DNA of 47,188 nucleotides from Candidatus Kaiserbacteria bacterium RIFCSPHIGHO2_02_FULL_55_25 (lineage in GTDB: Bacteria > Patescibacteriota > Minisyncoccia > Phycocordibacterales > UBA2100), in assembly GCA_001781335.1 (NCBI GenBank), contig MFLL01000032.1, positions 1-47,188 on the forward strand, read 5' to 3'. A program made the position numbers and the translations under genes. Below are positions 1 through 47,188 of this stretch, one piece after another. The first letter of the stretch is position 1. The number at the start of each line of letters is the position of its first letter. The notes below the pieces were generated by a model. The model saw only the letters and a program-made list of their open reading frames with translations. It searched no databases and had not been told where the DNA came from.

Positions 1-739
1 CGTTTTGCGCACGCTCAATCGCCCGCGCGACTTGGAGCGCAAAAATCTCCTCGAACGCAAACCGCTTGCGCGCCGCTTCGGCATGCGGCTGTTTCTCCGG
101 CGTGTGTATCCAGATGAGCGCGGTCTGAAGGTCGGGAAGGTTGTATCGCTTGCGGATGTCTTCCGGTACCGGATCTCCCATCTTGGAGAGCATGCCGCTT
201 GAGAGAACGCGCTCAAGTGCATGAAAAAACCACAGGCTCGTGATGCCGCGGCTCTCCGGGTACACGGGGAATATCCGCGACGGCTCGGCCGGCTTCGTTC
301 CATCAGAAAACATTCCCTCGGGCATCATGCCTGCCGGCACCACTTCGACTTCCGGATTGGTGATGTACGGACGCTCCGCGCTTCCGCCCACGGTGCCGGT
401 GATTTTGACGGCGGTGTCTTGCGCCACGTACGAAGCCATGTACGGCTGGTTGAACCACATCACTTTTACCCGTCCGCTCGAATCTTCGAACCATCCCTCG
501 GTCGCGTTGCGGCGGCTTTTCCAGAGCTTCTTGGCCTTCAGCCCCGACAGCGAACCGAATAGCGTGACCTTTGTTCCGGGTACGAGACTCCTCGCCTGCG
601 CGGAGCCGCCGGCGGTCTCGTAGCGCGAGGGGAAGTGGCGGAGCACGTCCTCGACAGTGGTGATGCCGAGCCGTTTGAGCGCGGAGACCTGCACGGGAGT
701 GAGGCGGAAATGCTTCGTTAGAGCGTCTTTCGGAGACAT
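1..739 (-). CDS. recG: ATP-dependent DNA helicase RecG, N-terminal part (runs off window edge)
   Basis: Reverse-strand translation from ATG at 739: MSPKDALTKHFRLTPVQVSALKRLGITTVEDVLRHFPSRYE...; later VYPESRGITS...LPDLQTALIWIHTPEKQPHAEAARKRFAFEEIFALQ, typical RecG wedge/linker region. Open to window edge. Confidence 0.85.
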   Translation of the reverse strand, partial: MSPKDALTKHFRLTPVQVSALKRLGITTVEDVLRHFPSRYETAGGSAQARSLVPGTKVTLFGSLSGLKAKKLWKSRRNATEGWFEDSSGRVKVMWFNQPYMASYVAQDTAVKITGTVGGSAERPYITNPEVEVVPAGMMPEGMFSDGTKPAEPSRIFPVYPESRGITSLWFFHALERVLSSGMLSKMGDPVPEDIRKRYNLPDLQTALIWIHTPEKQPHAEAARKRFAFEEIFALQVARAIERAQN

Positions 740-849
740 GGCCGAATCATACACCGAGTTATTCACACCCACTCTTTTTGCAATATTGCGTGCGCCCACG
801 GGGTGCGTACTATATCTGTGTTCAGTGTTACAAAGTAGTTTTTACTGAT

Positions 850-996
850 ATGGCATTTTACGACGATGAAGAAAAAGACAAGGAAGACGGCACCGTCAGC
901 GAGGATGCGCTCGGCGAGGTATTGGGTGTGGATGAGGATGCCGACGACGATACGCCAATCGTGCCTCCGGTAGAAGAAGACGAAAAGTGGGAGTGA
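850..996 (+). CDS. small acidic protein
   Basis: MAFYDDEEKDKEDGTVSEDALGEVLGVDEDADDDTPIVPPVEEDEKWE; no family assigned. Confidence 0.5.
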   Translation: MAFYDDEEKDKEDGTVSEDALGEVLGVDEDADDDTPIVPPVEEDEKWE

Positions 997-1006
997 GGGG
1001 GTGCTC

Positions 1007-1106
1007 GGCGGGACGAATATTTTCCCGTCGCTGTCTGGCACTGCTGTGCCAGCGCTCAATCTCGGCCCCGTCGGGCCTGCGAAGACGGGAAAATATTCGT
1101 CCCGCC
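1007..1106. repeat. 23-bp perfect inverted repeat enclosing two nested hairpins
   Basis: ggcgggacgaatattttcccgtc (1007-1029) / gacgggaaaatattcgtcccgcc (1084-1106); inside: tggcac-tgct-gtgcca and ggccc-cgtc-gggcc. Confidence 0.9.
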
Positions 1107-1191
1107 TCGCTTGAGTCGGAAGAGGGGGCGCGATGTTCCTGACACTATCGCCGCACTCGCTTGGGGTGGTAAAAGGAGTACAATACTTCCC

Positions 1192-1527
1192 ATGCACACC
1201 GTGTTTCGATATGTGGGGACAGTCGCCGCGGTGCTGCTTACCGTCTATATCGTGCCCGGCGTCACCATCACCGGCGGGTGGGAGAGCACACTGCTCGCCG
1301 CCCTTGTGTGGTCCGTTATTACGATGGTCGTCAGGCCCATGCTTTCCGTCCTTACACTTCCCATCACCATTATCACATTCGGACTGTTCTCGGTTATCCT
1401 CAACGCGCTCCTTTTTTGGGGCATGACGCTCGTCGTGCCGGGCTTCTTCGTGGCCGGTTTCGGGGCGGCGCTTCTCGGTGCGCTCGTTCTCTCGATTTTG
1501 AGCTGGTTCGTCCATCAGGTTCTCTGA
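1192..1527 (+). CDS. phage holin family 4-like small membrane protein
   Basis: MHTVFRYVGTVAAVLLTVYIVPGVTITGGWESTLLAALVWSVITMVVRPMLSVLTLPITIITFGLF; hydrophobic, typical of this family. Confidence 0.75.
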   Translation: MHTVFRYVGTVAAVLLTVYIVPGVTITGGWESTLLAALVWSVITMVVRPMLSVLTLPITIITFGLFSVILNALLFWGMTLVVPGFFVAGFGAALLGALVLSILSWFVHQVL

Positions 1528-1533
1528 ATAGCC

Positions 1534-2604
1534 ATGAACGAACCAATATCCGGACCGGCATTTTTTATAGGCAAGGGTGACGACACGCTCATATCGTTTG
1601 GCTCCGGACAGCCAGACATGCCGCCTCCGATTGAGGCGTTCAACATATTAAAAACATACACCCGTTTCAAGTACGGGCTCATTCAGGGGGAAGAGTCACT
1701 GCGCGCTGCGCTTACACCGCTATATCCGCAAGCTGCGGCCGAACACTTCGTCATCACCAATGGCGCGTCCGAGGCGATAGATTTGGTTCTGCGCGTCATC
1801 TCCAAGCAGGGCGCGAAAGTCCTTCTGCCGCGCCCGTATTACTATTCGTATCCGTTCAATGTGCTGTTTGCCGGCATGGAGCCCGCATACTACGACCTCG
1901 ACAAGGACGGCAAAATCGATTTTCCGGCGTTCGAGAAAGAGGTAGAGCGGTGTCATGCGGTGCTCATCAACTCGCCATCGAATCCCACGGGTACGGTGCA
2001 GGAAGTGGAGACACTCAAAAAGATAGAGGCACTCTGCGAGCGTCTCGGCGTCTGGGTGATTTCCGACGAAGTCTACAAAGACATCATTTATGTGCGCGAA
2101 AATTATCTCCTGCAAGGGCCGCGCGTCGTCACCGTCAACTCGTTTTCCAAAACGTACGCCATGTGCGGCCTGCGCGTGGGGTATGTGTACTCGCAGAACA
2201 AGGAGCTAGTTGACGGCATCATAGAAATGAAGACCCATACCGCCATGAATACCTCCATCGTCGGGCAGATGATGGCGCTCGCGGCGCTCTCGTCTCCGCG
2301 CTCGTACGTCGCCCATAATCTGGAGATGTGGAAGGAGCGTCGCGACCTCATGTACGACGGGATGCTCGAGCTCGGACTCGAGCTCTGGAAACCGGAGGGC
2401 GCGTTCTACGTGTTGCCGAAGTTCAAGGATTCGGGGCGCGCGGTCAGTGACTTGTATCACAACTATCAGGTCATCACATACGACGGCACGTGGTTCGGGG
2501 CACCCAATCGCATCCGATTCAGCTACGCGCTCGATGCAAGCAAGATTCAGGAAGGCCTGCGCAGGCTGAAAGAGTTTCTCGGCAAGGAGCACGCCTCGTA
2601 CTGA
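1534..2604 (+). CDS. PLP-dependent aminotransferase class I/II
   Basis: NGASEAIDLVLRV, INSPSNPTGTV, SDEVYKDI, VNSFSKTYAMCGLRVGY (PLP lysine). Confidence 0.9.
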   Translation: MNEPISGPAFFIGKGDDTLISFGSGQPDMPPPIEAFNILKTYTRFKYGLIQGEESLRAALTPLYPQAAAEHFVITNGASEAIDLVLRVISKQGAKVLLPRPYYYSYPFNVLFAGMEPAYYDLDKDGKIDFPAFEKEVERCHAVLINSPSNPTGTVQEVETLKKIEALCERLGVWVISDEVYKDIIYVRENYLLQGPRVVTVNSFSKTYAMCGLRVGYVYSQNKELVDGIIEMKTHTAMNTSIVGQMMALAALSSPRSYVAHNLEMWKERRDLMYDGMLELGLELWKPEGAFYVLPKFKDSGRAVSDLYHNYQVITYDGTWFGAPNRIRFSYALDASKIQEGLRRLKEFLGKEHASY

Positions 2605-2606
2605 CT

Positions 2607-3365
2607 ATGATAGGCGTGTTCGATTCCGGCTCCGGCGGACTCACCGTACTCAAGGCGATGCGGGACGCGTATCCGTCGATAGACGTCGTGTATTTCGGTG
2701 ATACCAAAAACGCTCCCTACGGTCTGCGTAGCCGTGAGGAGCTTTCGCGGCTCACTGTCGCGGGCATCGGCTTTCTGCTTGAGCACGGCGCGAGTGCGAT
2801 TGTGAGTGCGTGCAACAGCGTCTCCGCCTCGCTCGTTCTTTCGCTCTACGAAGTGCTCCCGCTCTCGAACGTCCCGCTCATCGAGATGGTGGGTCCGTGC
2901 GTCAACGCCTTCAAGGGTACGAATGCGCGCGTCGCGCTGTGTGCGACCACCGCGACCGTGGAGAGCGGTATGTACCAAAATGCGTTCCACATGATAGGAA
3001 AAGACATCATCACCGTTGCGATACCGGAGTTGGCCGGTGCGATAGAAAAAGGCGAGGGCGCTGAGGCGTACGAACGGTATATACGCGCGGCATTCGCACA
3101 AGTACCGGCCGATTCATATGACATCTTAATACTCGGGTGCACGCACTACCCGCTCGCTCTCGACGCTTTCCGCCGCTCTCTCCCCGGCAAACCCATCTTC
3201 GATCCGGCTAATGCGGTCGCGGAGAGGATTGCGACCCGTCTGTGGCCGCGCGAGATGGGATACGGCAAGACCGATTTCTATATCAGCGCGGAATCCGCGC
3301 AGTTCAGGGGGTTTGCCGCAAAACTGTTTCCGGACGGTGCGTACACCGTTACCGTCCTTCCGTAG
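2607..3365 (+). CDS. murI: glutamate racemase
   Basis: MIGVFDSGSGGLTVLKAM..., VYFGDTKNAPYG, SACNSVSA, LGCTHYPL. Confidence 0.92.
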   Translation: MIGVFDSGSGGLTVLKAMRDAYPSIDVVYFGDTKNAPYGLRSREELSRLTVAGIGFLLEHGASAIVSACNSVSASLVLSLYEVLPLSNVPLIEMVGPCVNAFKGTNARVALCATTATVESGMYQNAFHMIGKDIITVAIPELAGAIEKGEGAEAYERYIRAAFAQVPADSYDILILGCTHYPLALDAFRRSLPGKPIFDPANAVAERIATRLWPREMGYGKTDFYISAESAQFRGFAAKLFPDGAYTVTVLP

Positions 3366-3383
3366 GAGGCGGTACAAGAAATG

Positions 3384-3410
3384 AACACGGGGGCCGTCGG
3401 CCCCCGTGTT
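3384..3410. terminator. bidirectional hairpin terminator candidate
   Basis: aacacgggggcc-gtc-ggcccccgtgtt, 12-bp stem downstream of murI. Confidence 0.7.
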
Positions 3411-3425
3411 CGCGCACACAGTCGG

Positions 3426-3695
3426 TTAGCTCTGCTTTGGTTGCTCGCTCGTGCCTCCGGTGAAGTCGGAGATTTTTGCACCGGTGACGCCGAAGAGATA
3501 AATAATCTCAAGAATGCCGAGCGTATTGATAAGCAGAAACGCGATAAACCACCACTTGTCGCTGCGCTTCGCCGCACGCCACAGCGCGAGACCCTTCCAC
3601 AGCAAACTCCATATCACTACTAATATAATCATGGAGCCGAAAGCCGGCGCCACGAAGCCCATCATCCCGAAATCCCCAAAATTTGAATAATTCAT
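3426..3695 (-). CDS. small membrane protein (DUF5652-like)
   Basis: MNYSNFGDFGMMGFVAPAFGSMIILVVIWSLLWKGLALWRAAKRSDKWWFIAFLLINTLGILEIIYLF. Confidence 0.7.
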   Translation of the reverse strand: MNYSNFGDFGMMGFVAPAFGSMIILVVIWSLLWKGLALWRAAKRSDKWWFIAFLLINTLGILEIIYLFGVTGAKISDFTGGTSEQPKQS

Positions 3696-3819
3696 ATGCC
3701 AATAAGTATAGCCCTTTTGCAAGGGCGCACAATGTGGGGGTGCAATAGCACCATCTGGGAGAGTGTATGATGGTAGGGTGTCGGAGATACATTAATAAAA
3801 GGCACTCATTACATACAGT

Positions 3820-4542
3820 ATGAAAAAAACAGCAACAGTGATTATCAGCTCCGCGCTCGGCATGTCGCTTCTTGCGGTTGCGCCGGTATTTGCGCAACAG
3901 GGTCCACAGCAAGACGGCAATCAGGGACCGCGCCCCGGCGTGATGCGGATTTGGGGACATCGCGGAGACGACCGGATCCGTGCGGAAATTCGTGCAGATA
4001 TACGGGCGAACAGGAACACCGACGACAGTACCAATAGAAATGGAAGCGAGAACAACGGCAAACCGCTTCTTCCGGGCATGGTAGACCGCCCGCTTCAAGT
4101 GCTCGTGGGTATGGGGCTGGTGCAAGGCAAGGGGCAAATGATAGGGCGCTCGGTCGGCGGCAAGGTGACCGCCGTGAGCGCGCCGAATTTCACGCTTGAA
4201 TTGCCTCGCGTGGGCGACAAGGCAACGACGACGGTCACCGTCACGACGAATGCATCCACTACTTTCCTGCTCGGCAAAAATAGCGCTTCGATAAGCGATG
4301 TTGCGGTCGGCGGGTTCGCGCTCGTCGCAGGACCGTTCGCAAGCTCGACGCAGACCATCACGGCGCTACGCGTGAATCTCTCCACCTCTACACCCCCGCG
4401 CGGTCAGGAGGTGCGCATCGAGGTACGAGAGGCGGTCGCTGAGCGTCTCGAGAACAGATTCGGCACTTCGGCGCCGCGGGGATTCGTTCGGGAAGTAGTG
4501 GACTCAGTTTTTCAAGGTTTCGCACGCTTCTTCGGGCGATAA
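3820..4542 (+). CDS. secreted DUF5666-like protein
   Basis: N-terminal signal peptide; GGKVTAVSAPNFTLELPRVGDKATTTVTVTTNASTTF. Confidence 0.65.
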   Translation: MKKTATVIISSALGMSLLAVAPVFAQQGPQQDGNQGPRPGVMRIWGHRGDDRIRAEIRADIRANRNTDDSTNRNGSENNGKPLLPGMVDRPLQVLVGMGLVQGKGQMIGRSVGGKVTAVSAPNFTLELPRVGDKATTTVTVTTNASTTFLLGKNSASISDVAVGGFALVAGPFASSTQTITALRVNLSTSTPPRGQEVRIEVREAVAERLENRFGTSAPRGFVREVVDSVFQGFARFFGR

Positions 4543-4730
4543 CCTCGTAACACAGAATTGCAAACAACAGCGGCCCGCATATGCGGGCCGCTACGATGTT
4601 CGATGTCTGAGAATTAATGCACGTATTTTATGGGAAGAAGCCGGCACTGGATTTTATAGGCCACATGGGGCACTCTTGCCTGTAGGAAGACCTTTCACTT
4701 GCTTTCTTCCAGAGATAGGGGAGCTAGCCC

Positions 4731-6125
4731 ATGTTGCGACTCCTTGAGGTTGTATACGTTTTCGCACGGCACTTGCTGTTTCATTGGTTGAGATCTGAAT
4801 TGCGTCGCAAGCATTTTGCCGAGCGATTGCGCATGACGCTTGAGCGTCTCGGACCAGTCTACACCAAGCTCGGTCAGTTCTTCGCCGCACGCGATATTCC
4901 CGAGGCAATCAAGATCGAGCTTAAGAAACTGTTTGACGGCCAATCTCCGTTGTCGTTCGAGATCATCGAGCCGATTGTTAAAGCGGCTCTCGGCCTCACG
5001 CGGCTAGAGGACTACTTTAGCAGCTTCAGTCGCGAGGCGTTCGCCAGTGCCTCCATCGCCCAAATACATATCGCCGAACGTGGCGGTAAGAAGTGTGTGG
5101 TGAAAGTCCTTCGTCCGGGCGCCCGCGAATCTGTGCGCAAGGACCTTCGTATCGCAAAATGGCTCGTCTTCTTCGGTGCCCTGTTCTCGCGTCGGATTAA
5201 GTACGTTCGGGTTGCGGGGGCGGTCAGCCAGATCGAGTCGTGGCTGCTAAGAGAAACTGACTTCCGCATCGAGGCCAAGAATGCGCGCCTGTTCCAGGTT
5301 GGGTACGCAGGCGTCGATTGCATTGTCATTCCCGAAGTCATCTTCGATTCCGAAGAAGTGCTCATTGAGGAGTTTCTGGAGGCAGGCGTCCCGTGCCACA
5401 AGTGGGATGAGCGTCTCGTGGGGCAAGGATATGACGCAAGGCTCTCAATCCGTAATCTGCTCACGCACACATTCGGTCCGCCGTTCAGAGGCATTCCGGT
5501 GCCTATCCACGGCGACCCGCATCCTGCAAACATTCTGATTCTGCCAAAGGGCAAGGCCGCGTTCGTTGATTTCGGACTCGTGGGCGAGATATCGGAAGCC
5601 GATCTGGGTCTCTTCAACGCAGTGGTCTTTGCCGTCTATGCGCAAAATGCCAAGCTGACGGCGGAAGCGCTTATGATGTTGGGCGGTAATCCATTGCGTA
5701 GCGAAGCGAAACAGCTTGCTTTCGAGCGGGATGTCGCGCGGTACGTGAGAGCGTGTCAGACGCAACCGTTTGACTACTGGCTGCTTGAACTCGGGGAAAT
5801 CGTGATTCGGCATAATATCCCGACACCCGAAGTCTTCACGCTCATCTGCCGCTTCGGTATCTTGGGGAATGCGATTACCCAGATGTTCTTTCCCGGCTGG
5901 TCGACTATTGATCTGGTCGGTAGGGAAATCGAAATGGGCATGCTGTATCAACTATTCGACCGAATACGGCATCTCGAACCTTCTGCATTGTTGCCTGTCG
6001 CTTACAGCGCAGTGATGCGGATTGAACGGGCACCGCTCGATGCTGCGAAGTTCATTGAGCACCCCGTCGCGACCATTGCTGAGATACTTGAAACACTGTT
6101 TGGGCCCATACGCAAAACTGCGTGA
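4731..6125 (+). CDS. ABC1/UbiB (AarF) family atypical kinase
   Basis: LGPVYTKLGQFFAARDI, ASIAQIHIAERGGKKCVVKVLRPG, HGDPHPANILILPKGKAAFVDFGLVGEI. Confidence 0.9.
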   Translation: MLRLLEVVYVFARHLLFHWLRSELRRKHFAERLRMTLERLGPVYTKLGQFFAARDIPEAIKIELKKLFDGQSPLSFEIIEPIVKAALGLTRLEDYFSSFSREAFASASIAQIHIAERGGKKCVVKVLRPGARESVRKDLRIAKWLVFFGALFSRRIKYVRVAGAVSQIESWLLRETDFRIEAKNARLFQVGYAGVDCIVIPEVIFDSEEVLIEEFLEAGVPCHKWDERLVGQGYDARLSIRNLLTHTFGPPFRGIPVPIHGDPHPANILILPKGKAAFVDFGLVGEISEADLGLFNAVVFAVYAQNAKLTAEALMMLGGNPLRSEAKQLAFERDVARYVRACQTQPFDYWLLELGEIVIRHNIPTPEVFTLICRFGILGNAITQMFFPGWSTIDLVGREIEMGMLYQLFDRIRHLEPSALLPVAYSAVMRIERAPLDAAKFIEHPVATIAEILETLFGPIRKTA

Positions 6126-6142
6126 GCGGGCTCCAAACGAAT

Positions 6143-6165
6143 GCCTCCGGCCGCAAGCCGGAGGC
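6143..6165. terminator. hairpin terminator candidate
   Basis: gcctccggc-cgcaa-gccggaggc immediately after the UbiB-like ORF. Confidence 0.65.
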
Positions 6166-6184
6166 AAATCTTGTAATCCATTGC

Positions 6185-6349
6185 TTAAAGAGACAGCATC
6201 GTCAGCGCTGCGCCGATGTAGTACGGCCAGATAATGATGGCCAACAGTCCTTTGCCGAGGCTTAGCTGCAAAAAACCGATGGTGAAAAGCCACCCCGCAA
6301 TCCAGAGCAGCCCAATCGAACTATGCTGCTCAACCTTTATATTGTTCAT
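6185..6349 (-). CDS. 54-aa membrane protein
   Basis: MNNIKVEQHSSIGLLWIAGWLFTIGFLQLSLGKGLLAIIIWPYYIGAALTMLSL*; not in the supplied ORF track because of its length. Confidence 0.6.
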   Translation of the reverse strand: MNNIKVEQHSSIGLLWIAGWLFTIGFLQLSLGKGLLAIIIWPYYIGAALTMLSL

Positions 6350-6389
6350 ACAAAAAGTATACACCTACGTTGCGGAGAGGTCCGAAATC

Positions 6390-7301
6390 CTAAGTTAGTT
6401 TTTCTGCGGTTGTTTTTTGCCTCGTATCCAAAATACCCTTCAGCATAGTTGATAGCGTATCTAGCATCTTATATACACTCGGCTCACGTCCCATCCTTTT
6501 TCTAATTGCGTCCGAGTAACCGCTCAAGGTGATTTCATGGATACTCTTCAAGACATCCTCCCGGCGTACGTCGAATGCCGGCATAACATGTCTTAGTTTC
6601 GATAGAGCAACTGCCCACGCGTCGCGCTCCTCCCGGAGAACTAACTCAGAAACCTCTTCAAATCCCTCCACCCGGGCTTTTCCTGTGAATATCGGGTGAA
6701 CTCCAATTTCCCCTTGGTATTTTCCCCTCGCCCGCGAGCGTCTCGCCACCTCTCTTTTCGTGAGTTGCTTCTCGCATTCGAGATGCCCGATTTCATGGAA
6801 CAAAATTAAAAGACTAAGAATGCTGGTCGGTGGACAATACAGCAAGACGTCCTTTGTATATCTTTCCGCGTACGATGAGCGTATCCAGGTGTCATCTGTA
6901 CTAAAAAGTACGTGCCGTACTGGAAGCCCTGCGAGTTGTATGCTTTTGCCGAAACTTGTTTGAATAGAAAGAGATGTTAGTTTTCGGCACTTCTCCCTCA
7001 ACTTGACCACCATGGTCTCCGAGGCAAGATGTTCATAACCTTCCATCAAGTCCGAAGGGGAAATTTCGCCGTATATTTTTCGATATTCTTCAATTGCGTC
7101 TACAGGAACAGGTTCATATGAAAAAGCGAGCGTTCCTCCTCCCGGCAATTTCACAGTTTCGGTTCCTGAATCGTCGAACTTCAGTTCCGGGAGCAACTCT
7201 CTACGAATGCTTTCAGGAAAAGAATGTAACCATGTTTCCGAAGACTGGTCGTCATCTCGATTTGAAAGGGGCTCAAGATGCCGCTCCAGATACTCTCTCA
7301 T
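6390..7301 (-). CDS. putative metallopeptidase-like protein (HEIGH motif)
   Basis: LSLLILFHEIGHLECEKQLT (HExxH) in a 303-aa ORF. Confidence 0.5.
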   Translation of the reverse strand: MREYLERHLEPLSNRDDDQSSETWLHSFPESIRRELLPELKFDDSGTETVKLPGGGTLAFSYEPVPVDAIEEYRKIYGEISPSDLMEGYEHLASETMVVKLREKCRKLTSLSIQTSFGKSIQLAGLPVRHVLFSTDDTWIRSSYAERYTKDVLLYCPPTSILSLLILFHEIGHLECEKQLTKREVARRSRARGKYQGEIGVHPIFTGKARVEGFEEVSELVLREERDAWAVALSKLRHVMPAFDVRREDVLKSIHEITLSGYSDAIRKRMGREPSVYKMLDTLSTMLKGILDTRQKTTAEKLT

Positions 7302-7326
7302 TGGGTCATTATACAGTTTGAATCTG

Positions 7327-7415
7327 CGGAGAGGGAGGGATTCGAACCCTCGATACGGTTTTACCCGTATAGCGATTTAGCAAACCGCCGCACTAGACCA
7401 CTATGCGACCTCTCC
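7327..7415 (-). tRNA. tRNA-Ser (GCT)
   Basis: GGAGAGGTCGCATAGTGGTCTAGTGCGGCGGTTTGCTAAATCGC + long variable arm + GGGTTCGAATCCC + CCTCTCC. Confidence 0.93.
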
Positions 7416-7567
7416 AGCCAACGCATCGTACTCTAGTTCAGGTATCTCTTCAAATGTTTCGGGTTGTGAGTTCCGACAATAGAGAAATATTTTTTGACAT
7501 CAGCGATACTGTCAAGTCGTACGTCATAGCCGCTGAGCCTCAAACGGGTTCCGATGGTTCAGCCTAG

Positions 7568-7595
7568 CAAAACAAAAACGCCCGGACAGGGCGTT
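7568..7595. terminator. hairpin terminator candidate
   Basis: aaaacgccc-ggaca-gggcgttttt, 3' of the DUF5666-like CDS. Confidence 0.65.
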
Positions 7596-7618
7596 TTTGT
7601 TTGGTTGGGGAATGCTAC

Positions 7619-8419
7619 TTAATCATCCTTGCCGAGACCAAGGCGGAGACCACCGAAGAGATTCAGGCCATTGCCCTTACCTTCGTGTCCGTCCTTGAAG
7701 CTGGCGTTCGCGTTGGCACGAACTTCCGCCCTTGCATTGACCTCATGGTCTTTGCTCTTGCCCTTGCCGCGATTGTTGTCCTCATCTCTATCGGTACGGA
7801 CGACCACTTTTGTCGCCGTGATGACGGAGCCGTCGGCATTCGGTGTGCCTGAGACCTTGACCTCATCACCCGCTTGGACAGAGGCGAGTGTCGTGGTCGC
7901 CGTGCCGTTGACCATAATCGTCGTCGAGGCGTTGGTCTGCACGGTGATGGAACGGTCGCCCTTCTTGATGACGAATGAGCCGCCCGCGCTATTCACGCTC
8001 GAGACTTTCCCGCCGATGACGTGTCTGAAGGGGAATAATGGAGTGAGGTCACGGATTTTGCTGGCCGCGACGGTGAACGGAGAGGTGGTGCCCGTAAGCG
8101 CGCCCTTGAAGCTCACCTTATCGCCGATAGTGATGCCGGTCGTCGAAGCATTCGCCGTACCGTTGCCGGAGACCTTGGTCGTCGCCGAGATGTTCACAAT
8201 CCAGCTGAGGATCGTATTGCCGAGGGTGGTAACGGCGTTGACGACACCGTTGCTTACCGCGGTCACATCCGCGCCGATGACGCGCACGATACCGTTGGGA
8301 CTGATAATAACGCCCGTGGTGCTCGACGCATTCAGCGTCGCGGCGCTCGCCGCAAACGGCATAAGCACGAAAGCAGCCGTAAGAGCGGCAGAACCGATAG
8401 TCGAATTCATTTTGTTCAT
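7619..8419 (-). CDS. secreted DUF5666-like protein
   Basis: signal peptide; GGKVSSVNSAGGSFVIKKGDRSITVQTNASTTIMVNGTATTTLASVQAGDEVKVSG. Confidence 0.65.
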   Translation of the reverse strand: MNKMNSTIGSAALTAAFVLMPFAASAATLNASSTTGVIISPNGIVRVIGADVTAVSNGVVNAVTTLGNTILSWIVNISATTKVSGNGTANASTTGITIGDKVSFKGALTGTTSPFTVAASKIRDLTPLFPFRHVIGGKVSSVNSAGGSFVIKKGDRSITVQTNASTTIMVNGTATTTLASVQAGDEVKVSGTPNADGSVITATKVVVRTDRDEDNNRGKGKSKDHEVNARAEVRANANASFKDGHEGKGNGLNLFGGLRLGLGKDD

Positions 8420-8620
8420 AGTGTTTTCTTTAGTCTGCTAATTAATCGCGGGTTTGCGCCCGCATAGGTGAAGACGTGGCAGCCGCAGAAACCTTACATC
8501 ACTCACAATGCTGCACAGCACTTCCGTTCGTTCGGGGAGCAGGATAGTATGGGCAGGCCATCGGTTGTGCATGTACGTAAGAAAGCGGGCTCCGATACGT
8601 CTCAACTAACAGGCGGAATA

Positions 8621-9154
8621 ATGAAATCTTCACAGGAGAAAGCGTTTCTCGAAGCGTTCGAAGCGCACGCAGACGCGCTGTTTCGTCATGCATTCTTCCG
8701 CGTGAGCGACCGCGAAAAAGCGTACGACCTTACGCAAGACACCTATCTCAAGGCATGGGACTATGTCGTACAGGGAGGTGAGGTGAGGCAGTACAAAAGT
8801 TTTCTCTACCGCATTTTGCACAACCTCATCGTCGACTCGTACCGCAAGAAGTCCTCGCGCTCACTCGACGAACTTCTGGAGAACGAGGCTACGGCCGCGG
8901 CCACGGAAGCACTTCTTTCCGAAGGGAGCGTGCGCGAAGTAGAGGAGAGCATGGACGAATCAATGCTTGTAGTAAAAATCCGCGAACGCATTCCCGAATT
9001 GCCCGAACACTATCGCGACGTGCTCACGCTCCGTTTCATCGACGGATTGGGCACCGGCGAGATTGCGGAGATGACTGGTGTATCGGAGAATGTCGTGTCG
9101 GTGCGCATTCACCGCGGTATCGCGAAGCTCAAAACAATCTGCAACACACAATAA
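8621..9154 (+). CDS. ECF-type RNA polymerase sigma-70 factor
   Basis: DLTQDTYLKAWDYV region 2; LPEHYRDVLTLRFIDGLGTGEIAEMTGVSENVVSVRIHRGIAKL region 4. Confidence 0.9.
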   Translation: MKSSQEKAFLEAFEAHADALFRHAFFRVSDREKAYDLTQDTYLKAWDYVVQGGEVRQYKSFLYRILHNLIVDSYRKKSSRSLDELLENEATAAATEALLSEGSVREVEESMDESMLVVKIRERIPELPEHYRDVLTLRFIDGLGTGEIAEMTGVSENVVSVRIHRGIAKLKTICNTQ

Positions 9155-9158
9155 ATAT

Positions 9159-10445
9159 ATGGACGACAAATTTCACACATATCTGAAAAAAGCGGGAGAT
9201 GAAGTCACGCTCTCTCCAAGCGAGCACGCGCGCATGCGCGGCGTTTTGAACGCATACATGGAAATGAAACCCATCCGCTCCGCTTCGCGCGCCTCGGTGT
9301 GGAGCACGCAATGGTTCTTCTCAATGCGGCCGCCTGCCGCGACGCTCGTGCTCGCGCTCTTCGTTTCTTCAGCCGGTGTTTCTTATGCCGCCGAAGGCGC
9401 GCTTCCGGGCGACACACTCTATACCGTAAAAGTGAGTGTCAACGAACCTATTGCCGGAGCGCTTGCGGTCACGAGTTCGGCGAAAGCGGAATGGGCGATG
9501 AGGGTCGCGGGTGAACGCATCAAAGAGGCGGCCACACTTGCCGCCGAGGGGCGTTTGAGCACCGAGACCCAAGATGAGTTACAGACGAGTTTCGAGACGT
9601 ACTCGGCGCTGGCGATACAACATATAGATGAGGAAGCCGATGCGAACCCTGACACGGGCGGGCAGAGTGCGGTACGTTTTGAGGCGAGACTCTCCGAGTA
9701 CGGGCGCGTGCTCGCCGAAGTCGGCGGTGCAGAATATGCCGCAGATACTCTCGCTTCAGCAATCCGTACTCAGCACGACCGTATCGCCGGAATCCGCACA
9801 CGCGCCGAAGCGAAAAGTGCCACGATAGCCTCATCCGGGAACGCGGCGGTCGCGGCTTCCCGTATGCGCGACGCGGCCAAGCACCAACTCGATGATTCAG
9901 TAAGTCTCGCGCTCCATACCGCCGAGTCCTTTTCGTCGTCCTCCGCGGACGTGCTCGAACGTGAGCTTCAGGAAGCGGGCACTTCGATTGCTGACGGAGA
10001 AAAACTGCTAGGGCGCAATTCGACACAGCAGGAGGCCCTCGAAGCGTTCCGCGGCGCACTTACGAAAGCCGAAAAAATCGGAATCTTTTTGCAGACGAGC
10101 TCCGCGATTCACAGGCGCACGGGTCGCATTGTCTCGGAACCGGAACGTACAGGGAAACCTTCGGTCGCATCCAAAGCCGCGGCGAAACTGCAGAACACGC
10201 TTACAGCTGGTGAGGGGCCGAGCATAACGGCCACGATGTCCGTTGAACAGGAAACTCAACCCAGCGCGTTTACAAAAAGTTCCGCGACCGGTTCCATAGA
10301 GTCGGATACGTCACCGGACTCAAGTCGGCAGGATTCTCCGCGCGACTTTGATTCGAAGAGCGGGAGGGATGAGAACAGAGAAGAAGACTCTGATGGTGAG
10401 GACCCTTTGATTCGCATCTCCGCGCCGTCGTCGCTTCTTCCTTAA
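9159..10445 (+). CDS. DUF5667-like membrane protein, possible anti-sigma partner
   Basis: single TM then GALPGDTLYTVKVSVNEPIAGALAVTSSAKAEWAMRVAGERIKEAATLAAEG; directly after the sigma gene. Confidence 0.7.
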   Translation: MDDKFHTYLKKAGDEVTLSPSEHARMRGVLNAYMEMKPIRSASRASVWSTQWFFSMRPPAATLVLALFVSSAGVSYAAEGALPGDTLYTVKVSVNEPIAGALAVTSSAKAEWAMRVAGERIKEAATLAAEGRLSTETQDELQTSFETYSALAIQHIDEEADANPDTGGQSAVRFEARLSEYGRVLAEVGGAEYAADTLASAIRTQHDRIAGIRTRAEAKSATIASSGNAAVAASRMRDAAKHQLDDSVSLALHTAESFSSSSADVLERELQEAGTSIADGEKLLGRNSTQQEALEAFRGALTKAEKIGIFLQTSSAIHRRTGRIVSEPERTGKPSVASKAAAKLQNTLTAGEGPSITATMSVEQETQPSAFTKSSATGSIESDTSPDSSRQDSPRDFDSKSGRDENREEDSDGEDPLIRISAPSSLLP

Positions 10446-10458
10446 TATTTTCACCCGG

Positions 10459-11112
10459 TTATGCCCGCGCAAGCGCGAGCAGGGTAACGGTTGCTCCGGC
10501 GCGGCGTAGCGGGGTGGCGGCGTTTGCGAGTGTGGCGCCGGTCGTGGCGACGTCGTCAATGAGGAAGACGTGCGTATGTGTGACGAATCCCGCGTCGGGC
10601 ACTTCGAATGCGCCGGCGACATTTGAAAGTCGTTCAGAGCGCGGCAATTTTGTTTGCTGTTTGGTCGCGCGGCTACGGACGAGCACCTCCGGCGCGAGAC
10701 GCGCTCTGGTGCCGTCGCGAAATTCCGGCGGGAGCGATTGCAGGACGAGTGCTATCTGGTTGAATCCGCGTTCGCGCGCGCGCGAGGCGTGGAGCGGCAC
10801 GGGGACGAGCAACATATTCTTTTGCGAGAATTGTTTTGCCGAGGAAATTTCTTCCATCAAGTATTCCGCAAGCACCCCTGCGCACAGGTGCGCGGCCCTT
10901 CCGCTGCCGTCATACTTCAGTGATTGAATCAGGTCTTGCACTTCCTGCCTCTGATAATCCATGAGCGTCGTAATTTTTACGCCGAGCAAATCATGCGACG
11001 TCGGCATGAGCGGAATATCTTCCGCCGACAAATTCTTTGTGCGTAGAGTACGCGCTCGTGGCGGTAAAATTGCGTCAAATATCATCTCGAATACTTTCCA
11101 CAAGCGTGACAT
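10459..11112 (-). CDS. comF: ComF family phosphoribosyltransferase
   Basis: LLVPVPLHASRARERGFNQ, THVFLIDDVATTGATLANAATPLRRAGA. Confidence 0.85.
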   Translation of the reverse strand: MSRLWKVFEMIFDAILPPRARTLRTKNLSAEDIPLMPTSHDLLGVKITTLMDYQRQEVQDLIQSLKYDGSGRAAHLCAGVLAEYLMEEISSAKQFSQKNMLLVPVPLHASRARERGFNQIALVLQSLPPEFRDGTRARLAPEVLVRSRATKQQTKLPRSERLSNVAGAFEVPDAGFVTHTHVFLIDDVATTGATLANAATPLRRAGATVTLLALARA

Positions 11113-11126
11113 GGTAAGATTCTCGC

Positions 11127-11456
11127 ATGGATTTATCTCAAAAGAAGTGCGTCGCATGCGAAGGAGGAACTGCGCCTATGAATCGCGCCGAAGCAGAGAC
11201 ACTCGTGAAGCAATTGAACGGGTGGACATTGAGCGGGGACAGACAATGGATATCAAAAGAATTTTCATTCAAGGATTTTGCCGCGGCAATGGCGTTTGCC
11301 AACAAAGTTGCGGAGATTGCGGAGGAGGAGGGACATCATCCCGACCTGCAAGTGCGCTGGGGAAAAGTGGTCGTCGAGCTTACGACACATGCCGTCAGGG
11401 GATTGTCCGAAAATGACTTCATCCTTGCGGCCAAGCTGGACAAAGTCGAGAGCTAA
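11127..11456 (+). CDS. pterin-4a-carbinolamine dehydratase family protein
   Basis: KEFSFKDFAAAMAFANKVAEIAEEEGHHPDLQVRWGKVVVELTTHAVRGLSENDFILAAKLD. Confidence 0.9.
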   Translation: MDLSQKKCVACEGGTAPMNRAEAETLVKQLNGWTLSGDRQWISKEFSFKDFAAAMAFANKVAEIAEEEGHHPDLQVRWGKVVVELTTHAVRGLSENDFILAAKLDKVES

Positions 11457-11482
11457 ATAAGGTCAAGACCTTGGAACCAGAT

Positions 11483-12038
11483 CCTTGACGACATCGTATG
11501 TCGTTATATTCCCGATACCCGCATCCAAGCCCTCATCGCCGAGGTCGTCCTTTCTTACAACTCACGGTCGTATGATATAAGAAAGTATGTCCAAGAGGTG
11601 TCACCTCTTGAACTACTGAAGGGATTGCCGCTCGGAAATCTGACATCACAATTACTCGTCAATATCTATATGAACGAGTTTGACCAGTTTGTGAAGCACC
11701 AGCTCAAAGCGAAATATTACGTCCGTTATGCGGACGACTTCATCTTCCTCTCGGCATCAAGGCCCGGCCTTGAAGAAGTGCTGCCTGACATCGAGCATTT
11801 CTTGAGATTGAGGTTAAACCTCAATCTGCATCCGGATAAAGTTTCAATCCAAACATTCGCTTCAGGCGTTGATTTCCTCGGCTGGGTGCATTTCCCCGAC
11901 CACCCTGTGCTGCGCAGTGCGACGAAGCGGAGAATGCTGCGGAATCTTGCCGATGATACGTTCGATGCGCGCGTGGAGTCGTATCGGGGATTGCTGGGGC
12001 ATGGGAATGCGCACACGCTTGCCACATCGCTACGCTAA
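11483..12038 (+). pseudogene. 5'-truncated DGR-type reverse transcriptase
   Basis: LDDIVCRYIPDTRIQALIAEVV...GLPLGNLTSQLLVNIYMNEFDQFVKH...YVRYADDFIFLSASRP...; N-terminal half absent; homologous to 20128-21255. Confidence 0.85.
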
Positions 12039-12102
12039 CACTGCTTCATTGACTTCTCATACGTGACGGGTAAGATGTATTCATTAGTGGCTTCGGCCTC
12101 CG

Positions 12103-12120
12103 AGAGCCCCCGAAAGGGGC
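12103..12120. terminator. hairpin terminator candidate
   Basis: gagcccc-cgaa-aggggctc. Confidence 0.5.
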
Positions 12121-12139
12121 TCGATTCGTCCTAAGTTAT

Positions 12140-12546
12140 CTACTTGTTATTCGAAGCGAGATATTCTTGCAGGCTCTCGAGTATCACTTTGAAATCGTCT
12201 TCCGATATTACCCCAACTTTGCGCAATAGGCATTTCGTGCTCATGTTTCGGAGTTGGGAAAGGAAGCGGTCGAGCTACCACCTTCATAGCGCACTACCTT
12301 AAAGAACTTTCCGGATCGTTCGCGCGAAGTGAGCGGCAACCCCCAAAACATATCCGCATTGAATTTCTTGACCACGAGCGCAGGACGTTCGAATGAAGCG
12401 TGTTTGCCGTCCGTCTCAACTCCAACATTGACACCGAGCGTGCACCACCACACTTCGCGCTCGTGGAAAAAAAATAAATCACGTGGTTGTGCCGAAGCAT
12501 GGATCGCCTTTTTGCGTTCGTTCCAAGTATCAAAATCCTTATTCAT
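12140..12546 (-). pseudogene. frameshifted PemK/MazF-like toxin homologue
   Basis: MNKDFDTWNERKKAIHASAQPRDLFFFHEREVWWCTLGVNVGVETDGK...FERPALVVKKF then +1 frame: LDRFLSQLRNMSTKCLLRKVGVISEDDFKVILESLQEYLASNNK*; matches intact 38024-38419. Confidence 0.75.
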
Positions 12547-12610
12547 GATGCCGACCATTGACCCGTCGTCATATGACCACCCGCCTTTCCCTCGTGATAT
12601 AATTGTACGA

Positions 12611-13756
12611 ATGGCCTTTTCTTTTGGAGATTTGTTCAAGAGTTTTGGCGGTGCGGGTGCCGAAGCGTCGGTCTTGGGTGTGGATATCGGTGCCGCTTCA
12701 ATCAAAGTGGTCCAACTGCGCTCTTCGCGCGGCACTGCGATTCTGGAAACCTACGGCGAGATAGCACTCGGCCCGTACGCGAAGATGCCGGTGGGGAAGG
12801 TGGTGAAGCTTACGCCCGAAGTGACGGCGCAGGCGCTCAACGACCTCATGAAGGAGGCCAACGTGACGGCGAAGAGCGCCGGCATCGCAATCCCTTTTTC
12901 CTCAAGCCTCATCAATGTCATTGACTTACCGAAAGTGGATGCGGAGAGTCTCAAGCGCATCGTGCCGATTGAAGCGCGTAAATATATTCCCGTACCTGTT
13001 TCCGAAGTGTCGCTCGACTGGTCGGTCATTCCACAAGACGAGGCACAGCAGGACAGCGCGTTTGACCAGTTACAACAGAAAACGCCTTCTCCGGTGCGCG
13101 GACAGGAAGTGCTTCTCGTCGCGATACAAAACAGCACACTCAAAAATTACCAGACCATCATGGAAATCGCGGGACTCACGGCAAACTTCGTGGAGATTGA
13201 AATTTTCAGCGTAGTCCGCAGTACCTTGGGTCACGGACTGGCGCCCGTTATGGTGGTGGATCTCGGCGCGGCGACGACAAAAATGTACGTGGTGGAGCGC
13301 GGTATCGTGCGGATGACGCACCTCCTGACGCTCGGTGGCCAACAGACGACCGAGGTCTTGATGCGCACAATGAACTGGGAATTCGAAAAAGCGGAGCGCA
13401 TCAAGCGCGAACGGGGTCTCATCGAGGGGAGTGCGTTCAGCGCCGAAGAGAACGCGCGCATCAAGGAGGCATTGTTATCAACACTCTCTCGTGTGTTTAG
13501 CGAGGTCAATCGGGTACTATTGAGCTACGGGCAGCGATACAACAAAAGTGTATCGCAGGTGATTCTCACCGGCGGCGGCGCATCGCTTCCCGGCTTGGCA
13601 GAGGTTGCTAGACAGCAGCTCAGCGCTCAGGTCTCCATCGCAGACCCGTTCTCGCGCACCGAGGCACCCGCTTTTTTGGGCAATGTGTTGCGGGAAATCG
13701 GCCCTGCCTTCTCGGTACCGGTAGGCCTCGGATTGCGGAAGTTGAAGCACTCTTAA
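12611..13756 (+). CDS. pilM: type IV pilus assembly protein PilM
   Basis: SVLGVDIGAASIKVVQL; VVDLGAATTKMYVVERG; VILTGGGASLPGL. Confidence 0.92.
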   Translation: MAFSFGDLFKSFGGAGAEASVLGVDIGAASIKVVQLRSSRGTAILETYGEIALGPYAKMPVGKVVKLTPEVTAQALNDLMKEANVTAKSAGIAIPFSSSLINVIDLPKVDAESLKRIVPIEARKYIPVPVSEVSLDWSVIPQDEAQQDSAFDQLQQKTPSPVRGQEVLLVAIQNSTLKNYQTIMEIAGLTANFVEIEIFSVVRSTLGHGLAPVMVVDLGAATTKMYVVERGIVRMTHLLTLGGQQTTEVLMRTMNWEFEKAERIKRERGLIEGSAFSAEENARIKEALLSTLSRVFSEVNRVLLSYGQRYNKSVSQVILTGGGASLPGLAEVARQQLSAQVSIADPFSRTEAPAFLGNVLREIGPAFSVPVGLGLRKLKHS

Positions 13757-13763
13757 ATAGAAT

Positions 13764-14495
13764 ATGGACATAGGCACACAACCGTCACTCATACCCCACG
13801 ACGCTGCGACGGCGGCGCCCATGCCGGGCAAACGCTCCGCCGGCGGTCTTGCCGAAGTCGGTCTCCTCATTTCAATAGTACTGCTTGTCGCCTCCGGGGC
13901 GCTTGGCGGGGCAGTGTTCCTGTATGGTCAGTACGCGCAGACGAGCGCGGGGAGCAAAGTCGAACAGCTCCAGCGCGCAAAGCAGGCGTTCGAGCCGTCG
14001 CTCATCGAGGAGTTGACGCGGCTCGACGACCGCATGCGCGCCGCCGCCGCGATTCTTTCTGCACACATGGCACCAATCGCATTTTTCGACGCGCTCCAGC
14101 AGTCCACCCTTCAGACCGTTTCGTTCCAGACACTCGACCTCGAGGCGAATGACCCGCAGCACATGGTCGTCAAGATGAACGGCGTCGCGGAAGCGGTCAA
14201 TTCCATCGCTCTGCAGGCCGACCTCTTTTCCAAGAACGGCGTCATCACGAACCCGATTTTTTCCGACATATCGCGACAGCAGGATGGCGTACATTTCGCC
14301 CTCAGTGCGAGCGTGAACCCGACGGCCATCAATTACGTACAGCTCATCAACGCCGCCTCCGCCGCCCAGCCGGGGCAGCAGACGCAGCAACCGGCAGGCA
14401 CACTGTTCTCACCCGCTGTGCAGAGCGCGACTCAGCAACAACCGCAGGGAGCATTACAGCAGCCGTATCAGCCGGCGACGCAGACCGCACAATAA
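13764..14495 (+). CDS. pilN: PilN-like protein
   Basis: position after pilM; single TM then coiled-coil/periplasmic-type domain. Confidence 0.7.
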   Translation: MDIGTQPSLIPHDAATAAPMPGKRSAGGLAEVGLLISIVLLVASGALGGAVFLYGQYAQTSAGSKVEQLQRAKQAFEPSLIEELTRLDDRMRAAAAILSAHMAPIAFFDALQQSTLQTVSFQTLDLEANDPQHMVVKMNGVAEAVNSIALQADLFSKNGVITNPIFSDISRQQDGVHFALSASVNPTAINYVQLINAASAAQPGQQTQQPAGTLFSPAVQSATQQQPQGALQQPYQPATQTAQ

Positions 14496-14496
14496 T

Positions 14497-15075
14497 ATGA
14501 TGCGCACCATTTTTTCCGTTTTGTGTCTCCTCGGCGCCGGCGCCGTATTCTTCATGTACACGCAGCCGACGTACGATTCCGTGCAGGCTGAGAACGTGCA
14601 GATTGCGCAGTATGATGAGGCGCTCTCGAAAGCTTCCGAACTGCAGCAACTGAAGCAGTCGCTCCTCTCGCGCTACAACACCTTCGACCCCGCCCAGATT
14701 GACCGCCTCCAGAAGCTCTTGCCCGACCACGTCGACAACGTCAGACTCATTCTCGATATCGACTCGCTCGCCGGCAAGCACGGCATGGCGCTTCAGAATG
14801 TTGTCGTAAGTCAAAATGCTTCTTCAGCAGGTTCCCAGAGTGCGACCGCCATCATCGGAGCCTCGAAACAGCCATACGATTCGCTCACCATCAAGTTCAC
14901 CACGCAAGGGTCCTACGAGACTTTCCGCCAATTCCTCGCCGCTTTTGAATCGTCGCTACGTATCGTCGACCTCGTTTCCCTCAATATCGCACGCGGGTCC
15001 AACAACGCGCAGGGAAACGCGGCGGTGCCGTTGTACACATACAACATCACACTCCGGACCTACTGGCTCAAATAA
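14497..15075 (+). CDS. pilO: PilO-like protein
   Basis: position; TM + LQKLLPDHVDNVRLILDIDSLAGKHGMALQNV. Confidence 0.75.
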   Translation: MMRTIFSVLCLLGAGAVFFMYTQPTYDSVQAENVQIAQYDEALSKASELQQLKQSLLSRYNTFDPAQIDRLQKLLPDHVDNVRLILDIDSLAGKHGMALQNVVVSQNASSAGSQSATAIIGASKQPYDSLTIKFTTQGSYETFRQFLAAFESSLRIVDLVSLNIARGSNNAQGNAAVPLYTYNITLRTYWLK

Positions 15076-15079
15076 CGCT

Positions 15080-15445
15080 ATGCAATGGATACAACAACAT
15101 AAGCTCATTTTCACCGTCATTGTCCTCTTGGTCGCCTTTGGCGTGTGGTACGGGCTCTCGCAATCCGCCGCGCCGGCACCTCTCCTTACTACCACATCGG
15201 ATACGGGCTCGCCCACGGTCGACAGCGCCGACCAGCAGCTCGTGACGACGCTCCTCGCACTGCGCGCGGTCACGCTCAACGGCAGTATATTTAGCGACCC
15301 CGCCTTCATGAGTCTGCAGGATTTCAGCACGACAATCGTGCCGGAACCCATCGGACGTGAAAATCCGTTTGCCCCATTACGTTCTACGGCCACCAGCACC
15401 CCGGAAAATCCGCACGCGGCGCAACTCTTTGCCCCCAAGAAGTAA
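15080..15445 (+). CDS. small T4P-cluster membrane protein
   Basis: MQWIQQHKLIFTVIVLLVAFGVWYGLSQSAA..., located between pilO and pilB. Confidence 0.65.
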   Translation: MQWIQQHKLIFTVIVLLVAFGVWYGLSQSAAPAPLLTTTSDTGSPTVDSADQQLVTTLLALRAVTLNGSIFSDPAFMSLQDFSTTIVPEPIGRENPFAPLRSTATSTPENPHAAQLFAPKK

Positions 15446-15448
15446 TAT

Positions 15449-17146
15449 ATGGTTGTGACTGCGACTCAATCCGCGGGTTCCGATATTCCCGTGCGCTCGC
15501 TCGGTGACACGAAAATACCCTACGATGTTCTGCGGGCGATACCGGAGGAGAGCGCCGAGCATTACCGGATAGCGCCGCTCTCCCTCACGGACGGTATTCT
15601 CGAGGTCGGTCTCGTTGACCCCGACAACATTCAGGCGATAGACGCACTCAATTTCATTTCGAAGACGAGCGGCCAGCCGTACAAAATATTCCGCATCGAC
15701 GAAGCTGATTTCACACGCGTGCTTACGATGTACCGCGGCTTGCGCGGGGAAGTGGAGAAGGCGGTGTCGGACCTTCAGACGGAGAGTTCCGCAAATCCGG
15801 TGCCAAAAACCGGCGAAGAGGCGACGACACTCGATCTCGAAGACCCATCCATCGGCGCTGACCAGAAAAAAAGCAACAACATTCAGGAAGACGCGCCTGC
15901 GATAAAAATCGTTTCCACAATTTTGCGCTACGCTATCGACGGCAAGGCGTCCGATGTACACATCGAACCGTTGTCCGGCGGCGTGCGTGTGCGCTACCGT
16001 GTCGACGGCGAACTGCACACGTCCGTCGTCTTGCCCTTGCAGACGCATCGCGCCATCGTCGCGCGCATCAAGGTGCTTTCGAGCATCCGCCTCGACGAAC
16101 GCCGCAAACCGCAGGACGGACGTTTCTCGGCCTCCATCGACGGCAGACAGATAGACTTCCGTGTCTCGACGTTCCCGTCGTACAACGGCGAGAAGGTCGT
16201 TATTCGTATCCTCGACCGCGAACAGGGATTCATCCCGCTCGACCAAATCGGACTTACCGAGCGCAATCTCAAAATCATGCGCAACGCTATCCGACAACCG
16301 CACGGGCTCATTCTCATCTCGGGTCCGACGGGTAGCGGTAAATCAACGACGCTCTACTCGATGCTTAGCGAGCTCGATCGCGAGCACAAAAACGTCCTTT
16401 CGCTCGAAGACCCGATTGAATATTTCGTCGACGGCATCATCCAATCGCAGGTGCATCCCGAAATCGGCTACACCTTTGCTTCCGGCTTGCGCACGACACT
16501 GCGTCAGGACCCGGATGTCATCATGGTGGGCGAAATCCGCGACGGTGAGACGGCAAAGCTCGCCATTCAGGCCGCGCTCACCGGCCACCTCGTACTCTCG
16601 ACCATTCACACCAACGACGCCGTCGGCACCGTCGCGCGCCTCATCGACATGGGCGTCGAGCCGTACCTCATTCCGCCCGTGCTTATCGCGAGTATCGCAC
16701 AGCGTCTCGTGCGCACGTTTGCTCCGGGGGCGGAGAAAGAATTTGAAATATCCGCGAGCGACCGGAAAAATATCGAAACACAACTCGAATCTCTACCCAA
16801 AGAATTCCGTTTTGCGGTTCCGAAAGTCGCCTATGAAGCGCAGCGGACGGCGACATCACCCACTGGCATGCGCGGACGTGCGGCGGTCTTCGAGGTGATG
16901 GAAATGTCTCCGGCGATAGAGAAAATCGTGCTGGAAAATCCCGTCGAGTCCAAATTGTGGGCGGCTGCCCGTTCGGAAGGCATGCTCACCATGCGCGAGG
17001 ATGCTATGATAAAGGTGTTCAACAAGAAGGTGCCGTTCTCCGAAGTGAATACGCTAAGCGCCGTGATGCTCGCCGGAGATGATGATGTCGTAACCGCGCC
17101 CAAATCGCCCGAGACACCCCAGGTCACCGAAGACACAACCTTATGA
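15449..17146 (+). CDS. pilB: type IV pilus assembly ATPase PilB
   Basis: ISGPTGSGKSTTLYSML (Walker A), RQDPDVIMVGEIRD, TGHLVLSTIHTNDAVG. Confidence 0.94.
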   Translation: MVVTATQSAGSDIPVRSLGDTKIPYDVLRAIPEESAEHYRIAPLSLTDGILEVGLVDPDNIQAIDALNFISKTSGQPYKIFRIDEADFTRVLTMYRGLRGEVEKAVSDLQTESSANPVPKTGEEATTLDLEDPSIGADQKKSNNIQEDAPAIKIVSTILRYAIDGKASDVHIEPLSGGVRVRYRVDGELHTSVVLPLQTHRAIVARIKVLSSIRLDERRKPQDGRFSASIDGRQIDFRVSTFPSYNGEKVVIRILDREQGFIPLDQIGLTERNLKIMRNAIRQPHGLILISGPTGSGKSTTLYSMLSELDREHKNVLSLEDPIEYFVDGIIQSQVHPEIGYTFASGLRTTLRQDPDVIMVGEIRDGETAKLAIQAALTGHLVLSTIHTNDAVGTVARLIDMGVEPYLIPPVLIASIAQRLVRTFAPGAEKEFEISASDRKNIETQLESLPKEFRFAVPKVAYEAQRTATSPTGMRGRAAVFEVMEMSPAIEKIVLENPVESKLWAAARSEGMLTMREDAMIKVFNKKVPFSEVNTLSAVMLAGDDDVVTAPKSPETPQVTEDTTL

Positions 17147-17535
17147 GCCACACCGGCAACATTCTTCTCGTGGACGACGACAAATTCCTTCTCGACATGT
17201 ACAGCATGAAATTCGTACAGGAAGGATACAGCGTGCAGGCGTGTCTTTCGGGACACGACGCTATCGCGGCGCTCAAGACTGGGTTCGTGCCCGACGCGAT
17301 ACTGTTTGACCTCACGATGCCGGAGTGCGACGGTTTTGAATTCCTGCAGATACTCACCAAGGAGGGTCTTGCGAAGACGGCGATCAAGCTCGCGCTGACA
17401 AATCAGAGCACCGACGCGGAGAGACAAAAAGCGATTGAGCTTGGCGCCGACCAGTTTCTCGTGAAGGCGACCCTTGTCCCGTCCGAAGTTGTCAACACGG
17501 TAAACACTGCACTGTCCGCTCGGAAAGCCGCATAA
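17143..17535 (+). CDS. CheY-like response regulator receiver protein
   Basis: ILLVDDDKFLLDMY, DAILFDLTMPECDGFEFLQIL, KLALTNQ. Confidence 0.92.
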   Translation: MSHTGNILLVDDDKFLLDMYSMKFVQEGYSVQACLSGHDAIAALKTGFVPDAILFDLTMPECDGFEFLQILTKEGLAKTAIKLALTNQSTDAERQKAIELGADQFLVKATLVPSEVVNTVNTALSARKAA

Positions 17536-17628
17536 AGTCAGGCTGGGGCGGATTCTCCGTCGTCCTTGCCTTTTGCAATATATTGTAGTATAATGTCCGT
17601 CGCTGATGATTGGCACCCAGACCCCTCA

Positions 17629-18669
17629 ATTCGAACGCTCACTTTCTTCTCTTTGAACGCGCCCTCGGGCGCTTTTTGCGTTTGAGAGCCTTCGCATACA
17701 TTTCATCGGGAGTGCGGAATCCCAACACATCCATGAAGCGCCGATTCGCTTTCGCTTCGAGCTGTCCGAATGTATAGCGTGAAAATCTGGAAATATCGGA
17801 ATTCTTTGGAATGTAGCGACGAAGCCACTTGTTGAAGTTCTCAACGCTCGGCTTCTCCCACGGAGAACGGGGATGACAGAAGTAGATCTTCACGTCGAGC
17901 TTTTTCTCCAGTCGTTTGTGCTCGAGAAAGAGGATGTCGTTGTCGAACGTGATCGTTTTGATCTCGGGAAATCGTTTCTTCATGCGCACGAGCGCGCGCT
18001 CCACATTCCGCACGGAAACGGGAAGTATCATCTCCAAAAACACCTTCCGGATGTTCCGGTCGATGAGAACGAGTCCCAACCCTTTCCCGCTTTTGCCCGA
18101 GACAATGAAGTCACCCTCCATGTGACCGAGCCCCTTTCTTTCGTTGACACGCTTGGGTCGTTTGGAGATCATGCGTTTGCCGTCGAGGATGGCTCGCGGA
18201 GTTTTTCTGCGATGTTTGCTTTTGAATATCTTCGCGCGATGCGATTCGATGCGCCGTCCGTACACGCTTTTGATATACCGCTTGATGGCGGCGGGAGAGA
18301 CGTACGCGATGGTTTTCTCAACGGCACGCAGCCTTCCCGCGATCGCATCGGGAGACTGATCGTCGAGTAAATTGGCTTCGACGAACGTTCGCAGATCGGG
18401 ATCGAGCGCGATCTTCTTGCCAGCTCTCCGACCCTTTCGAGCTCGAATGTATGAAAGGTATTTTGCGTATGTGGCATCGTATATTCTGCGAGCACGCTTT
18501 TTCTGGAGCTCGTACCAAATGACGCTCTTTGGACGTTTCAGCGTTGTTGCGATCTCGGCGATCGAATACTTTCGGTCCCGGAGAATCTCGATCTCGCTGC
18601 GATCCGCATTGCTAATCCGCCTCCACCTCTTTCTTTTTTCATTACGAAACTATATCGCGCCGTTCGAAT
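17629..18669 (-). mobile_element. IS30-like insertion sequence (approximate ends)
   Basis: transposase flanked by inverted attcgaacg (17629-17637) / cgttcgaat (18661-18669); exact termini not determined. Confidence 0.6.
17639..18642 (-). CDS. IS30-like transposase (start codon uncertain; possible frameshift at A-run)
   Basis: ISNADRSEIEILRDRKYSIAEIATTLKRPKSVIWYEL HTH; GHMEGDFIVSGKSGKGLGLVLIDR; FCHPRSPWEKPSVENFNKWLRRYIPKNSDIS. Confidence 0.85.
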
Positions 18670-18741
18670 CTCAATGAGCGGGCGCAATTCCGCATTTCGG
18701 CGGACTCAGAACAGTGCATTCACACCAAAGGAGATGACGCC

Positions 18742-19386
18742 ATGGCAAGGCCCATGTCTGCATCAGGAATGACCGACGGGCAGATCAAGGATTTGCTCAA
18801 GAAAGTCGCCGAAGCCGCCCGCAAGCATCGCAAGGATGTCTCGCAAAAGGCCGCGGGACAAGCGCTTGGCGTGCCGAACATCGGCACGATGATGTTCGCG
18901 GTCTTCCGGCAACTCGCCGATGCGATGAGCAATCTCATCGTCCATCGCGTGAAAGTCGATCGCACCCGCACGCCCCAACAGGCGCTCGATGCGTGTGGCC
19001 GCAAGCAATACGTCAACAGTGAAGTCGTCGCGACTATGCCGGCCGGCAAAGGCAAAAACGTCAGGCTTACATACTTCAAGCCAGACAAATCGGCCTACGA
19101 CGATAACGGCTTACTGAAGCCGGGCGCGCTCGACGAGGAATACAAGAAACACGGCCTCAAAGCCGATCCGCAAGCGCAGATCGACGACAACGCCGCGAAT
19201 CCCAACTTCGCCGATAAGACGCCCAACGCTTGTCAGTGGACCGACAAGAACGGCAATCACTGCTACGCCACGTTCTACCGCTGGAATGGCGGGCCGGTCG
19301 TGTTCGTCAGCCGCTTCGGGCTCGACTGGGACGGCCGCTGGTCTTTCGCTGGCGTCCCGGACGGATCTTCGGCTTCGGCCGTTTGA
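18742..19386 (+). CDS. DGR target (variable) protein
   Basis: C-terminal NHCYATFYRWNGGPVVFVSRFGLDWDGRWSFAGV encoded by the VR; strong SD aaaggag before ATG. Confidence 0.85.
   Translation: MARPMSASGMTDGQIKDLLKKVAEAARKHRKDVSQKAAGQALGVPNIGTMMFAVFRQLADAMSNLIVHRVKVDRTRTPQQALDACGRKQYVNSEVVATMPAGKGKNVRLTYFKPDKSAYDDNGLLKPGALDEEYKKHGLKADPQAQIDDNAANPNFADKTPNACQWTDKNGNHCYATFYRWNGGPVVFVSRFGLDWDGRWSFAGVPDGSSASAV
19258..19359 (+). repeat. DGR variable region (VR)
   Basis: aligns to 19708-19809; differences in 19261-19359 all at template adenines. Confidence 0.95.
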
Positions 19387-19707
19387 CCCTTGTTCTGCAC
19401 TTGGTCACTTTGGCCTCTGCTCTTGTCCTCGCACTGGAAATGTCCTCGCACTTGAAACGGTGCGAGGATATCTTTTTGTTATACTAAATATGGTAGTAGG
19501 CGAATCTGCCGCAGATTACGGTTTGCGGCGGCCGAATCCGGGATTTCTCAATCCAGAGCCGCAAAGATCACGGTCGATGTGGGAGCGACTGATAACATCT
19601 CTAAAAAACGAAGATACTTCGTGCGATGCGTTAGGGCATTTGAGATGCCGAATACGATACAGCTCGGAGAGTACTCAATGGGCAGTGGAGCAGGCGACGC
19701 ATCACAC

Positions 19708-19809
19708 AACTGCTACGCCACGTTCAACCGCTGGAATGACGAGCCGAACGTGAACGTCAACCGCAACGAGAACGACTGGAACGACAACTGGTCTTTCGCT
19801 GGCGTCCCG
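19708..19809 (+). repeat. DGR template region (TR)
   Basis: tgctacgccacgttcaaccgctggaatgacgagccgaacgtgaacgtcaaccgcaacgagaacgactggaacgacaactggtctttcgctggcgtcccg. Confidence 0.95.
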
Positions 19810-19818
19810 AAACTCTCT

Positions 19819-20226
19819 TCATTTCTCACCCCGCGCCTTTGCGGGGTCGAGTTTCAGGAGCTGTCCCTGCCATCCGCCCAGCATCCTCCCGATTTCATCG
19901 ACCGGTCCCGAAAGCGCGGCATATTTCTTGTTGTCGAGCGACTTACTTTCCCAGAGGACGAGCAGCAACAGTTTCAGAGTGTCGAATTTCCGTATCGCCA
20001 TGCGCAAGTACGGTAGTTTCTCCGCTTTCGGCAAAAACGCCGCGGCGGAAATCATTTCCATCACTTCGACGAAGAGCGCGTCTATCTTTGCTCCGATAGT
20101 GTATTGGTGAATCTTCGGTAGTTTAGAATGATGTTCATGCCAGAGCAGATAAGCCGACTTAATGCGCTCAAGCACGGGCAAAATCCGCAGGGGGGGGGTA
20201 CGGCTAGGCGGATTCAATTCACTCAT
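19819..20226 (-). CDS. avd: Avd-like DGR accessory protein (four-helix bundle / 23S-IVP family-like)
   Basis: LPVLERIKSAYLLWHEHHSKLPKIHQYTIGAKIDALFVEVMEMISAAAFLPKAEKLPYLRMAIRKFDTLKLLLLVLWESKSLDNKKYAALSGPVDEIGRMLGGWQ; start codon uncertain. Confidence 0.8.
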   Translation of the reverse strand: MSELNPPSRTPPLRILPVLERIKSAYLLWHEHHSKLPKIHQYTIGAKIDALFVEVMEMISAAAFLPKAEKLPYLRMAIRKFDTLKLLLLVLWESKSLDNKKYAALSGPVDEIGRMLGGWQGQLLKLDPAKARGEK

Positions 20227-21255
20227 CCATACGAGGATATCATCTCGGTGGAAAACTTGCTCGCGGCGTGGCGGGAGTTCGTGCGTGGCAAGCGGAAGAA
20301 AGAAGATGTCCAAGAGTTCCAGTATTGTCTGATGGACAATATTATCGCACTTCACCGCGACCTTGCGGCAGAAACATACAAGCACGGGAGCTATGAGGCG
20401 TTCAAAATCAGCGACCCCAAGCCCCGCGACATCCACAAGGCGCTCGTCCGCGACCGCTTGCTTCACCACGCACTCTACCGCAAGCTCTATCCGTTCTTCG
20501 ACCGCACGTTCATAGCCGATTCGTACTCATGCCGCAAGGGAAAGGGGACGCACCGAGCCATGAACCGCTTCCGTCAGTTTGCATACAAAGTCTCCAAGAA
20601 CCACACCCGCACCTGCTGGGTACTCAAATGCGACGTCCGCAAGTTCTTCGCGAGCATCGACCACGCAGTCCTTAACGACATCGTATGTCGTTATATTCCC
20701 GACAAGCGAATCGTCGCCCTCATCACCGAAGTTGTCGGCAGTTTTCGTTCTGAACATACCCCTTGTTTATCTCATCCGACCGGACGAGATAAACAAGAGA
20801 GCCAGACACCGTTAATTGGTCTGCCGCTCGGGAATCTCACGAGCCAACTTCTCGTCAATATCTATATGAACGAGTTCGACCAGTTTGTGAAGCACATGTT
20901 GAAAGTGACATACTACGTCCGCTATGCCGATGATTTTGTATTTCTCTCCGCATCAAGACCCGACCTTGATGCGCTGTTGCCTTGCATTCGAGGATTTCTC
21001 ACCACAAGATTGCGCCTCGCACTACATCCGGACAAAGTATTCATCAAGACGTATGCATCTAGTGTCGATTTCTTGGGTTGGGTACATTTTCCCGACCATC
21101 GGGTGCTGCGTACGGCAACAAAACGGCGAATGATGCGAAATCTTGACGATGATACGTTCGATGCGCGCGTGGAGTCGTATCGGGGATTGCTGGGGCATGG
21201 GAATGCGAGGAAACTAATTACACAGGTAATTGTGGATAGGCGCTTGGGCGCTTGA
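20128..21255 (+). CDS. DGR reverse transcriptase
   Basis: IGLPLGNLTSQLLVNIYMNEFDQFVKH; catalytic YVRYADDFVFLS; WVLKCDVRKFFASIDH. True start may lie downstream of 20128. Confidence 0.93.
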   Translation: MMFMPEQISRLNALKHGQNPQGGGTARRIQFTHPYEDIISVENLLAAWREFVRGKRKKEDVQEFQYCLMDNIIALHRDLAAETYKHGSYEAFKISDPKPRDIHKALVRDRLLHHALYRKLYPFFDRTFIADSYSCRKGKGTHRAMNRFRQFAYKVSKNHTRTCWVLKCDVRKFFASIDHAVLNDIVCRYIPDKRIVALITEVVGSFRSEHTPCLSHPTGRDKQESQTPLIGLPLGNLTSQLLVNIYMNEFDQFVKHMLKVTYYVRYADDFVFLSASRPDLDALLPCIRGFLTTRLRLALHPDKVFIKTYASSVDFLGWVHFPDHRVLRTATKRRMMRNLDDDTFDARVESYRGLLGHGNARKLITQVIVDRRLGA

Positions 21256-21278
21256 AAAACGCGATACACTATAAGGTG

Positions 21279-22340
21279 ATGGAGTACGCCGCAACACTTA
21301 AGAAATATATAAACGTCGTTGTACACGAGGGTGCGTCCGATTTGCACTTCTCGACTGGTGCGCATCCGACCGTGCGCGTTGCGGGCGCACTTACGCCGAT
21401 GCTCAAAGAAGACGTACTCAAACCGGAAGACACACTCGGTTTCCTGCATGTGATGCTGAAGCCTGAACAGGAGAAGCGATTCCTCGCCGAGCAGGAAGTT
21501 GATTTTGCATACGAGACCGACGACGGATTCCGTTTCCGCGGCAACGCGTTCTATCAGCGCGGCTCCGTCTCGATTGCACTGCGCCTCATACCGAAGGTCA
21601 TCCGCACCATAGCCGAACTCAACCTGCCCGAAGTCCTGACCAGCTTTGCCCGTCGCTCGCAGGGATTTTTCCTCGTCGTCGGTCCGGTGGGGCAGGGGAA
21701 GACCACGACACTCGCGGCGCTCATTGAGCTCATCAATACCGAGCGCATGGAGCACATCGTGACCATCGAAGACCCGATTGAGTATGTCTTCGAGCCGAAG
21801 CAGTCGCTCATCGACCAGCGCGAGGTGCGCATCGACACAAAAGACTTCTCGACCGCGCTCACCTCGGCCTTCCGTCAGGATATCGACGTGCTTCTCGTCG
21901 GCGAAATGCGCGACCCGGAGACGACCGCCGCCGCCGTGACTGCCGCCGAGACCGGCCACCTCGTCCTCTCGACCTTGCACACCAACAACGCCGCACAGAC
22001 CATCGACCGTATCATCGACATTTTCTCCGCCGGCCAGCAGGAGCAGATACGTCTGCAGCTCGCGGCCTCTCTCGCCGGTATTTTCTCCCAGCGTCTCGTT
22101 CCACGCGTATCAGGCGGTCTCATCCCTGTGTGCGAGCTCCTCGTCAACAACAAGGCGGTGGGGAACCTCATCCGTGAGAAGCGCACGCATGAGATACAGA
22201 CCGTCATTGAGACGGGAATGCAGGACGGCATGATAGACATGAACCGTTCGCTCGCGGAGCTGGTCGCCCGCGGTGAGATAACTACCGAAACCGCCTATCA
22301 GTATTCACTGAATCCCAACGTGCTCGATAAACTTCTCTAG
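21279..22340 (+). CDS. pilT: twitching motility ATPase PilT (alternative TTG start at 21252)
   Basis: GASDLHFSTGAHPTVRV, GPVGQGKTTTLAALIEL, RQDIDVLLVGEMRDPETTAAAVTAAETGHLVLSTLHTN. Confidence 0.93.
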   Translation: MEYAATLKKYINVVVHEGASDLHFSTGAHPTVRVAGALTPMLKEDVLKPEDTLGFLHVMLKPEQEKRFLAEQEVDFAYETDDGFRFRGNAFYQRGSVSIALRLIPKVIRTIAELNLPEVLTSFARRSQGFFLVVGPVGQGKTTTLAALIELINTERMEHIVTIEDPIEYVFEPKQSLIDQREVRIDTKDFSTALTSAFRQDIDVLLVGEMRDPETTAAAVTAAETGHLVLSTLHTNNAAQTIDRIIDIFSAGQQEQIRLQLAASLAGIFSQRLVPRVSGGLIPVCELLVNNKAVGNLIREKRTHEIQTVIETGMQDGMIDMNRSLAELVARGEITTETAYQYSLNPNVLDKLL

Positions 22341-22342
22341 TC

Positions 22343-23548
22343 ATGGCTGTATTCAATTACACCGCACTGGATAGCGACGGTCACGAGCGGCAGGGCACCA
22401 TCGACGCGGTGTCAATGGACGTCGCCATCACCGCACTGCAGCGTCGCGGACTCGTCGTCTCGTTCGTCGCACCCGTGGAGAAATCCATGTTCGGCGGCAG
22501 CATATCGTTCTTCGACCGCGTCACCAATGCCGACGTCGTGATGTTGAGCCGTCAGATTACGACGCTGTTCGAAGCGCAGGTATCCGCTTTGCGCGCCTTC
22601 AGGCTGCTCGCGGCCGAGGCCCGCACGCCGACTCTCGCCGAGAAACTCACCGAAATAGGCAACGACATCCAGAGCGGCAGCTCTATCTCCGCCGCACTCT
22701 CGAGACATCCGAAAATCTTCTCGGCTTTCTATGTCAACATGGTGCGCTCCGGTGAGGAGTCGGGAAAGCTCGATGAGACGTTCTCCTTTCTTGCCGATTA
22801 CCTCGACCGTAACTACGAAATAACGCAAAAAGCCAAAAACGCGCTCATCTATCCGGCGTTCATCATGGGTACGTTTATCACGGTGATGGGTCTCATGATG
22901 ACGCTCGTCATTCCGCGTCTTGCCGACATGCTCAGCGGCTCCGGACAGGCGATTCCTATCTATACTCGTGCGGTCATCGGTGCGAGCACCTTTTTGCAGC
23001 ACTACATAGTGCTCATTCTCATAGTGCTGGGTCTCGGCGGCGTCTTTTTGATCCGGTACAGACGCACCAAGCAGGGTGCCGAACTCTTCTCGCGCGCACG
23101 GCTCGAACTTCCGGTCATCGGCGGCATCTATCAGAAGATTTATCTCTCCCGCATCGCCGACAACCTCTCGACGATGCTCCGGAGCGGTATTCAGGTACTA
23201 CGCGGGCTCGAAATCACCTCGAACGTCGTCGAAGACCCGACTTATGAGAAGGTGCTCAACGATGCCGCGACCGACGTGAAAGCTGGTCTCCCGGTCTCCG
23301 AGGCATTGCGTAAACACAACGAGATTCCGGGCATCATGGTCGCAATGATGAAGATAGGCGAAGAGACAGGCAACATGGGTACGATTCTCGAGACAATGGC
23401 GCGCTACTACCGGCGCGAGGTGAACAACGCCGTCGACACCATGGTCGACCTCATCGAGCCGATCATGATTGTGGCACTTGCGGTGGGTGTATCCGTACTG
23501 CTCGCCTCCGTGCTTATCCCGATCTACAACCTCGCGTCGAGCTTTTAA
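22343..23548 (+). CDS. pilC: type IV pilus inner membrane platform protein PilC
   Basis: MAVFNYTALDSDGHERQGTIDA; two T2SF domains; LDRNYEITQKAKNALIYPAFI. Confidence 0.93.
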   Translation: MAVFNYTALDSDGHERQGTIDAVSMDVAITALQRRGLVVSFVAPVEKSMFGGSISFFDRVTNADVVMLSRQITTLFEAQVSALRAFRLLAAEARTPTLAEKLTEIGNDIQSGSSISAALSRHPKIFSAFYVNMVRSGEESGKLDETFSFLADYLDRNYEITQKAKNALIYPAFIMGTFITVMGLMMTLVIPRLADMLSGSGQAIPIYTRAVIGASTFLQHYIVLILIVLGLGGVFLIRYRRTKQGAELFSRARLELPVIGGIYQKIYLSRIADNLSTMLRSGIQVLRGLEITSNVVEDPTYEKVLNDAATDVKAGLPVSEALRKHNEIPGIMVAMMKIGEETGNMGTILETMARYYRREVNNAVDTMVDLIEPIMIVALAVGVSVLLASVLIPIYNLASSF

Positions 23549-23567
23549 CAGGTAGTAGTATTTAGTA

Positions 23568-23633
23568 CGTAGAACGTAGAAAATACGATACTTGATTCAT
23601 CCGGAACATCTTCTCTACGAACTACGTTCTACG
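23568..23633. repeat. pilin-junction inverted repeat A
   Basis: cgtagaacgtag (23568-23579) / ctacgttctacg (23622-23633). Confidence 0.75.
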
Positions 23634-23734
23634 CCCTATAAACTGCCCGGTGGTTATCCACACAACAGGTGCGTTTTGGGAGGGAGGGGTATACAATGAG
23701 CGTACTTATTAGAGCAAACGTGAAATGCAATTAT

Positions 23735-24292
23735 ATGATGCAATTTATTCGACGTGACCATACATCTGCGCGCGGCTTCACACTGATTGAGCTTCTGGTG
23801 GTCATTGCGATCATCGGTATCCTCTCCTCGGTGGTGTTGGCCAGCCTCAATTCAGCGAGGCAGAAAGGCCGTGACGCCAAGCGTATCTCCGACGTCAAAC
23901 AGCTTCAGCTCGCGCTCGAGCTCTACTACGATGCCAACAGCAAGTACCCCGCAGCTATCAGCGGGACGCAGTTGACGGCGCCCGGCTATATCGCCGTCGT
24001 TCCGAAAGACCCGACGGGCAATACCGACTACTCGTACACGCCGTACGAAGTCACCGGTGCCACCGGTATCTGCAGTAGCTACCACCTCGGCGCTTCGCTC
24101 GAGGTCTCCACCAACTCCGTGCTCTCCTCGGACTCCGACGTAGTCGCGGTGCCGACCGGCTACTCTATCTGCTCCGGAGGTCCGGCGGCCGACTTCAGCG
24201 GTGCCGATGCTCTGCCTGCCGGCGCGCCGTCTCCTGCGGTGCGCTGTGCCACCGGTGATGCAGGTACCGCCTGTTTCGACGCGAAGTCGTAA
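23735..24292 (+). CDS. type IV pilin-like protein
   Basis: ARGFTLIELLVVIAIIGILSSVVLASLNSARQKGRDAKRISDVKQLQLALELYYDANSKYP. Confidence 0.9.
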   Translation: MMQFIRRDHTSARGFTLIELLVVIAIIGILSSVVLASLNSARQKGRDAKRISDVKQLQLALELYYDANSKYPAAISGTQLTAPGYIAVVPKDPTGNTDYSYTPYEVTGATGICSSYHLGASLEVSTNSVLSSDSDVVAVPTGYSICSGGPAADFSGADALPAGAPSPAVRCATGDAGTACFDAKS

Positions 24293-24355
24293 TCTCGGCC
24301 AACTGGTTGCTTGAACTCCCCGAAAATGCGGGGAGTTCTTGCTATACTAAGTGAA

Positions 24356-25159
24356 ATGCTGGACGCGCTCATCTTCGGGCTTTTCGGTCTCATTGTGGGG
24401 AGCTTTCTCAATGTGGTCATTGTACGGCGCGGGGGGAAGAGTCTCGGCGGCAGAAGCGCCTGTATGTCGTGCGGCGTACAAATCCGCTGGTACGACAATA
24501 TCCCGCTGCTTTCGTGGCTTGTGTTGCGGGGCCGGTGCCGCTCCTGCGGGAGCCGCATATCTGTCCAGTATCCGCTGGTGGAGACGGGAACTGCCTGCCT
24601 CTTTGCGCTCTCGGGAGCGGCACCGATAGAGCTTCTGCCGCGTATCGGCGCGCTGCCGATACTCGCGCTCCTGCTTATGATAACGGTCTACGACCTCCGC
24701 CACACCATCATTCCGGACGAATGGGTGTATCTGCTTGCCGCTCTCGCGCTTGTATACCAATTCACCTTTCCCGCTCCGGTCGGGTTCGGAACGGCTCTCC
24801 TTCTCTTGGCCGGCCCCGCCGCGGCGTTGCCGCTTTTTTTGTTGTGGCTGTTCTCGAAGGGCGCGTGGATGGGACTCGGAGATCCGAAGCTCGCGCTCGG
24901 GGTAGGCTGGCTTCTGGGGCCGCTCTGGGGAGTGTGGGCGGTCTTTTTTTCTTTCATCGTCGGCGCGTTTGTGAGCGTCTTCATCCTGCTGCCGTTGCCG
25001 CACATCATGCGGTTTGCAAGCGAAACGGGGATAGCGCGATTGAACAGACAGTCAGCGCGATTTACAATGAAGAGCGAAGTGCCGTTCGGACCGTTCCTTG
25101 TCGGGAGCTGCATATTCGTATGGTTTTCACTGCTCTACCACATACCACTGCCGCTATGA
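24356..25159 (+). CDS. pilD: prepilin peptidase PilD
   Basis: GSFLNVVIVRR, CMSCGVQIRWYDNIPLLSWLVLRGRCRSCGSRIS, DLRHTIIPDE, GLGDPKLA. Confidence 0.93.
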   Translation: MLDALIFGLFGLIVGSFLNVVIVRRGGKSLGGRSACMSCGVQIRWYDNIPLLSWLVLRGRCRSCGSRISVQYPLVETGTACLFALSGAAPIELLPRIGALPILALLLMITVYDLRHTIIPDEWVYLLAALALVYQFTFPAPVGFGTALLLLAGPAAALPLFLLWLFSKGAWMGLGDPKLALGVGWLLGPLWGVWAVFFSFIVGAFVSVFILLPLPHIMRFASETGIARLNRQSARFTMKSEVPFGPFLVGSCIFVWFSLLYHIPLPL

Positions 25160-25722
25160 CGTCACACATTAAAACGCGCGCTTTCACGCTCATTGAACTG
25201 CTGGTCGTAACCGGCATTATCGCGATAATTTCCGGACTCGTGCTCGTCAACAACAACAAATTCGGCGGGGCGGTACTCTTGGAGAATCTCGCATACGACA
25301 TGGCGCTCTCTCTCCGGCAGGCGCAGGTGTACGGTATTTCGGTACAGCGATTCAACGGTGCGTTCGGTGCGGCCTATGGAGTGCACTTCACGCAGAGCGC
25401 CGGCGGTGCGCAGTCCATCTATGTGCTTTTTGCCGACGCCATAAATAAAAACGGTGTCTATGACTCCGGAGAGCTCGTCCAGTCAACGCAAGTGGCGCAA
25501 GGGTATACCATCAGCAATCTCTGCGCGAATGCGACAGGGAGCGAGATATGCACGGCGGCGTCGGCTCTCGACATCACGTTCCAGCGTCCGGAACCCGATG
25601 CATTTATCCGGATATCCGGAGCCGGCAGTCTCTATGAGTCCGCCACCATCACGGTGAGTTCGCCGCGCGGCGACACGAGACGGATTATTGTGTATGCAAA
25701 CGGGCAGATATCGGTTCAATAA
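25156..25722 (+). CDS. type II/IV pseudopilin (GspH/FimT-like)
   Basis: TRAFTLIELLVVTGIIAIISGLVLVNNNKFGG. Confidence 0.85.
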   Translation: MTSHIKTRAFTLIELLVVTGIIAIISGLVLVNNNKFGGAVLLENLAYDMALSLRQAQVYGISVQRFNGAFGAAYGVHFTQSAGGAQSIYVLFADAINKNGVYDSGELVQSTQVAQGYTISNLCANATGSEICTAASALDITFQRPEPDAFIRISGAGSLYESATITVSSPRGDTRRIIVYANGQISVQ

Positions 25723-25723
25723 T

Positions 25724-26455
25724 ATGCAGGGAACAGGGAATAGGTTTCAGGGAGTAGAAAAAGCAATACGCACGATGTTCGAAGTGCGTCCCCATTCCCT
25801 AGTCCCTAGTCCCTATAACCCATCCCGCGGCTTCACGCTCATCGAGATGATTGTCTCGGTCGGCTTGTTTGCGGTCGTGATGCTTATTTGCGTGGCCGCG
25901 CTCCTCTCTCTCGTGGACGCCAACAAGAAGGCGCAGGCCATCCAGTCGGTCATGAACAACCTCAACGTCGCAGTCGACGGCATGGTACGTTCGGTTCGCA
26001 TGGGTACCAACTATCATTGCGGTACAGATCTGTCAGTCACATCTGGTTTGCCGTCACCTCGCGACTGCGTATATCCCGGCGAGTCGTTTTTCCAGTTCGA
26101 GCCGTTCCGTGATTGCTCGGCGCAAGGCACGAGCTGTGACTCGAACGGGAACGTGCCGCCGACCTCGTATTACTACCAAGTTGACACCATCGGCGGTAAG
26201 GCCGTCGGGCGGCTTTACCGTTCGACAGATGGTTTGCAGGGCATAGCCATTACCGCTCCGGAGGTTTCCATCGATAGCGTGAAGTTTTTCGTGACAGGTT
26301 CGTGCCCCGCCCGAACAGGGTATTCGTGCACACCGGACGACGTACAACCGAAAGTGCTTATGGACATTAAGGGAAGGGCAGGTGCTACGAAAGCGACGAT
26401 ACATACCACGTTCCACATACAAGCCACCGCCGTACAGCGTGTACTCGATATATGA
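25724..26455 (+). CDS. prepilin-type protein with long repeat-encoded leader
   Basis: MQGTGNRFQGVEKAIRTMFEVRPHSLVPSPYNPSRGFTLIEMIVSVGLFAVVMLI. Confidence 0.8.
   Translation: MQGTGNRFQGVEKAIRTMFEVRPHSLVPSPYNPSRGFTLIEMIVSVGLFAVVMLICVAALLSLVDANKKAQAIQSVMNNLNVAVDGMVRSVRMGTNYHCGTDLSVTSGLPSPRDCVYPGESFFQFEPFRDCSAQGTSCDSNGNVPPTSYYYQVDTIGGKAVGRLYRSTDGLQGIAITAPEVSIDSVKFFVTGSCPARTGYSCTPDDVQPKVLMDIKGRAGATKATIHTTFHIQATAVQRVLDI
25727..25825. repeat. pilin-junction repeat B
   Basis: left arm cagggaacagggaataggtttcagggagtag, right arm attccctagtccctagtccctataaccc, central hairpin acgcac...gtgcgt. Confidence 0.7.
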
Positions 26456-27138
26456 CAATACAGGGACTAGGGACTAGGTTACAGGGAATAGTGGGCAAAA
26501 TCCGCAATCGGACACATTTGAACTATAACCTAAAACCTAACACCTATAACCTGCGTTCCGGTTTTACTCTCATCGAGACGCTCGTCGCCATTTCGCTGCT
26601 CTCAATAGCCATCGTTGCGCCGATGTCGCTCACGTCGCAGAGCCTCACCGCCGCATTCTACGCACGCGACCAGGTGACTGCGTTCAACCTCGCTCAGGAA
26701 GGTCTCGAGGCCGTCCGCGCGTTCCGAGACGGTCAGGTGTTGCAGATATCACAAAACGCGAGTGCCGCCGGCATCAACCTGTTCGGTGTCGAAGGGGCGG
26801 GTATTCCCGTCAACCAGAACTTCATCATCGACTCGCGTATCACGGATCTCTCCCAATCCATGACGACATGCGGGCAGGCCGGCTGCCCGTATCTTCAGGT
26901 GGACGGCACCGCTACTCTCTACGGCTACGACCCGCAGTGGATTCCGACGTACTTCAAGCGCATCCTCCACGCGTGTTACATCCAACCGACCCAAACATAT
27001 ACCTGCAACTCGACGCCGTCGGACGAGATGCGCGTGACAGTGACGGTCACGTGGCCGACAGCGGCACAGCAGACACGCTCGTTCACCATCTACGACGATC
27101 TGTACCGGTGGGTAAATGACGGCTCCGCCGCGCAATAA
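26452..27138 (+). CDS. prepilin-type protein with long repeat-encoded leader
   Basis: MTIQGLGTRLQGIVGKIRNRTHLNYNLKPNTYNLRSGFTLIETLVAISLLSIAIVAP. Confidence 0.8.
   Translation: MTIQGLGTRLQGIVGKIRNRTHLNYNLKPNTYNLRSGFTLIETLVAISLLSIAIVAPMSLTSQSLTAAFYARDQVTAFNLAQEGLEAVRAFRDGQVLQISQNASAAGINLFGVEGAGIPVNQNFIIDSRITDLSQSMTTCGQAGCPYLQVDGTATLYGYDPQWIPTYFKRILHACYIQPTQTYTCNSTPSDEMRVTVTVTWPTAAQQTRSFTIYDDLYRWVNDGSAAQ
26460..26555. repeat. pilin-junction repeat C
   Basis: cagggactagggactaggttacagggaatag ... aactataacctaaaacctaacacctataacct. Confidence 0.65.
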
Positions 27139-27139
27139 T

Positions 27140-29829
<2,690 letters not shown>

Positions 29830-29839
29830 CAATCCCGAT

Positions 29840-29877
29840 ATACACTAAAGCTATGCTATAGCGTATGCTTAGTGTAT
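29840..29877. repeat. 38-bp imperfect palindrome, copy 1
   Basis: atacactaaagctatgctatagcgtatgcttagtgtat. Confidence 0.92.
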
Positions 29878-29932
29878 GGGGATGCTGGAAGAGTCGGGAA
29901 AGTGAAAGACGAAAAGAAGGAATGTAAAGTCG

Positions 29933-30442
29933 TTGATTCTCGGCACTATAGGTATTGCCGGCATGCTTGGTGTCGCGATGGTGGCACCGAACATACTGGG
30001 TGCAATGGGCAAACTTGGCTTATTGCCGGGGAGACGACAGAAAGAAATAGTGAATCGCGCTCGCGACAGGCTGATTGTTCAAGGGCTTTTGAAACGCGAG
30101 AACGGATTCTTGCGTCTCACACCAAAAGGGAAGGCCGCCATTCGCACCTTGGAAATCCGCGGGTTCGAGATTGCGCAGCCGAGGCGATGGGACGGCAAGT
30201 GGCGGGTTCTCATTTTTGATATTCCAGAATATCGGAAGAGTCTTCGCGACAAAGTCCGTCGTACGCTCGAAACGATCGGGTTTGTTCGTCTGCAAGACAG
30301 TGTGTGGGTGTATCCGCACGACTGCGAAGACTTCGTGGCGCTTCTGAAGGCTGATTTCAAGATTGGCAAAGACATGCTCTATATGATTGTGGAAGAATTG
30401 GAAAGTGACAGGCATTTGAAAAGTCATTTCGGCATACACTAA
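29933..30442 (+). CDS. PaaX-like / Cas2-fold regulator-like protein (start codon unclear; in-frame TGA upstream)
   Basis: RRQKEIVNRARDRLIVQGLLKRENGFLRLTPKGKAAIRTLEIRG (wHTH) + KWRVLIFDIPEYRKSLRDKVRRTLETIGFVRLQDSVWVYPHDCEDFV. Confidence 0.75.
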   Translation: MILGTIGIAGMLGVAMVAPNILGAMGKLGLLPGRRQKEIVNRARDRLIVQGLLKRENGFLRLTPKGKAAIRTLEIRGFEIAQPRRWDGKWRVLIFDIPEYRKSLRDKVRRTLETIGFVRLQDSVWVYPHDCEDFVALLKADFKIGKDMLYMIVEELESDRHLKSHFGIH

Positions 30443-30471
30443 AGCTACGCTATAGCGTAGGCTTAGTGTAT
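30434..30471. repeat. 38-bp imperfect palindrome, copy 2
   Basis: atacactaaagctacgctatagcgtaggcttagtgtat; contains the stop codon of the preceding ORF. Confidence 0.92.
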
Positions 30472-30507
30472 ATGGGGGAGTTGGAGGAGGGATATAATTA
30501 AGAACAA

Positions 30508-30642
<135 letters not shown>

Positions 30643-30689
30643 ATTCGTGCAATAATGTCGCTCACGACTGCAATCACGGAGGGATTGTC

Positions 30690-31001
30690 ATGAGTGCAGC
30701 GAGCGCCGATGCGTTAAAAGAGCATCGGAATACAGTGAGTCCTTGGAACGCGTGGGGGGATTTGGAGATTAAGCTTTCCGACAAAGCTAATCCCAAGGCT
30801 ATTCCAAAACGGGCGAAACGAGTGGGTGATCTGTTCACCTTCCACGGCAGTCTTAAGTCGCCGTATTCGCACGTTGACGCCATGTTGGCGTTTACGTTTG
30901 AATCGCTCGAAAACCCGTTCACGTTGGACCAAGGCCACGTCGAGTACGTCATTTGCGATGGCCGTCTCCTTTGGGTTAACGACGACTATCGGCCCAAGTG
31001 A
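30690..31001 (+). CDS. hypothetical protein
   Basis: 103 aa with ggaggg SD upstream. Confidence 0.55.
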   Translation: MSAASADALKEHRNTVSPWNAWGDLEIKLSDKANPKAIPKRAKRVGDLFTFHGSLKSPYSHVDAMLAFTFESLENPFTLDQGHVEYVICDGRLLWVNDDYRPK

Positions 31002-31031
31002 CGACGCAAATGTACAGATTCGAGATTCAAT

Positions 31032-31056
31032 ACAGAGGGCGGGCATCCAGCGCGGT
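31032..31056. terminator. hairpin terminator candidate
   Basis: gcgggca...tgcccgc followed by ctttttat. Confidence 0.6.
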
Positions 31057-31133
31057 GCCCGCCATGAATCTTTTTATATTTGACCCGATAGGCTCATTAG
31101 TGCAGAGTGCCGCTAGTTTTGGAGGGATGCGCT

Positions 31134-31451
31134 ATGCCCATACTCGAAACTGACGGCAAACGCGTCGTCATTGTGCGCGGTCGCTTGTACGGAGAATGGA
31201 CTCTTCTGGATTTTAGCTACAACCATCCGGGCGCACAGTTCGGCAAGCACCTATTCACGTTCGAACGTTCGGGGCATGTTCTCCATGTTTCCGACGTCAA
31301 CTGGTCGGGCGACAAGATGCCTTGTATGTTTGAAGGGCGTTGGATTCCATGCCCCAAGGAATTGAGGGATTTTGGGAACCGACATTCTCGCGTAATTTAC
31401 GAAATCGTTCCTGTATCGTTGAAACCGCTCGTGGAGGCGCCGGAAGGCTGA
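31134..31451 (+). CDS. hypothetical protein
   Basis: MPILETDGKRVVIVRGRLYGEWTLLDFSYNHPG..., ggaggg SD upstream. Confidence 0.55.
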   Translation: MPILETDGKRVVIVRGRLYGEWTLLDFSYNHPGAQFGKHLFTFERSGHVLHVSDVNWSGDKMPCMFEGRWIPCPKELRDFGNRHSRVIYEIVPVSLKPLVEAPEG

Positions 31452-31501
31452 CTCCCGCGGGCGGTCTTCTGTTTGGGACGTTTTTCTTGTACTATTCGGC
31501 C

Positions 31502-31786
31502 ATGACTGTCGATGTGAACGCACTCGCAAAGCTCGCACGGCTTGAAGTCTCAGCAGAGGAGGCTGCGAGGCTTGAGAAGGAGATACCCGATATTTTGAAA
31601 TTTGTTGAAACGATACAGAAAGCGGATGTTTCTGGTGTGTCGGAAGTGAAGAGCTTGCGCAATGTCATGCGTGCGGATGAAAACCCAATCGAGAGCGGGA
31701 CGTACACGGAAGTGCTTTTGAAGGCGGCACCGACGCGAGAAGGCGACAGAGTGTCCGTGAAGCAGGTCATTTCACGCAAGAAATAA
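31502..31786 (+). CDS. gatC: Asp-tRNA(Asn)/Glu-tRNA(Gln) amidotransferase subunit C
   Basis: VNALAKLARLEVSAEEAARLEKEIPDILKFVE; precedes gatA. Confidence 0.9.
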   Translation: MTVDVNALAKLARLEVSAEEAARLEKEIPDILKFVETIQKADVSGVSEVKSLRNVMRADENPIESGTYTEVLLKAAPTREGDRVSVKQVISRKK

Positions 31787-31787
31787 C

Positions 31788-33206
31788 ATGGACCTTTCTA
31801 CACTCACTATCAAAGAGGCGCGTCGCGCACTCGATGTCAAGGAATATTCCGCACTCGATTTGACCAATGCCTATCTCGACGCCATTGCGGGGAAGGACAA
31901 AGAAATCCACGCGTATCTCGAAGTGTGGGCCGATTCTGCGCGCGAGGAGGCGAAGGCTGCTGACGCTGTGATTGCGAAAGGGGGGTCGCAGCCGCTCACG
32001 GGAATCCCGCTCGCAATAAAAGACAATATGCTCATCGAGGGCCGGCGGGTAAGTTCGGGTTCCAAAATCCTTGAGAATTATGTCGCCTCGTATGATGCGA
32101 CCGTTATACGGAAGCTCAAAGAGCAAAATGTCGTTTTCCTTGGGCGCACAAATATGGATGAGTTCGCGCTCGGCAGTTCGACGGAGAATTCCGCATATGG
32201 CCCGACGAAAAATCCGCACGACACCTCACGCGTTCCCGGCGGGACGTCTGGAGGCTCGACTGCTGCAGTTGCGGCAGGTATGGCGCTCGGGGCGCTCGGC
32301 TCCGATACGGGCGGCTCCATCCGCCAGCCGTCGGCGCTCTGCGGTGTTGTCGGGATAAAGCCCACCTATGGCGCGGTATCACGCTTCGGGCTGATTGCGG
32401 CCGCATCGTCGCTCGACCAAATCGGCTCCATCGGGAAGACTGTTGCGGACACGAAAGTTATTCTCGACTCTATTCAGGGCCACGACGCGAACGACAGTAC
32501 GTCGCTTCCGGACAGCTTCTTTGCAAACAAAAAGCCGGTACGCAAAGTGCTCGGCGTACCGCGCGCGTTTTTGGGGAAGGGGATGGAGCCCGACATGCTC
32601 GCCGCTTTCGAAAACTCTCTCACCGCGCTTTCACAAAAAGGATACACACTCGTCGATATCGAATTGCCCGCTTTGGATTACGCGCTTGCCGTGTACTACA
32701 TCATCAATCCAGCCGAAGTCTCGACGAATCTCGCGCGACTCGACGGCATCCGGTACGGCCTCTCCGTCCCCGCCGATACAATAGCCGAAGTGTATTCAAA
32801 AACGCGCGCACAAGGATTCGGAACCGAAACGCGGCGTCGTATTCTCACGGGGACGTTCGTTCTCTCTGCAGGGTACGCCGATGCGTACTACAGAAAGGCC
32901 CGTGCAGTACGCGAACTCATTCGTGCCGACTTCGCCAAAGCATTCGAATCAGTTGACGCTATTGCGCTTCCGGTAAGCCCTATCGCTCCGTGGAAATTCG
33001 GTGAGAAGGCCGACCCTGTCGCTATGTATGCCGCGGACATTTTCACTGTGCCGGTCAGTCTCGCCGGCGTGCCGGCCATCTCGGTGCCGGGCGGCACCGT
33101 CGAGCGTGATGGTAAGAAACTTCCTGTAGGATTCCAGCTCATCGCCCCGCATGGGGGAGAGGAGACCTTGTTCGCAATTGGCAAAGATATCGAAAACAGT
33201 TCTTGA
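31788..33206 (+). CDS. gatA: Asp-tRNA(Asn)/Glu-tRNA(Gln) amidotransferase subunit A
   Basis: GIPLAIKDNM, VPGGTSGGSTAAVAAGMALGALGSDTGGSIRQPSALCGVVGIKPTYG. Confidence 0.95.
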   Translation: MDLSTLTIKEARRALDVKEYSALDLTNAYLDAIAGKDKEIHAYLEVWADSAREEAKAADAVIAKGGSQPLTGIPLAIKDNMLIEGRRVSSGSKILENYVASYDATVIRKLKEQNVVFLGRTNMDEFALGSSTENSAYGPTKNPHDTSRVPGGTSGGSTAAVAAGMALGALGSDTGGSIRQPSALCGVVGIKPTYGAVSRFGLIAAASSLDQIGSIGKTVADTKVILDSIQGHDANDSTSLPDSFFANKKPVRKVLGVPRAFLGKGMEPDMLAAFENSLTALSQKGYTLVDIELPALDYALAVYYIINPAEVSTNLARLDGIRYGLSVPADTIAEVYSKTRAQGFGTETRRRILTGTFVLSAGYADAYYRKARAVRELIRADFAKAFESVDAIALPVSPIAPWKFGEKADPVAMYAADIFTVPVSLAGVPAISVPGGTVERDGKKLPVGFQLIAPHGGEETLFAIGKDIENSS

Positions 33207-33258
33207 ATTTTCTAAAACCTAGTCCCTAGTCCCTAGAACCTAGTGCTATACTTTTCGC

Positions 33259-33966
33259 ATGGAAGGCGATCCTTCAATCACAGGCGGTTTTTTCTGGGCA
33301 CTTCGCTCGGTGAGTGATATCGCCCTGCGCTGGATTCCGGGGACGGTGGAAGTCATCGCGGGCACAGCCGGGCCGGGGTATATCAGCTCATCTATTATCA
33401 CCAAACCGATTACCGAGCCCGTCACCACGCAAGACGTCGCCAATTTTCTGCAAAGCACGGCATCACAGGCGGCGTACGACAGCCTGTTCCGCAATTGGGC
33501 GGTGTGGGTCGCCATCGCGGTCGTCATATCGCTCTTGCTTCTTGCGGCCGTCATCTATTGCCTCGTACGGGTCTGGCAGATACGGCAACACGAGTGGGCG
33601 AAGGCGCGCGCCGCCGGCGCCTCCGTCGCCCACAAAGACGTGCCCAAGTCGCAACTCCGCTGGAATCACATTCTCGAGCGGGCGCACTCCGACGACGAGA
33701 AGAGCTGGCGGCTCGCTATTCTCGAGGCCGACATGATGCTCAACGAATTGCTCGACGTACTCGGATACCGCGGCGAGACAATGGCCGACAAAATGAAGCA
33801 GGCCGGTCGCGCACAATTCCAAACTATCGACCTCGCATGGGAAGCGCATCGTGTGCGCAATGCCATCGCGCATCAAGGTTCTCTACAATCGCTCTCCGCG
33901 CACGAAGCGCGCCGCGTTATCGGACTCTACGGGCAGGTGTTCCGCGAATTCAGATTTGTCGCGTGA
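33259..33966 (+). CDS. hypothetical membrane protein
   Basis: TM WVAIAVVISLLLLAAVIYCLVRVW, soluble C-terminal domain. Confidence 0.65.
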   Translation: MEGDPSITGGFFWALRSVSDIALRWIPGTVEVIAGTAGPGYISSSIITKPITEPVTTQDVANFLQSTASQAAYDSLFRNWAVWVAIAVVISLLLLAAVIYCLVRVWQIRQHEWAKARAAGASVAHKDVPKSQLRWNHILERAHSDDEKSWRLAILEADMMLNELLDVLGYRGETMADKMKQAGRAQFQTIDLAWEAHRVRNAIAHQGSLQSLSAHEARRVIGLYGQVFREFRFVA

Positions 33967-34643
33967 ATCTGCCGCTTGAGTTCCTCGATTGACCCCATGA
34001 TTCTGCGCCGCAGTGCCGTGCCTCTGCGGACCTTAATACGCAGCGTGCCATAGTGGTCGGCTGTGTTGGCGTATGTTTTGCGGACTCGCGTTAGCACGAG
34101 ACTTGGCTTTGTGAACTGGGAGAGGGGGACTTTCGTGACGTTGGACCAGTACCGTTCAACCACCGCGATCCGCCGCCGATGAATGTGATTAATCGATACG
34201 CGAAGAGTCAAGTTTGCACGGGTAACGCCATAGCACCGCTGTAACCAGATGATAAAGGAACGCAAGATATAGGGGTCGCTGTTGGTCAACCCGCATTCTT
34301 CGTTCCCGCTTTTGTACCCCTCTCCCCAGTACAGAGCGAGACCAAGAACGAACAAGTCGCGGCTGGAAATCGCGCCGACATCTTTACCGCCGCGTCTCTT
34401 TTGTTGCTCCACAGCGGCTTGTCGCGATGCACGTTTCTTTTCCGCGGCGCGTAACATGCCGATCCTGCCTCGTGCACGGCTTTTGAGGGCGAGTGCGCCC
34501 ATCTGTGTGTCTGTGAGCGTGATGTCCCTGCACCAATAACTGACCGTGCTTTTTGGAGCGCGAGTAATCAACGTAATGTCGTTGATGCTACGGCCCTTGT
34601 GTCGAAGGGCGCGTGCTCTATCGCGTAATGCTGTATGTGCCAT
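33927..34643 (-). CDS. HTH + LAGLIDADG-like protein
   Basis: RALRHKGRSINDITLITRAPKSTVSYWCRDI (HTH); LGLALYWGEGYKSGNEECGLTNSDPYILRSFIIWLQRCYGV (LAGLIDADG-type core). Confidence 0.65.
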   Translation of the reverse strand: MAHTALRDRARALRHKGRSINDITLITRAPKSTVSYWCRDITLTDTQMGALALKSRARGRIGMLRAAEKKRASRQAAVEQQKRRGGKDVGAISSRDLFVLGLALYWGEGYKSGNEECGLTNSDPYILRSFIIWLQRCYGVTRANLTLRVSINHIHRRRIAVVERYWSNVTKVPLSQFTKPSLVLTRVRKTYANTADHYGTLRIKVRRGTALRRRIMGSIEELKRQIHATNLNSRNTCP

Positions 34644-34727
34644 TTCTATTATTATATCACCAGGTATAGAGTGGATAAATCGGCAGTGCAAACTTGTAGA
34701 AACCACCGTGCAGTGTATACTCGTACG

Positions 34728-35025
34728 AGCGGGGTGGAGCAGTAGTAGCTCGCCAGGCTCAATTGGGCTCATTCGATAGGAATGTCGAATGGATTATCTG
34801 TCAAAGTCGGTGAAATCTTCTTTGTCGCAAGACAACATGACAATACCGAGCCAAGTCCCGAGCATAGTCGAGGGAAAGGTGTAGAGACTAGACGGCAGGT
34901 CCCGACTCTTCGTAGAGGGGAAAAGGTATAGTCCAGACCACAAATTGACGCACAGGTGTCGAGCGGCGAAAGCCGTAGCGGTATGCATAACCTGGAGGTC
35001 GCGGGTGCAAGTCCCGCCCCCGCAA
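34728..35025 (+). tRNA. initiator tRNA-Met (CAT) interrupted by a group I intron
   Basis: 5' exon 34728-34759 agcggggtggagcagtagtagctcgccaggct; 3' exon 34986-35025 cataacctggaggtcgcgggtgcaagtcccgcccccgcaa; A1:A72 mismatch as in initiators. Confidence 0.88.
34760..34985 (+). ncRNA. group I intron (226 nt) in initiator tRNA-Met, between positions 33 and 34
   Basis: S/P7-like aaaaggtatagtccaga; 5' exon ends in U, intron ends in G; possible P1 GGCU/GGCU with U.G pair. Confidence 0.82.
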
Positions 35026-35033
35026 CAAAATGA

Positions 35034-35061
35034 GAAAAGTCCGTCCGCATGGCGGACTTTT
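35034..35061. terminator. bidirectional hairpin
   Basis: aaaagtccg...cggactttt. Confidence 0.6.
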
Positions 35062-35062
35062 C

Positions 35063-35242
35063 TCATTCCGTGAGGATGCCGAGCACGACCTGTGCAATCG
35101 TCGCGATAATGAACACAACGACGGCTATGACAAATAGTTTCCATTGCCAGAAAATAATGCTGTGCCCTGTGGCGTAGATGAGGAAAACAACGGCGGCGGG
35201 CCAGATGACAACTGAATTAACGGCCAGTATCGTGCCCCACAT
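35063..35242 (-). CDS. 59-aa membrane protein
   Basis: MWGTILAVNSVVIWPAAVVFLIYATGHSIIFWQWKLFVIAVVVFIIATIAQVVLGILTE*. Confidence 0.6.
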   Translation of the reverse strand: MWGTILAVNSVVIWPAAVVFLIYATGHSIIFWQWKLFVIAVVVFIIATIAQVVLGILTE

Positions 35243-35471
35243 ACGACGAGTGTACTAGCCGTTTTTTTAAAAACAAGTTTACCCCGTGAGATAGTTGGGA
35301 TAGCTTTGTTCAGTTTTGGGCGAAAATGCCCGATTCGACAGCATAGGATATTGGCGCTGAGATATCTCATGGGGTATAGTTTTCGCATTGTCGGGGTAGT
35401 CGCGCCGCTCGTTCACCGACGGCGCTCGGAAAAAGTGAAAATATGTTGTATTCTCACTTTGTTCCTCACTT

Positions 35472-35545
35472 GTCGGCGTAGCTCAGGTAGTTAGAGCATG
35501 GCACTCATAAAGCCAAGGTCGAAGGTGCAAGTCCTTCCGCCGACA
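35472..35545 (+). tRNA. tRNA-Met (CAT), elongator type
   Basis: gtcggcgtagctcaggtagttagagcatggcactcataaagccaaggtcgaaggtgcaagtccttccgccgaca. Confidence 0.9.
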
Positions 35546-35603
35546 CAAGAGAATGTAATGTCGTTGGTTAGCGATATACACTGTCACGTGATATGATGCA
35601 ATT

Positions 35604-36302
35604 ATGGCACCTGTCTTCCGTCCCGTGCGGAGAGACTTTTTCCGGACATGGTCACCACACATGGCTTACGTGCTCGGGTACTTTGCTGCGGATGGGGCAA
35701 TGATTCAGAATAGTCGCGGGTCACACTTTATTGAGTTTCATAGCACAGATAAAGTTCTTATTGTCGACATACGCGCGGTACTCGGGTCTATGCACCGTAT
35801 CGGTGTGCGAGTTCCCGCGAAGAACAAACCGAATCACAAAACGGCATATCGACTTCAGATAGGAAGCATGGAAATGTATAACGACCTTCTCGCGCTCGGC
35901 ATGAGTCCGAGAAAGAGCCTAACACTGCGCATGCCAACTATTCCGCGAGAATATATTGGACATTTTGTTCGCGGATACTTCGATGGTGATGGCTGTGTCT
36001 ACTTCAAAGCATTACAATTCGCAGACAGAAAAAATCAGCGACAAGTGTTACTTAGTGTATTTTCGTGTGGAACGTATAGCTTTCTTGAATCACTTCTCGC
36101 GCTCCTCAAGGGCAGTGGAGTAAAGGGAGGGTCGCTGAAGCAGAAAAAAAGCGGTAACGAGCTCGCGTTGAGTCACCGCGACAGCGTTGCTTTATACCGA
36201 ATAATGTATAATAATCTCCACGACAGTGACATCTATTTAGGTCGTAAATATAGGCTGTTTACCCATGCGATAGAGACACTGTACGGAAACATGCGGGAGT
36301 AG
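35604..36302 (+). CDS. LAGLIDADG homing endonuclease, free-standing
   Basis: two motifs: MAYVLGYFAADG and GHFVRGYFDGDG. Confidence 0.9.
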   Translation: MAPVFRPVRRDFFRTWSPHMAYVLGYFAADGAMIQNSRGSHFIEFHSTDKVLIVDIRAVLGSMHRIGVRVPAKNKPNHKTAYRLQIGSMEMYNDLLALGMSPRKSLTLRMPTIPREYIGHFVRGYFDGDGCVYFKALQFADRKNQRQVLLSVFSCGTYSFLESLLALLKGSGVKGGSLKQKKSGNELALSHRDSVALYRIMYNNLHDSDIYLGRKYRLFTHAIETLYGNMRE

Positions 36303-36366
36303 CTCAGCTAGTTAGAGCGCCGCCCTGTCACGGCGGAGGTCGCGGGTGCGAATCCCGTCTCTCGCG
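36293..36366 (+). tRNA. tRNA-Asp (GTC)
   Basis: gcgggagtagctcagctagttagagcgccgccctgtcacggcggaggtcgcgggtgcgaatcccgtctctcgcg. Confidence 0.92.
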
Positions 36367-36418
36367 CAAAGTGAATACATGAGCATGGTTGGCGTTGCTA
36401 CAATACTTTCATGTTCCT

Positions 36419-37075
36419 ATGACGACGACCGCACAAGACATATACGACACATACCGCATCATGCCGTCGCTCCGGTTGCACCAGCTGCGCGTCGCCGCGG
36501 TGGGGAAGACCCTGTGCGACAACCTGACGCGCGACGTGGATACGCACGCGGTCGTACTCGCCTGTCTTTTTCACGATATGGGCAACATCATCAAGTCCGA
36601 TCTGTCGCTCTTTCCGGAGTTTTGCGAACCAGAAGGAATCGCACACTGGGAAATGGTGAAGCGGGAATTTCTGGCAACGTACGGGAACGATGAACATAAG
36701 GCGACATATGCAATAGCGCGCGCAATCGGATTACCGGAGCCCGTCATACGCCTCATGGACGACTTCGGATTTTCGAAGCTTGAACTCGTACGCGACGGCG
36801 CGTCGCTCGAGAAGAAAATAGCAAAATACGCCGACCTACGGACAGGCCCGCATGGTGTCGTGTCGATGGCGTCGCGGCTCGCAGAGGGGAAACAGCGTTT
36901 TTCGAGCAAACATCCGGATACACCGCGCGACGAGCAAGAATGGGAGCGTCTCACCGCTGCCGCCTACGACATAGAGCGGCAGATATTTGCGGAAGCGACG
37001 ATAGCGCCCGACGACATCACGGAACAATCAGTTCAGCCGCTCGTTGAGGAGCTTCGCGGGTTCCCGCTCGCGTGA
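36419..37075 (+). CDS. HD-domain phosphohydrolase
   Basis: MPSLRLHQLRVAAVGKTL...VVLACLFHDMGNIIKSDL (HD motif). Confidence 0.8.
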   Translation: MTTTAQDIYDTYRIMPSLRLHQLRVAAVGKTLCDNLTRDVDTHAVVLACLFHDMGNIIKSDLSLFPEFCEPEGIAHWEMVKREFLATYGNDEHKATYAIARAIGLPEPVIRLMDDFGFSKLELVRDGASLEKKIAKYADLRTGPHGVVSMASRLAEGKQRFSSKHPDTPRDEQEWERLTAAAYDIERQIFAEATIAPDDITEQSVQPLVEELRGFPLA

Positions 37076-37118
37076 TATTATCTGCCGTGCAATCGACGAG
37101 GAGTCGATGCGATAAGAA

Positions 37119-37382
37119 GCCGACGTAGCTCAGTTGGTAGAGCACGTCCTTGGTGGGTCGCGCACCCTGCCCATGTACTCGGCAACGTATACATGAATCC
37201 CGAATAACGGTTAATACCCGACTAGCGGGCAAGACCGTGGCGTCCAGAGTTTAATTGGCGCCCGAACGACTGACAAGGGTCTGCCTCTGGCAGAAAGATA
37301 CAGTCTAGCCCTCCGATACTAGTCAGATAAACGGAGGTATAAGCGAAGGACGAGGTCACCGGTTCAATCCCGGTCGTCGGCT
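37119..37382 (+). tRNA. tRNA-Thr (GGT) interrupted by a group I intron
   Basis: 5' exon gccgacgtagctcagttggtagagcacgtccttggt (37119-37154); 3' exon aaggacgaggtcaccggttcaatcccggtcgtcggct (37346-37382). Confidence 0.9.
37155..37345 (+). ncRNA. group I intron (191 nt) in tRNA-Thr, between positions 36 and 37
   Basis: R-like cgaacgactgacaa and S-like aagatacagtcta core segments; U/G splice-site rule satisfied. Confidence 0.88.
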
Positions 37383-37539
37383 CAAGAATCAAAGAGGTCC
37401 CGATTTTGCCGATTTTTTCGCGGGCGGAGCGAAGCTCCGCCCAATGATTTGCCGCAATTCCGCACGCTTCGCGTGCTTGTAGGGTGAGGTTCAATCCGAA
37501 GATTTCCTGCATGAGCCCGAGTCATTGCGGACATTTCCT

Positions 37540-37571
37540 CTATACTAGTGTTTTGCAAAACACTAGTATAG
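37540..37571. repeat. 32-bp perfect palindrome, copy 1
   Basis: ctatactagtgttttgcaaaacactagtatag. Confidence 0.97.
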
Positions 37572-37585
37572 GGTATCATGTATAT

Positions 37586-37864
37586 ATGGTGATTGAGAAA
37601 AACTATCGACAAATAGAACGTATAGTGAAAGGATTCGCGAACCATCGGCGCCTTCAAATCCTGGATCTCCTGAAGCGCGAGCCGGAGTTGTCTGTGGAAG
37701 ATATTTCCGAACGTCTTACTATCGGGTACGAGAATGCATCCGATCATGTACGGAAACTCGCAATAGCCGGCCTCGTCATGAAGCGGAACGAGGGAAGCGC
37801 GGTGAGGCACAGGCTTACGCCGCGCGCGGAATCTATACTAGTGTTTTGCAAAACACTAGTATAA
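37586..37864 (+). CDS. ArsR-like winged-helix regulator
   Basis: IERIVKGFANHRRLQILDLLKREPELSVEDISERLTIGYENASDHVRKLAIAGLVMKRNEGSAVRHRLT. Confidence 0.85.
   Translation: MVIEKNYRQIERIVKGFANHRRLQILDLLKREPELSVEDISERLTIGYENASDHVRKLAIAGLVMKRNEGSAVRHRLTPRAESILVFCKTLV
37834..37863. repeat. 30-bp perfect palindrome, copy 2
   Basis: tatactagtgttttgcaaaacactagtata; overlaps the C-terminal codons and stop of the ArsR-like gene. Confidence 0.97.
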
Positions 37865-37873
37865 GAATCCCGT

Positions 37874-37940
37874 CAATCCTCTCCGCCAAAGGCGGACAGG
37901 CATTCTCATCTATTTCGCGGGGGTTTTTGAAAATTGAATG
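37874..37940 (+). repeat. 67-bp direct repeat, copy 1
   Basis: caatcctctccgccaaaggcggacaggcattctcatctatttcgcgggggtttttgaaaattgaatg. Confidence 0.95.
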
Positions 37941-38023
37941 CATCGCCCGTCCGAAGTTTTAACGAAGGAGGGGGCGGCGGGGCGGGTAGAAATCAGCTAA
38001 AATCCTTTGATACAATACTACGA

Positions 38024-38419
38024 ATGCAATCAAAGGATTTTGACCGATGGAACGGTGAAAAGAAGAAGCTGCACGCCAGCGAGCGCGAAGTGCTTTTCCA
38101 CGAGCGCGAGATTTGGTGGTGCTCGCTCGGCGTCAATATTGGATTTGAACAAGACGGCACGAACGAACTTTTCGAGCGGCCTGTGTTGGTCATGAGAAAA
38201 TTCAACCGAGACGTACTTTGGATATTGCCGCTCACGCGCTCCGACAAGAGAAACCGATACTATGTTCCAATCACCGTAGGCGATGCGAATTCCGCGGTCA
38301 TTCTTTCTCAACTGCGTCTCATCAGTAGCAAGCACCTCCAGCGGTACATGCACAAGCTTCCGCAGGGACAATTCAAAGAGATAGTACGCCTCGTACAGCA
38401 ATTCTTTCCTCGAATATAA
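38024..38419 (+). CDS. PemK/MazF-like toxin
   Basis: FHEREIWWCSLGVNIGFEQDGTNELFERPVLVMRKFNRDVLWILPLTRSDKRNRYYVPI...VILSQLRLISSKHLQRYM. Confidence 0.8.
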   Translation: MQSKDFDRWNGEKKKLHASEREVLFHEREIWWCSLGVNIGFEQDGTNELFERPVLVMRKFNRDVLWILPLTRSDKRNRYYVPITVGDANSAVILSQLRLISSKHLQRYMHKLPQGQFKEIVRLVQQFFPRI

Positions 38420-38426
38420 AATCGAA

Positions 38427-38445
38427 ACCCCGCCTTGCAGCGGGG
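38427..38445. terminator. hairpin terminator candidate
   Basis: ccccgc-cttgca-gcgggg. Confidence 0.55.
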
Positions 38446-38543
38446 TCCCTCGGTGGCCTAGATGGCCATTTGTACCCGTAAGTATAGGGGATAAGTATGA
38501 GTTGTCAATGAACCCCTGATGTCGCCCATCTTCACCCCGCCGC

Positions 38544-38610
38544 CAATCCTCTCCGCCAAAGGCGGACAGGCATGCACATCCATTTCGCGGGGGTTTTTGA
38601 AAATTGAATG
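38544..38610 (+). repeat. 67-bp direct repeat, copy 2 (64/67 identical to copy 1)
   Basis: caatcctctccgccaaaggcggacaggcatgcacatccatttcgcgggggtttttgaaaattgaatg. Confidence 0.95.
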
Positions 38611-38653
38611 GGCGGCGGGGCGGGGGGTGGATATTGGTTGCTAGTTGACAACC

Positions 38654-38669
38654 TATACTGGATAGTATA
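38654..38669. promoter_or_regulatory. inverted repeat upstream of hsdM, candidate operator
   Basis: tatact-ggat-agtata, 10 bp before the hsdM ATG. Confidence 0.45.
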
Positions 38670-38679
38670 TCATTGCGAT

Positions 38680-40464
38680 ATGGCGATAGAAGGACATATA
38701 TCAGTTACCGACCTAGCTCGCATCTTTGGGGTGTCCCGTCAGGCGGTACAAAAGATGCTCAAGGGCCAGGAGGGGCTTCGTATCAAGAAAGTCGGGGCGG
38801 GATTCTTGTATGAAATTGATGCCCTCCCAAAGGAGATGCAGGAGCGAATCCATGCGGCGCAAAAAGAGGCGGCGGATAGCGTAATTCGCGCCGGTACTCG
38901 AAAACACAAAGATATCGACTTCGAGCAGGAACTTTGGAGCGCGGCGGACAAGCTCCGCGGGAACATTGATGCCGGCGAATATAAGCACGTCGTACTCGGG
39001 CTCCTCTTCTTGAAGTACGTGTCCGATGCGTTCTATATGCGCCGCGCAGAACTCGAGAAGCGGCTCGCCGACCCGAGGGACAAAGAATTTTACATAGCGG
39101 ACGAAAAGGGACGCGCTGTCATTTTTGAGAATCGCGATTCATATCGAAGCACCGGTATTTTTTATATACCAGAGAAATCGCGGTGGGAACATCTGCGTGA
39201 GCACGCGATGCACTCCGATATCGGCAAGTATATAGATGATGCGATGCTCGCGGTCGAAGAAGAGAACCCGAAACAGCTCAAGGGAGTGCTCCCGAAAATA
39301 TTCACCCGTACGCCGCTCGAGAGCAACGTGCTCGGCGAGCTCGTGAACATTTTTTCTCGTATCAAATTCAACCACGACATCGACCACGAGAAAGACATGC
39401 TCGGGCGAGTGTATGAATATTTCCTTGGGCAGTTTGCTTCTTCCGAAGGAAAGCGGGGCGGCGAATTTTATTCGCCAAGGTCGCTCGTAAAACTTATCGT
39501 CGAAATCCTCGCGCCGTATGAGAACGCGCGCATCTTCGACCCTGCGGCCGGAAGTGGCGGTATGTTCGTACAATCAAGCTCGTATCTCAAGGCGCACGGT
39601 AAAGACGCGGCGCACCTCGCGGTATTCGGGCAGGAAAGCAATACAACGACTTGGCGGCTTTGCCGGATGAATCTCGCTATAAGGGGAATTTTCGGTGATA
39701 TCCAAGTGGGCAACTCCTACTACGACGACAAATTCTCCGACCTTCGTGCAGATTTTGTAATCGCCAACCCGCCCTTTAATGCGGAATGGGACCCCAATCG
39801 ATTGAGCGAGAACGATCCCCGCCTCAAATATGGGACGCCGCCCGCAAGCAACGCCAATTACATGTGGATACAGCACTTCATCCATCACTTGGCACCGAAT
39901 GGCATGGCGGGCTTTGTTATGGCCAACGGCGCTCTTGCGGTCGGCGGCCGAGAGGGCGAAATCCGCAAAAAGATTATTGAAGCAGATTTTGTGGATGTCA
40001 TCGTCGCATGCCCTCCGAAGCTCTTCTACAACGTTGCTCTGCCTGTTTCTCTGTGGTTTGTGGCAAAAAATAAAAAGGGCGACCGATTCCGCAATCGCGC
40101 CGGAGAGACGCTTTTTATAGATGCGCGAGAGCAAGTTGAAGCGATATCCCGTAAACAGGTTGTCTTTACCGACGAGCACATAAAAAAGATTGCGGATACC
40201 GTTCGCGCATGGCGCGGGGAGAAAGGCGCACCGGAGTACCACGATGTCCCCGGCTTTGCCAAGGCGGTCAAGAGAGAAGATATCGAGAAGTCGGGCTATG
40301 TGCTCACGCCCGGCCGATACGTAGGACTCGCAGACGAGGTGGACGATGGTGTGTCATTTGAGGACAAGATGCAAAAACTCTCGGGAGAGCTAAAGGATGC
40401 GTTCAAGAAGGGTGATGAACTCGAAGCGCGGATAACAGAAAACCTTAAGCGAATGCAATTTTAA
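38680..40464 (+). CDS. hsdM: type I restriction-modification methyltransferase subunit with N-terminal HTH
   Basis: VTDLARIFGVSRQAVQKMLKG...ALPKEMQERI then GRVYEYFLGQFASSEGKRGGEFYSPRSLVKLIVEIL, FDPAAGSGGMFV, FVIANPPFN. Confidence 0.92.
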   Translation: MAIEGHISVTDLARIFGVSRQAVQKMLKGQEGLRIKKVGAGFLYEIDALPKEMQERIHAAQKEAADSVIRAGTRKHKDIDFEQELWSAADKLRGNIDAGEYKHVVLGLLFLKYVSDAFYMRRAELEKRLADPRDKEFYIADEKGRAVIFENRDSYRSTGIFYIPEKSRWEHLREHAMHSDIGKYIDDAMLAVEEENPKQLKGVLPKIFTRTPLESNVLGELVNIFSRIKFNHDIDHEKDMLGRVYEYFLGQFASSEGKRGGEFYSPRSLVKLIVEILAPYENARIFDPAAGSGGMFVQSSSYLKAHGKDAAHLAVFGQESNTTTWRLCRMNLAIRGIFGDIQVGNSYYDDKFSDLRADFVIANPPFNAEWDPNRLSENDPRLKYGTPPASNANYMWIQHFIHHLAPNGMAGFVMANGALAVGGREGEIRKKIIEADFVDVIVACPPKLFYNVALPVSLWFVAKNKKGDRFRNRAGETLFIDAREQVEAISRKQVVFTDEHIKKIADTVRAWRGEKGAPEYHDVPGFAKAVKREDIEKSGYVLTPGRYVGLADEVDDGVSFEDKMQKLSGELKDAFKKGDELEARITENLKRMQF

Positions 40465-40466
40465 AT

Positions 40467-41351
40467 ATGGCACTCCTCAATCCTTTACATCTCAAAAGTG
40501 TTGTAGCGATTGGCGCGCTCAATAAGCGAAAGAAATTCACCTGCCAAGCGACCGGGTTTTTGGTTGGTTTCCTCGCTAAAAATTCCAAAGATCCTACAAA
40601 GCGCGCATATTACGTCTTTCTTGTGACAAACCGCCATGTCTTTGATGGGAAAGATGGCGCACATCTTCGATTTAACTTGCAAAATGGAAAATCTGAAGTC
40701 GTCCCACAAGCGTTGAAGTTTCCGAATAATGAACTGAGGTGGCTAGCCCATCCGAACAAGAAAGTTGATCTGGCTCTTCTCAATGTCAACCCTCAAGTAC
40801 TCGTCCAACACGGCATCGACTACATTTTCTTCAATGAGGAAATGTTTGCCTATCAACGAGATTTCGGACGGTTAGGGATTTCTGTTGGAGACGATGTCTT
40901 CGCGCTTGGCTTCCCGATGGGATTCGCTGGCATCACGCAGAATTTTCCATATGCAAAAACAGGAATTATATCTCGGTTTGACAAGGAGTTACTAAGAAGT
41001 AACAAAGCATTTCTGGTCGATTCGTCGATTTTTCCGGGAAACAGCGGTGGTCCGGTTATCCTAAGACCGACTAACACCGCCTTGGCGAATACCAAAGTGG
41101 TCTCATCGGCATATTTGTTGGGCGCAATTACGGGTTACTTGCCTTATAGAGAAGAGTTATGGACTCACCAAACAAACCCGCCGACGGTCGTCAGTTTAGA
41201 ACGTGAACATTCTGGGCTGTCCTTCGTAGTACCGATGGATTACGTGAAGCAGATTTTCGGACGTTGGATAAAAGCCAAGAAACGGCTTGAAAAGGCGCAG
41301 GAAAGCAACGGAGGGCAACCCGCTGCGCCGGATATAAAAACAAGCGTATGA
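40467..41351 (+). CDS. trypsin-like serine protease in RM operon
   Basis: His in VTNRHVF, Asp in KKVDLALL, Ser in FPGNSGGPV. Confidence 0.82.
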   Translation: MALLNPLHLKSVVAIGALNKRKKFTCQATGFLVGFLAKNSKDPTKRAYYVFLVTNRHVFDGKDGAHLRFNLQNGKSEVVPQALKFPNNELRWLAHPNKKVDLALLNVNPQVLVQHGIDYIFFNEEMFAYQRDFGRLGISVGDDVFALGFPMGFAGITQNFPYAKTGIISRFDKELLRSNKAFLVDSSIFPGNSGGPVILRPTNTALANTKVVSSAYLLGAITGYLPYREELWTHQTNPPTVVSLEREHSGLSFVVPMDYVKQIFGRWIKAKKRLEKAQESNGGQPAAPDIKTSV

Positions 41352-41367
41352 CCACAAAAAACGAAAT

Positions 41368-41811
41368 GTGATTGAGACAATACAAAACACCTCGCTCCTA
41401 TTTAATACGCTGGCAGGCGTGGCTAATGTTATTTTAGGCGGTCTCAATATCTATTTGTTTATCCAAAATCGGAGGGAAAGACATTCTCGACTGCATCGCG
41501 ACATCAATGTCAAGGAATCAGAGTTAGAGGCCTTGAGGTTGCAACACCGGCAGGAACGCGAAGAGTTGGAGGCCAATTACGAAGGCGGAGTTAGAGAAAG
41601 TGAATTTATGCGTGTTGACGCTAGGACTGAAAATGACAGGCGAAGGTTCGACAGGATGTGGCAGAGACAACGAGGCGAAGAGGAAATAGCTTTTGCTGAA
41701 CTTGGCCATCTGTATGAATTAAGAGACGGACAGCAGGGATATTTTGTCCAGCAAGAGTCAAAAATCATCAAACCTTGGAATGCTATCCGAAAGTTTTTCA
41801 AACGCCTATGA
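41368..41811 (+). CDS. small TM + coiled-coil protein (GTG start)
   Basis: TM at ANVILGGLNIYLFIQ, then charged helix ESELEALRLQHRQEREELEANYE. Confidence 0.6.
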   Translation: MIETIQNTSLLFNTLAGVANVILGGLNIYLFIQNRRERHSRLHRDINVKESELEALRLQHRQEREELEANYEGGVRESEFMRVDARTENDRRRFDRMWQRQRGEEEIAFAELGHLYELRDGQQGYFVQQESKIIKPWNAIRKFFKRL

Positions 41812-42893
41812 CCGCAAAAACCAATACAACTTGGCGAACGATGAGGTTGGGAGACGTGGCGAGCAACTTTGACTCGAAGCGTCGGCCACTTTCCTCTATG
41901 CAACGAGCAAGTATGCGCGGCTCATACCCATACTATGGTGCAGCAGAAATTTTTGACTACATAAACGATTATATCTTTGACGGTCTGCATTTACTTGTTG
42001 CTGAAGACGGTACCGTTACTACAGACGATGGACATCCTGTCTTGCAGCTTGCTGATGGAAAGTTTTGGGTAAATAACCACGCACATATCATAAAAGGAGA
42101 GGATGACGAAGATACAAAATATCTATACTACGCCCTTTCCACCATCGGGATTAATCCTTACATCACGGGAGCTGTTCAGCTCAAGATTACGCAACAGAAC
42201 TTGAATAGCATTGAGATCTCGTTTCCGGAAAAATCGGAACGTCAAAAGTTGGTGGAGGTACTGGCGGCGTTTGATGAAAAAATAGAGAACAACAACCGCA
42301 TCATCAAGACACTTGAAGAAATGGCGCAGGCGATTTTCAAGAAACGATTCGACGTCCCAGTCGATGATCTACCGAAAGGATGGGGGGTGAGAAATGTGCT
42401 TGAAATAGTGAAGCGAATCTCTGTTGGCAAAAAGTACGAAAACAAAACTGCTCTATCAGCCGGCAAAGTGCCCATCTTGGATCAAGGACAATCGGGATAT
42501 ATCGGCTTTCATAATGACGAGCCAGGTGTGGGGGCAAGTATCGATGAGCCGGTCGTCGTCTTCACAAATCACACTTGCAATTATCGACTTATGACACGGT
42601 CATTTTCTGCAATTCAAAACGTACTACCGTATGTGGGGACGAACGGCTACCCAACGCTCTTCGTCTACTACCTCACACGTGGGAAAATCACTATGCAGGA
42701 ATACAAGGGACATTGGCCGGATTTTGAACAGCAAGATTTCGTGGTACCGCCCCCAGCACTCGCTGAGGAATTCGCGTCTTTCGTAAAGCCAATGGTGCAG
42801 AAAACAGTTGAAGCAGAGAACGAAAACCAAAAACTCGGTGCCATACGCGACCTCCTTCTACCGCGCCTGATGAGTGGAGAAATACGAGTATAA
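41808..42893 (+). CDS. hsdS: type I RM specificity subunit
   Basis: two TRD-like halves; ISFPEKSERQKLVEVLAAFDEKIENNNRIIKTLEEMAQAIFKKRF; IRDLLLPRLMSGEIRV. Confidence 0.93.
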   Translation: MTAKTNTTWRTMRLGDVASNFDSKRRPLSSMQRASMRGSYPYYGAAEIFDYINDYIFDGLHLLVAEDGTVTTDDGHPVLQLADGKFWVNNHAHIIKGEDDEDTKYLYYALSTIGINPYITGAVQLKITQQNLNSIEISFPEKSERQKLVEVLAAFDEKIENNNRIIKTLEEMAQAIFKKRFDVPVDDLPKGWGVRNVLEIVKRISVGKKYENKTALSAGKVPILDQGQSGYIGFHNDEPGVGASIDEPVVVFTNHTCNYRLMTRSFSAIQNVLPYVGTNGYPTLFVYYLTRGKITMQEYKGHWPDFEQQDFVVPPPALAEEFASFVKPMVQKTVEAENENQKLGAIRDLLLPRLMSGEIRV

Positions 42894-42895
42894 AT

Positions 42896-43399
42896 ATGGC
42901 AACAACCACAATTTTGCAGCTAATCTCCAACTCAAATGTGTTCTCACCGCTAGTTTCCGGTGTTGTGGCAGCTACTGTCGCTTTGTGTGGACAGTACTAT
43001 TTTTTCTTAAAGAATCGTAATGAGGAAAGATACCAGAAACTCTATGGGCCACTCATATATCAATTGCTGAAAATGAGACTACTCACTAGCAACAGAGAGC
43101 AGCTAACGGCGGAAATTATGCAGGAACTCCGAGACCCAAGCCAAAGAATAGAAGAGATGCAAACACATGGCAGGCCGTTAGTTCTTGAGTGGATAAAACA
43201 TAAAGAAAGCATAGAGAAACTTTTCGAAGAATATCCAGGGCAAATAAAAAATGAAGACATTGGCTTGGTGGGTGACTTTTTGGATGGATGTATCAAACGA
43301 AAAATAACGGAAGATGGAAAAAACTGGTACACAACGGAAGAGAGAACAAACAAGCTAATGACAGCAATTCAAGCCTTACAAGAAAGATTCCTGCCATGA
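42896..43399 (+). CDS. membrane-anchored hypothetical protein in RM operon
   Basis: N-terminal TM LVSGVVAATVALCGQYYFFL; between hsdS and hsdR. Confidence 0.6.
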   Translation: MATTTILQLISNSNVFSPLVSGVVAATVALCGQYYFFLKNRNEERYQKLYGPLIYQLLKMRLLTSNREQLTAEIMQELRDPSQRIEEMQTHGRPLVLEWIKHKESIEKLFEEYPGQIKNEDIGLVGDFLDGCIKRKITEDGKNWYTTEERTNKLMTAIQALQERFLP

Positions 43400-46300
43400 C
43401 CAACAAACTCAATGAAAATTCGCTTGCCGAACAGCCGGTCATTGAATGGCTCAAGGAGCTCGGCTATGACTACGAATTCGGGCCGGACTTGGCACCCGGA
43501 CAAATAACCGCAGAGCGGGAGAATTTCCGCGAAGTGCTGCTTTTGACGCGCTTGAAACGTTCTATTCGTAGGCTCAATCCCGACCTTCCGGATATTGGCA
43601 TAGAGGCGGCGAGCCGAGCCCTGTCTGATGTCGTGCGACAGAATCTCGACCTTGCAAACCGCGAAGCGCATACATCCATCACGGAAGGTATCAAGGTTGA
43701 GCTCCGTGACAGCGATGGAACTGACGAAGTGCAGATTGTAAAGGTGATTGATTTTGACGTGCCGCAAAATAATGAATTTCTTGTGGTAAATCAATTCGCG
43801 ATTCAAGGTCCCGACTCTGTGCGCAGGCCGGATGTATTGGTGTACGTGAACGGTATTCCGCTCGGCGTGTTTGAACTCAAGAGCCCAACAAGCGAGTCTG
43901 GAACCATTCGCTCCGCCTTTCTTCAGCTTGAGGACTACAAAAAAGAAATCGCCGACCTCTTCGTGTACAACAACCTCCTCGTTGTCAGCGATTTGGTAAA
44001 GGCCCGATACGGGACTATTTCAAGTGCGTGGGACCGCTTCGCGGTATGGAAAGGGCTTGAGAGCGAACAGGACGACCTCAAGGGAATGTCGGAGCTTGAG
44101 ATTTTGGTGAAAGGCATTTTCCACAAAGAACGGCTCTTAGATATTTTTCGCTACTTTACGATTTTCGAGGCAGACAGCGACGGAGAGTCTCCGAAGTATA
44201 CGAAGAAGGTGGCGCAATACCATCAGTACTATGGGGTAAATAAGGCAGTCGCCGCGACTGTGAAGGCCAAGAAGCCCAAAGGCAACGGCAAGGTCGGAGT
44301 ATTTTGGCACACGCAAGGATCAGGCAAGTCCCTCTCGATGGTGTTTTATGTCAACAAAGTCAAAGTATCTCCGACGCTCAAGAGCCCGACTTTTGTTTTC
44401 CTTACCGACCGCAACGACCTCGATGGCCAATTGCACAAGACTTTTTTACGAACCGGCTACCCGCATGCATGGCAAGCGTCAGGGGTTGACGCATTGCGGG
44501 AGCGTTTGCAGACACCGAGCGGCATTGTATTCACTACGATTCAAAAATTTGAGGATGAGGAAGAGAAGCTGGCGGGCGGGCTATCTCCCGCGGAGAACAT
44601 AATCGTCATTGCCGACGAGGCGCATCGTTCACAGTACGCCAAGCTTGCAGGCAATGTGCGCGAAGCGCTCCCCAACGCTTCGTTCATGGGCATCACCGGC
44701 ACGCCAATCAGCACCGAGTCGCGTGATACCAATCTCGTTTTCGGTGATTACATCAGTACATACAAAATCAATCAAGCGGTTGAAGACGGCGCGACTGTCC
44801 CGATTTTCTATGAGGGTCGGCTGGTACCCCTCCATCTCACCAATCACTTTATAGACGAGGAGTTTGACGAACTTGCGGAAGAACACACGATACCGCAAAG
44901 CGAGGTACTGAAGCGAAAGTTTGCAAAACTGGCTGAACTTGTAGGTACCCCGGAGCGAGTGCGGGAGATTGCCAAAGATATCGTCAACCACTTCAACAAC
45001 CGCGGACTTGAGGGCAAGGCGATGGTGGTAACCATGAAGCGAGAAATCGCCGCCGCTATGTACGAGGCAATCACGGCGCTGCCCTCTGCCCCAGAGGTGG
45101 CGGTAGTCATTTCAAACGCGGAGGAGTTTGCCGGACGTATCCAGCCAGAACTTCGCGCGAAAGAATTGGAGAAACGATTCAAAAGTATTACCGACCCCCT
45201 GAAAATTGTCATCGTCTGCGACATGTGGCTCACCGGCTTTGACGTACCGCACTTGCACACCATGTATATCGACAAGCCGCTCAAGAACCACACGCTCATG
45301 CAGGCGATTGCGCGAGTTAACCGCATTTTTCGAGACAAGCCCGCAGGGCTCGTCGTTGATTACATCGGTATAGCCGATAATCTCAAGAAGGCACTTTCAA
45401 TCTACAGCGCCGACGATCGAAAGAACACGATGTTCCCAATAGAAGACATCGTGGCGAAGATGAAAGAGAAATATGACGTTGTTTCTTCGATGCTTTCCGG
45501 TGTGGCATACAGCGGATATCGCAAACTCGCCGCAGGCGAAGCAGCGAAGGTGTTTTATGAAGCGCTCAACTCTCTACTCACTGACCCGAAGACCGAAGGA
45601 CTCGATGAGGAGCGCAAGATGAGATTCTTGAAAGAAGCAGAGCTTCTCTCGAAGCTTTTTGGATTTGTCATGCCCCATCCCGAAGCTAACAGGATTCGCG
45701 ATGACGTTGAATTTTTCCGTGCCTTGAAGCGGGCAATAAACAAGCTTTCAGACTCCGCAGATTTTTTGCCGTCTATGGATACGGCCGGTATCGAGTCTGC
45801 GATTCGCGAACTTATATCGGAAAGTGTCGCAGCGGAGGGTGTTATAGACATTCTCAAGATGAACGACGGCACGAAGGCCGATTTATCAATTTTCGACGAT
45901 AAGTTTCTTGAAGAGGTAAAAAATCTCAAGTACAAAAACTTGGCTGTAGAAGTCCTGAAAAAACTATTGAGCGATGAGCTACGTGTCCGAGTGAAGAAAA
46001 ACGTCACCCGCTACGAGACACTGATGCGTTTACTCGAACAGATTATTGAGGAGTATGAAAACAACATTATCAATTCGAGCAAGGTAATCGAACGACTCGT
46101 TGAACTCGCTAAGGAAATTAAAAAGACGGAACTCGCGATGCGCGATACTGGCCTCACGGAGGAAGAAGCGGCATTCTACGATCTCGTATCAAAAGGTAAG
46201 CACGCAATCGCACGAAACGGTGAGCTCAAAGCATTGGTGAAAGAAATGGTTTCGTTGATTAAGCGCGATTTGACGGTGGACTGGTCAAATAGCGAGGTTA

Positions 46301-46437
46301 TTAAATCACGCATTCGCGCAAATGTTCGGCTCATGCTTTTGCGCAAGCAGGTTCCCGCGGAAGAGGCGGAGGTGCTCGTGGAGTCTATCTACAATCAAGC
46401 GTTCGCGTTGTTTAGGGACTTTAGTGCCGCGCGATAG
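43396..46437 (+). CDS. hsdR: type I restriction enzyme R subunit
   Basis: FELKSPTSESGTIRSAFLQLEDYK nuclease motif, FWHTQGSGKSLSMVFYV, VIADEAHRSQY, MQAIARVNR. Confidence 0.95.
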   Translation: MTNKLNENSLAEQPVIEWLKELGYDYEFGPDLAPGQITAERENFREVLLLTRLKRSIRRLNPDLPDIGIEAASRALSDVVRQNLDLANREAHTSITEGIKVELRDSDGTDEVQIVKVIDFDVPQNNEFLVVNQFAIQGPDSVRRPDVLVYVNGIPLGVFELKSPTSESGTIRSAFLQLEDYKKEIADLFVYNNLLVVSDLVKARYGTISSAWDRFAVWKGLESEQDDLKGMSELEILVKGIFHKERLLDIFRYFTIFEADSDGESPKYTKKVAQYHQYYGVNKAVAATVKAKKPKGNGKVGVFWHTQGSGKSLSMVFYVNKVKVSPTLKSPTFVFLTDRNDLDGQLHKTFLRTGYPHAWQASGVDALRERLQTPSGIVFTTIQKFEDEEEKLAGGLSPAENIIVIADEAHRSQYAKLAGNVREALPNASFMGITGTPISTESRDTNLVFGDYISTYKINQAVEDGATVPIFYEGRLVPLHLTNHFIDEEFDELAEEHTIPQSEVLKRKFAKLAELVGTPERVREIAKDIVNHFNNRGLEGKAMVVTMKREIAAAMYEAITALPSAPEVAVVISNAEEFAGRIQPELRAKELEKRFKSITDPLKIVIVCDMWLTGFDVPHLHTMYIDKPLKNHTLMQAIARVNRIFRDKPAGLVVDYIGIADNLKKALSIYSADDRKNTMFPIEDIVAKMKEKYDVVSSMLSGVAYSGYRKLAAGEAAKVFYEALNSLLTDPKTEGLDEERKMRFLKEAELLSKLFGFVMPHPEANRIRDDVEFFRALKRAINKLSDSADFLPSMDTAGIESAIRELISESVAAEGVIDILKMNDGTKADLSIFDDKFLEEVKNLKYKNLAVEVLKKLLSDELRVRVKKNVTRYETLMRLLEQIIEEYENNIINSSKVIERLVELAKEIKKTELAMRDTGLTEEEAAFYDLVSKGKHAIARNGELKALVKEMVSLIKRDLTVDWSNSEVIKSRIRANVRLMLLRKQVPAEEAEVLVESIYNQAFALFRDFSAAR

Positions 46438-46535
46438 GGAGAAAATCTTATCCTCTAATTATACCACTTCCAGCCAAAAAAGCAAGCATTTGCGGGCCAA
46501 CTATGTGAGCCGTTCGGCTAGGGTAAAATACGGGC

Positions 46536-47093
46536 ATGGCTGACGACGCACCAGTACAAGTACCAACGCCCGAACCAACGCCACCGGAACCCGCACAGGA
46601 AGCGCCTGCGCCCGTAGAAATGCCCGTCCCTGCCCCCGCAGAAGCAACAGCGCCCGAAACCACCCCCGTCGCACAAAGCTCCGGCGAGCCAACGCAAACG
46701 GCTCAGCCCGAAACCCAAACGGCTCAAATGGGAAGAAGTGAGCCGTTACCCGCTCCGAGTGAGCCGTTACCGAATCAGCAACCGGCATCGCAGCCGAGCG
46801 TGCCGGCACAAGTTGCAGCGCCAATCGTACACCTCGGTCGCGATGTGCTAACCAAAGCCCGCGCCACGATTCAAGACCGGAAGCACAAAAAACTCGAAAA
46901 GATTCTGGAATTTCTGGACGCCAAAGCTAAAAATGGTTCGACAGGCTCACCACGAGTCACCAACGACGAGGTAGAAAAACTTCTGCACGTCTCGGACGCA
47001 ACGGCGACACGATATCTCTCTGCATTGGAAAAGGAAGGAAAAATCCAGCAAGTCGGGAAAACAGGAAAAGCAGTTGAGTACACACGCATTTGA
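46536..47093 (+). CDS. proline-rich protein with C-terminal winged-helix DNA-binding domain
   Basis: PVQVPTPEPTPPEPAQEAPAPVE...; C-term RVTNDEVEKLLHVSDATATRYLSALEKEGKIQQVGKTGKAVEYTRI. Confidence 0.7.
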   Translation: MADDAPVQVPTPEPTPPEPAQEAPAPVEMPVPAPAEATAPETTPVAQSSGEPTQTAQPETQTAQMGRSEPLPAPSEPLPNQQPASQPSVPAQVAAPIVHLGRDVLTKARATIQDRKHKKLEKILEFLDAKAKNGSTGSPRVTNDEVEKLLHVSDATATRYLSALEKEGKIQQVGKTGKAVEYTRI

Positions 47094-47188
47094 ATTTGAG
47101 TGCAAGGAGGCAAGAAATCGGATGTGAAATGCGATATACAAACGACGCGCAGCCGCGTTTCTCGCGGTTGACCCATGCGCCTGACCAG

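Follow-up and report, generated by a model that had tools for sequence, protein, structure and literature searches.

How is a diversity-generating retroelement (DGR) restrained from rewriting a receptor that already works? The question is raised by a locus in a 47,188-nucleotide stretch of patescibacterial DNA, called the window here, which is contig C32 of an 868-kb genome that is 99% complete. A switch in the reading registers of Avd and the reverse transcriptase (RT) would, if true, be a concrete and testable answer. We consider it very probable that the activity of this DGR is gated by a simple-repeat (SSR) contingency locus. With less assurance, we also favor a broader proposal: that one repeat in the overlapping 5' ends toggles both Avd and RT, that mutator and stable cells live alongside each other by design across much of the bacterial class, and that the template is carried on an undescribed structured RNA. 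A sequence-only reading had already recognized the DGR; the antisense Avd, the proposed SSR switch, the RNA before the template, a second DGR in the genome and an RT remnant at 11.5 kb go beyond it.

A complete DGR in a cellular genome

Gapless alignment of the 99-nt variable repeat (VR, 19261-19359, + strand) with the template repeat (TR, 19711-19809, + strand) gave 17 mismatches, which in the TR-to-VR direction are A>G at 8 positions, A>T at 7 and A>C at 2. Thus, 17 of the 25 TR adenines are altered in the VR and none of the 74 non-A positions, as the sequence-only reading had counted; the probability that all 17 mismatches would fall on the 25 adenines by chance is 2e-13. The A-only match can be extended to 105 nt (19258-19362 on the VR side), and an A-only pair is also present in 78 of 96 related loci. 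No further VR for this TR was found in the window, where its second-best match agrees at only 40 of the 74 non-A positions.

The VR lies inside the open reading frame of the target gene (18742-19386, + strand, 214 aa), where it encodes the C-terminus, as the position at the 3' end had suggested. The target protein has N-terminal helices followed by a C-terminal alpha/beta domain without a database match. Searches of Pfam, NCBIfam and PHROG returned no family for the protein, which agrees with the earlier impression that its N-terminal part contains no recognized domain. High confidence in its AlphaFold model is restricted to residues ~70-190. Comparison of the model with the PDB and BFVD gave no fold match, and we do not claim a C-type-lectin fold.

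The RT (20128-21255, + strand) has the expected catalytic YADD and a GLPLGNLTSQ motif fitting the GLPLGNxTSQ pattern named before, and a Pfam profile search matched it to RVT_1 (E=6.5e-21). Between the TR and the RT lies a gene of the bAvd four-helix-bundle family (19819-20226), which runs on the - strand, antisense to the RT. It matches Pfam bAvd above the cut-off (3e-10) and PHROG 3206, 'Avd protein of DGR' (4e-16), and stays below the cut-off of the NCBIfam Avd model with 59.9 of 80 bits. What had been called an Avd-like gene is therefore a real Avd, by its bAvd and PHROG matches; its position on the minus strand had been missed. Avd is antisense to RT in all 74 related loci of a second, independent set, and the gene order in the loci that we inspected is target, leader, TR, Avd on the opposite strand, and RT.

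RT, Avd, TR and VR are all intact, so the description of a complete DGR stands. Judged by its sequence, it is of the Patescibacteria type and appears to be functional, without data on retrohoming activity. We rejected the idea of a fossil DGR, as these components are intact and the repeat tract described below is in the ON register for both Avd and RT.

The source genome, whose nearest relatives with a name belong to Candidatus Kaiserbacteria, contains a second complete DGR of identical layout with a different TR/VR pair, on contig C27. Within the window, a truncated copy of the RT 3' half (11478-12029, + strand, 78% nucleotide identity to the window RT) is apparently the remnant of another DGR; we found no second TR-like sequence or leader RNA in the window. 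The truncated copy adjoins pilM. An IS30-family transposase (17639-18690, - strand), with its reading frame broken in the 5' part, lies directly beside the DGR target. The DGR and this insertion sequence interrupt a type IV pilus gene cluster at 12.3-25 kb, with pilM, pilN and pilO upstream and pilB, a response regulator, pilT, pilC, pilin and pilD; pilN, pilO and pilD were named from gene order and our reading of the sequence. The target protein might be connected with the type IV pilus, for which there are no data. Across the class, 172 of 384 genomes contain relatives of the RT. Because only 5 relatives are on viral contigs, the element is mainly cellular.

The template repeat follows a structured RNA

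Several features around the TR make its RNA look like a transcription unit of its own, as judged from sequence patterns. A terminator-like hairpin follows the target gene (19440-19471, + strand) and occurs at the same place in 71 of 76 loci. Just downstream is an extended -10-like element, TGTTATACT (19477-19485, + strand), a candidate promoter of the TR RNA; the pattern TGnTAnnnT occurs in 52 of 76 loci, compared with 15.9 expected. Directly 5' of the TR, a predicted three-way junction, modeled as R1, spans the 117 nt from 19593 to 19709 (+ strand, 114.7 bits), and its closing stem P1 runs up to the TR boundary. Finally, a G+C-rich hairpin with a T-rich tail (19828-19847, + strand), present in 74 of 76 loci, is the candidate 3' end.

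With a tentative fourth helix counted in, 94% of the pairs in the R1 helices are standard, compared with 76% for shuffled and 30-50% for slid controls. Two-sided changes were seen in 9 of 12, 5 of 5 and 4 of 4 pairs of three helices. The R1 covariance model found one copy in 78 of 80 sources, and this leader RNA supplies a means of finding such cassettes. An Rfam search of the DGR region of the window gave no meaningful match. A pseudoknot between GAATA and TATTC, paired in only 80%, is not claimed. R1 also matched in two genomes without an RT match (G023:C8:26103-26259 and G056:C24:23-137), possibly broken or split DGRs.

A simple repeat lies in the overlapping ends of Avd and RT

The two genes are divergent and their 5' portions overlap; inside the overlap is a G9 tract (20190-20198; C9 on the Avd strand), our candidate for a phase-variation switch. 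We collected 171 non-redundant related DGR loci, and about 140 have a simple repeat at the Avd/RT junction. Most are poly-C, and the length of the G/C homopolymers ranges from 6 to 14 with a mode of 9-10 despite differing flanks. Other loci have (CT)n (L125, G053b, L143, L172 and L213) or (CA)8 (L095) at the junction. From -1500 to +1000 around the RT start, the 171 loci contain 140 long SSRs, 136 of them no more than 200 nt upstream of the RT reference start. The tract is kept in distant lineages with diverged flanks, and where a long spacer separates Avd from RT (L074, L077, L108 and L135) it remains at the Avd N-terminus.

Tracts of G9 or longer are rare in the 868-kb source genome, which has 4 in all, 2 of them at its two DGRs, and they are rare in relatives too. 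The other two (L054 C8:22257 and L055 C25:27549) are unrelated to DGRs: the first is intergenic, beside a NUDIX-like gene, and the second lies in the Gly-rich linker of a predicted surface protein. Two loci without an SSR in Avd have one inside RT at the identical position, +519. In G035c (L053 5930-5980) this is a G10 with a frameshifted RT, and in L177 it is (AG)7, which suggests from sequence that this is another place for a switch when Avd lacks an SSR. In the assemblies of L207, L210 and L222, the tract or its immediate flank contains runs of N, which may stem from masking or from tracts of mixed length.

Repeat slippage is expected to be frequent in cells without MutS. MutS_V is missing from the source genome and from 91 of 93 near-complete genomes of the class; therefore, we infer from this general knowledge that slippage is frequent here.

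The tract register joins Avd to its start codon

On the Avd strand, a conserved ATG precedes the tract and the Avd domain follows it; in frame, the tract encodes Pro-Pro-Pro. The ATG can be joined to Avd in one tract register only. The window copy, which starts at ATG 20226-20224 with the N-terminus MSELNPPSRTPPLRILPVLERIK..., is in frame through the tract, a state that we call ON. In our first set, an ATG-initiated open reading frame leads into Avd in some register in 85 of 85 SSR loci and in exactly one register in 76, compared with 46% of loci in a shuffled-spacer control. These 76 loci divide into 16 that are ON, 32 shifted one way and 28 shifted the other way. Across both sets, 33 SSR loci are ON and 108 OFF, compared with 25 ON and 1 OFF among loci without an SSR (p=1e-12); the sole exception, L168, has a short CT run. 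Two loci with an interrupted tract, L099 and L138, are in frame. The ON share among SSR loci is slightly under one third (p=0.012), and the registers are otherwise near-random. In the sequences at hand, then, loci without a repeat have the upstream Avd ATG in frame, and those with a repeat show an almost random assembled register.

The start codon itself is an informative marker, being the complement of an RT His codon, CAT. In OFF loci this codon is CAT in 83 cases and CAC in 0, compared with 597:533 over the remaining His codons in these RTs (p=1e-22). Because of this bias, we infer from the sequences that the Avd start is held by selection even though it is out of frame in assembled OFF loci, in keeping with OFF states that can be reversed. 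ON and OFF loci are alike in VR divergence (p=0.49). Consensus sequences give no direct signal of activity, and VRs as diversified in OFF loci as in ON loci imply that OFF loci are not long-dead.

Both registers thus occur among relatives in which gene and start codon are intact. One pair, L079 and L096 (80% identity, on contigs of one MAG), is OFF in both copies, so a flip does not appear in every comparison. These counts are not fully independent, as loci share ancestry, and they come from consensus assemblies only, with no reads or clonal assemblies. Homopolymer length in MAG assemblies is open to miscount. The start sites of Avd and RT are predictions, and transcription starts are unmapped.

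The same register can open the RT

Of 140 loci, 96 have an RT start of their own downstream of the tract, and 44, among them the window and C27 copies, lack one. The possible RT starts in the window register (ATG 20128, 20131 and 20137) are all upstream of the tract, and no ATG, GTG or TTG occurs from the tract to the conserved domain, which begins at 20242; in the present register the RT frame is open through the tract. Among the 44, the Avd-ON register is also the RT-ON register in 31 of 31 single-register loci, compared with 4 of 22 where the RT has its own start. In that register, the RT reading frame extends back across the tract as far as an ATG in 40 of 43 loci without a downstream start and in 14 of 92 with one (p=8e-19). 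The two copies of the source genome stand in different registers: the window copy (G9) is ON for both Avd and RT, and the C27 copy (G10) is OFF for both.

Read from these sequences, control of RT by the tract holds as a coupled effect in the 44 loci. The openness of the RT N-terminal extension may be partly incidental, since it is antisense to Avd. We rejected, as a general rule, the idea that the tract mainly controls RT, because 96 of 140 RTs have their own downstream start and, where a long stretch separates the genes, the tract is found with Avd.

A proposed switch and its alternatives

The criterion for a contingency locus, a repeat tied to the register of a gene, is met by position and reading register, on sequence grounds only and without expression data. 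At that level we regard as shown the anatomy of the cassette with its tract, the rule of register, the preservation of the start codons, the coupled registers and the RNA structure. In the mechanism that we propose, the TR would be transcribed as a separate RNA with a 5' three-way-junction domain, the TR and a terminator. RT and Avd would copy the TR with errors at A, and the resulting cDNA would take the place of the VR in the neighboring target gene. Where MutS is lacking, replication would add or drop a repeat unit and so bring the Avd domain into or out of frame with its start codon; in about one locus in three, the window's among them, the same event would act on RT as well. The cassette would flip stochastically between ON, with both proteins made, and OFF, so that a minority of cells would diversify the target while the remaining cells keep its current version. 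Reversible length change in a population, loss of retrohoming in the OFF state and the selective reason for the device are inferences. The OFF state may also be incomplete: a GTG or TTG downstream of the tract might give a shortened Avd, and some Avd could arise in OFF registers if RNA polymerase slips.

The most durable alternative, which we nevertheless consider unlikely, makes the tract a recoding site, at which RNA polymerase slippage or ribosomal frameshifting gives a fixed in-frame fraction of Avd (and RT), a low dose without a switch. Homopolymers do promote transcriptional slippage, and near-random registers in the DNA would be expected if slippage buffers them. However, the (CT)n, (CA)n and (AG)n repeats at the same places are poor substrates for RNA polymerase slippage and good ones for replication slippage, and tract lengths drift freely from 6 to 14.

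We give still less credence to an ordinary DGR whose Avd starts at a TTG or GTG downstream of the tract, with the tract as a neutral or structural spacer. Such a codon follows in frame in 52 of the 85 SSR loci, but 32 have none. Moreover, this reading does not account for an upstream ATG that is kept in OFF loci (CAT 83:CAC 0) and in frame in non-SSR loci, or for a tract retained in distant lineages whose flanks have diverged. Least credible of all is that the random registers are homopolymer miscounts in assemblies: tracts of 9-14 are error-prone and N runs occur at the tract in L207, L210 and L222, but miscounts cannot place tracts at one and the same point of the gene across about 140 loci and explain neither the dinucleotide repeats, nor the CAT bias, nor the coupled registers of two genes.

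If such a register switch is real, mutator cells should be a minority, and tract length should be measurably linked to VR diversity in the same reads. The switch would join phase variation and a DGR into one second-order device. Annotations of such genomes should treat a frameshifted Avd neither as a pseudogene nor as a sign that the DGR lacks Avd.

Comparison with known systems

DGRs in Patescibacteria are already known from the work of Roux et al. 2021 (PMC8144416). Their 'DGR clade 2', the DGRs of Patescibacteria (CPR), shares with ours the host group and targets without recognizable domains; we infer from the host group only that the window DGR belongs to this clade. In the parts of that paper accessible to us, there was no mention of the strand order, the SSR, its register or the 5' RNA, and the authors left open whether the lower turnover of cellular DGRs results from stronger control of RT activity (PMC8144416). 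Reviews treat contingency loci and DGRs as parallel, alternative solutions (PMC3521204). We found no report of SSR or phase-variation control of DGRs in the literature searched, with most subscription papers outside the reach of that search.

The window DGR resembles that of Bordetella phage BPP-1 (mtd-VR, avd, TR, brt) in its target with a C-terminal VR, its TR, Avd and RT, and its A-specific TR-to-VR changes. In that phage, a single operon holds avd, TR and brt, all in one direction, and the TR RNA has the avd coding sequence on its 5' side and a structured spacer that recruits bRT-Avd on its 3' side (PMC12875486). By comparison, Avd in the window is antisense to RT, an SSR lies in Avd and RT, and the TR has its own putative promoter and terminator with a three-way-junction RNA at the 5' end. 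Retrohoming in BPP-1 requires Avd (PMC12875486; PMC10053308).

The SSR contingency loci of Campylobacter, Helicobacter and Neisseria are G/C homopolymers or dinucleotide repeats within genes, close to the 5' end, that set those genes ON or OFF by register (PMC8355987, PMC6321876). The window tract is like them in the kind of repeat, the 5' position and the ON/OFF states set by register. Those SSRs switch mostly genes for surface structures, whereas the window SSR would switch a targeted hypermutation machine and, unlike them, a single tract would set two genes on opposite strands.

Follow-up and report, generated by a model that had tools for sequence, protein, structure and literature searches.

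Regulator genes bracketed by matched palindromes are a general design in the genome studied here and across Patescibacteria, and the design occurs in two unrelated regulator families. The window, by which we mean the whole stretch of DNA that was analysed (47,188 nucleotides), contains a cassette of each kind and comes from a Kaiserbacteria-like genome of 868 kb in 33 contigs. The anatomy of these cassettes probably marks an autorepressor whose gene has an operator at either end, to which the protein would bind to repress its own expression. The fold and the autoregulation would be ordinary; what appears to be new is the regular bracketing by likely operators, in two unrelated families and with one copy in coding sequence. 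No report on palindrome-bracketed regulators in Patescibacteria and no paper on intragenic ArsR operators was found in the literature.

The cassette in the window and its protein

The regulator gene is located on the plus strand at 37586-37864 and encodes 92 amino acids followed by TAA. The upstream palindrome (putative operator 1, 37540-37571, no strand assigned) is perfect over 32 bp, with 16-bp arms and no loop (CTATACTAGTGTTTTGCAAAACACTAGTATAG), and lies 14 bp 5' of the ATG. The downstream palindrome (putative operator 2, 37834-37863, likewise without a strand) is perfect over 30 bp with 15-bp arms (TATACTAGTGTTTTGCAAAACACTAGTATA) and codes for the last ten codons (ILVFCKTLV-stop), that is, most of helix alpha-5 and part of the stop codon. 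An earlier note on this DNA had described a perfect palindrome before the start codon that recurs over the last codons and stop with an identical 30-bp core. The coordinates and the translation bear this out, and the two copies aligned in register share 32 identical bases (37539-37570 and 37832-37863). No match to the window palindrome with 3 or fewer mismatches is expected by chance in the 47-kb window. The whole genome contains only one extra site at this threshold (C8:22593), and it belongs, as the upstream palindrome, to a paralogue with 79% identity.

A promoter was predicted on the plus strand at 37552-37579, with the -35 hexamer TTTGCA at 37552-37557, a 16-nt spacer and the -10 hexamer TATCAT at 37574-37579. 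The -35 hexamer is the centre of the upstream palindrome, which also spans most of the spacer; the -10 hexamer starts two bases outside the palindrome edge and ends 6 nt 5' of the ATG. Since the ATG follows the predicted -10 hexamer by only 6 nt, the transcript of the regulator gene is probably leaderless. Across the family, a -10-like TANNNT was found directly 5' of the ATG in 59 of 75 members, compared to 8.7% at random positions, and Shine-Dalgarno-like motifs were found in only 4 of the 75 genes. The putative operator overlaps the predicted promoter of its own gene, as is expected of an autorepressor.

The protein belongs to the ArsR/SmtB superfamily by both fold and sequence profile. In Pfam, HTH_5 (ArsR) scored 27.2 bits against a cut-off of 22 and HTH_20 scored 27.7 against 27. 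The AlphaFold2 model, built from a 51-sequence alignment, had a pLDDT of 91.6 and showed the helices and the wing typical of an ArsR fold. The closest PDB structures were CadC, HlyU, CzrA, SmtB and YgaV, with TM values of 0.8-0.86 for CadC, HlyU and CzrA. Residues E11, G16, H20, R22, H54, K66, H75 and F87 are invariant in the family, and helix alpha-5 (residues 79-91) is coded largely by the 3' palindrome. At the metal-site positions (CxC in alpha-3 and the alpha-5 site), the family has no conserved Cys pair, and the Cys of FCK in the C-terminal helix is replaced by Leu in other subfamilies. A metalloregulator of the ArsR/SmtB type was rejected because the metal-site residues are not conserved. 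No viral or phage relatives of the regulator were found, and plasmids gave only generic ArsR proteins at 36-38%; a phage, viral or plasmid origin of the cassette was rejected on these grounds.

In ArsR/SmtB autorepressors such as CzrA, SmtB, CadC, HlyU and YgaV, a palindromic site overlaps the protein's own promoter. The window regulator resembles them in fold, in size and in the palindrome that overlaps its predicted promoter, but it differs by the matched, partly coding 3' palindrome and by the unconserved metal-site residues.

Several features were observed next to the cassette. Two tRNA halves (GCCGACGTAGCTCAG... and ...GGTTCAATCCCGGTCGTCGGC) lie about 190 nt apart at 37121-37382, and the insert between them contains AAAGATACAGTC and by eye recalls a group I intron; neither ARAGORN nor Rfam called this feature. 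Directly after the cassette, a 71-bp direct repeat (37870-37940 and 38540-38610, 94% identical), which contains TCCGCCAAAGGCGGA, encloses a PemK/MazF-like toxin gene. The stretch 38094-38235 within the MazF-like gene is 72% similar, in inverted orientation, to 12329-12470, so a second copy of the gene may lie near 12.4 kb.

Distribution of the design and covariation of its parts

The genome encodes seven paralogues of the regulator. All seven have a palindrome-like element on the 5' side and a matching one near the 3' end, some copies being imperfect, and the palindrome sequence varies among them and is alike only in close paralogues. The number of copies per genome ranged from 0 to 10 in 40 genomes of the genus. 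A non-redundant set of 140 homologues was collected from the genus and many other Patescibacteria groups, and a match between the upstream and downstream sequences was counted at a score of at least 15. Matched sequences, mostly palindromic, were found in 111 of the 140 homologues (79%; the other 21% had no matched pair at this cut) compared to 29 of 682 control genes (4.3%), and the match rate fell to 9% when partners were swapped between genes. Many of the matching control genes were RAYT transposases, neighbours of winged-helix (wHTH) cassettes or carriers of its type of site, and some of the 29 remain unexplained. At a looser cut, a palindromic centre was present on both sides in 103 homologues. 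No matched pair was found at five plasmid ArsR-family genes, two of which have a cut downstream flank.

A scan of 711 kb (82%) of the genome detected 71 palindromes at score 11, compared to 0 under a Markov null. Most of the open reading frames enclosed by matched palindromes were wHTH (four), PaaX (one) or RAYT (six) genes; the others were a purM locus and a few pairs that were weak or of the repeat type. The scan misses members with imperfect arms (e.g. L009, L012 and the other PaaX copies), and L006 and L007 lie outside the stretches covered. RAYT-like Y1 transposase genes number 10 in this genome and are numerous in the genus (L231-L250), and several are bracketed by palindromes that have a common core and copy-specific palindromic extensions.

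The second family is represented in the window by a PaaX-like regulator gene with a Cas2-like domain (PF20803, assigned by Pfam) on the plus strand at 29933-30442, whose start codon is uncertain. Its palindromes at 29840-29877 and 30434-30471, neither assigned a strand, are 38 bp long and 95% identical. This pair confirms that the region 29840-30471 has the same architecture with an unrelated palindrome and an unrelated regulator family, as the earlier note had stated. Of the 40 genus genomes, 31 have PaaX-like relatives, with a maximum of nine copies, and 20 of 30 PaaX-like loci have matched palindromes of about 36 bp at both ends. The PaaX-like cassette in the window is flanked by the end of ligA on one side and, on the other, by a second copy of the ligA 3' end that is decayed and 79% identical (29698-29769 and 30512-30583).

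The paralogues, the homologues in other genomes and the second family together support the general palindrome-regulator-palindrome design that the earlier note had proposed for this genome; it took the absence of such cassettes from related genomes as part of what would count against it, and many were found there. Some loci were unusual. L157, L172, L176 and L195 are homologues on contigs labelled Deltaproteobacteria, Elusimicrobia or Planctomycetota, which may be mis-binned Patescibacteria. L018 (G023:C16) has a double bracket, in which outer identical 37-bp sites surround an inner cassette with its own palindromes. At L007, a third palindrome of the L007 type (2751-2774) lies 5' of a DinJ/YafQ-like toxin-antitoxin pair and adjoins a partial duplication of the start of a neighbouring gene.

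The 10-bp cores of the upstream and downstream palindromes were identical in 82 of 103 genes, compared to a permutation mean of 18.7 and a maximum of 31 in 2000 shuffles. The core follows the protein tree, as 37 of 38 TTGCAA rows fall in one clade; the outlier, L185, has a TTGCAA core with an SDHIRK recognition helix. The helix YENASDH pairs with TTTTGCAAAA, FKTASEH with TTCTTAAGAA or TTCTTGAGAA, FKNISAH with TTCTATAGAA or TTCGTTAGAA, FTSTSKH with TTCGCGCGAA and FAATSRH with TTCAATTGAA. These results show that the palindrome core covaries with the predicted recognition helix of its regulator. In 58 of 103 genes, the distance from the centre of the 3' palindrome to the stop codon is exactly 13 nt, and the position of the upstream centre is more variable.

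The downstream palindrome could instead act in RNA, as a terminator or an mRNA-stabilising hairpin, which we regard as unlikely. Folding of the 37820-37900 transcript is far better than that of its shuffles (z -7.1), but any perfect palindrome folds well, and the downstream core changes along with the upstream core and the recognition helix. An intrinsic terminator was looked for at the 3' palindrome and none was found.

Solo sites and the question of movement

The TTGCAA palindrome (3 or fewer mismatches) was found in 24 of the 40 genus genomes, with up to 21 sites per genome, and a reversed control pattern had almost no matches in the same genomes. Solo sites are intergenic or lie within coding genes (mutY, tsaD, tsaC, purE, purN, pyrC and others); in the latter, a single open frame runs through them, of the type Y-S-S-V-L-Q-K-T-A-I. 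As the frame in PurE and MutY differs from that at the regulator's own 3' end, selection, constraint or copying would act at the DNA level. The number of these sites and their intergenic and coding locations would also suit sites for genome organisation or partition (parS/SlmA-like), bound by a protein whose gene is nearby. We consider this highly improbable, given that one genome can contain several regulators with different cores, that presence is patchy and that most genomes have few sites.

In PurE, wHTH-type palindromes were found in the C-terminal-proximal helix in 8 of 27 readable genomes, with five different cores (TTGCAA, CTTGAG, CTGCAG, CTTAAG and ACTCAAGT); in a ninth genome, G036, PurE carries a palindrome of another kind. 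These sites involve no net insertion, since the coding length is unchanged relative to palindrome-free orthologues, and solo sites as plain random insertions are contradicted at PurE. One loop of MutY has TTGCAA sites in five genomes and a CTTAAG site in one; further genomes have other palindromes there, and many have none. Given the other palindrome types in this loop, function cannot be proved from MutY alone. Close matches to a regulator of the same genome, with scores of 23-32, were found for five sites in purE or mutY (G029, G040, G000, G028 and G005). Ranked among 33 genomes, the purE sites of G029 and G040 came first and that of G000 third, the mutY site of G005 came fifth and that of G028 tied near the top. 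For the remaining purE and mutY sites no cognate regulator was found. Overall, permutation of genome labels gave p = 0.015 only, a weak value because a cognate regulator is missing from several of the draft genomes, some of which do have solo operators. A search for PurM found close matches in few genomes. Within this one genus, the MutY loop (L201-L230), which follows ETNIR..HHF, is a hotspot where many kinds of palindrome occur in frame, often with unchanged length. A second palindrome interrupts the wHTH-type palindrome of L227 at its centre, and the upstream palindrome of L024 is interrupted in the same way.

In E. coli, PurR regulates its own gene through operators inside that gene, near its 5' end, and also acts at sites of pur genes; it is a LacI-family protein with a ligand domain. 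The cassettes resemble this system in having a likely operator in the regulator's own gene and sites at pur genes, but the window regulator differs in family (ArsR fold) and in its 3' site. Rickettsia palindromic elements, of 100-150 bp, are found in frame within many coding genes. The coding palindromes in mutY, tsaD, tsaC, purN, pyrC and other genes are similarly in frame; they differ in being about 30 bp long, tied to a regulator gene and without net insertion at PurE.

The closest known layout is that of the RAYT/REP unit, in which matched palindromes surround a gene and also occur solo in the genome (PMC2817692). The REPs of orthologous RAYTs change in sequence by point mutation and keep their palindromic nature (PMC2817692). 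The palindromes described here might be REP-like repeats spread by RAYT (Y1) transposases, with the regulators merely lying between two of them. In line with this, RAYT genes occur in 35 of the 40 genus genomes and are also bracketed by palindromes, and RAYT-like palindromes occur in the MutY loop together with TTGCAA and other types. However, the cores flanking RAYTs differ from those flanking wHTH genes, and the wHTH palindrome tracks the recognition helix and the promoter. The cassette gene is a small wHTH regulator rather than a Y1 transposase (PF01797), and no GTAG-type tag was identified at the cassettes. We therefore judge a REP origin to be improbable.

The cassette could also be a minimal mobile element, in which the palindromes are the ends, the wHTH protein is a repressor that binds them and movement is provided in trans. 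This would be compatible with the palindromes being operators, and we consider it plausible, though less likely than not. Copies are patchy within one genus, neighbours mostly differ between genomes, and the DNA homology of window-type cassettes usually stops at the palindromes. Moreover, 15 of 50 solo sites have the asymmetric arm TGCAATA, which in the gene encodes Leu-Gln-stop, as if they had been copied. G002 and G037 have common flanks at 86% identity, and in G002 the gene is absent and a single hybrid palindrome is present, its left context like that of the upstream copy and its right like that of the downstream copy. However, the interval also differs by other genes, so the direction of change is not settled. 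Neither a transposase nor a target-site duplication was identified; the open reading frame encodes the 92-residue ArsR-fold protein and not a transposase as in an insertion sequence. The codon register of the 3' palindrome is kept across several phyla-level groups, other subfamilies are syntenic with their neighbourhood kept, and the PurE sites add no length.

In IS1, the helix-turn-helix protein InsA binds both ends of the element and represses the promoter in the left end. The cassette is like IS1 in having a predicted DNA-binding repressor, sites at both ends of the unit and a promoter in the left one; it lacks a transposase gene, its protein is unrelated to InsA and its movement is hypothetical. 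We propose, tentatively, a new class of minimal mobile regulator, consisting of single-gene cassettes that are ended by their own operators, spread, seed sites and are lost by end-to-end recombination. If so, whole cassettes or solo operators would spread, creating new regulatory sites even in purE and mutY coding sequence, and this would be a way of life common to two unrelated regulator families of Patescibacteria. The earlier note had offered dual operators or a mobile unit. Dual operators are the better supported, by the covariation with the recognition helix and the overlap with the promoter, and the mobile unit found support in part.

A proposed autorepressor with two operators

We infer binding, dimerisation on the palindrome, repression and the role of the 3' copy from sequence. 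The small ArsR-fold repressor would autoregulate through its own operator, present once at either end of the gene, with a dimer binding the palindrome of about 30 bp. As the upstream copy covers the -35 hexamer and spacer of the predicted leaderless promoter, a bound dimer would silence the regulator gene. The 3' copy, in the codons of the C-terminal helix, would be a second operator. DNA looping at a fixed helical phase was rejected, since no periodicity was found in the 103 centre-to-centre distances between the two sites, so we favour for the 3' copy a role as roadblock or insulator, or in preserving the pair through conversion. Most likely it serves as a roadblock or insulator at the 3' end and also as a template that keeps the pair alike; gene conversion, instead of separate selection on the two copies, may account for their similarity. 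The repressor would also target operators elsewhere, including those within purE and other coding genes.

Little is known about gene control in Patescibacteria, which are tiny and mostly uncultured. A large repressor family that carries its likely site twice makes protein-site pairs readable from sequence and provides a dataset for a recognition code, and regulons could be mapped through these pairs in organisms that cannot be cultured. In PurE, the likely operator swaps its core yet stays coding, which makes the evolution of intragenic operators directly testable. If the cassettes move, regulators and operators would spread together.
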